A stretch of DNA of 64,000 nucleotides. Origin: Tilletiaria anomala UBC 951 (lineage: Eukaryota > Basidiomycota > Exobasidiomycetes > Georgefischeriales > Tilletiariaceae). Below, piece by piece: positions 1 through 64,000 of this stretch. The position numbers and the translations under genes are program-made. The stretch covers positions 62,001 through 126,000 of the forward strand of contig NW_013546983.1 of NCBI RefSeq assembly GCF_000711695.1. The letters run 5' to 3'. Position 1 is the stretch's first letter, and every line of letters starts with the position of its first letter. The notes under the pieces were generated by a model. That model was not told where the DNA came from, searched no databases, and saw only the letters and a program-made list of their open reading frames with translations.

Positions 1-617
1 TGACTCTTGCAGTCATGGCATCGATATCTGCTGTCTTGGTGTGTTGCAGCTCCTCCTCGAGCTCCCCCGAAGACTGTAGAGGGGTCTTCTTTCCCGACCC
101 AGAGTCCTTGAGCGAGCCGGAATTCTTGAGCCTTTTGATGATCCTCAACGCTTCGAAGTTTCGCGCCTTCTTCACTGCAGCATGTACGCGTCGCTCGGTC
201 TTACACTGTAAATTCAAGCGCAAGAACAGATGAATGTATGTTCATACATCATTTCACTTTGGAAGATACAACACTCACCAGAAGATGTGCGAGTAGCTTT
301 GTTTCGATATTGGGAGTCGTACCTATGGTATCATGTTGACCTACCTCCGAAGCGATTGAGGACACGCTCGACTCGCTGTCTGTATCTTCGTTTTCCAGAT
401 CATGGCTATGCTTCGATTTAAAATGCGATCCTGCTGGCCTCGCTCGACGCTTGGCTGGGTGCTTTCCCCTTTCTAGTGGAGGGACGTCGGAGGCGGCATT
501 GGGAGGCGTATCAAGTAACTTTCTCCTCTGTGCAGGTTGCGCATGCTGCTCGACGGCCGAGTTGCTGACTCGCCGCCGTTTGCGCGCAGGCACTGGGTCA
601 TGAGCGCCGGGCATCAT
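1..617 (-). CDS. BUD22/SRFBP1-like ribosome biogenesis protein, 3' part beyond left edge
   Basis: Minus-strand gene read from ATG at 617; exon 1 is 617-279 (113 codons), a consensus GTGAGT...TTTACAG intron follows (278-206), and exon 2 runs from 205 off the left edge. The exon 1 product starts MMPGAHDPVPARKRRR, has basic nuclear-localisation-like clusters, then an acidic Ser-rich stretch and ends NIETKLLAHLL. Exon 2 reads CKTERRVHAAVKKARNFEAL followed by RIIKRLK and a Glu/Leu-rich helix. The Ala-x-Lys-Lys-Ala-Arg-x-Phe-Glu-x-x-x-x-x-x-Arg-x-Lys pattern is the conserved start of the BUD22/SRFBP1 domain (known family role: 40S subunit assembly in the nucleolus). It is divergent from CSN2, 594 bp away. 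The C-terminal half is not in the window, so identity rests on one motif block plus overall composition. Confidence 0.6.
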
Positions 618-1211
618 TAACAGATGCACTCGGGCAAGCCACCACAGCAAGCTGAGCTTCCAGTGCGAGGGCTTTGGATCTTGAAGATGGGGACATACAA
701 AGTTCGTGCCAGACGATGTGGTCGTACAGACTTCGGAGTGCTTCTCAAAAAGTGCCCAACCTCGGCCAATGCGTTAAGTATCATTTCCCTCTGATCATTG
801 ATCACTTCTCCCATCTGTATATTATTGTTCGGTGACGTGTGAGCGAATCTGCGACCGAGAATCTCCATGCCCATTAAAAATTGATCCGGAACCTGGAATT
901 CGGATCTCGGGTTGTCTACGTTCGCGGGCGTGTGGCGGGCGAGATGTGCACCACATGACCAACACGCCTGATCGAGGGAGATGCGACCCATGCACATTGG
1001 CCGAGTTGATTGCTGCTTCTACGAAGTATGACGGTATCCGCGGTAAGCTGTTCGGGCGCCATAGGGAACGTGCTTGCAGCCTCGACCCAACGAAATGCTA
1101 CAAGTTTAATGTTAGCAAGGACAACGCGAAGCGCACTGGTCCGCAGCGGTGCATGGGAGCCCCCCGATTCAAGCCCACACCGTGTGTGAACCTAAATTTA
1201 CCCAACCCAGC
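618..1211. promoter_or_regulatory. Divergent intergenic region BUD22-like / CSN2
   Basis: This 594-bp gap lies between two divergent start codons and must contain both promoters. A minus-strand open frame covers 617-997 (first ATG at 997), but it has no recognisable domain. It could be a 5' leader exon of the BUD22-like gene, yet I see no acceptor that would join it to the start at 617. No TATA box stands out. Confidence 0.4.
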
Positions 1212-3073
1212 ATGTCAGACGATGAGGTGAGTCAAGAATGGCATCAAGTCAACCATCGCCCTCTAGACTGAAACTGGGTGTTTCTATCAGTTTATGATGG
1301 ACGATGGGGCGGACGAGGAGTATGACTTTGAATTTGAAGAGGATGACGAAGGTGACGAAGAGCACGCAGACATTGAGAACTTGTACTACAATGCAAAGGG
1401 TGAGCAAGGCCCTCTATCCTTGTCCCATCGTTCCGACGATTGTCGAGATACTCACAAAAGTCTCATCACTCATTATACAGCGCTAAAGGAAGACAACCCC
1501 AATGAAGCGCTCAGAGTGTTCAGATCCGTCGTTGATAAAGAGGAGACCAAAGGAGACTGGTAAGCAAGCTGGGTGGCGCAAGAACAGCCCAAAGGTGCAC
1601 GCTGACTCTTTCGAACCATCCTCTTTCCACCACCATCGCATATGAAGGGGCTTCAAAGCGCTGAAACAGATCACAAAAGCACACTTCAGAACTGGAAGTT
1701 ACGAAGAGGCGCTGAAGACGTACACGGAGCTGCTTGGGTATACGAAATCTGCAGTGACTCGCAATTACAGGTGAGAAGTTGACGGATGACTTCGAACGTA
1801 GTTGAGGCTAATACTCAATTCTCTGGTTCAGTGAAAAATCAATCAACAACATCCTGGACTACGTGTCAAACTCTAATGCCCTCGACCTTTCGACCATGGA
1901 GAGGTTTTACAGCGTGACCGTATCAGCACTGGAAGAGGCTCGCAATGAGCGTCTCTCTGTCAAGACAGACCTCAAGCTTGCTCGTCTTTGGCTCGCCCGG
2001 CAAGAGTGGCCGCGTTTAGAAAAGACCATTAAAGGACTGAAAGAATACTGTCTCGGCGCCGAAGGAGAAGGGGTTGGCTCTGACCAGAGCAAGGGGACCA
2101 TCCTCATGGAGGTGTTTGCCACGGAAATTCAGATGTACGGCGAGATGGGCCACTTCAAACGGCTCAAGGAGGTTTATAATGCCACCCTCCAAGTTAAGAA
2201 CGCCATCCCGCACCCGCGCATCATGGGTATCATTCGCGAATGCGGTGGCAAGATGCATATGTCAGAGAGTGTGTGCAACCCGCTCGCAAATGATGGTTCG
2301 AAAAGAACTCCCCTCACTAACATACGTTTGTGGTCCCTGTTGGGAAATTAGAAAACTGGACAGCAGCTCAACAAGACTTCTTCCAAGCGTTTAATAGCTA
2401 CGACGAGGCTGGGTCTCCTCAGCGCATTCAGGTACTCAAGTATCTCGTTCTCGCTGTAATGCTCATGGGTAGCGATATCAACCCTTTCGACAGCCAAGAA
2501 ACCAAGCCTTACAAGAATGATCCCGAAATTGTCGCCATGACCGACCTTGTCTCGGCCTATCAGCGCAGAGAGGTACATGAGGCGGAAAAGATCCTGGAGA
2601 ACCAGCGAACGATCATGGAGGATAACTTCATCAAGGGATATATCGATGAGTTGCTCAACACGCTTCGTACGCAGTATTTGATGGACATAATCAAACCTTA
2701 CAACCGGTTGGATTTGCGCTTTTTGGCAAAGGTGAGTTGCCACACGCTTAGGAGTAAGCAGCTCCAACTCAGCTCACGCTATCTGGATATTTTCATCTAG
2801 CAACTAAACACGACCACATTTGCGGTAGAATCGTTGCTACGTTCACTTATCCTCGAAGGGCGGATCTCAGGTAAAATTGACCAGGTCAACCAGAAGCTCG
2901 AGCTGGACCGCTCTGCACGCCACATCAACACCAAACGATATGCGGCGCTGGCGTCGTGGCTGGCGTCCATCGACACTGTCAGTGGGAGTATCACCTCCAA
3001 GGCTGCCAGAGGCTACGGCGGCGGCGATGTGCTGCAGGCAGAGAGCCGTAGTGGTATGATGGAATTTGGGTGA
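1212..3073 (+). CDS. CSN2: COP9 signalosome complex subunit 2 (CSN2)
   Basis: Seven exons: 1212-1226, 1291-1399, 1481-1559, 1648-1770, 1832-2268, 2352-2731, 2801-3073; together 471 aa. The first exon encodes only MSDDE and is joined to a strongly acidic N-terminus ([15 protein letters not shown]), as is typical of CSN2. TPR/helical repeats follow (for example the segment starting [15 protein letters not shown]), then the PCI domain with its winged helix near the C-terminus ([20 protein letters not shown], then [16 protein letters not shown]). In the signalosome CSN2 contacts the cullin during removal of NEDD8 from cullin-RING ligases. Length is close to the family norm (about 440-500 aa). The only uncertain joint is the fifth donor (2269), which gives MSEKNW at the junction. 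It is convergent with the next gene, with 175 bp between stops. Confidence 0.93.
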
Positions 3074-3248
3074 GGCCGGATGCCGGCACCTTCCACAGTG
3101 GTTACAGTTGCTCCATTGCATTTTTAACAAACAACCAATGTATCATAGATCCTCATTTTGATCGCCTGACCCGCGTAGCTTTCCGTACACTTCTGCTGCG
3201 CTATCATCGAGCAGAGAGATTCAATGAGCTGCATAAAAGGATTTATGG

Positions 3249-4164
3249 CTATAATTCATCATCGTCCATGTCAAACAACGCAGCCCTTTCATCCTCGGTG
3301 GGTCGCCCGGGCTTGCCAGAAATGACCACGCGCTCTTGCGCCGCACGATCGCCGCCAAAGGCCATGCGCTCCCTCGCACGATTTCCCTCGTCCTCCAGGT
3401 CGAAATCGATGCTATACCCACGGGCGGCATTGAGGTCGATTGCGGGGACGCGACTGGTCACGTTGCTGCCTGATCGCCGCACGACAGAGAGCAGGCGCAC
3501 GCACTGTGCGACGTTCCGTACGATTAAGAGCAGCGAGTCGAGCAGCTCTTCTCCCCTACCTGAACGATGTTCCCCATCATCATCGGCCCCTCCCCGAAAA
3601 GGCGGACGTCGATGCGAACAATCGTGGTTGAAGAAAATGATGACCAGCGTGATGGCGCATAGTAAGACCAAGCAGAGATCGACAATATTGAAGGTGGACT
3701 TCCAGAATTGCTGGTAGTAAAATGATGGGGTTAGCATGAAAAGACAGGTTGAGGATGTGATCGTTTGGGCCAGTACATACATTCCCAAATGCAAAGCATC
3801 GCATGCTGACCTCGGCAATAAGCACGATGTTGATCACCAGCTCAAGGCTGTAAAACAAAGGCCCGGGGCAATCTTGCGCAAGCGAGAGCATGACGGTCGC
3901 GAAGGAGGCCAACGCCATCCCGGCGTAGAGATAAAGGTAGGCTGTTGAATGTACAAATCTGTTCGCTGCTCCTTTCATGATCTCGGATCTTGACAGAAAG
4001 TAATGCGAACGTGAAGGCATTGAAGAAGAGATGCCCATCGGCATATTGAGGCAGATGGAGCCTTCAGGCGGAGGTGTCGCTTCCGCGTTGTCGCTGAAAG
4101 CGCTGGAGTCATACACCCTTCCTGTCCCGACGGAAGCGGACTGACCTGCTTGGGGGCCAGACAT
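3249..4164 (-). CDS. Four-TM voltage-sensor-like (ion-transport S1-S4) membrane protein
   Basis: Two exons: 4164-3781 and 3710-3249, split by a 70-nt intron (GTATGT...CTACCAG); 281 aa. The first in-frame ATG is at 4164. A soluble Ser/Pro-rich N-terminus of about 55 residues is followed by four hydrophobic segments: STAYLYLYAGMALASFATVM, LFYSLELVINIVLIAEV, a segment in exon 2 (NIVDLCLVLLCAITLVIIFF), and a fourth, Arg-bearing helix (LLDSLLLIVRNVAQCVRLL, followed by SVVRR). Acidic residues in S2/S3 and spaced arginines in the last helix resemble S1-S4 of voltage-gated channels. There is no pore domain, so it is either a voltage-sensor-only protein or a relative of fungal ion-transport-domain proteins of unknown function. 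The C-terminus is acidic and ends DMDDDEL. Substrate is unknown, and a proton channel (Hv1 type) is possible but not shown. Confidence 0.65.
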
Positions 4165-4787
4165 GGTGCTGGAGGCCACCGCTGGCCGGGGAGATGTCCG
4201 CCGGGAAATGTTGGGTGTCGACGTCCGCGACGTGGTAGCGACTTTGACGCTGCACCCGCTCACAGACACCGATGGGGCGACTGAGAGACGGACGCAATTG
4301 CGAAAGCGTCAAGATCCACTACAGCGCACAGACAGCCAAGACTCGGCTTCAGTGTTCAGGTCGCAGAACGCCTGACTTTAACGAGCAGCACCCTGTTGGC
4401 GTCGCTGTACGCGCATCGAGACTGGCAGGCACACTTGCAATCGACTTGGGCGTTGCGGTCTCGCAGGCACAAGCTTCCGAGTGATATGCAGGCTGCTTCC
4501 CCTCTGAGTTCTGATCCGTCTTGCTATCGTGCGGTTGGATATCTTCTGCTAGTGCTTCCATAGACGATGTTACTGATTTGTTGAATGCAATCAAGCTTTT
4601 AGAGATGTGGGATGGGCCCAACATGCATGCGGATTCGCGGATCTGCCGAAGACCTGGTTTCACTTCAGTCTCCTTTCCTTAACCCTTCTAAGGGTAGTTT
4701 CCCTTTTCCAGGCGCATTACACATGCTACCATTCACGGCCCGGTGGATGGGCAAGCCGTCTCCAGCTGAACACGAGCTGGCCCGCCG
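4165..4787. promoter_or_regulatory. Divergent intergenic region, voltage-sensor-like gene / zinc-knuckle gene
   Basis: The 623-bp gap contains no supported gene. Open frames here begin at non-ATG codons or show no coding character. It presumably carries the two divergent promoters. Confidence 0.35.
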
Positions 4788-6341
4788 ATGATCCCAGCGG
4801 CTGTTGCCCGATTCGTACCATACATCTATCGTCCGCATTCGCCTCCCGGCATCGGACACACGCTGGAAAGTGAAGACGAGTTTGATCAGCTTCAGACAAG
4901 TCCTGAGCTTGGTCCGCCAAGGGTGCTTCGAAGTGACAATAGCCAGGTCAAGCATCCAACCAGTCCATCTCCGACTAGGCAGGCCTGCGAAGTGGATGCA
5001 TCTCTGAGTGCGCTTCCTACCGGGATGGATGCTTCGCTACCAATGGACGCTACTTCGTCCGCTGCGGATGAGGTTGACGCCACAAAGGTCATTAGCAAGA
5101 AAAAGGGCAAGTCCAAGTCCAAGTCCAAGAAAAAGTCGGCGGCAAATAGCGATGCCTCCTCGCTCGCAGATGCACCAGCGCAACCGCTGCAGCTCAGATC
5201 CGGCACGATCAACTTCCATATCGACAATGGTCCGGTCTTCTCAAGGCTCACGGAAGGTAGATGGACGTGTCTATTTCTTAGGGCGAGATCCCTTCGGTCT
5301 GACGCACACTTTTGACTTATACCTTCAGACGTGAGCGACACTGCAAGCATTCGCGAGATCATCTGCCGCAAACTCGGACTTCCGTTGGACTCGAAGCTCC
5401 ATCTTGCTTACGCCAGTCATGGCGCCATGATCGAGCTCGAAGACGGTGCGTTTTATTGCTTTGTTACCGGCTTATAGTTCCTCATCAAGAGGGCACATGC
5501 TCACCTACTCTTTCGTCCAGAGGGTGATTTTGCCGCCTTCGAGCGCAGGACGAGCCAAATGAAGCTGGCAGACGAGATTGATGTCTACGCGGTGCCACCC
5601 GCGACGTACACACACAAGTCTGCGTTCAGCAGAGCTGCGCTGGCTCCCACTGCGGAGGCTATGAACAAGAAAAGAAAGAGCTATGCGGACGCACCTCTTG
5701 ACATATCAGTCCCAGGTACTATGGCCCAGCCTAGCAACACTAAGAAACGAAAAAGCGCTGCAAATATGGCTGCTGATACGACTCTTGGAGACGATGGAGG
5801 ATCTAGAGCCACATCTGACGTTTCGGCTATAGAAGGAGAGGGAGAACGAGCAGAGAAAGTCAAACGAAGGCGTCGCACAAAGGCAGAGATGCAAGCATTC
5901 AGAGCGGAGCAAGCAGCCAAAAAGACAGGAGGCATATCTAGTGCTGCTACACTCATGGGCAGGGATGATAACTCCGGGGCGGCGGAAGGGACAGAGAGTG
6001 GTAGCAGCAGTGACAGCAGCATTGCCCCGAAGCAGACTGCCAGCGCTAAAGGCAAGGGCACTGCTCCTAGCATCGCAGATCAGTCTTCTCATGAAGAAAA
6101 GGATGATGGAGACGAAACACAGGAGGAGTCGACGCTTACGCCCAGAAAAAAGCTTGCGTTGTGCGGGATCTGCAGTGACGAGCCGTATCATGTCCCAGAA
6201 TGGTGTTCAATCGTCAAGCAAGGCAAGAAGGCGATGCAGAAGCGATTGTCAGAGCTCAAGGCTTTGAAGCAAGCGAAAAAAGCTCCCGAAAGGCAAGCAC
6301 AGAAGGATCTGAAGATTATTATCAAGCAGGCGGTTCAGTGA
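4788..6341 (+). CDS. Lys/Ser-rich nuclear-type protein with C-terminal CCHC zinc-knuckle motif
   Basis: Three exons: 4788-5256, 5329-5445, 5521-6341; 468 aa. ATG at 4788 is the first in frame; a later Met lies about 80 codons in. Residues ~1-110 are low complexity, with a very basic run near residue 105 (KKKGKSKSKSKKKS). Residues ~140-240 form the only compact region (GTINFHIDNGPVF, then IREIICRKLGLPLDSKLHLA and IELEDEGDFAAF), which looks like a ubiquitin-like or PB1-like fold: a charged-residue register followed by an acidic loop. The C-terminus carries CGICSDEPYHVPEWCSIV (C-x2-C-x5-H-x4-C) followed by a basic helix. That arrangement resembles the terminal zinc knuckle of fungal Mit1/CHD-type chromatin proteins. 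No catalytic domain is visible. Function unknown; a chromatin or RNA-binding role is an inference from basic tracts and the knuckle. Confidence 0.6.
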
Positions 6342-7110
6342 GGGTTCGAGCCTGGATCCTCGTGTTGCCGAGCGAGCGCTCTTCTACTCTGCATGCTCTC
6401 TTTCTCTAGCGCTTTCAGCACTGCTTTTGTAATGTATAATACATAGTATCATCTATCGCGGAAAAGTGCGCTCCACCGCGAGCAACCCTTGTGCCGATCG
6501 CAGCTATGCAGCTGGTAAGGTATATGCAAAGCGTCCCTCCGCTCATTCGCGTTCAGCCAGCCGCTTCTGGCGGCGCTTTTCCAATCTGCACGAGCGAGTA
6601 TCGAGAAAGCCACCTGATGCAGCACGCACTGAGAGATATGCAGCTACCGTCTCTCCGAGAAACAACTCAGATGGATTATCCGGGACTGCTTGTGCCCTTT
6701 TCTGCCTGACCTGGAAAGTGATGTAGACGGCATGTAGTCGATTACTAGAATGAGACCAACCTTGCAAATTATCACATGTGGGTTCTATGAAGGGGTGGTT
6801 GCGTTGTAGAGGATTTACTGGGGATGCCACGGGCAAGGGAAGATGTAAGATGTGTGTGCGGTGGCTGGCACTTAGATACTACACAGCATGAGCGAACGCG
6901 GAACGTCTCCAACTCCAGCTCGCGTCTCTTGCGGAGATTGAATGTCGTAATACCTCCGTTGACCTTGACGCTCTCGTATTAGCGTCTTGTCGCACTCGCA
7001 GGGCAGCGGCAGATGGTAGCCACGGCTGTAGTACAGCTGGGATCTGGCTCCTTAAGTAGTTGCGTCACCTGCTGCCTCGGACCTCGGCAGGTCTTGTTGG
7101 GCCATGAAGC
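6342..7110. promoter_or_regulatory. Intergenic region upstream of KOG1
   Basis: These 769 bp lie between the zinc-knuckle gene and KOG1, both on the plus strand. No coding or RNA gene is supported. The 3' UTR of the first and the promoter and leader of KOG1 must lie here. The leader ends with a short upstream ORF at 7104-7124, listed separately. Confidence 0.35.
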
Positions 7111-7124
7111 ATGAACTCAAATAA
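7104..7124 (+). promoter_or_regulatory. Upstream ORF overlapping the KOG1 start codon
   Basis: ATG at 7104 opens a seven-codon frame (MKHELK, stop TAA) that overlaps the KOG1 ATG at 7111 in another frame. Both ATGs have a purine at -3. The next in-frame KOG1 ATG is at 7132, just after the uORF stop, so leaky scanning or reinitiation could decide the N-terminus. Seen directly; a regulatory effect is inference. Confidence 0.4.
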
Positions 7125-10100
7125 TCGGCAGATGACTACTGCGACCAGTGTCCTCATGGGCCATGGGTCCACTGCGGCCCCTCTGCCCTTAATGTCTTCT
7201 CATGCTCATCCACACACTCATGGCCTTCATGCTGGCGCCAGCAGCAGCGGACACGTCGCCCATGGCAATCCTCGAGGACTCGGCGCGATTTCTTCCATGG
7301 CGGCCCTGAATTCTCAAGGCCATCCCATTCACGTCGCTGCCGTCAACCACCCGACCGCCGCGGGGTCTCATTTGGCAACTAGGCAATCAGCGTATTACCC
7401 CGACCACGTTGAGCCATCTCATGGTCGCTTTGAAGACGTGGGCGGCGCAGACTCGCAAGATGACGAAAGTGCTCAGCTCGGCAACGACAATGACGTTGAC
7501 GATGACTTGAGCACAACCAGTGGCAGGCGACACGGTGCACTACTTTTGCCTGAACCGGAAGACTACCTTCTTTTTAATGTGAGTTCCGTACAGTGCTTAG
7601 AAAAACGCCTTGCTAAAACTTATACTTGTACCCCTTTGACTTACTGCCGTTGTAGAGTCCTTACATGACCCATTGGAATCACAAGCGGCATCGCACCGGC
7701 GGCAATCCTAAGCCAGTTGATCCACGCGACTTGCCAGACTGGCGAATGAAGGAGCGTCTTCGTACCATTACAGCATCCCTTGTCATGTGCCTCAACATCG
7801 GCGTTGATCCTCCAGACGTATCCAAGACGAACCCGTGCTCAAAACTCATCTGCTGGATGGATCCTTCGTCGCTAGAAGTCTCCAAGGCGCTTCCTGCCAT
7901 CGGCAAAAATCTACAAGCGCAATTCGAGACCCTCAGCATGAAAACTCGCTACAAGCAGTATCTTGACCCGATCGTGGAGGAGATGAAGCGCAGCTGCACG
8001 TCTCAAAGGCGCTCAGCCAAGGATGAGAGGGTGTTGTTCTACTACAGCGGCTACGGCGTCCCTAAACCCACGCCAGGCGGGGAGATCTGGGTCTTCAACA
8101 AGGCATACACGCAATACATCCCGGTGACGCTGTATGATCTGCAGACCTGGTTGGGCAGTCCATGCATCTATGTGTGGGACGCATCCGCCGCGGGCAACGT
8201 TGTCGTCAATTTTAAGCGGCTACAGGAGAGAAAGCATGCAGAAGAAGGGCGAGATCAAGACCGAAATCGAGATCGCGACCGAGACCGGGATTCGGCGCGT
8301 GGCACAGGGACAAATGGCAGCAGCGGTGACGCGCATTTCCCCCTGCGCGAATCTATCCATCTCGCCGCCTGTGGTCCCGACGAGATTCTTCCGATGAACC
8401 CGGACCTGCCCGCCGACCTCTTCACTTGCTGTCTCACCTCTCCCATTGAGATTTCGCTGCGGTGGTTCGTGTTACAGAACCCTCTTCCGTCCAAGTTGAA
8501 TGTCGACATGGTCATGAACATCCCCGGTCGCCTTCAAGATCGTCGCACACCTCTCGGCGAGCTCAACTGGATCTTCACAGCCATCACCGACACCATCGCT
8601 TGGACCGTGTTGCCGCGCGCAATCTTCCGCAGGCTCTTCCGAGACGACCTCATGGTGGCAGCTTTGATGCGCAACTTTCTTCTTGCGGAGAGAATCATGC
8701 GCTTCTACCACTGCACACCTATGTCACATCCAGCCCTGCCAGAAACGCATAACCATCCATTGTGGGACAGCTGGGACCTAGCAATCGACCAGTGCCTCGC
8801 GCAGCTACCACAATTGCTGGAGAAAGAACGCGCGCAAGTTGAAGCTGCCAATGGCGGCCCGCCGGCTCCTCCCCACCTTTTGGCAGTCGAGTATCGCCAC
8901 TCGACGTTCTTCTCTGAGCAGCTGCAGGCATTCGAAATCTGGCTGAGTCAAGGCGGGGTCAGTCGCACGGGCAGGAGACGTCGGGTCAATGCGCTGAGTA
9001 CCGCGACACAGAAAATGGAAGAGTTGGCAGAAGAAGAAGAAGCCGAGCCTGTGCGCGATCCGCCAGAGCAACTGCCGATCGTTTTGCAGGTCTTGCTCTC
9101 CCAAGTGCATCGACTCCGTGCCCTCATCCTGCTCAGCCAGTTTCTTGATCTTGGTCCATGGGCTGTCAATCTCGCGCTCAGCATCGGAATCTTTCCGTAT
9201 GTCCTGAAGCTTTTACAAAGCCCAGCGGTGGACCTCAAGCCGGTTCTGATCTACATTTGGGCCAGAATCCTCGCGGTGGACAGGAGCTGCCAGAACGACC
9301 TCCTTCGCGACAACGGCTTTGCATACTTTGCCAGCGTCCTTTCTCCCTTTCAGCAGGAGAACGGCGGGGCAGGTGGTGTGGGTGGTGCAATGGGCGCAGG
9401 GCTCTCCATCCCCAACGTCTCGGAGCACCGGGCCATGTGCGCGTTTATTCTTTCAGTCTTTTGCTACGATTTCCCAGCGGGTCAGCAAATCTGTCTTGAG
9501 CAGACCGATGTACTCGAGGCCTGCCTTGAGCATCTGGAAGACGATGACTTTCTGCTTCGTCAGTGGAGCGCGTTGTGCCTCGCAAGATTGTGGGACAACT
9601 CGGAACTTGGGAAAGCCAAAGGACTTGAGAGGGACGGTCATGGGAAGCTTTGCTGCATGCTGAATGATGTCAGTCCGGAAGTTCGATCGGCAGTGCTCTA
9701 TGCGCTCGGCACATTGCTCGGGTGCACAAATCAGGGCGATGATCTTCCCTCCTCGAATCCGCCATCACACTCCGCCTCTCCATCATCTTCATCTCAGCAC
9801 AAATCACAAGCGAGACGAAGAGTTCCTGGCACCGGCTCCTCAACCGGATTAGAAGAGAGTCGACAGCGTGGCGTCGAAATTGGCATCGCTATCGCCATTG
9901 TTGCTGCCAAGAACGATTGCAGCCCCATGGTGCGGAAGGAGCTTGTTATTGCCCTTAGCGCTGTCGTCAAAGATTACAAAGGTTTCTTTGCCATGGCCGC
10001 TTACTTCTATTATCAACGCGAGGAGCGGTTCGCGCAAAGTGGGCTCTCATTCTCTTCCAGCAAGCTGCCATCGCAGGCGGATGCTGAGATTCCCGAGTGG

Positions 10101-12810
10101 CAACGGGAGGAGGAGAGTATTCTGGGGCACATGCTGTCGAAGCTTGCGATAGAAGCCGAGCTTGACGAGCTCGACATCGCAAACATTTCATCATTTACAA
10201 CTCTCTTTGTCGCCATTCTCGACTTGAGCGCAGACGCCCATTCGGAGGTATCCAGCCTGGCTTGCACGGTTCTGGATCAGATCATTGCCGTCTTGCTCGA
10301 GTGCAACCTTTCTCGCGCACCGTACGGCCTTGCTCAAACAGGAAATGCCGATGGAATACTGCGTCACATGACACCGACGACTACGACCCCGATGGACGAC
10401 TATTTCTCTGCTCAAGTCAGGGTGCTGAATTCCTCAGCTGTTGACCTTAACGCCCCATGCTATCCCGCCGTCAATGGCCAGCATCCATTCAAATCTCCGG
10501 CTCACTCTGTACGACGGAGCATGTCATTGGCTCAGACCATGAAGTCCATCGCCACTCTGGGGTACTCTCGGCCATCTTCTCCGACCGGCTCGTCAGATCA
10601 CGATTCAATATCCAGCTATGTGGAGCGCCCCAATATGAGAAGCTCTGCCTATGAGCAGCTTCAGCATCCTGCACCTGCTGCCTCGAATGCAGCTCAATAT
10701 GTCTCGCCGTATTCGAGAATCGCCAGTCCATTCCCAAGCGCCAATACGCTGAGTTCCGGGCAGAACAGCCCTCGGCAGAACAGTCCGGGTCTTGCAACTC
10801 ACTCAAATGTGGTCTCGCGCTCAGCAAGCGCCGAGTCGCTCGCGCACATTACCAGCAGACCAGAGCGGAAACGCACTGGCTACACGTCTGGGATGGCGAC
10901 TCCGTCTCCGCCTGTCTTTCCTTCACCACCAGTCCAGCAGGACGAAGTCTTAACAAACGCACGGGTTGCAGATACGTTCGCCGCGCTGGTTGGGGCAGAC
11001 CTGCACCGATTCCGTCACCGTCACCTGGGTACTGAAGATGAAAATGGCATTTCAAATGCCGGCCACACCCCTGCCGCTTCGCCAATGCTCTTGAGGTCCG
11101 GTCGTCCGAACATTACGCAACTGGACACCAGCCACACGAGCGAGGTCCAGAACGTGCTGCCGCTCAGCAGTCGACTTTTCGTGTGGTGCAGTGAATGTTA
11201 CACGGAACCGCAGATGAAGAATGCGGAGGCCAATGAGCCAGGCAGCATTCGATACAACGTGCAGACTTGGAAGAGACAACGCAATGAGCGCATTATTGAA
11301 GAGGCCCAAGCACAGACAGACTACGCATGTGAGTTGCCCTCGCGATTCGCTTTTGCCTTTATGCCGATCCCTCATTACTTGCCTTTGCATGCCGGGCCAC
11401 GTAGCCCACAACGCATGGACCGAGACGGTCAGCCAGCTTCGATCTTCCTCAAATCCATATTTAATGCTGTTCCATCAATTTGAAGACCACTTTGTCACCG
11501 CCACGGACACCGATGTGGTCAAGTAAGTGCCAGCACATATTGCGCATCTCGAGGCTTCACTCACTCAGCTTACATTGTATCGCAGCGTTTGGGACTGGAA
11601 GAAAGGGCGACTTCTGAGCAAGTTCAGTAATGGCAACCCGCCTGGCACGCACATCACTTCGACTCTTTTTGTCAACGAAGATGCCGACACGCTGTTGCTG
11701 GTTGCATCGGCGGATGGCAATGTCCGTCTTTATCGTTATTATGACAAGAGCATGGAGCGGGATCTGCGTCCGGAGGTCGTGAGCGGTTTCCGCGCATTGC
11801 CTGAACTGCTCAAGAGCTCAAGGCCAAGCGGGCTCATTGTCGACTGGCAGCAGGTTACCGGCAATTTGCTAGCTGCCGGCGACAGTCGAACAGTGAGAGT
11901 GTGGGATGCGCATCGCGAGCTCTGTGTCTGTGTGAGTGCATCGTGTGACTTCCTCACAAGACGCGAGACGCGCGCCAATTGATTGACTCGAATGCGCACG
12001 GAAACAGGACATTCCTACTAGGGCTTCAAGTCCGGTCACTTCATTGTCCGCGGAGGTCGACATGGGTCACATTTTTGTCGCCGGCTTTGGAGATGGTACT
12101 GTGGGGGTGTATGACCGTCGCAATCCGCCAGATGCGGGTCTCGTTCGCTTATGGGAGGAGCATCAAAGCTGGATTTCTAAGGTGCAGTTGCAGAAGCGAG
12201 GAAATCGGGAACTGGTATCATGTAGCGTGGATGGTGAAGTCAGGATCTGGGACATCCGTGGCCGCTCATCGTTGTCCAAGGCAGACTTGATGCCGGCTCT
12301 GAGAGGACGAGTGTCCTGCTTTGCAGTGCATGAAAGGTTGCCTCTATATGCCGCGTAAGTGCTTCGCAGTCCTTGCAACCATTTGAATGACGGCTGAAGT
12401 GTGTTCATTTTCGCAGAGCATCTGCCCCACGCATGACCAAGGCAGGACTGTTACCACAACGCTTCGCAATCTTCAACATCGACACAATGCACACCATCGG
12501 CAACTCGCAGCCTACTATCCGCCCCTTTACCACCACCCCAGCATCGTCGGGGAATCCCAGTGCTGCGTTCGACAGCGGGGCACCGGTTCAACTACGGCCC
12601 TCTGCATTCAGTCCGGCGTGGGGAGGAGTGGCGTTCCATCCCCATATGAACATTGTCGCGTACGGCGGCCCGGACCCTACGATTGAGGTCAAGACTTGCC
12701 CGACTGCACTTGCCTCCCTTGGAAACGATGCTGTTCTGACAGGATCCAAGCCCATTCCTAGCCTACCATCAGGACCCAACGGTAGTTCGGGCGGATGGCT
12801 GGGATGGTGA
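7111..12810 (+). CDS. KOG1: Raptor/KOG1, TORC1 scaffold subunit
   Basis: Six exons: 7111-7578, 7656-11328, 11405-11522, 11586-11931, 12008-12354, 12417-12810; 1781 aa. After a His/Ser-rich leader comes the Raptor N-terminal caspase-like domain (about residues 165-390), with PCSKLICWMDPSS, GEIWVFNKAYTQYIPV and LYDLQTWLGSP. It is interrupted by a short Arg/Asp repeat insert (RDRDRDRDSARG). HEAT/armadillo repeats follow (about residues 450-930), including ILVLDR-type segments such as PVLIYIWARILAVDRSCQ. After a Ser-rich linker, C-terminal WD40 repeats appear (WDWKKGRLLSKF, VRIWDIRGRSS, GGVAFHPH-type WGGVAFHPHMNIVAYG). Raptor presents substrates to TOR complex 1. At both positions of the caspase His/Cys dyad the residues are changed (YSGYGVP, VWDASAAG). 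It is longer than yeast Kog1 (about 1560 aa), mainly through low-complexity linkers. Confidence 0.95.
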
Positions 12811-12990
12811 GACATTGAAGTCAGCGCAATTGCGCAGTCCACGAAGGCAATGTAGTCTGTAATCACTGAAACGTGCTCAATCAAGAGTATTGGAAGAAGC
12901 ATTCCAATCATAATCATGTTCAGTCACTAGTGTCATCACATCCATGTGACGTATTTCCAATCCATCTGCCTTGACGCAAGCGGTTTCCCT

Positions 12991-14676
12991 TCATTGTTCG
13001 GCAGCAGAAAACTCCGGCCTCATTCGCTGCCATTCGGCTTTGGCTCTTTGAGCGCATTCGAGTTGTTCGTCAACCTAAAGAAACTCAAGGCATCCCCGGT
13101 AAGAACAACCGCTCGCAAGACGCAGGCAATGTTCAGGACATGAGTACGCACATGACACACGAGCCAGCGGACACCGTTCCTTTTCTTCGCACAGTTCTTT
13201 CGCACATGATCTGAATGTATGTCGCCCACCAGGTCGACAATGGCTGAGGCGTTGTCTGTATGTCCTCGCTCTGATCCGGACACAAACATGGGAGCCATCG
13301 GTGTGGACTTGAAGCGGTCGGCCAGCGCCGCATGCAACGCGTCTGAATTCTGGCCGATACCGCCGCTAAAGACGAGCGCGTTCACTTTAGCCCCAGTTGC
13401 GACCAATTTGAACCAGTAAGCACCGATATAGTCAGCTAGACGGTCTGGGAGAAAGAGATGATAGTTTTCGATATTTTCAGACTCGGGAACGTCGGGCGCT
13501 ACTATGGTGATGCTGGTTTTGCTCACCGACAAAGAGAGCAAATGCAAGCTTTGCTTGCTCACGCTCCTTGCCTTGACTGCTACTCATTTGCAACACGATT
13601 TCGTTAAAAGCAGTCGTATGAGCCAGCGCTTTGAATCCGCTCTCCTTGTTTAAGATATATTCGGGTGTGGAGATGCTGACACCATAGATCTCAGTCACAG
13701 GCTGCTTTCCATCGGGTCGCTGGTAGATTTGTTCGCGTTTCGGCGCGTGCGTTGTCGTCAAGTGGAATCCAAGGCATGGATCGACCGAACCAGAACGGGT
13801 GGCTCCTGGCAGACCATCGAGTGGTGTGAAGCTCATGGATGTATCGAGACTCCTACCATCTCGAATGGCGCAAACGGAGCATCCGCCACCGAGGTGGCAC
13901 GCGATGAGGTTTGTTTGATCGACCGACTGACCGATGAACGCGGCGGCCTGTCTTACGACAAAGGAGTATGCGAGGCCATGAAACCCCCACTTTCGCGGAG
14001 GCTGACCGCCAGGCAGAGCGCTATGTTGAGGAATTGGAAGCGTGTAGATATGTGGCGGGATGGAGCAATAGTGGAATTCCGTGTCGGTGTACACGAGCTG
14101 CCAGGTGTGCTCCGGAAGCTGCTCGAGAGCGGCCTCGATGATCGTCGTCGCGGGCTTGTTGTGTAGCGGCGCGAAGTCATTCAACTTCTCCAGTTGCTCA
14201 AGCCTTCCCCGGTGGCCTGCTCGAATGTGGATCGGATTCTGCATGTTTGCACCGTGCACAACACGATGCACGACGAGGGAAAGTTTGTCCGGAGACAAGT
14301 CCAAGTCTTTGTCTTTGTCAGCGGCAGGACAGATGCGCATCAGATGTATGAGGGCAGCGAATTGGTCAGAGGGCGAGTTAAAGTCGTACTCGTTCAACAC
14401 CAGCTCGTGGTCATTTGCGTCCCACTTCGCTTTGGCGCCTTCATAGCCCTTGGTGATTCTCACTCCCACTGCGAAAGAATCCTTCTGCGGCTGCAAAGAC
14501 CCGGCGAGAAGCACGGGCAGGTCATCTTGCAAACGGTAGACGCTGAATTTCAAGCTGGTCGAGCCGCTGAGAGAATCATATGCCCCGTCAATCATGTTGA
14601 GTTATCGAAGCGTCGGAGGGCAACTGAAATGTTTCACTCACACATTAAGGCAAAGCAGAAGCGATGGTGACTCCAT
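12991..14676 (-). CDS. ACK1: Acetate kinase
   Basis: Four exons: 14676-14642, 14566-13527, 13444-13152, 13074-12991; 483 aa. The 35-nt first exon supplies MESPSLLLCLNV, which joins GSTSLKFSVY to restore the N-terminal phosphate-binding motif of the acetate/sugar kinase fold (N-x-G-S-x-S-L-K-F). Other family blocks are LSLVVHRVVHGA, RKWGFHGLAYSFV (His of the GFHG motif), LIACHLGGGCSVCAIRDGRS, LDTSMSFTPLDGLPG followed by TRSG, and VFSGGIGQNSD. The enzyme interconverts acetyl phosphate + ADP and acetate + ATP. Its divergent neighbour is phosphoketolase, the usual source of acetyl phosphate in fungi, so the pair makes a two-step route from sugar phosphates to acetate. The bacterial LGNG motif reads LGGG here. 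Fungal enzymes of this family are somewhat longer than bacterial ones (about 400 aa), as seen. Confidence 0.94.
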
Positions 14677-15756
14677 TCTTGATTTTTGAACAACCTTGGA
14701 TCTGTGGCCTGTTGTGCCTGCGGTCAATACCATGAGCTGCAATCATTAAACCATCCTCGACAGCAATCGACAGACATCCTTGTCAACTAGGCTAGCGGCC
14801 AAGAGGAAACCCCCCGTAGGAGCTGACTGGCCATATCCTAAAAAGAGTATTCATCGGACTGCTTGATGGCACGGTATCGAAAGGATTTGGGCAATCAGCA
14901 AAACGGCTCTGAGCTCATGACGTTGTTAACAGGAAAGACCATTAAGCAGGGTCGAGCACGCACGCGGGCGAGAAGCTTTTTCGACGATTCGTCATCGTCT
15001 TTATCATTCTCGACTTTGAACGCCACCGTGCAAACCCAGGTCCACCCGTTGCGGTCGTGCTGAACAAGCCAACAATCATCGTGTTGATCGAGAAAGCGAG
15101 GAAGTGATGACGCCATGCCCACGGTGTGATGGTTCGTAACTTGCAACTCATTGTGGATCTGGGCTTTTCTACGGTAACTTTTTCTCGTATTTCACCGTAT
15201 ACACTTGAAAAGTTCCCGCATTGAACAAGTTTTCTGATCCCAAAACCGCAACCGTGACCGGTTTCCGAAGAATTTCCAAGCTGACGTAAACGTCCTCTGT
15301 CAGAGCTCGGAGCACCACCAAGGTCGTGTCGTGCAAGCATGCAGGTCCTCACTTTTGCTGCCTTACTACTTGCTCTCTTTCTCCTTTAGAATGGCAGAAG
15401 GCCCCGACGACGGTTCGCATACCTCGGGGACTTCGGCGCTCCCGTCTGGCTGGACCCTCGAAGGTGGGATACTTTGCTTTGTAAAGCCGTCAATTGCTTT
15501 GCACACAGTGTCAGCCTATCGTACATGGTGTCCAGGTTGACCCGGGACATCTTTTCATTACAGTTTTGTGATAATCGAAGCTGAGTCGTATCTCAGCACA
15601 GGCCACATGTGACGCCAATGTAAGGCGAGCGCTGCCATCGCATTGTTTCCCGCGTCTCAAGCTCCAGGCCAACGTCACCACTGCTCGTATACGGCTTCAA
15701 TGCAGACCTATAAAAGCGTATCGTTTGGTGACATCTTTTTCGAAGCATTCTATTGA
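14677..15756. promoter_or_regulatory. Shared divergent promoter region of acetate kinase and phosphoketolase
   Basis: This 1.08-kb gap separates the two divergent metabolic genes. A TATA-like element (CTATAAAAG at about 15708-15716) lies roughly 45 bp upstream of the phosphoketolase ATG at 15757. An acceptor-like site at about 15390 followed by an ATG and some 27 open codons suggests a possible untranslated or alternative leader exon, but no protein family is recognisable. Co-regulation of the pair is inferred from arrangement only. Confidence 0.45.
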
Positions 15757-18700
15757 ATGATTACCTTGCGAAGCGTGTCACGTATCGCACTCATGCAAAG
15801 ACATCCTAAGATGGCACCTATCGATGCAGGCATCTTGAGGAACAATGCTGGCTCACAGTTACAGCTTGCTCTTCCCTCACAGTTGAAACATGGAACTGTG
15901 CTTGAATCGCTCAACGCCAACGTCGAAGCGCACGTACCCGCACCGCATGAGCTCGATCTGGAAGGCCTCGCCGCTTTTCAAAAAGCCGCCAACTACCTAG
16001 CTGCAGCACAGATCTACCTGAAGGATGACGTATTACTGCGCGACGAGAAGCTCGACATCCACAAGCACGTTAAGCCCCGTTTGCTAGGACATTTCGGCAC
16101 CTGTCCGGGACTGATCTTCGTCTACGCCCACGTGTCTGCCCTGCTGAGGAGGCAGGAATGTAGGCAGGAGAGCCAAGATGCGCAGCGCAGAATGGTCTTC
16201 GTCGCTGGCCCCGGCCACGGTGCTCCTGGTCCTCTTGCCTGTCTCTAGTACGTTCTGACAATTCACCTTGCTGTTGAGCTAGCTGCGTAACCTTTTCTTC
16301 AAAACTTATTCTTGCTTTTCGTCCGCTGATCATACGTTGATGTCGCGTAGCCTCGAAGGCACTATCTCTCACTGCTATCCGCAAGAGAGCATGACGCCTG
16401 ATGGTCTCAAACGATTCATCAAAGCATTCAGCTGGCCCAACTCGACTCATCCATCACATATCAATGCGAGTACACCTGGGGCAATCCATGAGGGTGGAGG
16501 TACGTCGAAGATGCTTCTCCTGTTGAATGGTGCGAAGAGATAGCGCGAGAGAGCACTGAGTCATGTTTCAATGCTTTTAAATCTGCTTTAGAGCTTGGAT
16601 ATGCGCTGTCAGTTTCCTACGGGGCGGCCATGGACAAGCCTGATCTGATCGTTCCTTGCGTTGTGGGAGACGGCGAGAACGAGACAGGTATGTTTATGAA
16701 ACCAATTGTATTCTTAATGTTTCACTGCTAATTCTGGTCATTTTCTCATGTGCGCTCCAGGGCCTGCGCATGCCGCTTGGCACGGGCACAAGGTGTGCAA
16801 ACAGGTTCGCCGCTTAGACGCTGGATATGTCCTCTGAAATTTTCGGCGCTCGTGCAGTTCATCGATCCCAAAGAGTCCGGTGCAGTGTTGCCCATCTTGC
16901 ACGTGAATCGCTTCAAAATATCCGAAAAGACGATATACGGCTCGATGGATGAGTATGAGCTGCTCACCTTTTTTAGCGGGTACGGCTACCAGGTGAGCCA
17001 TTTCCAAAAGGCGCATGTGACAACGTACCTGCTTAGGCTTGGTATAATGCGATTATGCTGTGCAGCCCCGCATCGTCAGCTACTGGAATCACACATGTGC
17101 GCATACCATCCCTGGCGACAAAGAAATTATGGATTTCGACCGTGACATGGCTGCCAGTCTCGAATGGTAAGTCGGGGAGTGGCAGACGGGAACAAGCAAT
17201 GGAGTGAACTTTGTTGGTCCACGCTTTCTGCACAGGGCCGTTTTTGAGATACTCGCTATTCAGCAAGCTGCCCGCACTGGCATACCGATCATCAAGCCCC
17301 GCTGGCCAATGATCATTCTGCTCAGCCCAAAAGGATGGGGCCTACCGCCCATGCTGGATGGCAAGACGCTTGAGAACAGCTTCCGCTCGCATCAGGTGCC
17401 CATCTCGGTAACCGAAGAACATCTCAGCGTTCTTGAGGATTGGTTGCGGTGGGTCGACTAGTGGGGAAGGGCGGCTTCCAAAATAACCTTTGACTGACAT
17501 TCTCTAAATGGAACCCGCCCGCTTGGTGCTTCAGCTCATACGAGCCACACACTTGGTTCGCCGAGCATGACGGTCATCTCGACATTTCGCATACAGCCCT
17601 GCGTATCTTTCCCAAGAACCAGCTTCTCAGGATGGGCCGCACCGCTGAAGCGTACGGTGGCAAGCCCGACACTGTGCTGCCCGACTGGAGACAATTCACT
17701 GTAGCAGTAGCGAAGCCTGCCGGCGCTATGGACGTGCTGGCCAAATTCTTACTCGAAGTGGCACGGCTCAACAAGCACACTTTCCGTGTCTTTTCTCCGG
17801 ACGAGCTCGAGTCAAACCATCTCGGAGCACTCATTTCCGATTCCGAAGTTGGTGGTCGCAACTTCCAAGTTGCCGAAGAGTCACGCGCCAGCGGCGGTCG
17901 TGTTGTGGAGGTCTTGTCTGAACATTTGCTCGAAGGCTTCGCGCAAGGGTACTCGATCACAGGCCGTGTGTCCGTCTTCCCAAGCTACGAAGGCTTCTTG
18001 CCGATCATCGCGACCATGGCAGTACAATTTGCAAAGTTCATCAAGGACAGCAAGCAGAGAAGCTTCCGTGAACCTTACCCTAGTCTGACGTACATCGCGT
18101 CTAGCACGCTGTGGCGCCAGGAGCACAACGGGTTTAGCCACCAGAACCCTGGCTTCATCAACACGATGATCGATTTGCCGCATGACATTGCACGCATCTA
18201 TTTGCCTCCGGATGCAAACTGTGCGCTGACAACAATGCACCACGCGCTGCGCTCGCTGCATCATCTGAACGTCATTGTCGCATCCAAGGAGGCGACCATG
18301 CACTCGTGGCTCGATGCAGATGAAGCCCAGAAGCACTGCATTGCTGGCGGTTCTGTCTGGCGGAAGTACTCAACCGATGACGGCAAGCGTCCGGATGTCG
18401 TTCTCGTTGGAATCGGTGTCCAAACCACAGCCGAGGTCATCGCGGCCGCCAGCATTCTTCGCAAGGATGTGCCCGAGATTCGAGTGCGCGTCGTCAATGT
18501 CACAGACTTACTCATCCTCGCTGCGCCTGGCGGACCGCAAAGCCATCCCCATGCTCTCTCCCAGGAAATGTTTAGTGCACTTTTCACCGTCGACAAGCCG
18601 ATCGTCTTCAACTTCCACGGCTACCCTACCGCTCTAAAGGGACTCGTTGCGGGTCGCATGGGCTATGACGGACCGGGCCGCGTCCGCTTTCTCGGCTACC

Positions 18701-19012
18701 GTGAAGAGGGAACCACGACAACGCCTTGGACGATGCTACGTGGCAACGGCGTCGATCGTTACAGCGTTTCTCAAGAGGCTTTGTCGCTGCTGCACAACCA
18801 TCCGTCTGCGGGTCATGTTGCTACCGAATTGAATGCGCACTACGAAGCTAAGAAACGCTGGCATGAGAGTGGGTGGTGTCTATTGCTCTTGTATCTCTGA
18901 CCGTTTACTCAACTTTTTTGTTCTATCTTCTCTGATCATCATAGAATACGTCGAGGAGTACGGCGACGATCCGGCCGACTTTGTCAAAATCCCCGATGAC
19001 CCTAAGCACTAA
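15757..19012 (+). CDS. XFP1: Xylulose-5-phosphate/fructose-6-phosphate phosphoketolase
   Basis: Nine exons: 15757-16247, 16351-16499, 16592-16687, 16761-16792 (32 nt), 16858-16992, 17066-17166, 17236-17448, 17535-18868, 18945-19012; 872 aa. Family blocks: [39 protein letters not shown], the thiamine-pyrophosphate motif [46 protein letters not shown], then the C-terminal pair of domains (FKLS-like [37 protein letters not shown]). The enzyme splits xylulose-5-P or fructose-6-P with phosphate to acetyl phosphate plus glyceraldehyde-3-P or erythrose-4-P. Starting at 15757 gives a basic leader ([15 protein letters not shown]) that could be a mitochondrial targeting peptide. An ATG at 15811 (MAPIDAG) would give the cytosolic length usual for the family. 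Such genes in fungi are held to derive from bacteria; the nine-exon structure indicates long residence. Confidence 0.95.
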
Positions 19013-19296
19013 AAATAATAACTGGCGCAAGTCGATTTTGCATCGCAGGCTTTTGATTCCATCGCAATCACGCTCTTGAGCAACCCGTAAAGTTCCCCTT
19101 TGCGCTCCGTCACAAAAGATCCTGGCCTATTGTAAAACATCTTGTGCATTAATACCCTGCCTATACGTACGAATGCTGTGACAGTGCGCTGTCAGACCTT
19201 GAGCAGCATTCGATACAAGTAGATGAGAAGATGGATGCATAGTCTATAAGATACAAGCAGGCATGAGGAAAGTCTGTTCCATATGCGCCTGGGAGC

Positions 19297-20961
19297 TTAA
19301 GGCTTGCCAAGGCGCTTTCCATTCCTCCTGGGTCGTTCGCGAATGACCATAGTGTTACCACCGCGCGTTCCGGGCTTGCGGGTACGCGCAAACTTGGCGA
19401 GATGGCCGTAGATGCTCTTGGACTGCATATTACTCTTACTCTTACCGCGTCCACCGCCATTGGGGTGATCGGTCTTGTTCATGGCAACACCGCGCACCTT
19501 GGGCTTGCGGCCGAGCCAGCGCGAGCGTCCGGCCTTGCCGAGACGCCTGTGCTCGTGGTCGATGTTGGACACGCGGCCGATGGTTGCGCAGCAGGCTGCG
19601 GGCACGAGGCGGACTTCCCCGGATTGCAACTTGATCTGCGCGTGTGTAGGCGGGGATGAGGGAGACAGGGATACCGATTCAGAAGCGATAGTTTCGGCGT
19701 CAGCACTTGGAAGGGTCGCAGTGGCATCCATCTGGCTGGCTTGCAGCTGCTGCCCGTCCTTCGATAAGCCAGCACCCAGACCGCTTGCCGCTTTGCGATG
19801 GCTGAAGGCGATGAGCTGGCCGCTCGTTCCTGCCGAGCGAACGAGCTTGGCGGGACCTTGCGGTAGGAGCGAGATGGCATGGATCATCGTACCGATCGGG
19901 ATCAAGTTGAGCGGAAGGACATTTCCGGGGCGAACAGCTTGTGTTCGGAAGACACCAAAGTTGAGCGAGGTGGTCGCTGCATCGGCACCGGCAGAAGTGG
20001 ACGAGGACTTGCCCATGCCATCCGTGCGGTAGCTGCGGACTGTGTCGCCGGCACGCAGACCATCTGGTGCTAGGATGTAACTCCTGCGCCGACTGACTTT
20101 GTGCTCGAGGAGGGCGATGTGCGCTGTCCTGCCCGGATCGTACTCGATCTGCTTCACTTCTTGCTCGCCAGCTTCCCAGCGGTAGAAGTCGACCAGCCTC
20201 AAGCGTCGTCGGTGCCCACCTCCACGCCCACGGACGGTGATGCGCCCGTGATGGTTGCGTCCGCCGGTACGGCGCTTTGCGATGGTGAGCGCGCGCTCGG
20301 GACCTTCCTTGTTAAGATGCGGGTTGAGCGTGAAGCGCACCCAGCGAAGAGACGGCGTAAGTGGCTTAAACGTCTTGAACTGACGATCGATGCGTACGAA
20401 AGGCGACGTCTTGCTTGTTGCGACGCCCAGCTGAGCAGCAAGTGTGGAAGAGGCAGCCTTTTTTCGCGCATCTTTTCGGTGCTGCTTGGAAACGAGTCGA
20501 CGTTCGCGACGCGGTAGCAATGGCCGACCTCGTGCCGGCAAAGTCGATCCGGCATACTTTACGGTGCTCGACGGCACTGCTGAATGGGAAGAAGATCTAG
20601 CTGCTGCTTCCAGCATCATGCTGGAAGGAAGCTGCACCGACGCTTTCAACTGTTGCTGCTGCCTCTGGATCGCCTGCGCTTGAAGTCTCGCTCGAAGCTG
20701 CGGTGGCCGGGGAGCAGGCGGGAGTGAGTCGAAAGAGTTGAACACTGCTCCGGCAAGAGCCGCTGCCCCTGGAGCTGCTGGTATATGTGCCATCGATGAG
20801 AGTGCGCGTTTGGAAGTTGACCGAGAGGAGATGTAGGAACGCTGCATCTTGCGGCTGGCGGAGCGCGCGGCGACGAGGGGAGATGTCGTCGAGCGGCTAG
20901 CACGCACGCCGCGGCTTGTGCCACCGACGCGGAAGAGCAGCAAGCCCTGCTGCGAGTGCAT
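19297..20961 (-). CDS. RML2: Mitochondrial large-subunit ribosomal protein uL2m
   Basis: Single exon, 554 aa, from ATG at 20961; longer readings would need a TTG. The first 50 residues (MHSQQGLLLFRVGGTSRGVR onwards) are rich in Arg/Ser and lack acids, as in a mitochondrial presequence. The uL2 fold begins about residue 205 (FKTFKPLTPSLRW) with TGGRNHHGRITVRGRGGGHR and VKQIEYDPGRTAHIALL, then PLNLIPIGTMIHAI and the C-terminal block GVAMNKTDHPNGGGRGKSKS. An insertion of about 60 Ser/Ala-rich residues sits between SGQLIAFSHRK and AQIKLQSGEVRLV, positions that are adjacent in bacterial L2. The second His of the usual DHPHGGG is Asn. The protein acts near the peptidyl-transferase centre of the mitoribosome. 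It is divergent from the gene at 21342. Confidence 0.93.
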   Translation of the reverse strand: MHSQQGLLLFRVGGTSRGVRASRSTTSPLVAARSASRKMQRSYISSRSTSKRALSSMAHIPAAPGAAALAGAVFNSFDSLPPAPRPPQLRARLQAQAIQRQQQQLKASVQLPSSMMLEAAARSSSHSAVPSSTVKYAGSTLPARGRPLLPRRERRLVSKQHRKDARKKAASSTLAAQLGVATSKTSPFVRIDRQFKTFKPLTPSLRWVRFTLNPHLNKEGPERALTIAKRRTGGRNHHGRITVRGRGGGHRRRLRLVDFYRWEAGEQEVKQIEYDPGRTAHIALLEHKVSRRRSYILAPDGLRAGDTVRSYRTDGMGKSSSTSAGADAATTSLNFGVFRTQAVRPGNVLPLNLIPIGTMIHAISLLPQGPAKLVRSAGTSGQLIAFSHRKAASGLGAGLSKDGQQLQASQMDATATLPSADAETIASESVSLSPSSPPTHAQIKLQSGEVRLVPAACCATIGRVSNIDHEHRRLGKAGRSRWLGRKPKVRGVAMNKTDHPNGGGRGKSKSNMQSKSIYGHLAKFARTRKPGTRGGNTMVIRERPRRNGKRLGKP

Positions 20962-21341
20962 GATGGGCCAGAGCGTAGGATGGCCAGCACGCTTCGCACC
21001 CTGTACTAGTTTTGAGGCGCAAAAAGGCCGATGCCTGGGTGGAAGTATCCAAGCGCATGCATAGTGTATGCTGTACGATGGCAGAACGACGGGAAGGAAA
21101 TTCGAGAGGGAGCGGAACGGCTGATGAGAAGACCTCGCCGTGACTGAACGCAACTGTTCCTATGTAGGATGCGCATCTCATCCTTGGATAGCATCGCAAG
21201 GCTTCTTTGAGAAGCGACCATACACGGGTCTTTAGATCCTTGAAGCGCTGCTCAGACGGCCGGAGCGCAGACTGCAGAGGGGGACGGCAGACGTGCGAGC
21301 GAGAACGAAAGAGAGAAAGAAAGAGAGAACGAACGCCGAGC
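20962..21341. promoter_or_regulatory. Divergent promoter region uL2m / membrane-anchored protein
   Basis: A 380-bp gap. On the plus strand a purine-only stretch of GA/GAAA units covers about 21296-21332, directly before the ATG at 21342; it is the untranslated leader of that gene and looks like a slippage-prone microsatellite. Confidence 0.4.
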
Positions 21342-22556
21342 ATGGCGTTCACAGACCCCCTTGTCCTCGGGCTATCTGGCCTGGTCGTCGCCCTGTCAGC
21401 GGCGCTCTTCTTCAAGACCGCAGCGCCGGGCACTCGTCCCTCTTCTTTGCCTGCTGGTCAGGCTCAGGCCAGCAGCGCTGCGCAGTCGTTATCATCGGGC
21501 AAGTCCAAGAAGAAGAAAAGTAAGAAGCCGAGCTCGTCGACTGTCGGGGCCGCAGCGGAAGACAGCGGTCTCGCGAGCAAGCTCAAGGGCACAAGCCTGC
21601 CTGGTGGCTTCACTTCCGATGCAGGATCAGATATATGCACTGCTGAAGGGGAGACGAGCATCTCGAAGAAAAAGCAGGGCAAGGGCGGCAAGCAGTCTGC
21701 AAACAAGGGAAGCAAGCAAGCAGTTCAAGAACAGCAACGAGAGGCTCAGGCAGCCCGAGAATCACAGAGCTATGCGCAGACGGCAGCAGTGAGAGTGCAT
21801 AATGTGCAAATCACCTCAGCATCCTCTCAATCGAACGGCCATGGCAATGATGCATCAAACCCGCCTTCCCATGACGATCCATCTGCAGTGCAAGAGCACG
21901 CGGGAGCATGGCCGGACGTTGCGGCTTCATCTAGCGAGAACTCGCAAGTAGAATATGCTCCAGTATCTGCAGCGCCAAAAGAAGCGGAATGGGAAAGCGT
22001 TTCTTCCTACAGCAAGAAGGCCGCACGTCCACCCTCATCTTCCGGCGGGTCGGTCGCGTCGGTCCAGCTTGGCAACAGCCTTGGTGCCGGCGGCAGCTCT
22101 GCACCTGGGAAGTTCGCATCGAAGAACCCATTTGCTCTGCTGAAGGAACAGTTGCTTGATGCGACCTCGAATTCGACTTTATCAGGCGGCAACACTGCGA
22201 AGGTTCTCAGCATTCCAGCAACCAGCAGCAGCAGCTCCTCGGCCTCCCGGCCGACTTCTAGCACTTCGAATTCGCGCGCCGGCGCCGGCGCTGCCTCCAA
22301 CGCCAGCAGCGGTAGCAGTGCAATGTCCAAGAAGCAGCGGCAGAACGCGGCGCGGCGCGAGGCGCAGAAAGCGGCCAAGGCGGATGTGGAAGCAGCGCGC
22401 TTGCAGGCGCTCGCTCAGCACAAGCGCCAGCTGGAAGCGGAGCGGATCAAGGACTTCTTCAGCAAAGGTGCTGGTGTGGGTCGTGGGGGTGCAGGAAGCG
22501 CTAGTGGGGGTCAGAAGGCTAGTGTCAATCAGCAGGGCCATCTCGTATGGGATTGA
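21342..22556 (+). CDS. N-terminally membrane-anchored, Ser/Ala-rich conserved fungal protein
   Basis: Single exon, 404 aa. ATG at 21342 follows the GA-rich leader and opens MAFTDPLVLGLSGLVVALSA, a single hydrophobic segment of about 20 residues that can act as a signal anchor. A Lys run (SGKSKKKKSKK) follows, then a long low-complexity Ser/Ala/Gly region. The C-terminal ~70 residues form a charged helix (SKKQRQNAARREAQKAAKAD onwards) ending KASVNQQGHLVWD. The NPFALL segment, the KKQRQNAARREA helix and the terminal GHLVWD resemble conserved parts of uncharacterised fungal membrane proteins. No enzymatic motif is seen. A role at the ER or a similar membrane is an inference from topology only. 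Confidence 0.75.
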   Translation: MAFTDPLVLGLSGLVVALSAALFFKTAAPGTRPSSLPAGQAQASSAAQSLSSGKSKKKKSKKPSSSTVGAAAEDSGLASKLKGTSLPGGFTSDAGSDICTAEGETSISKKKQGKGGKQSANKGSKQAVQEQQREAQAARESQSYAQTAAVRVHNVQITSASSQSNGHGNDASNPPSHDDPSAVQEHAGAWPDVAASSSENSQVEYAPVSAAPKEAEWESVSSYSKKAARPPSSSGGSVASVQLGNSLGAGGSSAPGKFASKNPFALLKEQLLDATSNSTLSGGNTAKVLSIPATSSSSSSASRPTSSTSNSRAGAGAASNASSGSSAMSKKQRQNAARREAQKAAKADVEAARLQALAQHKRQLEAERIKDFFSKGAGVGRGGAGSASGGQKASVNQQGHLVWD

Positions 22557-22787
22557 TTGAAGATATTGAGGCATATGGCCAACATGTACCAGGACATTCA
22601 GGCAGTCACGCCCACTGCAACGTATCCAATACTCAGTGGGCAATCTGCTGATCATTGCAAGTATATTAGTGCATTGCATCACTACGACAGCCAATGCAGT
22701 CATCCATTCATTTGCTTTACACCGTCGTGTCTTGCCCTGCGTGCTCTATTTTACAGTCGCAAAGTGATTTGAAAGGAAGCCGGCATG

Positions 22788-24347
22788 TCATGCGACTACC
22801 TTTTGGAGCCTCTCGCACTGCTCGAGCACCGCGCGCCGGCTCGTGCCGCCCACCGCGTCTCTGCGCTCGACGCTCTCGTCAAAGCTCCACACCTGCATGA
22901 CATCCTGCTCAAACTTATCGCTGAGGCCCTGCAGGTCGGCCAGCGTCAGGTCCGTCAGTTGGCACTTGCGCTCCTCCGATATGCGCACGGCTGAGCCCGA
23001 GATGTGGTGTGTCTCGCGGAAGGGGATGCCCTTGCGCACGAGGTATTCGGCTAGGTCCGTTGCGAGCATGTCCGGGGTCAGCGCCGCGCGCATCTTTTGC
23101 GGGAAGATCTGCAGAGCACAAGGATGGCATTTGTAAGGCTCGCGATGTCACAGGACATGACTCGTGCAGAAAAATGGCACTGCTGTTGCTGCTCCTTACT
23201 CACTGTCATCGTGGACAAGACCCCCGTAGCAATTTTGAGACTGCGATCGACCGTTTCGACAGCATCAAAGAGCGGCTCCTTGTCCTCTTGCAGGTCCTTG
23301 TTATACGTTGAGGGAATACCCTTGAGCGTCATCATGAACCCAGACATCTGGCCGAAGACCCTGCCCGACTTGCCGCGCAGCAGTTCTAGCGAGTCTGGGT
23401 TCTTCTTTTGCGGCATGATCGAGGAGCCGGTCCTATCGAGAGATGAAAGAGAGATTCGGTAAGGATAGGTGTGACAAGGGTCAGCATTGCTGGGGTACGC
23501 ACGAGTAAGCATCGCTGAGCTGGACAAAACCAAACTCTGAGCTTGAGTAAATGATGAGATCCTCTGCCATCTTGCTCATGTGCACCATTGCAAGGGAGGC
23601 CCACATGAGAAATTCGGCAACAAAGTCTCGGTCACTGACGCTGTGCATGCTGTTCGTGCCGACAGAGTGGAAACCGAGGTCTTTGGCGATGGTGTCCCTG
23701 TCAAGGCCGGCGAATGGGTTGCCTGCGAGTGGTCCGGAGCCGAGGGGTAAAACTGAGATGCGCGGAATGAGGTCGCGCAGACGGAGGAGGTCTTGTGAGA
23801 AGTAGGTCGCGTGCGACAGGAGGAAGTGAGACCATCGGATCGGCTGGGCGCGCTGCAGATGTGTGTATCCAGGCATCAGGTGGTCCACCTCTGATTCGGC
23901 GCGCTTGATCATGACGTCAAGCAAACCTCTCAGGGAGGTTTCGATGCCGTGTACAACGTCCATCATCCACAGGCGCATGTCGGTCGCTACTTGGTCATTC
24001 CGGGAGCGTCCAGTGTGCAGTTTACCGGCGACAGGGCCGATGAGCTCCTTCAATCGCCTCTCGTTGGCCGTGTGAATGTCCTCGTCGTCCTCTGCGATGA
24101 CGAACTTGTCCTCCTTCCACTCCTTGCCGACGGCGTCGAGACCGGCAATGATCTGGTCCCGCTCGTCCGGAGTGAGGATCTTGCAGCCGACCAGCGCCCG
24201 CGCGTATGCCTGCGAGCCGCGAATGTCTTGCGCCCACATACGCCGGTCGTATGAGAGCGACTGGTTGTACTCGTGCATAAGTGGGTCCGTCTTCCCCGTG
24301 AAGCGGCCGCCCCAGAGCTTCTGCTTGGTAAATTCGGTGCCAGACAT
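22788..24347 (-). CDS. ARG4: Argininosuccinate lyase
   Basis: Three exons: 24347-23503, 23432-23204, 23108-22788; 464 aa, the normal family length. ATG at 24347 ([18 protein letters not shown]) matches the usual start; a longer upstream reading has no support. Catalytic and signature blocks: [59 protein letters not shown], and the fumarase-superfamily loop [20 protein letters not shown], whose first two residues are split by intron 1. The enzyme cleaves argininosuccinate to arginine and fumarate, the last step of arginine biosynthesis, in the cytosol. It is divergent from the RsfS/Rrg9 gene (330 bp) and convergent with the membrane-anchored protein, whose stop is 231 bp away. Confidence 0.96.
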
Positions 24348-24677
24348 TTTCGCAGATCGCGGCTTGATGCTTGTGCTGTACAAAATGTGAGTTTTGCTTT
24401 GACTTGGATGATGAGCCCTGCGAAGGAGCCTGAAAGATGTGTTATATACGAGTTGCAGAGTGTCGACGAAGATGCTTTTGAATGTTGTGATGGCCAAGAA
24501 GAGTCTTCGCAGTACAAATCCGGTTCAATGTGATTCTACTCCATCACATTCTTCTTTTCTTGCTCTGCGCTTCATGCTACACAAATCACACCCAGATGAC
24601 CTTGGTCTTGGTCGAGCTCAAGCAACTGCAGGAAGAGCCGATCGTCTCTCGCTCGGGTGCACGAACGTTCTGTAGAA
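24348..24677. promoter_or_regulatory. Divergent promoter region ARG4 / RsfS-Rrg9 gene
   Basis: A 330-bp gap between two start codons. No gene inside. Possible Gcn4-type elements were looked for by eye (TGACTC-like) and none was convincing. Confidence 0.35.
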
Positions 24678-26274
24678 ATGATGACGACTCGAGGCTCTCG
24701 CTCGGCCGTGTGCCAACTGTGTCGTCAACAAGTGCTGGGCCAGCGCGGGCTCACCACCGCCTCTATCCCTTACAAGGCCGCTGCCTCGTTCACATCCTTC
24801 TGCGACGCCAAAGGCAAGCAGCGACAAGCAGCGCTTTGCGTAGAATGGAATGGACGGTGTCGCTCCGCAGCAGTGTCCTCGTTCAGGTCGCTGTCAACAA
24901 GTCATAGAGTTGCTTCCGCCGAAAAGCCGGAGAGCAGCAGCAGCCAGTCGGCAGTCCCATGGTTCATGGAAGATGAAGTCGTGTCACCGCCGTCGATAGA
25001 TGCAGAAGACGCTATTGCAGACGATGCAGAAGCGTCATTGTCCATTATCAGCCCAAGACCAGAATCAAGCACACTACCCATTCAACTTGAACACCTGTAC
25101 GAGCTGCTCACACATGGCAGTGCCGCTGCTCTCGTCGCAAGGCCGCACACCGCTTCTTCTCTGCCGTACTCTTTCTCTTCTTCCGAATACGAGCTGGAAG
25201 ACTCTAAAGAAATCGGTGATGCGTCGGGACCGATAAGGTCGCCCATTCAATTCATCCATGCCAAAGCTATCTCCCAGCACGATGCATGGTGCGACTGGAT
25301 CGTTGTCCTGGAGACGAGAGGTAATACGGTCGGTCTTGTGAGAAAGCTCGCCCTTGAAGTTGGCGACTATGTGAGTTGATTTCCCAAATCCTACTATCTC
25401 TGAGAGGCCTTACTGATCGTGGCCGTATCTTCTCTCTCTGTGTAATATCTCTGACCTGCAGCTACGAAGCACTCGGCCCCCGCATACATTAGACCCTGCA
25501 GCCTCTTTCGTTGCCAGCCTCGTGTCCACTACTTCCGCTGCAGCCTCGACCGCGTCAACGATATCAGAGACTTGCAAGCATGTCCCAGCCGAAGTAGCGG
25601 GCACGGCATGGCGACCGCGCCGCATCCTGACGCGGGAAGCACAGTCCGCCTTGCGTGTGCTGCACGCGTCGGACCCGGAGGGATTCTCCCTGCCTCGCCT
25701 CGCTGCCGAGTTCAAGATCAGCCGCGAGAGCGTGCGGCGGATTCTCAAGAGTGGACGGAAGATCCCCGGCGCCGAAGCGCACGCTGTCGCTGCTCAGAGC
25801 AAGTGGACGCCGGACGTGGCGGCAGAGGAAAGACAGCTACGTAGGGCGCTCGAGAGGCGGGAAGAGAAGCGGCGCGTGTGGATGGAAGGCGAGGAGCAGC
25901 AGATCGAGGAGCTTCGCCGGAAAGTGAGAAGCGGCCTGATGGATACTGACACTTTGAAGGATGATTCACCAACGCGGGCACGCCAAGAAGAAGAACTGGT
26001 TGAGGATGCATACGCCCATCAGGACGGGCAGAGCGCGAACAGTAAAAACTTGTACAAGCACCCTGTGCGATACGAGGGCATGCCTCACTCCGCAACAAAC
26101 GTTGGCGGCGCAGCTGCGCGGCGTGCTACTCGTTCGCAAGGCGAAGGTAATTGGTGCATGGTAGATGCCGGTTGGTGCGTCGTGCATGTCATGACTCCGC
26201 AAGCGAGACAGCTTTATGAAATTGAGAGCATCTGGGAGGACCAGATGCGCGAAGAGGCATATCCTTCCGTGTGA
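24678..26274 (+). CDS. Mitochondrial RsfS (Atp25 N-domain/MALSU1)-type protein with embedded neugrin/Rrg9 domain
   Basis: Two exons: 24678-25370 and 25462-26274; 501 aa. The first ATG (MMTTRGSRSAVCQLCRQQVL) starts an Arg-containing, acid-poor leader consistent with mitochondrial import. PWFMEDEVV at ~residue 94 and the helix IQLEHLYELL (~135) match the approach to the RsfS domain of fungal Atp25. WCDWIVVLETRGNTVGLVRK (~204-222) fits the first RsfS strand and helix, and NWCMVDAGWCVVHVMTPQAR plus QLYEIESIW (~460-490) fits its last strands (bacterial pattern W-x-L-x-D-x-G-x-x-V-V-H-x-x-x-x-x-x-R-x-x-Y-x-L-E-x-L-W). Between them, ~281-345 reads WRPRRILTREAQSALRVL, then FSLPRLAAEFKISRESVRRI and LKSG, the neugrin/Rrg9 helix-turn-helix, followed by a charged coiled-coil-like helix. 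Both parent families act on the mitochondrial large subunit or its rRNA. Convergent with the next gene, 62 bp between stops. Confidence 0.82.
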
Positions 26275-26336
26275 CAGCGCACATTTCCATTTTAATGCTT
26301 GCGTACATATCCTGTTCCTACGAAATAAAAAGTTGC

Positions 26337-28743
26337 TCAATCGCGAGAGAGAAGTGCCTGTCCCTTGACCTTTCCGTCTCCTTCATTCATTTTTGCACTC
26401 CTCGCACCAAACTGAATTGCCCTTTTCCTGCGCTCGGCGGTATCCTGCAAGCCGAGCAAGCGCGCTACATCTCGCAAGACCATCTTGTCACCTATTCCTT
26501 CTCCCAAGGGGATATTGGCCTTTTCGGCAGCAGGAAGGCTGCAAGCGAAAGTCACGACGTTGGTCGCAAGGAATGGGTACCGCGCTTCTCGGCCAGTGCA
26601 CGCGATCATGCGATCGTCTCGACCTAGATTTCTTTCGGGAAGGCGATCCAAATCGAGTTGCAGCTGCGGAGCAGAGCGCGTCCCGCATCAAATAAAGTCA
26701 GGTTTACTGGAGCATGACAAGAGAATGAGGATGGCGTAAATAAGACATACTTCTTTGGTGAGGCCAGACCATCCTTCCTTGGAATAAGCCGTCCTATGCC
26801 TGGCGTACCCTCCAAACAGCTCGTCGGCTCCGAGGCCACTGAGAAGGACGCGAGCTGGAGTCTCATATACTGCCGCGCCGGGGTTTGCCGCAGAGTCACT
26901 GGCTGTAGTCAAAGGAGAGTAGGACACGCCTCGCCCATGGGCTGCGAAATGCAAGGCCGCAGCAATGCTCAAGTCCATCTGTGCATCATTAAAGAAGACT
27001 GTAAAAATATGCACCAAATAATGCCTCTTCGAGGCAGCGTGTGCGCAACTCACGACGGTCGCATTGGGCCACATCTTTTCCACGATGCCACCTTTTCTGC
27101 TCTTGTACTCCTGTGACGGTACATTCACTTGTACGAACACCCACTCCCGGCTGGGTGCCAGTCTCTGCAGTTCTGCGAGTGCTTCAAGACCCGTCAGGCG
27201 GTCAGGTGTGTCGTATGGCCCTCTCTTCAGCTGTGCGACGGAAGTCAAACTTGATTTGCAGCAGCCAGCAATTTTATCGTCTTTCGTACTATTAACCTTT
27301 CCTCTCTTCGACTGATTGATCGTACTGCGCCTCGACAGCTCCGTCTCTTGCGCCTTTAAGCTTCTAGGGTTCTCGAAAGCTACATTGATTAAGTCGATTT
27401 GTTCTTCAGGTGGGAGATGAGCATGCGCGAGCAATGCAAGTACGGTGCAATCCAAGCCGCCGGAGAATAGCAGCGCTGTAGAGCATGTCGACGAAGAATG
27501 TGACCCAGAAACAGAAGAAGCGGTGCGACACTGAATGGGTGGCAAACGACTTGCGACAGCCGTTTTGAGCTCAGTCAAAAGATTCTCCGCATTTTGTTTC
27601 CTCTTGTCTGACCGTTGTTGTTGCATGCTAACGGGGTCTTCGCTGGGGCCGGCGGATTGCACGCAGCGCCAATCCGGCCTTATTCGTGGCCAAGGCTTCG
27701 ATTCGGGTTCTGAATGAAGGGTGAGAAGGAAGTAGGAGCTGGTTGGGACTTCTTCCAATCGATTTGTGAGCTGTATGTCTGCAGTATTAGGAGCCGTCGA
27801 TTCTCCATCAGTACTTTCGACCGCAGCAGGTTCACGCACACCGTGCGAGCCTTCAGAATCAATCCTAGCGAAGGTCCTTACTACTGCTTCCGTGGAGCAA
27901 GAGCACAAGAGAAAACCATGATCGCCAGCGAAGGATGAAGAATTGAGAGAGACTCGAGGTGTGTGAAGCAGTGACCGTCGACCGAGCATGTCACGACCGT
28001 AAAAAATGCGGGCTCTGCTAGGCTGGCAGTGAAGTGTATGTATGAGTATCGGGTTTTCTGATATATAGAGCTTTCTTTGGGCACTCACTTCGATTAGCAC
28101 GAATGCGAATGGGCCTTCGACCTCATCGAGGATAGAGGCTAGCACTTCATGGGCCATGGGACTTGGCCCTGTTACCGATACCTGCTTCTCGCACTCTTCG
28201 AGAATATCCGTGAGCGCTTCGAAGATAGCTTTCCCGTCATTTTCACCGTTCCAAACTCGTTCAAAAAGCTCCTTAATCCGGCGCTCGATGAAATTTGCAC
28301 CCTTTTTCGAGTTCTTGGCGATCGAACATGGCTGATATTGCTTGCGCTGTTCGAAAATTTGACCGTTCCAGGCGAAATATAGATTGTGTTCTGGCGAAAA
28401 GAATGGTTGTGCGGTCTTACTTGGTCCACGCAGGGCCAGGACTGATGCGCTCAGCCGAGCTTGCCACACAGCAGTTGTGGACGAGGACGCAGATGAAGCG
28501 GGTGTTGGAATTGACACAGTGACTGTCTCAGTAATGTCCGGGCCTGGAATTCATCGAGGAGTGTACAACCGCAATGGCACGTGAGAATATGCATTGAGAT
28601 GGTAGAAGTACGGCACGTAGTAAAGACGCACCTCTGAGAGCATTACATGCTACAAGATCATCTTCCCATTCAAGCTGAGGATCAGGTGGGACATCGCCGC
28701 AATTGCCTTGCAGGCGCCGCAGTACGAGGGTGATGCCGCACAT
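26337..28743 (-). CDS. Asparagine synthetase domain-containing protein (ASNSD1 type)
   Basis: Five exons: 28743-28632, 28543-28089, 28022-27054, 26978-26751, 26663-26337; 696 aa. The product begins MCGITLVLRR, so Cys2 can be the N-terminal nucleophile of a class II glutamine amidotransferase. RIFYGRDMLGRRSLL ends that domain. The C-terminal synthetase-like half has the ATP pyrophosphatase loop ALLFSGGLDCTVLALL, then ARVLLSGLGADELFGGYARH, RLPERNLGRDDRMIACTGRE, ARYPFLATNVV and the ASNSD1-type ending RAIQFGARSAKM. Compared with true asparagine synthetase, spacing and ending fit the ASNSD1 family, whose reaction is not established. Introns 2 (28023-28088, 66 nt) and 3 (26979-27053, 75 nt) are multiples of three without stops, so unspliced readings stay open; family alignment argues they are removed. 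Confidence 0.9.
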
Positions 28744-29693
28744 TTGATCCTTTTTGCAACTACTTTCAACAGCAGGGAGACACACGAGGCATAATACCCT
28801 TCCAGAAAGTTCTGCTCAGAGCCGAAGCAGGCTCTGTGTGCGAAGTCGTAGAAGCAGCAGTGCGAAGTACGAATGAATGTCGATGGCCTGACGATGGTGA
28901 AGCGTGTTCGAATTGTCTCCGGTAGTAAGCTGTATTTTCAACTAGAAGCCGTCTCAACTATTTTGGCCTCAACTAACCCAACATGCGCAAATCGGGGTAA
29001 TACGCATCTCATCACCAGTAAGACCATGCAAATCCGGGTTTCTTAGTCAAGGATCCTGGGGTTAGAGCTCGAAGTTGCCCGTCTTTTCCCGCACATTTTT
29101 TGAAACCTCCTTTACATCCTGAACCTCTGGGCCTGTCGAGGGTATTAGCAAACGGGATTGACAGATTGGCGCCTGAAAACTAGTCCCCATTCTAGATTGG
29201 GATCGCATGTCTTCATCTTGAATCTCGTCAATGACAATGATGGAAAAATGACAGTAGACTGCGGAAAGCAGCGGCTCAAAGGCCTGTAGTTCCGCCGAAG
29301 TCAAGAATTTCGTGTAGATCTCGAGCGTAATCTATCATCGTCTGGGCAAGATAAGAGCGCATTTTGCAGCAAAGCCGTTGCTGGACCTGCTTAGTATTGA
29401 AAAGTAAAAAGCGAGGAGAATGCAAAATCAGGGGGATATGATGTCTGTTCGCTTTTTTCGGTGCAATTGAAAAATGCTGTTTTACATTCCACGATATGCT
29501 GAGTTTGATTCACTTCGCACTTCTATTTTCAAATCCTTGACCTAGAGTTGACGACCTCGCTCGTTTGCAGCGACCTTCAACTCCCGCCATCCTTGCTAAT
29601 TAGACGAGCAACCCACGGCAGTGAGCTCGTTTCTTTGCACGGGCAATCGACGAAAAAAAAGACCATTCTTCATCCTTGCACAAGCTAGGAAAG
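28744..29693. promoter_or_regulatory. Divergent intergenic region ASNSD1-type gene / UTP11
   Basis: A 950-bp gap. On the minus strand 29324-29062 is open for about 85 codons after an acceptor-like TAG, reading LTSAELQAFEPLLSAVYCHF and onward, but it starts without ATG and matches no family I know. It may be a terminal exon of an unrecognised small gene. The rest (29330-29600) is comparatively A+T-rich and shows no coding character. Confidence 0.35.
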
Positions 29694-31003
29694 ATGGCGC
29701 TGCGCAATGCGGTCCACCGCCGCAACCACAAGGAGCGATCCCAGCTTGCCTCTCGCAAGCATCTCGGCCTCCTCGAGAAGCACAAAGATTATGTCCAGCG
29801 TGCAGCAGACCATCACTCAAAGCGTGAGAGGATCAAGCGGCTGAGAGAAAAAGCGGGGATGAGGAACAAAGATGAATTTTACTTTGGCATGGTGAACTCA
29901 AGGACACAGGTACGTGTCCATCTGCGTAACTCAACAGTTCGGCTTTCGCAAGCCTCTTGCAGGAGCATGAGAAAGCTGACGATACTGTGCTCATTTCACA
30001 TTCGGATGCGTGTGTGCGCCATTAGAAAGGAGTGCACATCGCCTCTCGACCCTCATCCGTCGCGCTGTCGACGCCGCTCGTCCAGCTGCTGAAAACGCAA
30101 GACGCCTCACTGATCCGCCATCAACTGCGACAAGAGCAAAAGCGTCTCGAGAAGCTCATCGCTCGTGTCGCACCTGCTGTGCCCGGCATGCGCCTCGCAT
30201 GGCTCGAGGTGCCGATCAAGAAAGACTACAAGGAAAGGAATAGGAAAGAGGTGCTGCAGGATGCTGGGCTGCTTGTCAAGGAGCAGGTCAAGGGAAAGGG
30301 GAAAGGCAAGGCAAAGGCGGCGGAGCACGCTTTTGATGAAGAAGAAGAGCGTGATGGCGGCCAAAAGGTCGTGGGTCTGGCAGGGAAAAAGACCATCTGG
30401 TGTGACAGCACTGATGAACGTAAGTTGCAAACGCATCCTAAGCGATACACACGTTTCACCTGACCCACTCTCTCCTTCATCGTGGCAGTCCGAAACTATG
30501 CGAGCATCGGCTTCGCATCTTCCTCGCACCACACTGGGCCAGAGGTAACAGATGCAAGACCCGGCAGCGATGGACACAACGCGGCCGATTGGGACGACAT
30601 GTCCGACCTAGATGCATCTGCTCTCGATGATGACGATGATGATGCATCTAGCAGCCATCACAGCAACTCTAGCGGGGCAGGACAAGACGAAAAGTATCTC
30701 TCGCATCTCCTGCTCCTCCTCTCTGCGCGACAAGAGCGACAAGAGGCCTTATCAGAAGCGGCGTCAAAATTGGCGCTAGTGCGCAACCTGATGTCCTCGC
30801 GTGGCAACTCGGCCCGAAATGTGACGGACAAGAACACTGCGAAGAAGGCACAGATGGTTGACCTCGTCGCCAATGGCAAAATGACAAGCAACGGGCTTGC
30901 TTTACCCGGAAACGAAGACGAAGACGACGCAGTGGATACAGAGGGGGGCAAGGGCAAATCCAAACTCAAAGTATTCAAATGGAGCAGAGAACGCAAGCGT
31001 TGA
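29694..31003 (+). CDS. UTP11: U3 snoRNA-associated protein 11 (UTP11)
   Basis: Three exons: 29694-29909, 30026-30419, 30489-31003; 374 aa. The N-terminus is the family signature: MALRNAVHRRNHKERSQLAS, RKHLGLLEKHKDYVQRAADH, and REKAGMRNKDEFYFGMVNSR, then KGVHIASR after the first intron. UTP11 is a component of the small-subunit processome, needed for 18S rRNA maturation in the nucleolus. Family members are usually about 250 aa. This one is longer because of a basic Lys/Gly tract (KGKGKGKAKAAEHAF) and an acidic Asp/Ser-rich region (DLDASALDDDDDDASSSHHS) before the conserved C-terminal Lys-rich end. Convergent with the RAD5-type gene; stops are 105 bp apart. Confidence 0.93.
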
Positions 31004-31108
31004 GCCTAAGCTGGTATCGAGTTGAATATAAAGCACGAGTGTGATGAAATGCACATATGCACAATTGTTTAGTTGGCGAAGATTGTATACCTGGCGAAGT
31101 TGATGCTT

Positions 31109-34100
31109 TTAATCGCCAAAAAGAAGCTCGAGGTTCTCGAGAGTATCGCTCTTACCGCTGCCACTGAGAGCGTTGTTGATAAGCGCCGTCTTGCGGCGTT
31201 GAATAGCCATGATGCGCTCCTCTATAGAGTTGTTGATCAGGTAGCGATGCACGGTGACAGGTCGCGTCTGCCCGATGCGGTGGATACGATCGACGGCCTG
31301 GTCTTCTATTGATGAGTTCCACCAACAGTCGAGCAGGAAAACGTGATTGGCCGAAGTTACTGAGGGTGTGTAAGAAACAGGGTCAGTTCCGAATTGTGCA
31401 GTGCGAGTCATCTTCTAAAACCCACGGTTCAGGCCAACACCACCGGCACGCAACGAGATGAGCATGATCATCTGTCGCGGAGCGTCGCGGAATTCCCGAA
31501 GGACATCTTCCCTCTCACGCTGGGTGCTTGACCCATCCAAACGCACAAAGGCGAACTTGTTGCGCTTCAGTACAACCTCCACCAGGTCCAAGAAGCTGGT
31601 AAACTGCGAAAAGACGACCGCCTTCAACTTGGAATCACCCATGCGCAGTTCATTCAGCTGACTGACGAGCGCTTCAAGCTTGGTGCTGCTGCGGAAGTTG
31701 TTGCGACGTAGAAAGACAGCGGGTTGCGAGTGCGCAGACTCTTGCGTTCCTGGCGGCTTCCCGTCTACTTCACTGCCCTCGTCCTCGACTTCGTCGGCCG
31801 CTTGAACAGCCTCGGCGATCTTGTTGCGACGCGGACGAGTGCGGATGACCTCGATCAGATCCTCAGCAGAGACAGGTCCTTGGCGGCAGGTTGGGCAGGT
31901 CGGTTCCTTCCCCTTATCCTCACACGATTGGAGGAAGCCCATGACGCAGTCCTTGCAAGCGCTGTGCATGCACTTGGGTAGGAGGCAGCGGATCGTCATC
32001 TCTTCAAAGCAGAGCGGGCATGTACCGTCATCATCTGCGTCACATTTGTCGCTGACCAGGTCCTGCAGGACTTTGGCGGCGTATTTTTCACCCTCCTCCG
32101 ACGAGCTCGTGCTGCCGGATTGGAAACCTGCGACGAGCTTACGCAACTGACTGTTGACTTCGTCAGCCGGCACCTCGTCATCGTGAGCATCGCCTGTCGG
32201 TCCTTTGTCCTTGCCGAGCACCAGAAGAGGGTGGCAGACGGCCTGTCGAAGACGCATCAACACTGAAAAAATCAGACTGAAATTGCGGCCGAGCTGACCT
32301 GCAGCACTGAGGCGATCGTACTGGACGCGTGCGCGGTGGTAGACATTGTTGTAGATCTCACGCTCCTTTTCCGAAAAGTCGAGGTACTGGATGTCAAAGG
32401 TCTTCTGCGACAACTCGACGATTGGCCGGCCGTTCTTGTCCTTCATCCGCTTCTCCCTTCGCAACAACACCGACTCGAGCACGACTGCGACGACGTCAAG
32501 TGCCTTGGGATTCTTGTCCGCAAATGGTTTCGAAATGAACGAATTGAAGAAGCTGTAGTCGCCCCACGGCTCGACTTTGAGGAAGGCAAGCAAGCTATAC
32601 AGGTCGCTAAGGCGATTGACGATCGGCGTGCCGGTAATGCACCAACGGCGCTCCCCGATGAGGTCGCAGCACGCGCGGGCATTCTGCGAGGCGCGATTCT
32701 TGATGTTATGCGCTTCGTCGAGAATGATGCGCTGCCAGTCCACCACGAAGAGCGTCGCAGAATACGCAATGGTGTCCTCCTTTACGCCCTTGGCGACGAG
32801 ATCTTTGAATTTTGCATACTCCCGAGCAAGCGTGCCGTACGAGGTGATGACGACGTCGACATCGCCAGACTGCAGTTGATGCACGAGGTTGCCCTTGGAG
32901 TCGGCATAGTACAGCATGACGTTGAGCGTGCCCGCCTTGCTCGCGCGCTGCAGCTCGTCACTCCATTGCCCAATAAGCGTCATGGGCGCAACAACCAGCG
33001 TCGCTCTGCCGCGCTGAATACCAGAGCTTTTAGTGATGCGTCGGCGCACGGCCTCCGATGCCACTTTGCCGTTCGCAACGTGCGCGTCGCCAGCGTCATG
33101 CTCCAGCTTAGCCTTCTTGGAGTCACGCTTCACGTCCTCTTCTTCGTCCTGCTCGTCTGCGCAGCTATCGGCTTCATCTGCCGAAGGGCGGTTGGCATGA
33201 ATCAGACTGGCGACCATGATCGTCTTGCCGAGACCCATCTCGTCAGCGAGAATGCCACCACGGGCGCCCTTGCTAGCGCGCTGGAACTCGAAACTGAGAT
33301 CGCCAGTGTAAGGGTTGAAGTAGAAGCTGCGCTGGGTAGACTCGAGCAGAGCCGATGTGGCGATCGGATCCGTATCGTCTACTGGAAAAACGTACTCTTC
33401 CCATAGAGGATGAAGAGAGAGCTCACGCGCGTCGTCTCCTTCTCCTTCGTCTTTACGTTCCATGCTCTGCATCCAGCCGAGCGCTTGTTTTTGATATGGC
33501 CGTAGGCTGAGCGCGAACGTGTCGGGAGGGTCGACTTCAAGCAGATCACGGTCGAACGCCTGCGCTTTCTTGTAGACACGATCCAGCTCGCCTTCTTCGA
33601 TCTCGGTGCCATCCGCCGGGGCGTCACCCTCAGCCGTCTCCTCTTTTGCACACATCATCTCTTCAAATTTGACTCTTCCGCCGCCAGCGAGGCTGCTCGT
33701 CTTGCTGTCAGCAAGGTTGGTCTTGAGCTTAGCATAGCGCTCTGTCTTCACTGTGGAGCTGCTGACGTCGTCATCCTCTGTCAAGTCAACGGTCTGGCTG
33801 CTGCTCTGCGTTTGTTGCTCCCCGGCGCGAAGATTGGCCGCATTTTGCGTGACAGAGTTGGGAGGCGAGATGCTCTTCTTCCTGGGCGCGACCTTTGCTT
33901 CGACGCTACCACCATCGAGTTTGATCGCGTTCTCGCTGCCAAGCAAGTCGCCTTTGGACTTGTATTGTTTCTCCAGCACGTTGCTCGAACGCACTGGCTT
34001 GAGGTCACACCTGTTGAACAGCCTAAGCAGCGAGACTTTGCGCTCGCGCAGCCGTTTCTCCATGGGCGTCTCCTTACCTTCGCTCCAGCCGGCGAACACT

Positions 34101-35353
34101 GGCTCATCGCCATCCGGGTCGATACCCCTTGCCTTGAGCGCAGAATCGTAGGTGAAGAGATCCGCGCGCAGATAGGCCTTGACTTGCAGGACCATGTCCA
34201 CTCCGGTCGTCAACACTTCAGGACAGATGACGACAGATGCTTCGAACGTGGCGATCTCTTGGTCTATCAGGCGAGAAAGCGATCTTGCATACTCTTGGTG
34301 GATTCTTCCCACCTCGAAGCCTTTTTTGACGCGGAAAAGAACGTAAGATGATATCGATGTAGGACGCAAATGAAGAGCTGACCCACCCTTTTTATTGGTG
34401 AAGCGGATTAGGAAATTGTCTTTCTCCTTTTGCGGCTTCTTTTTCGGGCCAAAATTGAGTTTAGTCTGCTTCTTATCTGACGAGGTGGCGGTACCGTTGC
34501 TCCCTTGCGGCTTTTTGTTGGGATTCACTCGAACAATCTGCACGCAATCTCCCTCCCTGATGTAGTCCCTGCCTTTAACTGTACTCCAACCCTGGACGAT
34601 AAAAGTGCCAATGTATCTTCGCGTCCAATTATTTGCCTCACGCGCGGCTGTGAGCTTGCGCTGATGCCGTTCCCTTGCAGTCTCGGGTGTGCGATTACCA
34701 AACGTCGGCTTGGTCGGCGAGTCGTCGATGGTGATGGTATACGACCGCTTCTTGTCCGTGCTCGTGGAAGAAATGTCATTAAGCTTGACATCCTCGCTTT
34801 GCGAGAATGTGGATGTTGTGAGATAAGCCTCGGCTAAGGGGGGACTCGGATGAAAGAAGGACATTTCGGCGTCATGCGATTCTTCCTTCTTGGCTTTCGG
34901 CAGCTCGACCTCGTCATCGTCTTCGGCCATGCCTCGGAAGAGGGACGTGTCAGCCTGATCCCGGAAGTCTGACCCCTCCTTGATGTGAAGGATCCCGTTA
35001 TATTCTTCCTGCTTGACTGGCTCTGGCTTCAACTTGGGCTCGTTTCCCTTGATCGGGGAAGAGATTTCAGTCGGAGCGGTCTGCATCGTGTCGCAGTCAT
35101 CGTCGTCGTCCGCATCGCCGCCGCCACTTTCCATGACATGGGAATATTCGTCATTATGCGGCTGAGGCGAGGATGAGTTCAGCCCAGATTGATCCAATGC
35201 ACGAGACGCCAATGACCCCGCTCCCGAGTCCAGCTGGTTCTCTTGGAAAACGCGTCGAGGAGATGGTCTCGGCGAGGAGTCGAAGAAGTCGCGGTCGGGG
35301 GGTGGTGGCTGCGCATAGGCAGCGCCAATCTCTGGCGTCGCCTGCTCATTCAT
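31109..35353 (-). CDS. RAD5: RAD5/HLTF-type DNA repair protein (HIRAN, SNF2 ATPase, RING)
   Basis: Three exons: 35353-34387, 34320-31426, 31359-31109; 1370 aa. The first ATG is at 35353 (MNEQATPEIGAAYAQ); an upstream GTG is ignored. Order of domains: acidic N-terminus, HIRAN (~240-390; IGTFIVQGWSTVKG, FLIRFTNKKGFEVGRIHQEY), SNF2 N-lobe with Walker A GGILADEMGLGKTIMVASLI (~680) and Walker B region IILDEAHNIKNR, an inserted C3HC4 RING (CPLCFEEMTIRCLLPKCMHS, then CPTCRQGP, ~1085), and the helicase C-lobe ending LISLRAGGVGLNLTSANH and DRIHRIGQTRPVTVHRYL. Rad5/HLTF promotes error-free lesion bypass by PCNA polyubiquitination and fork reversal. A SUMO-interaction-like TVDLTEDDD lies ~490. The first intron (34321-34386, 66 nt) is in frame and stop-free; HIRAN homology supports removal. 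Confidence 0.95.
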
Positions 35354-36003
35354 TTTGAGCTGCGGAAGACGCCGTCTTGGGAGCACACAATCAACTTCCC
35401 GCCGCCCTTGGCCTTTAGATTAGATCAAGCAGAAGGAAGGGTGGAAGATGAGGTCCGGCGTGGGTACTTTACACATATAGTGGGTGGCGAAGCGAGTCGC
35501 GTCGCGTTGCATGGCTAACACGCCAAAAATCGACACTGGCCCAGTGCCGAGAATCAGGCACGCCTGAAGTCATCTTCTGTCGGCTGAGCCGGAGCTCCCG
35601 CAAGCACATCAAATCTCTATACGTTGACAAGGACCATCCATTGACAATGACTTGAGCTTCACGTTTCACTCTTGCGTTCACAACTGACTCTTCCTTTCGG
35701 GCAAGCATGATGCATCATTGCATGAAATACGAAGGACCATGACAATACAGAACTTTGCAGCAGCAAGCGGAACAGAAAAATAGTGTGATGCCGAGAAATG
35801 GGTCTAGTATGCCGGAGAAAGATGACAGAGAGCCAATCTGGACCGAATTACCGGAGTAGCGCAAGATCGGCGAGGTATAACAGTTGGCCAGCACTTGAGT
35901 TGCAGATGAAAGCGAGCGTAGCGAACGGACAGACGGATGGACGGATTGGACGAGCACCCGACCGACTGACAGCTCTCGAGAGCAGAGCTAGAGGTGTGCC
36001 CGC
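35354..36003. other. Intergenic region, promoter of RAD5-type gene plus unassigned sequence
   Basis: No gene is supported in these ~650 bp. About 35925-35953 holds a degenerate ACGGAY-type short repeat. It forms the edge of the gene-poor island that ends at 40583. Confidence 0.35.
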
Positions 36004-36728
36004 AATTGTGCAACGAGATCAACAGTGGAGTGTTCTCGATGTTGTCAATGTGAGGACCATAAAGAGCTCCGGAGAAGGATTGGGGATGCTAAGAAGCCTC
36101 CGGAGAAACATATTCGAGTTAACCTTGAACACGGCCGTGTCGATGTTGTAGAAAGTCGAGCCACTGATCTTGAACTCGATCACTTTCCTGTCCTTCTCGC
36201 CCTGGAAGAATGTGTCGACGGTGATGTTGCACCAGTGCAGCGTGCCCGCGGTAGACCTAACTAGGGTGTTGAAGAAGCACAAGAAGATGAACCCGTGAAA
36301 TTGAAGATCGAGTGGAAGGCGCTTTCGTACAGCGTGCTGATGTTGGCGTCACTGCCTTGCAAAGCCTCTTCTCCCAGCCAGTCGCGATGACTTTAGCTAG
36401 ACAAGCGCAAGTGAGCAGGGGTGATAGCTGAGATCAAGTGATATGTCAGACGCCCCGGAGTGATTCCCGAGGGGTGTAAAGGTAGATAAAGTTTAGATCC
36501 GCACCGCCGATCTGAGTGTTGACGCCGTAAAAGTTGGAGATGGTGAGAACATAGGTGGACCTTTTTGGTGACCGCAAGGATGGGTAGGAAGCTAAGGTCA
36601 TCGTACGAAGAGACATCCTTCGCCTTGTACGTGACATGCTCGGCAATCGAAAGAGCAGAGACGAGCGTGGCGGAGCGCAGGGCGGCGGTGGTGAGGGCCA
36701 GCGTGACGGCGTAATTGACGGACCTCAT
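36004..36728 (-). pseudogene. Putative secreted-protein gene, reading frame apparently disrupted
   Basis: ATG at 36728 opens MRSVNYAVTLALTTAALRSA and a hydrophobic stretch, a convincing signal peptide. A TATATA box (36865-36870) and a pyrimidine-rich leader precede it by about 140 bp. The first frame runs to ~36560 (SSYDDLSFLPILAVTK) and protein-like sequence then continues one frame over (STYVLTISNFYGVNTQIG, GADLNFIYLYTPRESL). After a possible intron it resumes as DWLGEEALQGSDANISTLYE, then in another frame STAGTLHWCNITVDTFFQGE, KVIEFKISGSTFYNIDTAVF and finally LYGPHIDNIENTPLLI. At the first switch the two frames abut at an A5 run with no room for an intron, so either a one-base indel, an assembly error or decay is implied. 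I do not recognise the family. End coordinate is approximate. Confidence 0.4.
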
Positions 36729-36864
36729 TGTCGATGTTGACGAAAGAGAAAGCTTGGAAGGAGCAGGAAAATGGAGGCAAGGGATGCGAGATGAAGAAGC
36801 GAAATCAATGGATGATGGAGAGGGAGTAAGAAAGGGAACGCATAAGTAGTGCCGATCAGCTGAA

Positions 36865-36870
36865 TATATA
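36865..36870 (-). promoter_or_regulatory. TATA box of the putative secreted-protein gene
   Basis: TATATA on the minus strand about 137 bp before the ATG at 36728, followed by a CT-rich leader without upstream ATG. This is the clearest core-promoter arrangement in the window. Confidence 0.5.
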
Positions 36871-37279
36871 CGAAGAGTTCAAGCAAGAGTCATGTTTGTC
36901 ATCCTCGAGGCAGGTAGGCCGGTTAGGAAGTAGATGTCCCCGGGCTCGCTTTGCGAGTAGCAGCTGTGAGACGCGATGCTGCAAGGGATGTTGCACGAGT
37001 GAGAAAAAGCAGGCGAAGCACTCTAATCGAGCTAACTCAATCTTTCAAACCTCCACAACGAGAAGCTTCTTTGCAATTGCCGAAGTTTGCCCTTCTGCGA
37101 GCTGCCTTGAAAGGACATTTAGATCTGTTTCGAAGTGCAACGCCGATGCCGGTGTAGAGACACGCAGTGATCGCTTTTGAGCAGATTGGGAACAAGTGGA
37201 CCTCAAGGTACATACTCCGGCGTAGACTTGTAACTCTGACCAGTAATTTGAGAGGTACATGGCATGCAGCTTGCTAGGA

Positions 37280-37538
37280 TCAGGAATGGGCATTTTCGAA
37301 TTCATTGTGCGCTTCAGCTTTAAGCATTTGAAGAAGCCGAGTCACTGAGGACAGTGGAAGCGGGTCGTAGCTGAACAATGCCATGGGATATGGTAAAAAA
37401 CTGCTGAACTAAATCATAGTCTGTCAGCATGTGCTGCTGATGTGCCTCTTCTCACCATGGCTTCCATGCATGGCTGCCGCCAGAGAAGAAAGTTCGAGCG
37501 GGGAAACGATCGTAGGTCTCAATCAGCGAGTATTTCAT
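37280..37538 (-). CDS. Possible small two-exon protein of unknown function
   Basis: ATG at 37538; exon 1 37538-37456, a 52-nt intron with consensus donor GTGAGA, a branch-site-like GCTGAC and acceptor TTCAG, then exon 2 37403-37280; 68 aa. The product begins MKYSLIETYDRFPARTFFSG and ends with KAEAHNEFENAHS. Composition is protein-like on both sides of the intron and the phase is maintained, which is the main reason to list it. It might equally be the 3' end of a longer gene whose upstream exons I cannot place: coding-like frames continue up to ~37700 on this strand. No family recognised. Confidence 0.3.
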
Positions 37539-40500
37539 GATAGATCGTGACCAATATCGGCCTGATGCAAGTGAGCAAGCGATCCTTGACGCGTGATTGG
37601 GCAACGGCACTCTCATTCGAATCTTTAACCGGAATACTGAACAGAAGAGGATCGGAAAGTGCGCAAATTGAAGGAGGCATTGGTCTGCATGCCGTATGGC
37701 CCTGCAACTGGCCTACCAGGTTCTGCTTGTATCGGCACGGCGATAGAGGTGTGGAGATGCGATGATGTTAAGCTTGAAAGCACGGCAACATGGCGAGAGA
37801 GAAGTGCAAGCTGTTTTTTCGAGTTTTGGTCATGCGACCGAAAAGGAGGAGTGATGTGAGCGTGCTGCATTGTAAGAAGATAGAAGCAAGCCCATTTCTC
37901 ACCGTCGTATTCAACAGCAATGATTGGCACCGGCTTCCTTCCAGATTGTATCAAGCCTGTCCGTCGCATTTGCATGCAAAATACCAGCATCACAAAAGGC
38001 AAATGCACAGCACGCTCATCAACTGATGTACATCTCGACGTTAACAAGAAAGGGGCTTTGGAGTGGCGCTGGAAGCCGACGCGCTGATGTTCAATGTAGG
38101 GGTGCTGTGGGGTGCCGGGGTGGTGTCAAACCTGGGAAATGGGTCAATGGGAAGCTGTAAGGCTTGTACCGATGAACTCCTCGCGCGCCTCACCTGGCTC
38201 GCCACCGTCTGCAATCAGCAAACACTGCCTGTTGCGAAAAGCATTCAAGGTTACAGACCGAGTCTTTGGGAACGGCCTCCCATCGACCAGCTCAGTGGAA
38301 TAAATTCGACGACTTAATTCATCTGCATCTACTCAGCGGGGCTCCGCAGTACGCAGAATAAGTGTCGCCGAGTAGGCTTTGAAGGCATGAACATGCAGAT
38401 CGCCAGGTTCTCCGCACTCCACGCATCTCATTTAATAACCTTGCCGCTCGTGCCCATTGGGCACCAACCTGCGAGAGCTGGGTACCGCTGACCACCTTGG
38501 TGTCAGTGCTACCATGCCGCCCGACAGAGACGACCACGCATCTTCGCCTCGAGGATCGACGGTAACATTTAGCCCTGCTGCTCAACTGGCTGTAATTTCT
38601 TGCTAGTCCGCACTCTACACGCAGCAACGACAGCCAGGAGCCGTCGCCTGATTCGTGACTCCTTGTGAGCTGTACACTACAGGGCCCACGTGGCGTGATC
38701 GTTGTATGACAAGGGCAGGTTCTTATGCCCCCGCGTGTGCTTTCAAGTTGGGCCTCAGACGCCTCAAGTGATTATAATAAATAGGGTTATGAACTACTGA
38801 GCTCTTGAGGCTCTACATGGCAGTTATATAGAACTGGTATGTTTAACCCGCCGCCCCGTCCCCAAAATTTTCACCATTTGTGTTGACGTTGGCGAGTAGG
38901 GTGGTGCACGCTGGGCCGCTGATCACGATACAGGACGGGCATTCTTCCACACTCGCATCGCATTGGCTCTGGAACAGCACACGCCATTGGTGCAAGCGCT
39001 GTGTTATCATCGCTCACTTTTGGGCACGCAGGCTGGGAACATCGGAAAGCTATAGTGTCGGAAGCAGAGAAACCGGATGACAGTCACGTTCTGGGCAGAG
39101 AATGACGGGCAGGGAATGCGTGGGAGACTAGATATATATGCATTGAGGAATGTAATGAGTGAGATACATGTGGCGACTGCAATTTATGCGGCGCAAAATA
39201 GGGTTGCGCTCTCTCCCACAAAATGCGCTGTGGAATGTCAAACAGCGATGCTCGATGATCAATCGAGACTGAGCCCCCGGGCTGTGTTGGTCAACACTTT
39301 CCGCTGCTGCGGCCAAGCGCGACGGATGGCCGCTCCTGGTGACCACGGGCAGTCGGCCGGTGACAGCGATAGCGCCAGGCTGAGGTGGCAGATCAGTGAG
39401 CATGCAAGCCTGCAGCTCGTCATGAAGCTAGCAGCGAGATCGGCAAGGGTGGCAATGCAATGCGTCCGGATCCTTTCGTCCATCTAATCGGAGCAAGGAA
39501 CAGCCATTGGCTCCGTGCCAGCCCAGCGCCACTGTGCCTTGTGGCGGTGTACCCCCTCTTTTAGCCATAACACCGATGCTTGCTACGTATGCATTGCGTA
39601 TGTATTTATTATATACACGCCGGCCAGCGCGAGTCCGAGACGAAATCCTCTTATGCAAGAGAGTGCCGAACAGCAGACAGCCTCTCAGAGGCCCCTGGGT
39701 GAATTTTACACATGCTGGGCTGGAACTGGCAGGATAAGTCCAAAAGAATCTTCTTCCGCTCGCCTGGCAGGCAATGTACATGCAGCTACAGACCGATCTC
39801 TCTTGCTGATCGCTTCCCGCCTCCTCTGCGGGGTAGCTGGGTGCATTCGAGGGGAGAGAGAATGAGGGCCATTCACATTGTCATCGAGGCTGAGTAGGTA
39901 GCGAGAAGAGCTGGACTTGGTAGCCCGCGTCAGGTGTGTCCGTGGGACGTAGCTGCCGGTGCGTGCGTGCGTGGCTGTGGACAGAAAAGTGAGAGTAAAC
40001 AAACACACAGGAAAAAAAAGTTGAAACAGACTGGTCCAGTGCCGTGCTATGACACGGACAGACGAACAGATATGAGTGAGCCAATGAAACATCGAATCGA
40101 ACAGCAATCGATTGATCGATCGCTCGATGGGATGGAGACAAGAAGATGGGACAGAGCATGCTAAAGCAATCCTTGGATGTTGCCATCGCTCCTCGTCGTC
40201 GTCAACGTCGCCGCCAGTTCACGTGTAGCCTAAAGATCCTCGAGCATCGTACTCCCCACGACACGAGCGCTGCTTTACGATCCTGCCAGCCAACCCATCA
40301 CCCACGATGACCGGTTGACCGCGGGGAGCACTAGCGCTCCTCGCTCTCATTACCGAGCACGCCGGGTCGTTGCCGAGCCTCGTCTGTCCCCCAAGGTAGA
40401 CACACGACACCCATCTGCACGCGTCGTCTCGCCTCGCCTTGCGACAGAGCGAGGACGCGTGACACGGCAGCCATAAAGGCAGCAAGGGCAGAACGACTTC

Positions 40501-40583
40501 GCGGTTCTGCTGCCACAGCGCGCCTTGCCGCTTCAACGCACGGCCATTTGAAAGAACAGGAAAGTACGCATCCCTACGCAAAC
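37539..40583. other. Gene-poor stretch without a supported gene
   Basis: About 3 kb in which all open frames are short, start mostly at non-ATG codons and show no domain, although the genes on either side are densely packed. 40000-40583 is the promoter side of the large plus-strand gene and includes a GATC/ATCGAT-rich palindromic stretch at about 40106-40131. I looked for tRNA B-boxes, terminal inverted repeats and reverse-transcriptase motifs and saw none. Confidence 0.4.
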
Positions 40584-43500
40584 ATGCAGGGACACATCTA
40601 CGTCGACCTTGCGTGTGACGCCGCCCCCGTCGGGGGGCGTGCGGAAAACAAAGCCGCACTGGCACCCGCACCCAGATGGACGAACGTCTGGGCCGTCTTG
40701 CAATCCGACACATGTTCGCTGCTGCTGTACAAGCATGAGAACGAGAACGATGAGGACGAGGAACCGAGGTGCGTACGCCCCTGTCCCTCTTTGACGGACT
40801 TCAGCCCCCCGGCCGGGCGAGAAAGAGGCGCTGCACTGCGCTAGCCTGGCCTGACAGATTGACGGATTAACTAACCCCCCTGTATGACTGACACTGCTTC
40901 GCGCACGCATCCTGTAGACCACTCACGCCGGAGTCATCGCGCGCCGACGACAACCGCCAGCACAAGAATAAGAAGCACAAGCACTGCGTCGCACCGCTTC
41001 GCGTCGTCGACCTCACAGCATACGACGTGCTGCGCACCACGCCCACGCCCCCGTCCTCGCCTACGCCCAGCGGTGCCCTCTCTTCATCAGTAGCAGCAGC
41101 AGTAGAAGCTGCAGCGGCGCAGGCGACGCCAGAGGCACAGGAAGACGCGCAGGAAGGAGACTGGTATGTCACGCTTTCCCTTTCCCCATCCCAGTCCCCG
41201 TCCCCGTCCCCGTCGTCCGCAGCAGCGGCGCCGGCGACGATCCTGGTGCCCTCGGAGTCGTATCTGGTCAGCCACCACACAGAAGGAGCGGCGCCCTGCC
41301 GCTCCGACTTTTCCATCTTTCCCGCTTCGTTCTCGCTAGCGGCAGCAGACGCAAAGCCAGAGCCAGAGCCCGAAACACCAGCTGTCCCTGTTGCCGCGCG
41401 CCTGCCGCCTTCCTCGTGGCGCCAATTCCACTTTGGCGGCAGCAGGAGCATCCCACGCTCCGCGTCGTACTCGCATCCGCTCGTTTTCTCTTCCTCTGTA
41501 TCTCACGCCGCTGTCGCAGCTGTGCCAGAGGGCCAAGGCGGAGGCGACGTAGTAACAGCATGTACGCAGGCGAACCAACAGCAGCAGCAGCACACGTCGA
41601 GCATATGGACCCGCTCACCGCTCGCGCTCGCGATGCGCAGCCGGCAGCTGTACGCGCGCACGAGGGCCGGTGTTGGCAGGCCTAGCAGCAGCAGCGGCAG
41701 CGCGTCACGAGCGAACCATGGTGCGCGTGCCGCGCAGCATACGCATGACACCTGTGTCGCCGACGATGCACCGGCACTAAGTGCAGGTGCAGGCGCGCTC
41801 AAACACAAGCCGAGCCTCGCGCAGCGCGTCGCGGGCAGCATCGCGCCACAGAAAAAGCCACAGCGACCTGGCAGCTCTGCCGGCCGCCTCACCCAGAAGC
41901 GCACCGAGCCGGAGTGCGATGCTCGCTCCATCACCACCAACAACAGCAGCCACGACTTGAAGTCGTCCCCGCCAGATGCTACCACCGGTCAGCCACCAAG
42001 AAGGCACATCAAGCAGAAACCGAGTTTAAGCGGCCTCAGGCGCTGGTCGAGCCTGCTACGAGCTGCTGCGCCGACATCGTCGTCGCCAACGCATCATCAG
42101 CACCAGCAACACGCACGACATATAGCGCACCATCCCGAACATCGTTATCATTATCACCCACCCACATTCACCTTCCGCGTCCCGTCCTCACTCATGATGC
42201 AGCTGTGGGCCGAAGCGCTCTCGCCGCACCTCGCCGGCTCTACGGCGCGCGGGCCAGCCGCGGCGGCTGTCGTTCCGGTCGAGTTGGCCGCGTCTGCGTC
42301 TGCGTCTCCTGCGCCGACGCCGGCGCTTATGAGTAGGAGCACAAGCAGCAACTTCCTGCCACGCTCCGGCTCGCTGCAGCACTCCGCATCGTCTGGCTCC
42401 TTCTCACTGCTTGTGCCTGTCGGCCGGCAGGCGCACACGCGCCACCGAGCAGACGCATCGAGCTCCTCCCCCGCGTCCTCCCCCGCGTCTGCATTGGCAT
42501 CAGCAACGACATCGGCATTGCTCGGAAGCTGTTTGCTGCGTAGCAGGCCTTCGTCCATGTCAGACCTTGCGCTCGTCTCACAGTCACACCTAGCAGGCTC
42601 TGGCAACGCTTCCGCCGCGTGCGCTACGTCCATTGCTGCTCCTATGGCATCCTCGCGCCCAACAGGACACACACACTCGGCCACCGCTTCACCGCGCATG
42701 CCCGCGATGCCGCATCTCGGGTTGTCCAGCAGCCTCCTGGTTGCCTCATCCCGCAGCGGCAGCGGCGCCTCGATGTCCTCGCAGCAGCCCAGCCTCAACT
42801 CGTACGATTTTGGCATGAACAGCAGCAGCCCCAGCCCCAGCCCCGCATCGAATGCCACGTCGCTCGTGCATTGTACTGAGGCCGTGAGCAGCTCCGTGTG
42901 CGTTGGCAGCCTCTCGCCGCCTTTTCACGCCACCAGCTGCAGCAGCAGCAACTGCTACTGCTGCACCAGTTTTAGCAGCGGCATGGCAACTGCCACGTCG
43001 CACTTCAGCATCTGTACGAGCGGCGGGGGCGGCGGTGGCAGTAGTGCAGGCAGCATCAGGAGCGGTCGCAGCGGGCAAAAAGGCACTTCTGCTGGCATAG
43101 CTGTGTCCTCTCCGGCCAGCTCGCCGATGGAGGTTTTAGACGACGACGATGACTCGAGCGCTGCCACTCGCTACCAGCGCATATGCGAGGGAGGCAAGCC
43201 CATCTCGGCGCTCGCGCTGCTCAAATTGCGCCGAAGCAGCTCACTGCTCAACTGGAGCGCGTCCGACATAGCACCGCCGGTGGCAGCCGGAGGCTTGCTC
43301 GACGAGCACTGTAGCACGTCCAGCGCAAGCTCGTTGGGCCTCGGCTTAGAACTCGGTGTCGCACTTGACAGAGAAGATCGCCAGGCGACCATTTCATCCT
43401 CCTCATCCACATCCTCGCACCAAGATGCAGCATCGCTCAGCAGTAGCAGCAGTGTCAGCGGCGGCGGCAGAGGCTCAGCAGGCCGCTTTGCAGGCAACAT

Positions 43501-44971
43501 CCTGCGCCTGCGCAGCTCACGCGCTTCGCTTAACTCCCTGCGCCGAGGCAACGAGCGTTCCACGTCCCCAACAACGACGACATCATTCCCCTCGCCCCTC
43601 CCTCCCACCGGCTATGGCAGTGGTGCATTCAGCTTCGGTCGCTCGCGCCACCAACACAAAGCGAGCGACGCATCCGAGATCAGCAGCAGCGCAAGCTTAG
43701 TGTTCGCATCCACATACACATGTAGCTCAGCGAAGGCGTCGCCGACCGTGAGCCCTACGCTGACGCTTTCACACTCCGCATCTCTCACCGCCATCGACCG
43801 CATCGCTGCTCTTTCCTCCACCGCTCACGTGTCTTGCTCCGACAGGCTGTCCGCGGGATTCTCGCTTGTGTCGCGCCGCAAATCCAGGATCCCCTCCCCA
43901 CTGTCTTCGCCACGGGAGGAGCTTGAGGAGCTGCCGCCGGTGGCCCCACATGGCGTGGGGTCATCAGCAGCAACGCATCCAATTGGGGAGAAGGTGAGCA
44001 TGCAGGGGTCGAGAGAGGTGAGGATGCAACGCATCTTGCCGCCCGATCAGCTCATCGCCACATTGGACGAGATCCGGCGGTTGGATCCCTTGTCGGCTGC
44101 AGCTGCACGCGACGATCTCGAGCGTCTATCAGCGAATGGAGGTAGCCCCCTGCTCGAGAAGAGGAGTCTAGACCTCTCGACTCCGCGCAGTGGGAGGAGC
44201 GCAGAGGGAACGCCGCAGCTAGCCTCAACAGCTGCTGCTGCATCAGGGGCGTTCTCATCGACGACGTTCGAAGCATTCAGCCAGACCGGCTCCTCGCTGC
44301 GAAAGAGTGCCGACCTGCTCCTGCTGCCCTCCGATCATAGCGTCAGCAGCCACGAACACTTCACGCACAGCGAAAAATGCCGGCCCATGTCGATGATCGA
44401 GCGCTCGCCGCTCGCGCCCATATCGAATCTCAGCAATGGCGCATTCACCGGCGTTGAGCGCTCGCTGCCCTGTCCCCCTCGTCCTGTGAAGAGGGCCAGC
44501 GTGAGCAAGGTTCAGTCTCCTCAGGAGCAGGAGCAGCATCAGCAGCAACAGCAAGAACAACAGCAGTTTTTTACAACGAGCCGTTCCTCGACGCCGACAA
44601 CACCACGTAAAGGCCCGAAAGCGCCGCTGATCTCTCCTCCACGGTCACCAGCTCGTGCCGAGAGGCTGCAAGCAGCAGCGCAATCGGAAGCTCGCTCGCG
44701 CAGCGGCTCCACGAGCACATTTTGTCCCTCGCGCTTGAAGGACGCTTCCTCCTCTTCTTCCCACGCTGATTCTCCCCCATCACGCCATTCCATTGATGGG
44801 ATCGGAGATAGCACCCTCACCAACTCCGTACCTATGAACAGCACCGCAAGCAATCGCACGTACCTCACGGACATTGAGTATTCTCTGGAGACCGCCTTTC
44901 GCCGAGCTTCTGTTGCATCGGAAGAGATTGCAGCCGCAACCAGCACAATAGCAGCAGCATCTGGACCATAA
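40584..44971 (+). CDS. Large Ser-rich protein with N-terminal PH-like domain
   Basis: Two exons: 40584-40768 and 40918-44971; 1412 aa. The start MQGHIYVDLACDAAPVGG and RWTNVWAVLQSDTCSLLLYK have the shape of the first strands of a pleckstrin-homology domain (x-G-x-x-x ... W-x-x-x-W-x-V-L ... L-x-L-Y-K); the domain continues across the intron into APLRVVDLTAYDVL. The rest is dominated by Ser, Ala, Pro and His, with patches of possible phosphorylation sites (R-x-x-S, S-P) and a Gln run near residue 1265 (EQHQQQQQEQQQ). The C-terminus YLTDIEYSLETAFRRASVAS is a short amphipathic helix. A membrane- or cortex-associated signalling adaptor is plausible but unproven. High G+C and the repeated codons create many long antisense open frames that are not genes. 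Confidence 0.75.
44520..44571 (+). repeat. CAG/CAA-rich microsatellite inside coding sequence
   Basis: Interrupted CAG/CAA/GAG triplets encoding a Gln/Glu-rich run in the Ser-rich PH-like protein. The mix of CAG and CAA limits slippage. Confidence 0.7.
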
Positions 44972-45285
44972 AAATGCAATCATCATTGCGAATGGGTGAT
45001 ACATAACGGAAAACGGCTAATCGGATATTATTGTACGCAAAAAGACGCAGCAGCAAATGCGAATAGAATACTATGCATGTATTAAGGTACTATGAAATGC
45101 CGGATGTCTCTAGATGTCCGGAGCATTAATGGTCGCTCGATGCGGTCGGAAGGTGTGCTGCATGGGAAGATGGGCTTTTGCTAGTTGCGGGTGGCGGAGC
45201 GGGCTGAGACGCGGACAAAGATGCGGAACAAGGAGAGCTAGGAGAGGAATAACATGGGCATCAGTGGTCAGCTCAGCATGGCGCA
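44972..45285. other. Convergent 3' region between PH-like gene and SRF1-type gene
   Basis: A 314-bp gap between two convergent stop codons. No gene seen; both polyadenylation regions must lie here. Confidence 0.4.
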
Positions 45286-47464
45286 TCAATGCCGGGCAAG
45301 GTGGCTCACAGTAAGGGCAAAGGTGTACGCGAGAAGGCTGACAAAGCACAGGCCGATGAGGGCGCCTTGCAAGCGGCAGATGTGTGGTTTGCGCGAATTG
45401 TCATTCAACGGGCTCTCGGCCTGCTGCGTCGGGCTGTTGGGATCCGCGATGCAGATCTGACGTCCGCTCGCAAAGGGGCTGTTGTACGTCGAGCAGACCA
45501 AGGGCGAAGTGTAGTAGTTATCGAATGCGAGCGCCAGCTCGGCGGACCAGAATGCGACCAAGATGATCTCGATCAGCGTCCCGAGCAGCTTGGAGCGCAC
45601 AGACCACAGACCGACGGGCCGGCCAAAGTACTCGAGCCAGATTTGGAAGGCGACGTGGATCAAAGTGGGGCACGCGAAGACTGAGGAGGTGCGCGTTCGT
45701 TCGTCAGCACAACTCTTTAACCCGGGAGAGAATAAGGCGTGACATACTGATCCCAACGACGGGCGAGGATCCAACGACGCCAGCGGCATCCTCCTGCAGC
45801 AGGGCGATGTGGACCCGAATGGCGACGGCGAGCGTCGCGGCGGTGAAAGCGATATTGATGAAGCGTAATAGAAGTGGTACGAACGGGTTGTGCAGCAAAA
45901 AGTCGCGATGCCACGCCCAGTCGAACATGACAGCCCAGCCGGTCTTCTTTTTTCGATTCTTCTTCTCAGAAGTCAATGGCTTGTTCGTCTTGGTGTGCGG
46001 GAAATATCCGTCCGTGCCTGCATGAAAACGGTAGCGGCCCACCTCAATCGACTGCCGCTCGCTGAGCATCTCGGGCTGCCAGGGCGAATCCCAGCCCGGA
46101 CTCAGCGGCTGATGGCGCGTCCAAGATTCAGCGAGCTCGGTGGAGCGACCCCGGCCGTCCTGCTGATTGAACACCAAGTCTTCTCCGTCCTTGTCCTTCG
46201 CTTTGAGATATGTGCGCATAACGATCGTGGGCAGGTCGGCCGTACCCTGTCCTTGCTCCTCGTCCTCACCTGGCCCATCATCATCTTCATCATATACATT
46301 TCCTTGCTGCGGCTTGGAGGAGTCTCGCCGAAGTGCTTCTGATGATGGAGTAGCATTGAGGATAGCACTGCTGCTCCCTGATGCTGCTCCTTGTATTCCT
46401 TGCCGCATATTTATCTCGCTGAGGAAGTTGGCGCTGCCAAACCGCCGCGCTGCATCGTTGGCAGCTACGAACCCCGCAAAGCCATCGCCTCCGTCGCGAA
46501 AATCGTTTTCTTTCCTCATCTTCCGCCGTAACTTTCGCCGATTCCAAAAGCCTGTCTTGTAGCCTCTTCGTGCTTCGCTACGACCCTGCGGTGCTGCGGC
46601 TACTGTTCCTGTTGTGGTGGCCCCAGAGGTACCTCCTAGTCGGTTTTCAGGGGCGGGTTCGTCGTCCGATATGTCCTCGTATTCATCATTGTCGCCATAA
46701 TGTGCAGGAGGAATTGATGCGCATTGCTGAGGAATCTCCTCATCTTCCTGCTTCCGAGCCTTGCGCTTGGAGTTCTCCGCAAAGGGGTGCAGTTGATCGT
46801 GATGCTTGGACCGGCGCTGCCTGTGAGAATTGGTTGCATGTTGTACTGCTGATGATGGGCCTCCCGCCTTGGAATTCTCTTCCTTCCTTCTTCCGTGCAC
46901 CGACTGCGGGGAAGACCGAGCCTGGGCTTGCAACTGAGGAGAATCTGGCGGACTAGGCGGCTCATTTCGAGCCCAAGCGGGGACCGTAATGACAGACGCT
47001 CGGGGGGTTTTTTTGCTCCCCGAGGAGCTTGCAAACGAGGCGGCCCCAGTCGAAAATGCACTTTCGGACGCATTGTTCCTCCGACCCACCCGCCTCTCAG
47101 CCAAGCTAACGGGTGAGGCAAGAGACGCTCGCCCGTCGCGGCCGACAATGGTGGCGGAAACTCGTGGCGAGGCGGTGCTCGGCCCACCGTTGCCGCGTCG
47201 CGCGGCCAGTATCGAGGGACTGTTCAGCAACGCCTCCTCGTCGAATTGAATTGAAGATCCTCCATCTTTGCGTCTGCTGCAGTGCTGGCCATTGTTTGTG
47301 ATTACTGAAATGGTGGTGCTCCTGTTGCGCATCTTGGAGCCAGATGTGCTAATCGGCTTAGGATTGGGCATAACCTTGTCTGTAGTGGGCTGCAGCAGAT
47401 CCGCTTCACGCGAAGTGTCGTCTTGCAGCTTGCCCGATGAGGAAGCTTGATCCAAAGAGCTCAT
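45286..47464 (-). CDS. SRF1: Srf1-type regulator of phospholipase D, four-TM protein
   Basis: Two exons: 47464-45748 and 45680-45286; 703 aa from ATG at 47464 (MSSLDQASSSGKLQDD). About 510 residues of disordered Ser/Arg/Asp-rich sequence, with several basic RRK clusters, precede FDWAWHRDFLLHNPFVPLLL and four membrane segments: RFINIAFTAATLAVAIRVHI, a second spanning the intron (VVGIIFACPTLIHVAFQIW), LLGTLIEIILVAFWSAELAL and ALIGLCFVSLLAYTFALTVS. The N-P-F/Y-x-P-L motif before TM1, the F-G-R/K-P-x-G-L loop and the Cys-bearing loop before TM4 are features I associate with fungal Srf1, a regulator of the phospholipase D Spo14. Family assignment is by pattern, without search. The long disordered N-terminus probably varies between species. 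Confidence 0.7.
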
Positions 47465-48022
47465 GTTGACAGTCTGTCCGCTGACAGGTGACAACGAGCA
47501 GGATCACTGACGCTGCAAGCAAGGCAGCGTTCGGGCGTGCCGTCGAGCTTGTAACCTAGCTGTTGGTAGGCTCACCCAAGAGCGGCTACATACCAGTGTG
47601 CTGCGCCTCTGAACACTTCCAAGACCTGAATCAATCGCGCCAAGGATCAACCCTTTGAAGTTCTATCCAGCCATACCAAGAGCTGGATGTTGGTCAAGCC
47701 AGGCGAGAAAGGAGACGAGCTGTCCAGCAGTTAGATTGCGGAGCTGATTCTCCCTCATTCCGCCCACTCACGTCATCGAGAGCACAGCCAAAAGAAACAA
47801 AATGCTATCAACGGATCATCGAGGTACGATTGTATGAAAGCTAGAACCACGCATCGAACCTGAACTGGGAAATGAAGTCGAGGATGAAGGGTATGAAACC
47901 GACATATTGGAAAGGAAGAAAAGAACTGATGGAGGAAGACCCATTGCACTGTCTGCACCGAAGCGCATTGTATTGCAAGGCGCATGCCCAAGCAAAGAGA
48001 TACAAGGAAGCCCGCTTGCGAG
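47465..48022. other. Intergenic region between SRF1-type gene and NPL4
   Basis: These 558 bp lie upstream of the SRF1-type gene and downstream of NPL4, both on the minus strand. No coding or RNA gene is apparent. Confidence 0.35.
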
Positions 48023-50968
48023 CTAGCTGAGGCTCATGGGTAAACCGCACAAATGACACTCGATAGCAGTGGCACGGTTGAGAACCGTGCACGTGGGACA
48101 GGCTCGCTGGTCACCCTCGTCACCCTCTTCCGTGTCCGTCAGGTCCATCACCTCGTGCCTTGTCGCAGCAGCTGCTGCTGGTGCGGCCCTGGCACCCCTG
48201 CTACTCGCAGGCGGCGCGGAGGTCATGGTGACATCTTCGTTGTCCTCCTCCTCCGATGCAACGTCTTGAAAGTCATCATCGTCTTCGTCATCGCCGATTT
48301 CGATCGGGTCATCCTCCTCGCCGGTAAACTCGAAAAGATCGCCTGCGCGCCGCGGTCTTGCACCAACGGGATGCGCCGCAGAGGAGCTGCGAGCTGCGTA
48401 TGTGGTCGAGCCGAGCGGCGGTGCCTGTGGCTGTGCATGATTCGAAGACCTTCGGCTCGTGGGCGCTGATTGAAAGTCGGAGATTGTCGGAGACACGGCA
48501 GCCTCATTATCTAATAGATCGGCCTTTGCACTCGCTCCTCCGCCACCGCCACCAAAATCACCCTCTGTGCTCGCGATAATTGCGGCAATCTCCTCTGCGG
48601 TCAGCTCATCATCGAGAGCCTCCCCAAATGAGCCTCCAAATCCGCCTCCTGTGCCGCCCCTTGCATCTGCCGTACTCTCTGCAGCCGGCGCACTTTCTTT
48701 CGCGACGGTGACGAGGGTCTGCCATCCAGGCTTGGTGATGAGCTCGTCCAGCGCGCCTTGCTCGTCGTGGGAAGTTGCGAGCTTGCATAGCGCAGCGATA
48801 TCCTCACCGCCCAGCAGGTCTAGCGTCTGCACAAAGCTGAGCAGGTGCCAGTCGCTCAGGTACCTCGTCAGCTCTTTGCGCACATCCATCGTCTCACCGC
48901 CCATCGCATCGCGGGCTTTGCCTTTGCCCTTGCCAGAGTCGCCACCGCCCGAGGAGCCGAGCGGAAGGAGCTCCTTGCCACCGAGGATGCGCGTCAATTC
49001 ATGGAAGAAGTTTTGCGCGCCTTGGTCCGTCAAGCCCTGTCGGTTCTCGATGGGGAACTTGCTTGACAGGAAGCGCGGCGAGGCGCTCGTTGGGAAGCCG
49101 TTTGTCACCTGTTATCACAGAGAAGCATCAGTAGGGGTTCAGAGCGCATATCTAATACCACTTCCGAGGCTCCTCACGTTGACGATGAGATATTCGACCG
49201 GGAAGGTGGGCTTTGCGCTCTCCTTGACATCCAGCCCATACTCGTTCTTGTACCTGAAAAAGACCTCCGGCACATATCGCTTCGAGTCGCTCGGTTTGAT
49301 ACGGATGATGCTCGGACTGACACTGGCCTCGATCATGTCGGCCTTCACCATGCTCATTGCCTGTTCACTGACCTGATATGCCTCGACGCCGACCTCCCCT
49401 TCCAGGTTGCCCGTCAGGACGCACGTGACAAAGCGCGAGTTGTACCGCCCGCTCGCGGACATGCGTGAAGACGTTGAATTGGCATTCTGCAGTGCGCCAG
49501 CAAAGAGCACCTCGTTGCCAGAGAGAAAGAAGCTGTCCTTGTGTCGCTTGCAGAGGACCTTTCCCGTCGAAGTCACCTTGCTGCTGTCCTTTTCATCGGC
49601 CTTTGTGTCGGCCGTGAGATCGCTGTAGATCATACCGACAAACTGCAACCCGCACTGCTTGGCTAACGCATCGATGCGCGGCTGGTCCTCCCATGGCACG
49701 CCGATCGTGACGCCGTCCAGCTCGCCCTCCTGCGGCGGCTCATGGATCGCCTCGACAACAGCCTTGATACCCATAGGCACGTCCGCATACGGCTCGTATC
49801 TGCCGAGCAAAAAGCCAAAGCGCTGCGACGCAGTGCTGCGCCAAAACTTGAGCAGGTTCTCGATCAAATCAGGCTGGCTGAACTCTACGTGGTCAACCAT
49901 GCGATATGTCTGCCGCTGCAAAGTGATGGCGGATGGCTGGCACTTTGTGCAGATTCCTGCGGGCCATTCAGGATGCTGACCAGATGGACACGGTACCTTG
50001 ACCGTGTAGTCGGCCTCTTCCAGCGGCGGAATCCAACTCGTACCTTGGCCTTTGTTTGAGCCAGCATTGAGCTTGCGCAGATGAGCATGATATGAAAGAT
50101 GCTTGATGTTCTTTTCCGTCTGGTATCGCGCGTCGTATGGTTCTAGTGGCATGCAATAGTCGCACATCCCCTGCACGCCATGTCGGCAGAACTTGGTATC
50201 TCGCTGGCGCGGAATTTTGCCATCGCGCGAAGCCCAGTACGCATCAATCGGCTCCTCCTCAGCCAGCTCCCACGGCTTTTTCGGGCCTGCCGTGGCAGCA
50301 GGGGTGCTCCCACCCGCAGATTTTCTCGTGGAGGAAGAAGACGCAGCCGAGGGTTGCGCTTCTGGTTCTTCTGCGCCGACTTTGTCTGTGTAGTTGGCGT
50401 ACAGAAGATGCCCATGTCTGCGATTCGAACGGAAGGGAACTTGTCAGCAATCTGACAGACACCGACGCTTGCCCACTTAATCGACCTACTTGAGCCCTAG
50501 ATCCCCGATGCTATTCCCTACGATCTCTGTCGCCTTCATCTCAGGCCCGCCTCTTGGCTGATTACCTAGCGTGATAGTCGACAAGTCGGCATTGGGGATG
50601 TTAAGTTGTAGCTGCAGGGGCCACGAAGTCACAAAAGCGGTCAGTGCCGAGGCCAGCAGATGAATCAAGGGGATCAAGCGCTCACCTGCTCAAGCAACTT
50701 GGAAATATCGTCGCTCGGCTCCACATTGCAGCGAAAGAGTCCATCTTTGGACCGTACTCGGATGAGCTGTTGGAGCGTGGCAAAAAGACGCGTCAGTCCT
50801 GCCTCCTTGGACTCGCCATGCTCAACAGACGTTGGCGGGCGGGGGAACGATACACCCTTATCATAAGCATGTACTAGCTCTGACCGAATGCGAAACCTAT
50901 ATGGCCCACACCCAGCGTCGCATGGTGTGCGGCGGCAGGCATGGATGAGGTGTACTCACGATCGGCAT
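48023..50968 (-). CDS. NPL4: NPL4, Cdc48/p97 ubiquitin cofactor with C-terminal NZF
   Basis: Five exons: 50968-50960 (9 nt, M-P-I), 50766-50686, 50611-50490, 50417-49178, 49108-48023; 845 aa. The ubiquitin-like N-terminus reads LIRVRSKDGLFRCNVEPSDD. The zinc-finger region (FCRHGVQGMCDYC, then KHLSYHAHLRKL) and a second Cys/His set (CPSGQHPEW...GICTKC) precede the MPN-like domain (GFLLGRYEPYADVPMGIKAV, QFVGMIYSDL) and the C-terminal NPL4 domain (YLSDWHLLSFVQTLDLL). After ~170 acidic, Ser-rich residues the protein ends in an NZF, RACPTCTVLNRATAIECHLC (C-x2-C-x10-C-x2-C), as in animal NPL4; yeast Npl4 lacks it. With Ufd1 it unfolds ubiquitinated substrates through Cdc48. VMDLTDTEEGDE just before the NZF looks like a SUMO-interaction motif. 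Confidence 0.94.
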
Positions 50969-51383
50969 GTTGGCTGTCGGGCCTACTCTCGCATCAGACC
51001 CGAGACGAGCTGCACACCAATCAAAAGCTCGTTTGCGTCGCTTCAAGCTTTTTGGGACGCCGTAAGCAGCTGCCTTGTTCCTGGAAGGGTGGAGGGTGTG
51101 GCAAAGAGGTGCGGCATTGAATGCTACCGATGAGCATCCACACGAGCAGCATCATGCCAAAGGCTGCGTAACCTCTCCATCTATGATCGATCGTTGGGGC
51201 GGAACGGCGAAGACGTCATTTCCAGGAGTGGGAAGTTTAAGTGTCGAACTTACCTTCACACCCTACTGGATGGGGTCCTTGAGAGTCGGAGACCTGGACT
51301 TGCATAATAAGAATCATTTGGAAGACAGCGCGGCCGAGCTCATGGCGGCTGAAGCAGTGCTCCTGACCCGTGGTAACGCCATC
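50969..51383. promoter_or_regulatory. Divergent promoter region NPL4 / quinolinate phosphoribosyltransferase
   Basis: A 415-bp gap between start codons. The plus-strand frame of the next gene is open back to about 51075, so a longer N-terminus is possible (in-frame ATGs at 51183, 51270 and 51342), but the extra sequence lacks family similarity. Confidence 0.4.
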
Positions 51384-52465
51384 ATGGCCAGCGCACCGAC
51401 GACTGGAATGTCGAGCTCAAGCGCGTCGACACCTGCGCGGAAGCTCTCCTATGCACATCTGCTTCCGCCTTCGTGGACGTCGACGATCACGCATTGGCTG
51501 GCAGAAGACTGCTCGTCGTTCGACTGGGGCGGCTACGTAGTCGGCGAGGAGATCAAGACGGCGCACCTGTACTGCAAGTCGGCAGGTGTGCTGGCGGGCG
51601 TGCCGTTCTTCGAGGAGGTCTTCCGGCAGATTGGGGATTGCGAGGTGCAGTGGCACTACGCTGAGGGCGCAGTGCTCGGCGCGATCTCCCCGAGTGCAAA
51701 CTCCACCACCAACACCACTGAAAGCAAACTCAAGCTCAAAGTCGCTACCGTGCGCGGCCCAGCTCGCAAACTGCTGCTCGGCGAGCGCGTGGCATTGAAC
51801 ACTCTCGCCCGCTGTTCGGGCATCGCGACAGCGTCGCACTCCTTTCTGCAAACCGCGCGCTCCGCCGGCTACTGCGGCATCGTCGCGGGGACACGCAAGA
51901 CGACACCGGGCTTCCGACTGGTGGAAAAGTACGGGATGCTTGTCGGCGGCGTTGACGCGCACCGTTACGACCTGAGCTCGATGGTCATGCTGAAGGACAA
52001 CCACATCTGGTCGTCTGGCAACATCGCGCGCGCCGTACAGCAGGCGCGCAGCGTCGCAGGGTTCAGTCTGCGAATTGACGTTGAAGTGCAGAATGAGAGC
52101 GAGGCGGTAGAGGCCATCGAGGCCGGCGCGGACGTCATCATGCTCGACAACCTCAGTGGCGACGAGCTCGGCGCGTGTGCGGAGAGGCTCAAGGCCAAGT
52201 ACGGGGAGGCGGGGAATGCGGCGGAGAGTGGACGGAGGCGATTCCTGTTAGAGAGTAGCGGCGGTATCGACATTGACAACGTTCAGAGTGGCGGGCATCT
52301 TGTGAATGGTACGTTCGACACGGAACCCTGGCACATTTGTTCCATGTCAGCTCACAAGTAACCCCCTCCCGTTCGCTCACAGCGATCGACATTATCAGCA
52401 CTAGCTCAATTCACCAATCGACCAAGCACGTTGATTTCTCGCTCAAGCTTGACCCGTCAAGTTAG
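51384..52465 (+). CDS. BNA6: Nicotinate-nucleotide pyrophosphorylase (quinolinate phosphoribosyltransferase)
   Basis: Two exons: 51384-52308 and 52383-52465; 335 aa. The start at 51384 ([15 protein letters not shown]) precedes the conserved [20 protein letters not shown]. Further blocks: [96 protein letters not shown] and [11 protein letters not shown]. The small second exon supplies [20 protein letters not shown], closing the phosphate-binding barrel. The enzyme joins quinolinate and PRPP to nicotinate mononucleotide with loss of CO2, in de novo NAD synthesis from tryptophan. Family length is 290-300 aa; the excess is an N-terminal Ser-rich tail and an Asn/Thr insert near residue 105. Confidence 0.95.
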
Positions 52466-52682
52466 AAACAAAAACTTGGATGCATGCTTGTTGAAAGTGT
52501 ATGCCTTAGCTTTGCGCCCATCTCCTTCTCCTGGCGCGGCCCTGGTCTAAATACTAGTGATCTGCGTAAGGTGTATGCTACGACAAGTGTTACTGGCTGC
52601 TAATGTTTGAGTGAGAGAAGGAACGGACCGAATGATGGGTATGGAGGTTGAACCCTTTTACAAGATGGAATGCCGGAGGGGA

Positions 52683-52711
52683 AAGGATGATGGTGATGAT
52701 GATGATGATTA
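52683..52711 (+). repeat. GAT/ATG trinucleotide microsatellite
   Basis: GATGATGGTGATGATGATGA and onward, in the short convergent gap just beyond the adenosine kinase stop codon. It would lie in the 3' UTR of that gene. Confidence 0.7.
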
Positions 52712-52734
52712 AAGGAACATGGTGCATCGTATGT

Positions 52735-53843
52735 TTAGACGATCTGCTCCTTGGGGAACTTGAGCATCGGACCGACCTGACCGATGCACATGCGGCCGAG
52801 CTTCTGACCGACCTCGACAGCCTGCTCGATGGTCTTGCCGAGCAGCAGGGCGCCGAGGACACCGCCCGCGAAAGCGTCACCAGCGCCGTTCGTGTCAACA
52901 ATCTCGCTGTCGGGCACCTGGGCGGTTGGGATCTCCTTTTGGCTACTCTCGCCCTGCACAGCGAGAATGGTGGGCTGGGCGCCGTTCGTGCAGACGACGT
53001 AACGCTTCTGCTGGAGGCTGCCAAAGGTTGCCGGCAGGTCGGCGATGTGCTGGGCGATCGCCTTCAGGTCCTTCGGGTCCGCGAGCGAGTGCGACGCTGC
53101 GTACGCTTCAAACTCGCTCTCGTTGCCAACGACTACAGATGCGTATGGTAGTACCTGGTCGACCTGGTCCTTGAAAAACTGCGGGATGAACGGCGCAGAA
53201 AGGTTCATCGTGAAGGGAACACCCTGCTTCGAAGCCGCCTTGGCAATGATGAGCGCGCTCTCGATACCGTGCGTGAGGAAGAAGCCGCCGAGGTAGAACA
53301 TCTTGGCGCCCTCAACCAGCTTCTGTACTTCCGCAGTGGCAAGGTGCGAGGGTGAGAATTTCTCCGCTGCACCGAGACGAGTGACGAGGGAACTAACAGA
53401 GCAATTTGCGAAGGTTTAGGGAAAAATTCGAAAATGGAGTGAAGAGGCGAACAAGCTCACCGGTTGTGCCCAGTGATGACGACAGCGCAGCTACCTGTCG
53501 GTTCGGACTCGACAACCTGGTAGCAACTCTTGAGGCCCTCCTTCTCGTTTGCCTTTCGCAGCTGCTCGGCGAGGTCGTCCTTGCCGACGCATCCGAGGTA
53601 AACGGTAGAGTTGCCGGGGAGGATGTACTGCGCACAGCGAGCTGCATTTTGCGCCGCACCTCCCGCAACATAGACGACGTCAAAGTTTTCGACGATGTGC
53701 GAGTAGATGGGCATGTGCGACTCCTCGGCCAGGATGGCATCGTTTGCTTTGAGGTTGTACTTTTCGAGGACCGACTCACCGTTGCGGATCTGCATGTCCA
53801 GCAGCGGGTTGCCGAGGGCGACGAGGTCGAGGTTTCCGGGCAT
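52735..53843 (-). CDS. ADO1: Adenosine kinase
   Basis: Two exons: 53843-53461 and 53392-52735; 346 aa, normal for the family. The N-terminus MPGNLDLVALGNPLLDMQIR and the ribokinase (PfkB) motifs are intact: VVYVAGGAAQNAARCAQYIL (substrate side, GG-x-x-x-N), YLGCVGKDD, GGFFLTHG, and the catalytic EIVDTNGAGDAFAGGVLGAL with the anion hole and Asp base. The C-terminus ends RMCIGQVGPMLKFPKEQIV. It phosphorylates adenosine to AMP, which also keeps the methyl cycle moving by removing adenosine from S-adenosylhomocysteine hydrolysis. It lies convergent with the quinolinate phosphoribosyltransferase gene; the stops are 270 bp apart. Confidence 0.96.
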
Positions 53844-54688
53844 ATTGGCGTACTTCTAAGCGGCGGAGTCACGGGTTGTGTGCTGTGCGTATGTTTCAAG
53901 GAGGGTTGCCACAGTTGGTACCAAAGAAACATGAATAGATTGAGTTCATTGTGCAGAAGCAAGGAGCGGCAGGCAACGTGCTCCAGCCGCCTTCCAAAGG
54001 CAAAGAGAAATTCTCGAGTTCGCATTGTTCGATTTCACACATTTTGTGCAATGTGGTCATCAAGTAGGGTTAGACATGGCAGCCAACTGCAAATTGTTTG
54101 CGACCGCCGTCATTCTCACTCGGTTGTGGCTGGCCGGGACTCCGCGGAGTGCCCAACTTGGGGTTGAGCGAGCAACCTTTATGTACGCAACAGATAGCAG
54201 ACGGTGCTCATATAAGCGCCGCACCGCTTCATCGTCGTCTTGGCCGAGGATGGTGCGGTCAATGCTCCGTTTGCTGTGCACGTTACTTTGCTTATTTGTA
54301 GGCCACATGGTTTGCTGATGGCAGCTGCGCATCGGCGTCGCGTTTCGCAGCCGAATGTAACCGGTGGTAGAGCGTGGCCCGTCGGTGGCTCTCTTTGCCC
54401 GTGCTGTCAACCCGTGGTCCGTCCGTGTCCTGGCTTGCCGAACGCTGAGCTCGTGTTCGTGTTCGCCATCTATAGTATCGCCGTTCAAAGGAAAACTGTC
54501 GCCATAAATCAAAAGGTCATGCCAGGTTCCGAGCCGGTGGGAGCACACTTGGCGGGATGCATAGCTAGGCGATCGTGATTAATACACTTTTTCGCTACAA
54601 GCTTGCAGGCTTGGCGCTTGCGAGCGCACTGTCCACCGTGTGCTTCTCAACAGCTCTTGGGTTTTGCTTGAACTTGTAACGCAGATGG
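53844..54688. other. Intergenic region upstream of adenosine kinase
   Basis: About 845 bp with no supported gene. It holds the adenosine kinase promoter. The frames seen here are short and without family similarity; an acceptor-like TAACGCAG at 54677-54684 directly precedes the small ORF that follows. Confidence 0.35.
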
Positions 54689-55133
54689 ATGTACAAACCA
54701 AGCTGCACCAAGAAGTTCTCGCCTTCGAGGAAAGGGCGCGGAAGCAACCCCGACAACCTCACATGGGATGAGCTGCAATTGGACGACTTGCACTACTTCG
54801 ACAACAGAGTGGCGATCTCTGAGCTCAAATGTGAGCGCATGTCAGTATTATTCCTTAAAACGACTGCCTCTTTTACGTTGAAGAGGGTATCTCCACTCGT
54901 ATCTCGCATTGCTTGCAGGTTTCTTGCTCGCCATCATTTCTCGCTACCGCGTCGAGCTGGTGCCGGGTATTGACAACATTGTCGAGATCGTCGCGCTCGT
55001 CAACCTACCCGCTCCCAAAGGATGTGAGAAAGCTGGCAGCACGCTCCCTATTCGACTGATCCACTGTAATTTTGTGAAGAGCAGATGCATGGCAACTATA
55101 ATGTCTCTCCAAAGAACAAAGCATGCTGATTAG
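54689..55133 (+). pseudogene. Short two-exon ORF with cytochrome-P450-like C-terminal tail, probable fragment
   Basis: ATG 54689; exon 1 54689-54830, consensus donor GTGAGC, acceptor TTGCAG, exon 2 54919-55133; 118 aa. Across the joint it reads NRVAISELK, then CFLLAIISRYRVELVPG, which is the pattern of the helix after the haem loop and the last strands of many P450s (F-A-x-x-E-L-K-x-x-L-A-x-I-L-x-x-Y-x-V-E-L-V-P-G). The haem-binding F-x-x-G-x-R-x-C-x-G that should stand just before it is absent, and nothing P450-like lies upstream. A relic is the best reading; a chance resemblance in a small unrelated gene is possible. The last codons overlap the stop of the opposite-strand gene. Confidence 0.3.
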
Positions 55134-58100
55134 TCTACTTCGTACAAATTGGCAGCATCGGCCAGCGCAGGTGGGGCATCGATGCTGTCCGTGCATGTGT
55201 GTGTTCCCTGCAGCGACCCGACAGGACTGCTGCTGCGCTGCGAGCGATTCGACGAGGCGCCCGTGGACGCAGCCCAATTGAAGCTGCGCATCAAACCAGA
55301 CGACGAGCGCCACGGGTCCATTCGCTCAGCTGCGCCCTTCGTCTGTGAATGCTGCCGGCGCGAAGCGGCGATCTTGCGTCGCACATCCGATTGCGATGTG
55401 GAGCCGGGGGCAGACGAGAATGACGACGAGCGAGACGTGGATGCAGTACCGCCTGATGCATCATCGGCTGCAGCTCCTGCCCTTGGCGTGGTGCCCGAAG
55501 AGTCCTGCATGCCGGTGCCGCCACCGTGTTTGACGGTCCTCCGCCTCTGGTTCTCCTTGCTTTGACTCCGCTTGAGCCACTGGCTGAGCCAATAATTTTC
55601 ATACACCTTCCATCCATCCTCCCCGCCCTTCTGCCTGACAACACTCTCAAAGCGCCGCATAGCGCCGTCGGTGCCGCGCTTGTCAAGCATGTCGAGGAAG
55701 TCACGCTTTAACAGCCGCACCTCATCCTCGTCCTCCTCCAGCAACGGTGGATGCAGACGTAGGCGCTTGGACAGCGTCACAAGTGGCTGGTAGCACACTT
55801 GCAAGTAGGCGATGAAGAAGTGGACGACGGGGGATATGGAAGTCGCGGGGGCGGTAGCAGGGAGCAGGTCTTCGAACCGCACATCGATGCAGGTTCGAGC
55901 CGCATTCACGCGCCGCACTTGCTTCTGTGCAGCTCGGTCCTCCGCGTCCTTCGGCTGCGTTCCAGTAGGGCCATTCTGGGCCATCTTTTTGCCGGCAGTC
56001 TTGGATGCGGCGCGGGCGCCTTCCCTTGGTGTAAGCTCACCAGAGCCGACGACACACAAATCGTCGATGAATGCGTCGAATGGCGCATCAAATGCTACAT
56101 AGAGTTGCATTAGATCCTTGTACGTCTCGAGTACCGTTCGAAAGGTGGTCGCCGTCAAGCTCGGCACGCGCCCTCCTCCGGCTTCATTTCTAGCTTCCTC
56201 ATCCTCAGCTGACGAGAAGCTCTCATCTTCTTCGTCCTCCTCCTCATTTTCATCGTCGTAATACGAATCAAGGTCCGACTCGTCGTCGACATCAGAAGAC
56301 GCCTGATGTGAAGACCGCTGTCGGTTCTGCAATCGCGGCTGTGACCGGGACTGGGGGTGAGAATTCGCGTGCAAGAGGGAGTGTGAAGGCGAAAGCGAAG
56401 TCACCGAGCTCAAAGGAGAGGCATGGCTACGCACTGCTTCCCACGCTTCGTCATCGTACTCGTCATCATCTGTTGGCGACGAAGTCGTGGCTGTCGAGCA
56501 GCTGGGCGGCTGCTGCGGTGTATTCGATTTTGCGCTTGCACTTGCGGCTGCAATTTTCATTGGTGGTGTGGCAACTTGCGCCCTCCGTACCACTTCGGAA
56601 GCATGCTGCACGGTCACAGCCAGGTTGGCGGGTTTCTCTTCGTTGCGCGCCTTGGCGCCTTCGAGAGCGGCGGCAGCGGGGCCAAGCGGAGTAGCGCCTT
56701 TGGAAGAAGATGAGGACGAGGATGACTGTGTTGCTTGGCTTTCCGAGTGTATAACAGCAAGAGCGGGCGAAAATGGGGAAAGAGCTGACGTCAAAGGTTG
56801 AGACGAGTGAGGAGTGGACAAGGACGAAGACGACGACGTTGAGTGAAGCTGTTGGCTCCAAGCAGCAGATGCCAACGTGGACGAGGGGGATGGACCGGCA
56901 GTACCCGCGGCCGAAGGACTGGAAACCTTGCCATTGCCGTTGACAGTCTCTTGTTGTTCAAGCGCCTGTTGCTTGCGCAACTCCTTGTCCCGCTTCAACC
57001 TTTCGATCCGCTTGAGCACCGTGTTCTCCGCAGCTTCAATTGCCCTCTCTGAATGGGTGCGCACCCTCCGGGCGTCATTGCCGCCAGCACTGCCATGCTG
57101 CTGATGATTGTCAGCGTCCTCGCCCACCATCGCCATGGCCTCCGATTCGTACTCATCTCCATCCTGCGGACCGAATACCTCCCATACAATCGAGAAGAAC
57201 GACTCGTACCCATCCTCGCCACCGCGCAGGCCCTCGGCGAGTAGGAGCGGCTCAATCTCTGCTCTGTAGAACTTGCGTGCAACAACGGACATTTGTTGAA
57301 TCGATGCGCGCTCGCGGGCAGGGAGGTGATCCAGCTTGCTGTTGCTTGCCTTGCTGGCGCCTTTGCCGGCTGGTGGTGTGTTCATATCGCCTAGCGTGGA
57401 CGAGAGCGGAGGGAGAGTGAGCACGACCGAGGTGGTGAGGTGCTGCATGAAGCTGTCGAAATTGCGGTTTTTGAAGGCATCAAAGATGAGGTCTGCGTCT
57501 GGGGACGTTCCGTCGAGCGTCGCTGCCAGCGCATTGGCAGCTGCTGCTGTTGCCGCTGCTGTCGAATCGGCCTTGGCATCGTCCGCAGTCGCTTTCCCTT
57601 TCCCTTTCCTCTTTGCTGCCCTTGCACCTGCAGCGCCTGCGCCGCTTCCCTTTGATCCGGCAATCCCGGCAGCAGCGGAGGTTGCAGGACTGGCCTCTCG
57701 CTCAACGCTTAGTCTCAGCTCATCGTGCGCACCCTCGAGCGCGGGATCCTGGTGCTTGACGTACAGCCTCCGCATAACGTACAGCGTGCGAGTTACCAGC
57801 TCTGGTCCGACGGGGTCCGCCGAGCGCGGAGGCCAGCTCGATGCAGGTTGCAACGAGGCGAGGACACGGGGCACACGCGTGCGCGGGTCGTACGAGGACG
57901 ACCCTACGTCTCCGTCTGGCCTGAGCAAATTGGAGGCATAGTCGCCACCACTAATGTCAGGAGAGCAGCATGTGCAGTGATTAGTAGTAACAGCAGCTGC
58001 AGCAGCAGCACTATGTTTTGCTGTGCCATTAATAATGACACCTGCCCCTCCGCTGGCCCCTTCCAAGGTAGCGTGCGACGAGCGCTTGTTGGCCTGCGCT

Positions 58101-58144
58101 CGCCGGACACGCGCGGCAACGTGGCCGCCGCCCTTTTTCCCCAT
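55130..58144 (-). CDS. Long unknown protein with acidic and Ser-rich regions
   Basis: Single exon. ATG at 58144 gives MGKKGGGHVAARVRRAQANK, a start that looks natural (1004 aa); the frame extends to an ATG at 58375 (1081 aa). Residues ~60-150 (ASNLLRPDGDV to RTLYVMRRLYVKHQDPALEG) and ~210-330 (LIFDAFKNRNFDSFMQHLTT, ARKFYRAEIEPLLLAEGL, FFSIVWEVFGPQDG) are compact and helical. A second helical region lies ~650-880 (FRTVLETYKDLMQLYVAFDA, FIAYLQVCYQPLVTLSKRLR, VYENYWLSQWLKRSQSKENQ). Between them are Ser-rich linkers, a basic coiled-coil-like helix (KRIERLKRDKELRKQQALEQ) and an acidic run of about 25 residues. No domain is recognised and no catalytic motif is visible. Expression is supported only by the intact 3-kb frame and composition. 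Confidence 0.7.
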   Translation of the reverse strand: MGKKGGGHVAARVRRAQANKRSSHATLEGASGGAGVIINGTAKHSAAAAAAVTTNHCTCCSPDISGGDYASNLLRPDGDVGSSSYDPRTRVPRVLASLQPASSWPPRSADPVGPELVTRTLYVMRRLYVKHQDPALEGAHDELRLSVEREASPATSAAAGIAGSKGSGAGAAGARAAKRKGKGKATADDAKADSTAAATAAAANALAATLDGTSPDADLIFDAFKNRNFDSFMQHLTTSVVLTLPPLSSTLGDMNTPPAGKGASKASNSKLDHLPARERASIQQMSVVARKFYRAEIEPLLLAEGLRGGEDGYESFFSIVWEVFGPQDGDEYESEAMAMVGEDADNHQQHGSAGGNDARRVRTHSERAIEAAENTVLKRIERLKRDKELRKQQALEQQETVNGNGKVSSPSAAGTAGPSPSSTLASAAWSQQLHSTSSSSSLSTPHSSQPLTSALSPFSPALAVIHSESQATQSSSSSSSSKGATPLGPAAAALEGAKARNEEKPANLAVTVQHASEVVRRAQVATPPMKIAAASASAKSNTPQQPPSCSTATTSSPTDDDEYDDEAWEAVRSHASPLSSVTSLSPSHSLLHANSHPQSRSQPRLQNRQRSSHQASSDVDDESDLDSYYDDENEEEDEEDESFSSAEDEEARNEAGGGRVPSLTATTFRTVLETYKDLMQLYVAFDAPFDAFIDDLCVVGSGELTPREGARAASKTAGKKMAQNGPTGTQPKDAEDRAAQKQVRRVNAARTCIDVRFEDLLPATAPATSISPVVHFFIAYLQVCYQPLVTLSKRLRLHPPLLEEDEDEVRLLKRDFLDMLDKRGTDGAMRRFESVVRQKGGEDGWKVYENYWLSQWLKRSQSKENQRRRTVKHGGGTGMQDSSGTTPRAGAAADDASGGTASTSRSSSFSSAPGSTSQSDVRRKIAASRRQHSQTKGAAERMDPWRSSSGLMRSFNWAASTGASSNRSQRSSSPVGSLQGTHTCTDSIDAPPALADAANLYEVD

Positions 58145-58663
58145 ATTGCTTCCAAGCGTGCAAGCTGCTAGTGCGAGGGGACAGCAAACGCCTTGCTCGA
58201 AAGTGCAGCGGATTTGGTGGTCCTTGAGAAGGAGTTGAGAGTCTATTGGCTGGTGAATGCCTGTATGCCATGGTCTAGAAAGGACCTTGGCCCGTCTAGT
58301 CAGCCTATCGGTGGTATGGGGGGAGGACATGAGCCGACTCGATGTTCTCAAAGCCCCGGAATTTGAATCCAACATATAGTAGGGTTACGCATGCTCGCGT
58401 CGTGACTCGCGTTTCTCTCAAAAAGAAAGAAAGGACAGCCCACGCGACAAGCCAAAAAAAGAAAGAACTAGGGAAAAAAAAAGTGTTGCTCTCAGATCCG
58501 CCCCCATTCAATGCTGGAGGGCTGCACAACGCATCGTTCTTCTGATGTGTCTTTATCGATCAGCGAGGCCCGCGCTCTGGAAGAGGTAGGCAATCAACTG
58601 TTGCAGGCTGCAGTGCAATCAGAAGCACAGTCAAGGGTTGCCAGGCCATCCTGTCCCACGAGC
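58145..58663. promoter_or_regulatory. Divergent promoter region, unknown protein / KAP114
   Basis: A 519-bp gap if both downstream ATGs are used. Both flanking frames are open into it (ATGs at 58375 minus and 58511 plus), so the true untranslated gap may be shorter. A-rich tracts lie at about 58420-58490. Confidence 0.35.
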
Positions 58664-61600
58664 ATGGCTGCGACACCAACTGGCGGCGTGAGCCAAGCGG
58701 ACCTGGAGCACACCCTGATCGCAACGCTCTCTGCATCGCGTGCTGAGCGGGAAGCTGCAGAGTCGCACTTGACCTCGAATCTGCATTCAGACCCAACATG
58801 CTTTATCGCACTCGTTCAGCTTCTGCTTTCGCCATCGACACGGCTTGAAGCGAGGCAGGCTGCAGCAATCTCGCTGCGTCCGCTGGTTCTGAGCAAGTGG
58901 TCGCCGTTGAATGAGAAATTCGATGGATACCCACCCTCAGCAGCCGCTCTCCCACTCGAGATCAAGGGTGCCGTGCGTCAGGGACTGCTGCAGGCACTAG
59001 TATGCGATCAGCGCAAAATCCGGCTCGCAGCTTCCGCGGCGCTCAGTGCGGTCGCAAGCACCGATTTCCCAGATGAGTTCACTGAGCTGCTGCCCTTCGT
59101 ACGACAGTGCTTGTCTCAAGATGGAAGTGCTGGCTCTGCACGATCAGATGCGGTGCACGGTGTCATGGTCTTCCTTTCCGACTTTGTAAAGGCTGAACTC
59201 GACGAGAACCAACTCATGAGTGTCGCCAAGGAGATTTTACCCAGCCTCGAAGCTATTCTGGTCGACGAACAGGTTCGTGGGCAAAGATTTGCACACCCGC
59301 ATGACGTGCTTGTAAAGGATGCTGACCGTGTATCTTACATTTACATACAAAGAACCACACACCACACGTCCGCGCACGTGCGCTTCTCCTCTTCCGACAG
59401 CTGCTCGAGGTGCTGTACATGGTACGCGAGCAATACCCTGAAGCCGCCAAGCAAGGCGTCGATTCGCTGCTGCCTAGCTGGTTGAATGCGCTTCAAGCGC
59501 TTCTCATGCCTTCCGAAGCGGAGATATTTTCCCTTCGTGGAAAAGGGGTACCAGAAGACGAATTCGAACGGGCTTGGGAAGGTCTGGCGATTAGGTACGA
59601 AGCGCTCAAGGTGTGTGGAGGCCATAGGGCCTGAAAAAGAAACGCTCAGACCACTGATGTTTCGCCTATTTGCAGACACTCTCCCTTGCCTCGCATTTTA
59701 AGTCGCATTTCAGACCGCATCTGGCAGCAGTGCTGCAGCTGACTTTACGCACATTGCACGCATTCTTACCGGTGCTGCAAGTCTTCCACATCAGCAACGT
59801 CGCCAGCCAGCCTTCGGCATTTCCACCCGAAGGCGATGCGTCGATCGCCTCTTCGCTTCCAGCCGTCTGCTCCGCAGCGGTGGACCTCATCTCATCGTTA
59901 CTTCAGCTGAGCGGCAGCGCCTCTGCACGCGGACTGATGCTTCGCACCGATCAGCCCGGCGCGCCGTCGTTACTCGCGCAGCTGGCGCACGCGCTGCTGA
60001 GCATGGCACAGATGACGAGCGACGAGCAGGAGGAGTGGAGCGCGGACGTCAACGCGTTCATTGCTGAGCAGGAGGATGTTGATGCAGGCGCAGGCGCCGT
60101 CTTGGAGCTCGGAGGGAGCCTGCGCGCCGTCGCGACGGACGCGTTCGCCGAACTCCTCGACCTGATTCCTGCCGAGAGCGTCGCAGCCTTCCAACGAGCG
60201 TTCGACGAGTGCGTGCAGAGCAGCGCTGCCCAGCTGGCGGCTCTCCAGCGGGGAGAGGCGAAGGGGGACTGGTGGAAGCCGCTAGAAGCTGCGCTGGCGG
60301 TCTTTGGCGGGAATGCACCACTGATTACCGACCTGCTTGAAGGCCAATCATCGTCATCATCAGCAGCGGCGGCGGTGCGCAGAACATTCGACATTGAGTC
60401 CATCTTCCAGCACGCCGTTATACCATACGTCGCGCCCGAGACGCCATCCGCCTTCCTGCGCGGCCAAGCATTCATCTTCGCCAGCCAATTTAGCAGCCTC
60501 CTGCCCCCGCAATTCGCAAGACAGTTCCTCGAGGAAGCCGTCACGGCGCTCGAAGCGGACGCGTACGACGGCGAGGACCTAGTCGTGTGCGTCTGCGCTG
60601 TGCGCACTGTCAAGAATTTACACCGGCACCTGAACGCACACATCACGCAGGGATTCGCGCAGAGGATTCTCGGGAAGATCGGACCAATGTTCAACGTGTT
60701 GCAAGGCGACGCCATCGTCCTCCTGCTCGAGACGGTACAGGCTGTCGTGGTCAAAGGTGCTTCTGACGAGGCTGCTGCTGGCTCGAACGAGATTCCAGAT
60801 TCAGTCTACGGGGAGATTGCCAACGTCAGCCTGGCTTTCTTCCTTAAGCAGCCAAATGGTCAGTATCAGCTTTTTTCTCTTCTGCAACCCGCATGCCCTG
60901 AACATCTCTCTTCCTCCTCCCCAAAGATATTGTTCTTACTGACGTAATACAGGACCTACTCGAAGCACTGAGCGGTCGCGTCTCCACTTCTGTTGGGACA
61001 ATCGTTGTCCGAGCATCTCTCCCGCAACTGGTCGGAACGCTTGATGCAACTTCATCCGTTGCGCAGGCATCCGTAGCGGCCGGGTTTGATGCCTTGGCTC
61101 TCGCGGCTTCAGGTGCGCAAACCATCGTTGCCGTTCTGCGTGGCGCCAATGCCACGGCTTTGCGCGAGACCGATGCAGCAAGCACGCTCCTCCCCGGCCT
61201 GACTGCCTCGCTTACCGCCTCGGACGATCGACAACTGCTCCAGAGTGCCGTCACAGCGCTGACGCTGCTGCTGAGCAAAACGCCTGCGCAGGTCCTGAGT
61301 TGGCACCACGCTACCGGCCGGTCAGCCATGCAAATATTCCTCGTCGTCATTGGCAAGCTGCTCGACCCGAGCGACGAAGGCGAATCAGGTGGTCTCGTGC
61401 TCGGCGGTCTGCTCCTCTCGCTCCTCCGTAAGGGCGGCGATCTCCTCGGACCCCATCTCCCAGAACTCGTCCAGGCGATGGTCGCGAGGCTAGCCAGTGC
61501 ACAAACGACCAGTCTCTCGCAGAGTCTCATCCTCCCCATCGCACATTTGATAACTGAATCTTGTGCGACCGTCATTCAGCTGCTCGAAAGCACGTGCGTC

Positions 61601-62435
61601 TCGACGAGCGAAGGTGAGAGGAGCGGCTTGGAAGTCTTCCTAACGCGATGGGCCGAAGAATCAAATACAATCCAGGGCGCCTGGGCCGAGAAAGCAAAGT
61701 GGGTGCTGCTCGCTGTCCAGGATGCTGCATTTGTAAAGACTGACACCGTTAATCCTTTCCTCAGCATCGTCGCTTTAAGTGAATTGGTCAAATCAGGTCA
61801 TCCCATCCTGCAGCAACTTACTGTTCGAGGCGACATCATACCTGATGACTCGGGCCGTGAGTGCTGAGGCTTTATGTGTGTGTGGGAATCGTGTTGTGCT
61901 ATGCTAATCGTCTCCACGGTGTTCGTCTTGTGTTCAGGAATTGTTACCCGCTCTAGGGCGAAGCAGCGCCCTGACAAATACACGCAGGTGGTAATTGGAA
62001 GCAAGATCATCAAGCTGCTGCTCGAAGCGTGGAGCCATGCTGGCAACGACGCCTATGGCGCTGGTGCCGCAAATGCTGCCGATGCAGATGACGACGATGA
62101 GTGGGATGACGAGGACGTTCGGGAGAAGGGTGGCGGCATCGAGCTTTCCGACATGCTCGGCTTTAACTTGGAAGACTTTGACGACACGGACGACTTCGTC
62201 ACCGGTCTCACTCCCGAAGAATTGAAGGCCGATCCGATCAACAACATCGATTTGAAAGTGAGGGAGTCCGTTGGCGCTTTAAAAGCCGCACAGCTGACAC
62301 GGATTGAACTGCTCTCAGTCATTCATCCCCGATTTCCTCAGAAGCCAAGCATCGTCGCAGCAAGCGTCGATTTTCGCGAGTGGACTTGACGAGGCTTCGA
62401 GAGAACTACTCCAAAAGGCACTGAGCCGCGGGTGA
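58664..62435 (+). CDS. KAP114: Karyopherin beta, importin-9/Kap114 type
   Basis: Six exons: 58664-59272, 59401-59610, 59676-60858, 60927-61856, 61938-62257, 62319-62435; 1122 aa. The start at 58664 (MAATPTGGVSQADLEHTLIA) fits the first HEAT repeat; an ATG at 58511 would add 51 residues. The N-terminal importin-beta motif region reads EARQAAAISLRPLVLSKWSP. HEAT helices continue throughout. Late landmarks specific to importin-9/Kap114 are GIVTRSRAK-type RIVTRSRAKQRPDKYTQVVI, the acidic loop DADDDDEWDDEDV, and ADPINNIDLK joined to SFIPDFLRSQASSQQAS and FASGLDEASRELLQKAL. Kap114 imports histones H2A-H2B and TBP. The last 39-codon exon is off-frame from the preceding ORF and was placed by this similarity. 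Confidence 0.92.
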
Positions 62436-62775
62436 GGCAGGTACTTGCAGCCATGCATACGTATATACCCCTCCTAGTACATGCCATAATGCTCATAGAA
62501 TGCAGCTCAAACAATCATTGAATGGAATGTCGCGAGCGTTTTGAGCCGCTCGTTGCCAAGGTTGCGCCTCAAGTGAGATAGCAAGAGCAGCAGAAGAGAT
62601 CGCTCGCTACTACTCTTGGAAGCTTGTAGGCCTCAGCAGCCATTGGACTTGATCTGCCGGGCTCTTGTTCTGATAGCTTCCGTTCATGGAATGTGCAATG
62701 CTACTCTCAAGGACAGAATGCTCGAATGGAGGCACAGCACACGACGGTTTCTCTGCTTGCGAGAGCCGTACGAAA
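62436..62775. other. Convergent 3' region between KAP114 and ELP4
   Basis: A 340-bp gap between convergent stops, with no gene seen. Confidence 0.4.
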
Positions 62776-64000
62776 TCAGAATTCCAAGTCCTGCGCCGCG
62801 CTCCTAAAGACAGGAGGGACTTTCTTCTTCAGCAGCGCTCTCTGCGCAGGATCGGAACGCTTGCTTGTACTGTCTTCAATCTCCACTTGGAGACCATGCT
62901 CTTGGGCACTTAACCCATGGCGCTGCACCTGCATGCCACGCTCTCGTAGACTCTTGAGCCCCGCGAAAGCGGGCCTGCTAGTGGCCGCCGGAGCAGCTGG
63001 CGGCGGCATGCTGCCTATGGCTGTGTTACTTGAGGGCGTCCGTGACGAGCGTGAGCCTGTGGTGTCGTGATTGCTCGTAGCCACCACTTCCGGTTGCCCT
63101 GCCTCTCGTATTTGATTCCTCACGACAGAGGAGACCTCCGCGCTCGGGGACTGAGATGTTTCAACGTTCCTGGGTGGTTTGGTGCGTCGCTCAGACACCC
63201 CACCTTCGATGTCCAAGTGAAGCGTCTCAATAACGATCCTCTTTCGCTTCAACTTGAATGCGAGGTTGTTTTCACCGCCTCCGGCACCGCCCGCGACGAT
63301 GGCAGGCTCTGCTCCAACTTTTGCGTCGCTCCGACCACATGCGACGGAAACCTGCCCAACGCCAAGCGAGCTCATGCCTCGAAGGATACTAGCACGCACA
63401 GACAAATCATGCAGTGTACCGATTGCCGGCGTCTTGACCACTTTCAATGAGCCGGTGTAGTCCGGGAAGGACGTGGTCAGCAGTGGCGATGCCGCGAAAG
63501 ACGAAAGCGAGATGGCAGCGTCAGAAAGATGTATCAATCGATGCAGCCCGTTCGTATGCCCCTCTGATCCGTTGCTATGTTGGTTTGTTAGCGACGCGAT
63601 GAATGAAGAAGACACGCTGACAGTAGCTGTGATAGGGGTCGCGCGTGCCGAACCTGATGAGAGCGCGAACGACCGCAAGAGCATCCTCAGCCTGAGAAGG
63701 AAACGCAGGATGCTGGAGAGCTCTTCCGCTACGCTACCGAGTTGGGTCCTCCGTTTGCGACGCATCCAGGCGTTTGAGCCTAGCGATCGGACGGAGATTC
63801 GAACGGCCAAATTTGACGAGCTGTGCATTGCTCGAAGGAGTCAGGTTTGTGACAGCCACGGTTGTGACACGATCTGCTCAGCTCACCATGAAGACGCAAT
63901 GCTGTTGACGCGAGCCTCAATAGCACGCCATGCTTCCTCATATGCGTCAGCTTCACCGCTGTCACAAGCAACATCGAAGAAATGCAAGCCATCTCGAGCT
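62776..64000 (-). CDS. ELP4: Elongator complex subunit 4 (ELP4/PAXNEB), 5' part beyond right edge
   Basis: The stop is at 62776-62778; the last exon is 63820-62776, joined by a 66-nt intron (63886-63821) to an exon that runs from 63887 past the window edge. The upstream exon ends HFFDVACDSGEADAYEEAWR and AIEARVNSIASS. The downstream part has SVAEELSSILRFLLRLRMLL, then HLSDAAISLSSFAASP, FPDYTGSLKVVKTPAIGTLH, DLSVRASILRGMSSLGVGQV-type sequence, and NLAFKLKRKRIVIETLHLDI. The D-Y-x-G-x-L-x-x-x-K-x-P and A-F-K-L-K-R-K-R/K-x-V-I-E-T-L-H-L blocks are diagnostic for ELP4. Elp4 forms a hexameric RecA-like ring with Elp5 and Elp6 that supports tRNA wobble-uridine modification. About 160 disordered residues follow the last conserved block. 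Confidence 0.85.

Follow-up and report, generated by a model that had tools for sequence, protein, structure and literature searches.

The window analysed here, a stretch of 64,000 nucleotides from the genome of Tilletiaria anomala UBC 951, contains a gene that raises the question of whether a neugrin/Rrg9 domain lies nested inside an RsfS domain, as an earlier note had proposed, and what a protein built in this manner might do. By taxonomy look-up, T. anomala is an exobasidiomycete of the Georgefischeriales, in the Ustilaginomycotina. The 501-aa product obtained by splicing (Table 1) is identical in sequence to the annotated protein K437DRAFT_274110 of this strain, whose UniRef name starts "Required for respira". 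Its N terminus fits a mitochondrial presequence, a composition from which import into mitochondria appears probable. A search of positions 22000-29000 of the window against Rfam gave 0 matches. On either side of the gene, both on the other strand, lie a Lyase_1 protein, apparently an argininosuccinate lyase (266.7 bits), and a second gene with matches to Asn_synthase (35.8 bits) and, below threshold, to GATase_7.

Table 1. Features of the gene, its product and the neighbouring genes, in positions of the window.
Feature	Position	Strand	Evidence
Whole gene, one-intron CDS (exons 24678-25370 and 25462-26274), 501-aa nested RsfS[Rrg9] protein	24678..26274	+	Spliced translation
Probable mitochondrial presequence, first 40 aa	24678..24797	+	Composition: 5 R/K, 0 D/E
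RsfS N-terminal half, aa 134-231	25077..25370	+	AlphaFold2 model; MALSU1/RsfS/Atp25 alignment; score gain without insert
Intron, phase-0 GT-AG, 91 nt, between Y231 and L232	25371..25461	+	Spliced translation
Insert, aa 235-431, ~197 aa, in RsfS alpha2-beta loop	25471..26061	+	Model; homologue comparison
Rrg9/neugrin core, aa 283-339, three-helix HTH with FKISRESVRRILKS	25615..25785	+	Pfam Neugrin; profile-profile match
Long charged helix 3' of HTH, aa 350-393	25816..25947	+	AlphaFold2 model
RsfS C-terminal half, aa 432-497: PVRYEG strand, WCMVDAGWCVVHVM hairpin, C-terminal helices	26062..26259	+	Pfam; model; alignment
Flanking genes: Lyase_1 protein and Asn_synthase protein	23484-24350 and 26691-28550	both -	Profile matches

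Both domains expected in this single chain were recovered above the profile cut-offs, with Pfam RsfS (PF02410) at 38.2 bits (cut-off 21.6; aa 432-489) and Pfam Neugrin (PF06413) at 31.7 bits (cut-off 24; aa 283-339). The RsfS match covered profile positions 60-98 only, and the N half by itself gave no Pfam RsfS match. In an AlphaFold2 model the RsfS fold is complete, being formed by aa ~134-234 and ~432-497 and interrupted after helix alpha2; the N half supplies a helix (135-146), two strands (190-194 and 207-213) and a second helix (218-234) that extends 3 residues beyond the intron. The two halves had been claimed at ~204-235 and ~460-490. Both exist, but these extents were too small, and the C half starts not at ~460 but with the strand at 432, which leaves aa ~235-431 as the insert.

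We aligned the model to solved structures with VIA-align. Human MALSU1 (chain 7odr_u) aligned over 110 of its 110 residues at 2.6 A, and a bacterial RsfS chain over 102 of 103, with both RsfS halves of the model forming one fold. These solved chains place nearly all of their residues in the shared fold and lack a comparable inserted domain. A second AlphaFold2 model also aligned to an RsfS-type fold; since its alignment (A4) shares sequences with that of the first, the two models are not independent. Their pTM values were 0.45 and 0.55, and the mutual placement of the RsfS and Rrg9 domains is of low confidence. Foldseek with the whole 501-aa model returned 0 matches at E<=0.001 (153 at E<=10), the best row being a MALSU1 chain at E 0.028, and the structural claim is based on VIA-align and the second model. 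When a profile of the full-length alignment (A1) was compared with solved structures, RsfS/MALSU1 chains were matched by the C half only.

As a test of nesting, the insert was cut out of five homologues, and the control for each was one version with a shuffled N half. RsfS scores with the real and the shuffled N half were 45.6/38.2, 39.4/30.1, 44/39.9, 41.6/30.8 and 39.7/34.0 bits, the smallest gain being 4.1 bits, in one of the five proteins. With the real N half the match started at profile position 19, 22, 36, 15 and 21, and was thus longer in 5/5, while with the shuffled N half it started at 60 or 66 (0/5 longer). For the T. anomala protein without its insert, the 45.6-bit PF02410 match covered profile positions 19-98. 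Profile matching and predicted structure thus both place the insert within the RsfS domain.

The NCBIfam RsfS equivalog model (TIGR00090) scored 34.9 bits, below its cut-off of 56.9. As the domain is interrupted, we class the T. anomala protein as an RsfS-fold variant and do not file it as an RsfS equivalog. This sub-threshold score, together with a Pfam score that is modest and C-terminal only, would fit a protein in which the RsfS part is a structural relic or platform and which acts as Rrg9 alone, in 21S/16S rRNA stability. The relevant passage of a published study (PMC3400551) puts W77, D81, R95 and L103 of E. coli RsfS at its predicted interface with L14, and by spacing these residues correspond to W462, D466, R480 and I488 of the T. 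anomala protein. In a 44-sequence alignment (A4) the equivalents were W in 44/44, D in 44/44 and R in 41/44; the fourth position is loose, with I/V/M/L/F in 39/44 and Q or R in 5. The conservation of the predicted contact residues W and D argues against a relic, as do the complete RsfS fold of the models and the finding of no other RsfS in the genome, and we regard that explanation as improbable. The W, D and R contact residues and the whole-chain alignment are common to MALSU1, bacterial RsfS and the T. anomala protein, and by analogy the RsfS part may dock on uL14m and bar subunit joining.

At E<=10, six-frame searches of the assembly (18.4 Mb) matched PF02410 and PF06413 in this gene alone. 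Stand-alone RRG9 or RsfS genes, which would have spoken against the original proposal, were not found elsewhere in the genome, although intron-split genes can escape such a search, and the Atp25 M domain (PF13929) had no match at E<=10. The same kind of search did recover mL58 and several class II synthetases.

The claim of a neugrin/Rrg9 helix-turn-helix at ~281-345 agrees with the Neugrin match, but a slightly higher-scoring overlapping match to the MRP-L20/mL58 model (PF12824; 33.1 bits, cut-off 30.4, aa 258-361) had gone unmentioned. This overlap raises the alternative that the inserted HTH is an mL58 domain, that is, part of a structural mitoribosomal protein, rather than Rrg9. PF06413 matched 19/22 homologues at E<=0.001, and comparison of the insert with stand-alone Rrg9-type proteins by hhalign gave 99.6% and E 4e-24 over 77 columns that include SKWxP and WxxQKxAL. 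Yeast Rrg9 and neugrin (NGRN) share with the insert the core WxxQKxAL - WxPxKxLS - HTH - ESVRRILKSKWxP. mL58 has a related three-helix HTH, with FGCSPTFVRIAAPAP where the insert has FKISxESVRRILKSKW, and is encoded in T. anomala by a separate, much better gene (C70:33347-33805, 88.4 bits), which scored 91.2 bits to MRP-L20 and had no Neugrin match at E<=1; the insert, with its partial 33.1 bits against 88-91 bits elsewhere, is not the best, full-length mL58 of the genome. Stand-alone Rrg9-type proteins likewise cross-match MRP-L20 (4/5 at E<=0.01, one over the cut-off). We therefore rejected the mL58 identity, which has very little probability given the separate gene and the stronger Rrg9 match. 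A search by sequence with Eremothecium cymbalariae Rrg9 for a solved Rrg9/neugrin chain found none (best E 0.77, unrelated).

We also considered whether Rrg9, with its similar HTH, might serve as a placeholder for mL58. This was set aside: entries 6ywv and 9hlz contain mL58 chains as well as Atp25, and mL58 is thus already there at that stage. Separately, the T. anomala mL58 gene lies within one 489-aa open frame (L003:1498-2967, minus strand) whose upstream part looks unrelated; two genes, or two exons, may share the frame.

Homologues were collected in searches sensitive to shared 5-residue words only. Two queries gave at least 22 and at least 58 matches and an insert-only query gave 22, with 73 distinct proteins among the matches listed. 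The first two queries favour fused matches because both domains are in the query; in the insert-only search, 17 of the 22 matches had a precomputed RsfS domain and 5 did not. By motif, all three pieces (the N half, the HTH and the C half) were present and nested in 55/73 proteins, a count unchanged under a stricter spacing rule. Another 11 had the C half but were incomplete: nine start in or just before the insert, one was a motif miss and one has a damaged frame. The remaining 7 were without the C-half motif and include five stand-alone Rrg9-type proteins (214-419 aa, one without a start) with no RsfS match, of which P0069-P0072 are among the metagenome matches. Named carriers include Tilletiaria, Meira, Exobasidium, Acaromyces, Microstroma, Sympodiomycopsis and Tilletia, as well as Malassezia and Ustilago, Sporisorium, Thecaphora and relatives. 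The taxonomy of seven carriers covers three Ustilaginomycotina classes, the Exobasidiomycetes, Malasseziomycetes and Ustilaginomycetes. Other basidiomycetes thus have the same architecture, and nested RsfS[Rrg9] is probably ancestral to the Ustilaginomycotina, with the proviso that forms outside the subphylum could escape word-based searches. Nesting, as opposed to tandem fusion, had been claimed from the outset and is borne out by profiles, profile-profile comparison, the two AlphaFold2 models and these homologues of three classes.

The intron falls where helix alpha2 of RsfS ends, on the border of the N half and the insert, and nine of the 73 homologues, all with a C half, start in or just before the insert. 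Both observations would suit an annotation artefact in which two neighbouring genes have been fused across the intron. By eye, however, four of the nine short homologues (P0054, P0055, P0056 and P0058) start with an apparent intron end directly before the insert's L, at the same residue, and thus look like unspliced readings. The translations of P0003 and P0019 also seem, by eye, to read through an intron at this residue; with six homologues sharing an apparent intron there, the intron position looks conserved. The C half and the insert form one open frame in T. anomala, the RsfS fold requires both halves in the model alignment, and all three pieces occur together in most of the retrieved proteins. 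On this homologue evidence we rejected the two-gene artefact, the chance of which we consider negligible, and the single gene originally proposed stands. The nested RsfS[Rrg9] protein is real, conserved and built wholly from known families; no description of the fusion was found in the open-licence literature searched.

In its RsfS part the protein compares closely with Atp25. The N-terminal domain of Neurospora crassa Atp25 (6ywv chain n) has the RsfS fold of the T. anomala protein, and an Atp25-like query matched 6ywv_n at 125.4 bits. Atp25, however, has its own C-terminal M domain, the profile for which had no match in the T. anomala genome, and its loop is much shorter and without the Rrg9 domain that the T. 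anomala loop holds. By the M domain, the T. anomala protein does not belong to Atp25 of the ascomycete type and is Atp25-like in its RsfS part only.

Passages of two papers locate Atp25 and MALSU1 at uL14m on large subunits that are still immature, a position from which they would keep out the small subunit (PMC7560712, PMC8067846). Elsewhere in the second of these, a review, human NGRN is assigned to a module whose loss depletes 16S rRNA and its function is called largely unexplored (PMC8067846), and the relevant section of a yeast survey places RRG9 among proteins of unknown function (PMC7453639). A functional link between Atp25/MALSU1 and Rrg9/neugrin would fit these published roles in mtLSU maturation. 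According to the part of a yeast study that covers it, the rrg9 deletion strain is without functional mtDNA, but after cytoduction it was scored as wild-type-like for mitochondrial translation (PMC2768984), so that this phenotype is no simple pointer to a ribosome assembly defect.

Since the Rrg9 domain is nested in the RsfS chain, both likely serve one maturation stage. We hypothesize, with somewhat better than even confidence, that the protein is a single-chain factor for mtLSU assembly, with an RsfS body on uL14m and the Rrg9 HTH as an arm beside it. The two RsfS halves would fold together into a domain of the Atp25/MALSU1 type, and this body, by analogy, would dock on uL14m and hold the small subunit off the immature large subunit. 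The Rrg9/neugrin HTH and the charged helix would project from the alpha2-beta loop of the body, and the arm would most likely touch large-subunit rRNA or a protein of an early module. Docking on uL14 and the function of Rrg9 could thereby be delivered together. Baker's yeast makes these two factors as separate proteins, whereas here they come from one gene, which suggests neighbouring jobs, and the nesting of Rrg9 in an RsfS factor offers a concrete, testable guess on the step and neighbourhood of neugrin/Rrg9.

The nested chain makes a good Rosetta-stone prediction. A gene fusion points to a functional link in a statistical sense only, and the fusion might do no more than secure co-import and equal dosage, RsfS and Rrg9 being independent in the matrix. 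In a variant of this explanation, the insertion or fusion protects cytosolic ribosomes from RsfS, as has been argued for the Atp25 gene fusion. Passages on yeast Atp25 describe a composite precursor cleaved in two and suggest that its fusion averts off-target cytosolic effects (PMC7560712). This lineage does have a fusion with no evident common step, since a further C-terminal asparagine--tRNA ligase (AsnRS) stands behind a presequence-like linker in the fused homologues described below. However, a single cleavage, which would undo a tandem fusion, could not separate the nested domains without cutting RsfS in two, and the nested order is kept in named species of three classes and in 55 of the 73 proteins retrieved. 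We judge co-import alone to be rather unlikely.

The AsnRS fusion was found in 19 of the at least 58 proteins (P0031-P0043, P0045, P0047-P0050 and P0052), in which the nested RsfS[Rrg9] unit is joined to PF00152. Examples are Ustilago maydis UMAG_04607 (1047 aa) and a Thecaphora frezii protein (1176 aa), and all named carriers are smut fungi of the Ustilago kind. UMAG_04607-type proteins have the homologous nested unit seen in T. anomala, and their difference is the added C-terminal part, identified in UMAG_04607 as asparagine--tRNA ligase (NCBIfam TIGR00457, 359.4 bits, cut-off 342.6). The motif R-x-[FLY]-[SAT]-[TS]-[TSC], which was defined after inspecting 17 linkers, occurs in the linker of 19/19, mostly as R-x-F-S-T-S or -T-T, and the stretch before it has 8-12 basic and 1-5 acidic residues. 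In the same proteins the motif was present in 4/93 other 140-aa blocks and in 13/19 N termini (first 80 aa), and in 36/131 of all blocks when linkers and N termini were included. We take the R-x-F-S-T-S type of motif to resemble fungal presequence cleavage sites. According to a passage citing Woellhaf 2016, yeast Atp25 is cut as it is imported, which yields an RsfS part and a separate M domain (PMC7560712). Given this precedent and the presequence-like linker, an Atp25-like composite precursor is the likeliest reading of the AsnRS-fused homologues, which would make them a second lineage with such a precursor; Ustilago and Malassezia both belong to the subphylum concerned. In T. anomala the best AsnRS match among 13 loci is on another contig, C62 (L006; 47% identity over 335 aa, 249 bits), and no RsfS match was found on that contig.

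Going beyond the single-chain assembly factor, it is conceivable, though we hold it only tentatively, that the nesting records a physical partnership, in which Rrg9/neugrin stands beside uL14-docked RsfS in fungi and animals, the Ustilaginomycotina fixed the pair as a two-armed checkpoint, and the Ustilago-type precursor also yields mitochondrial AsnRS via its internal presequence. In that case a single Ustilago-type mRNA would fix the ratio of ribosome assembly to one tRNA-charging activity at 1:1.

Four Malassezia homologues of 360-439 aa (P0007, P0015, P0064 and P0066) are named asparagine--tRNA ligase with no synthetase domain listed, and the name was probably carried over from the fused Ustilago homologues. 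Ascomycete Atp25 also carries extra basic residues in apparently the same RsfS loop: in N. crassa Atp25 a basic 25-residue stretch lies between the apparent helix alpha2 and WICVNLG, the equivalent of the WCMVDAG strand. On that reading both lineages would have expanded the loop, Atp25 by tens of residues and the T. anomala protein by about 200, and the RsfS alpha2-beta loop may be a general site of RNA-contacting additions in fungi.
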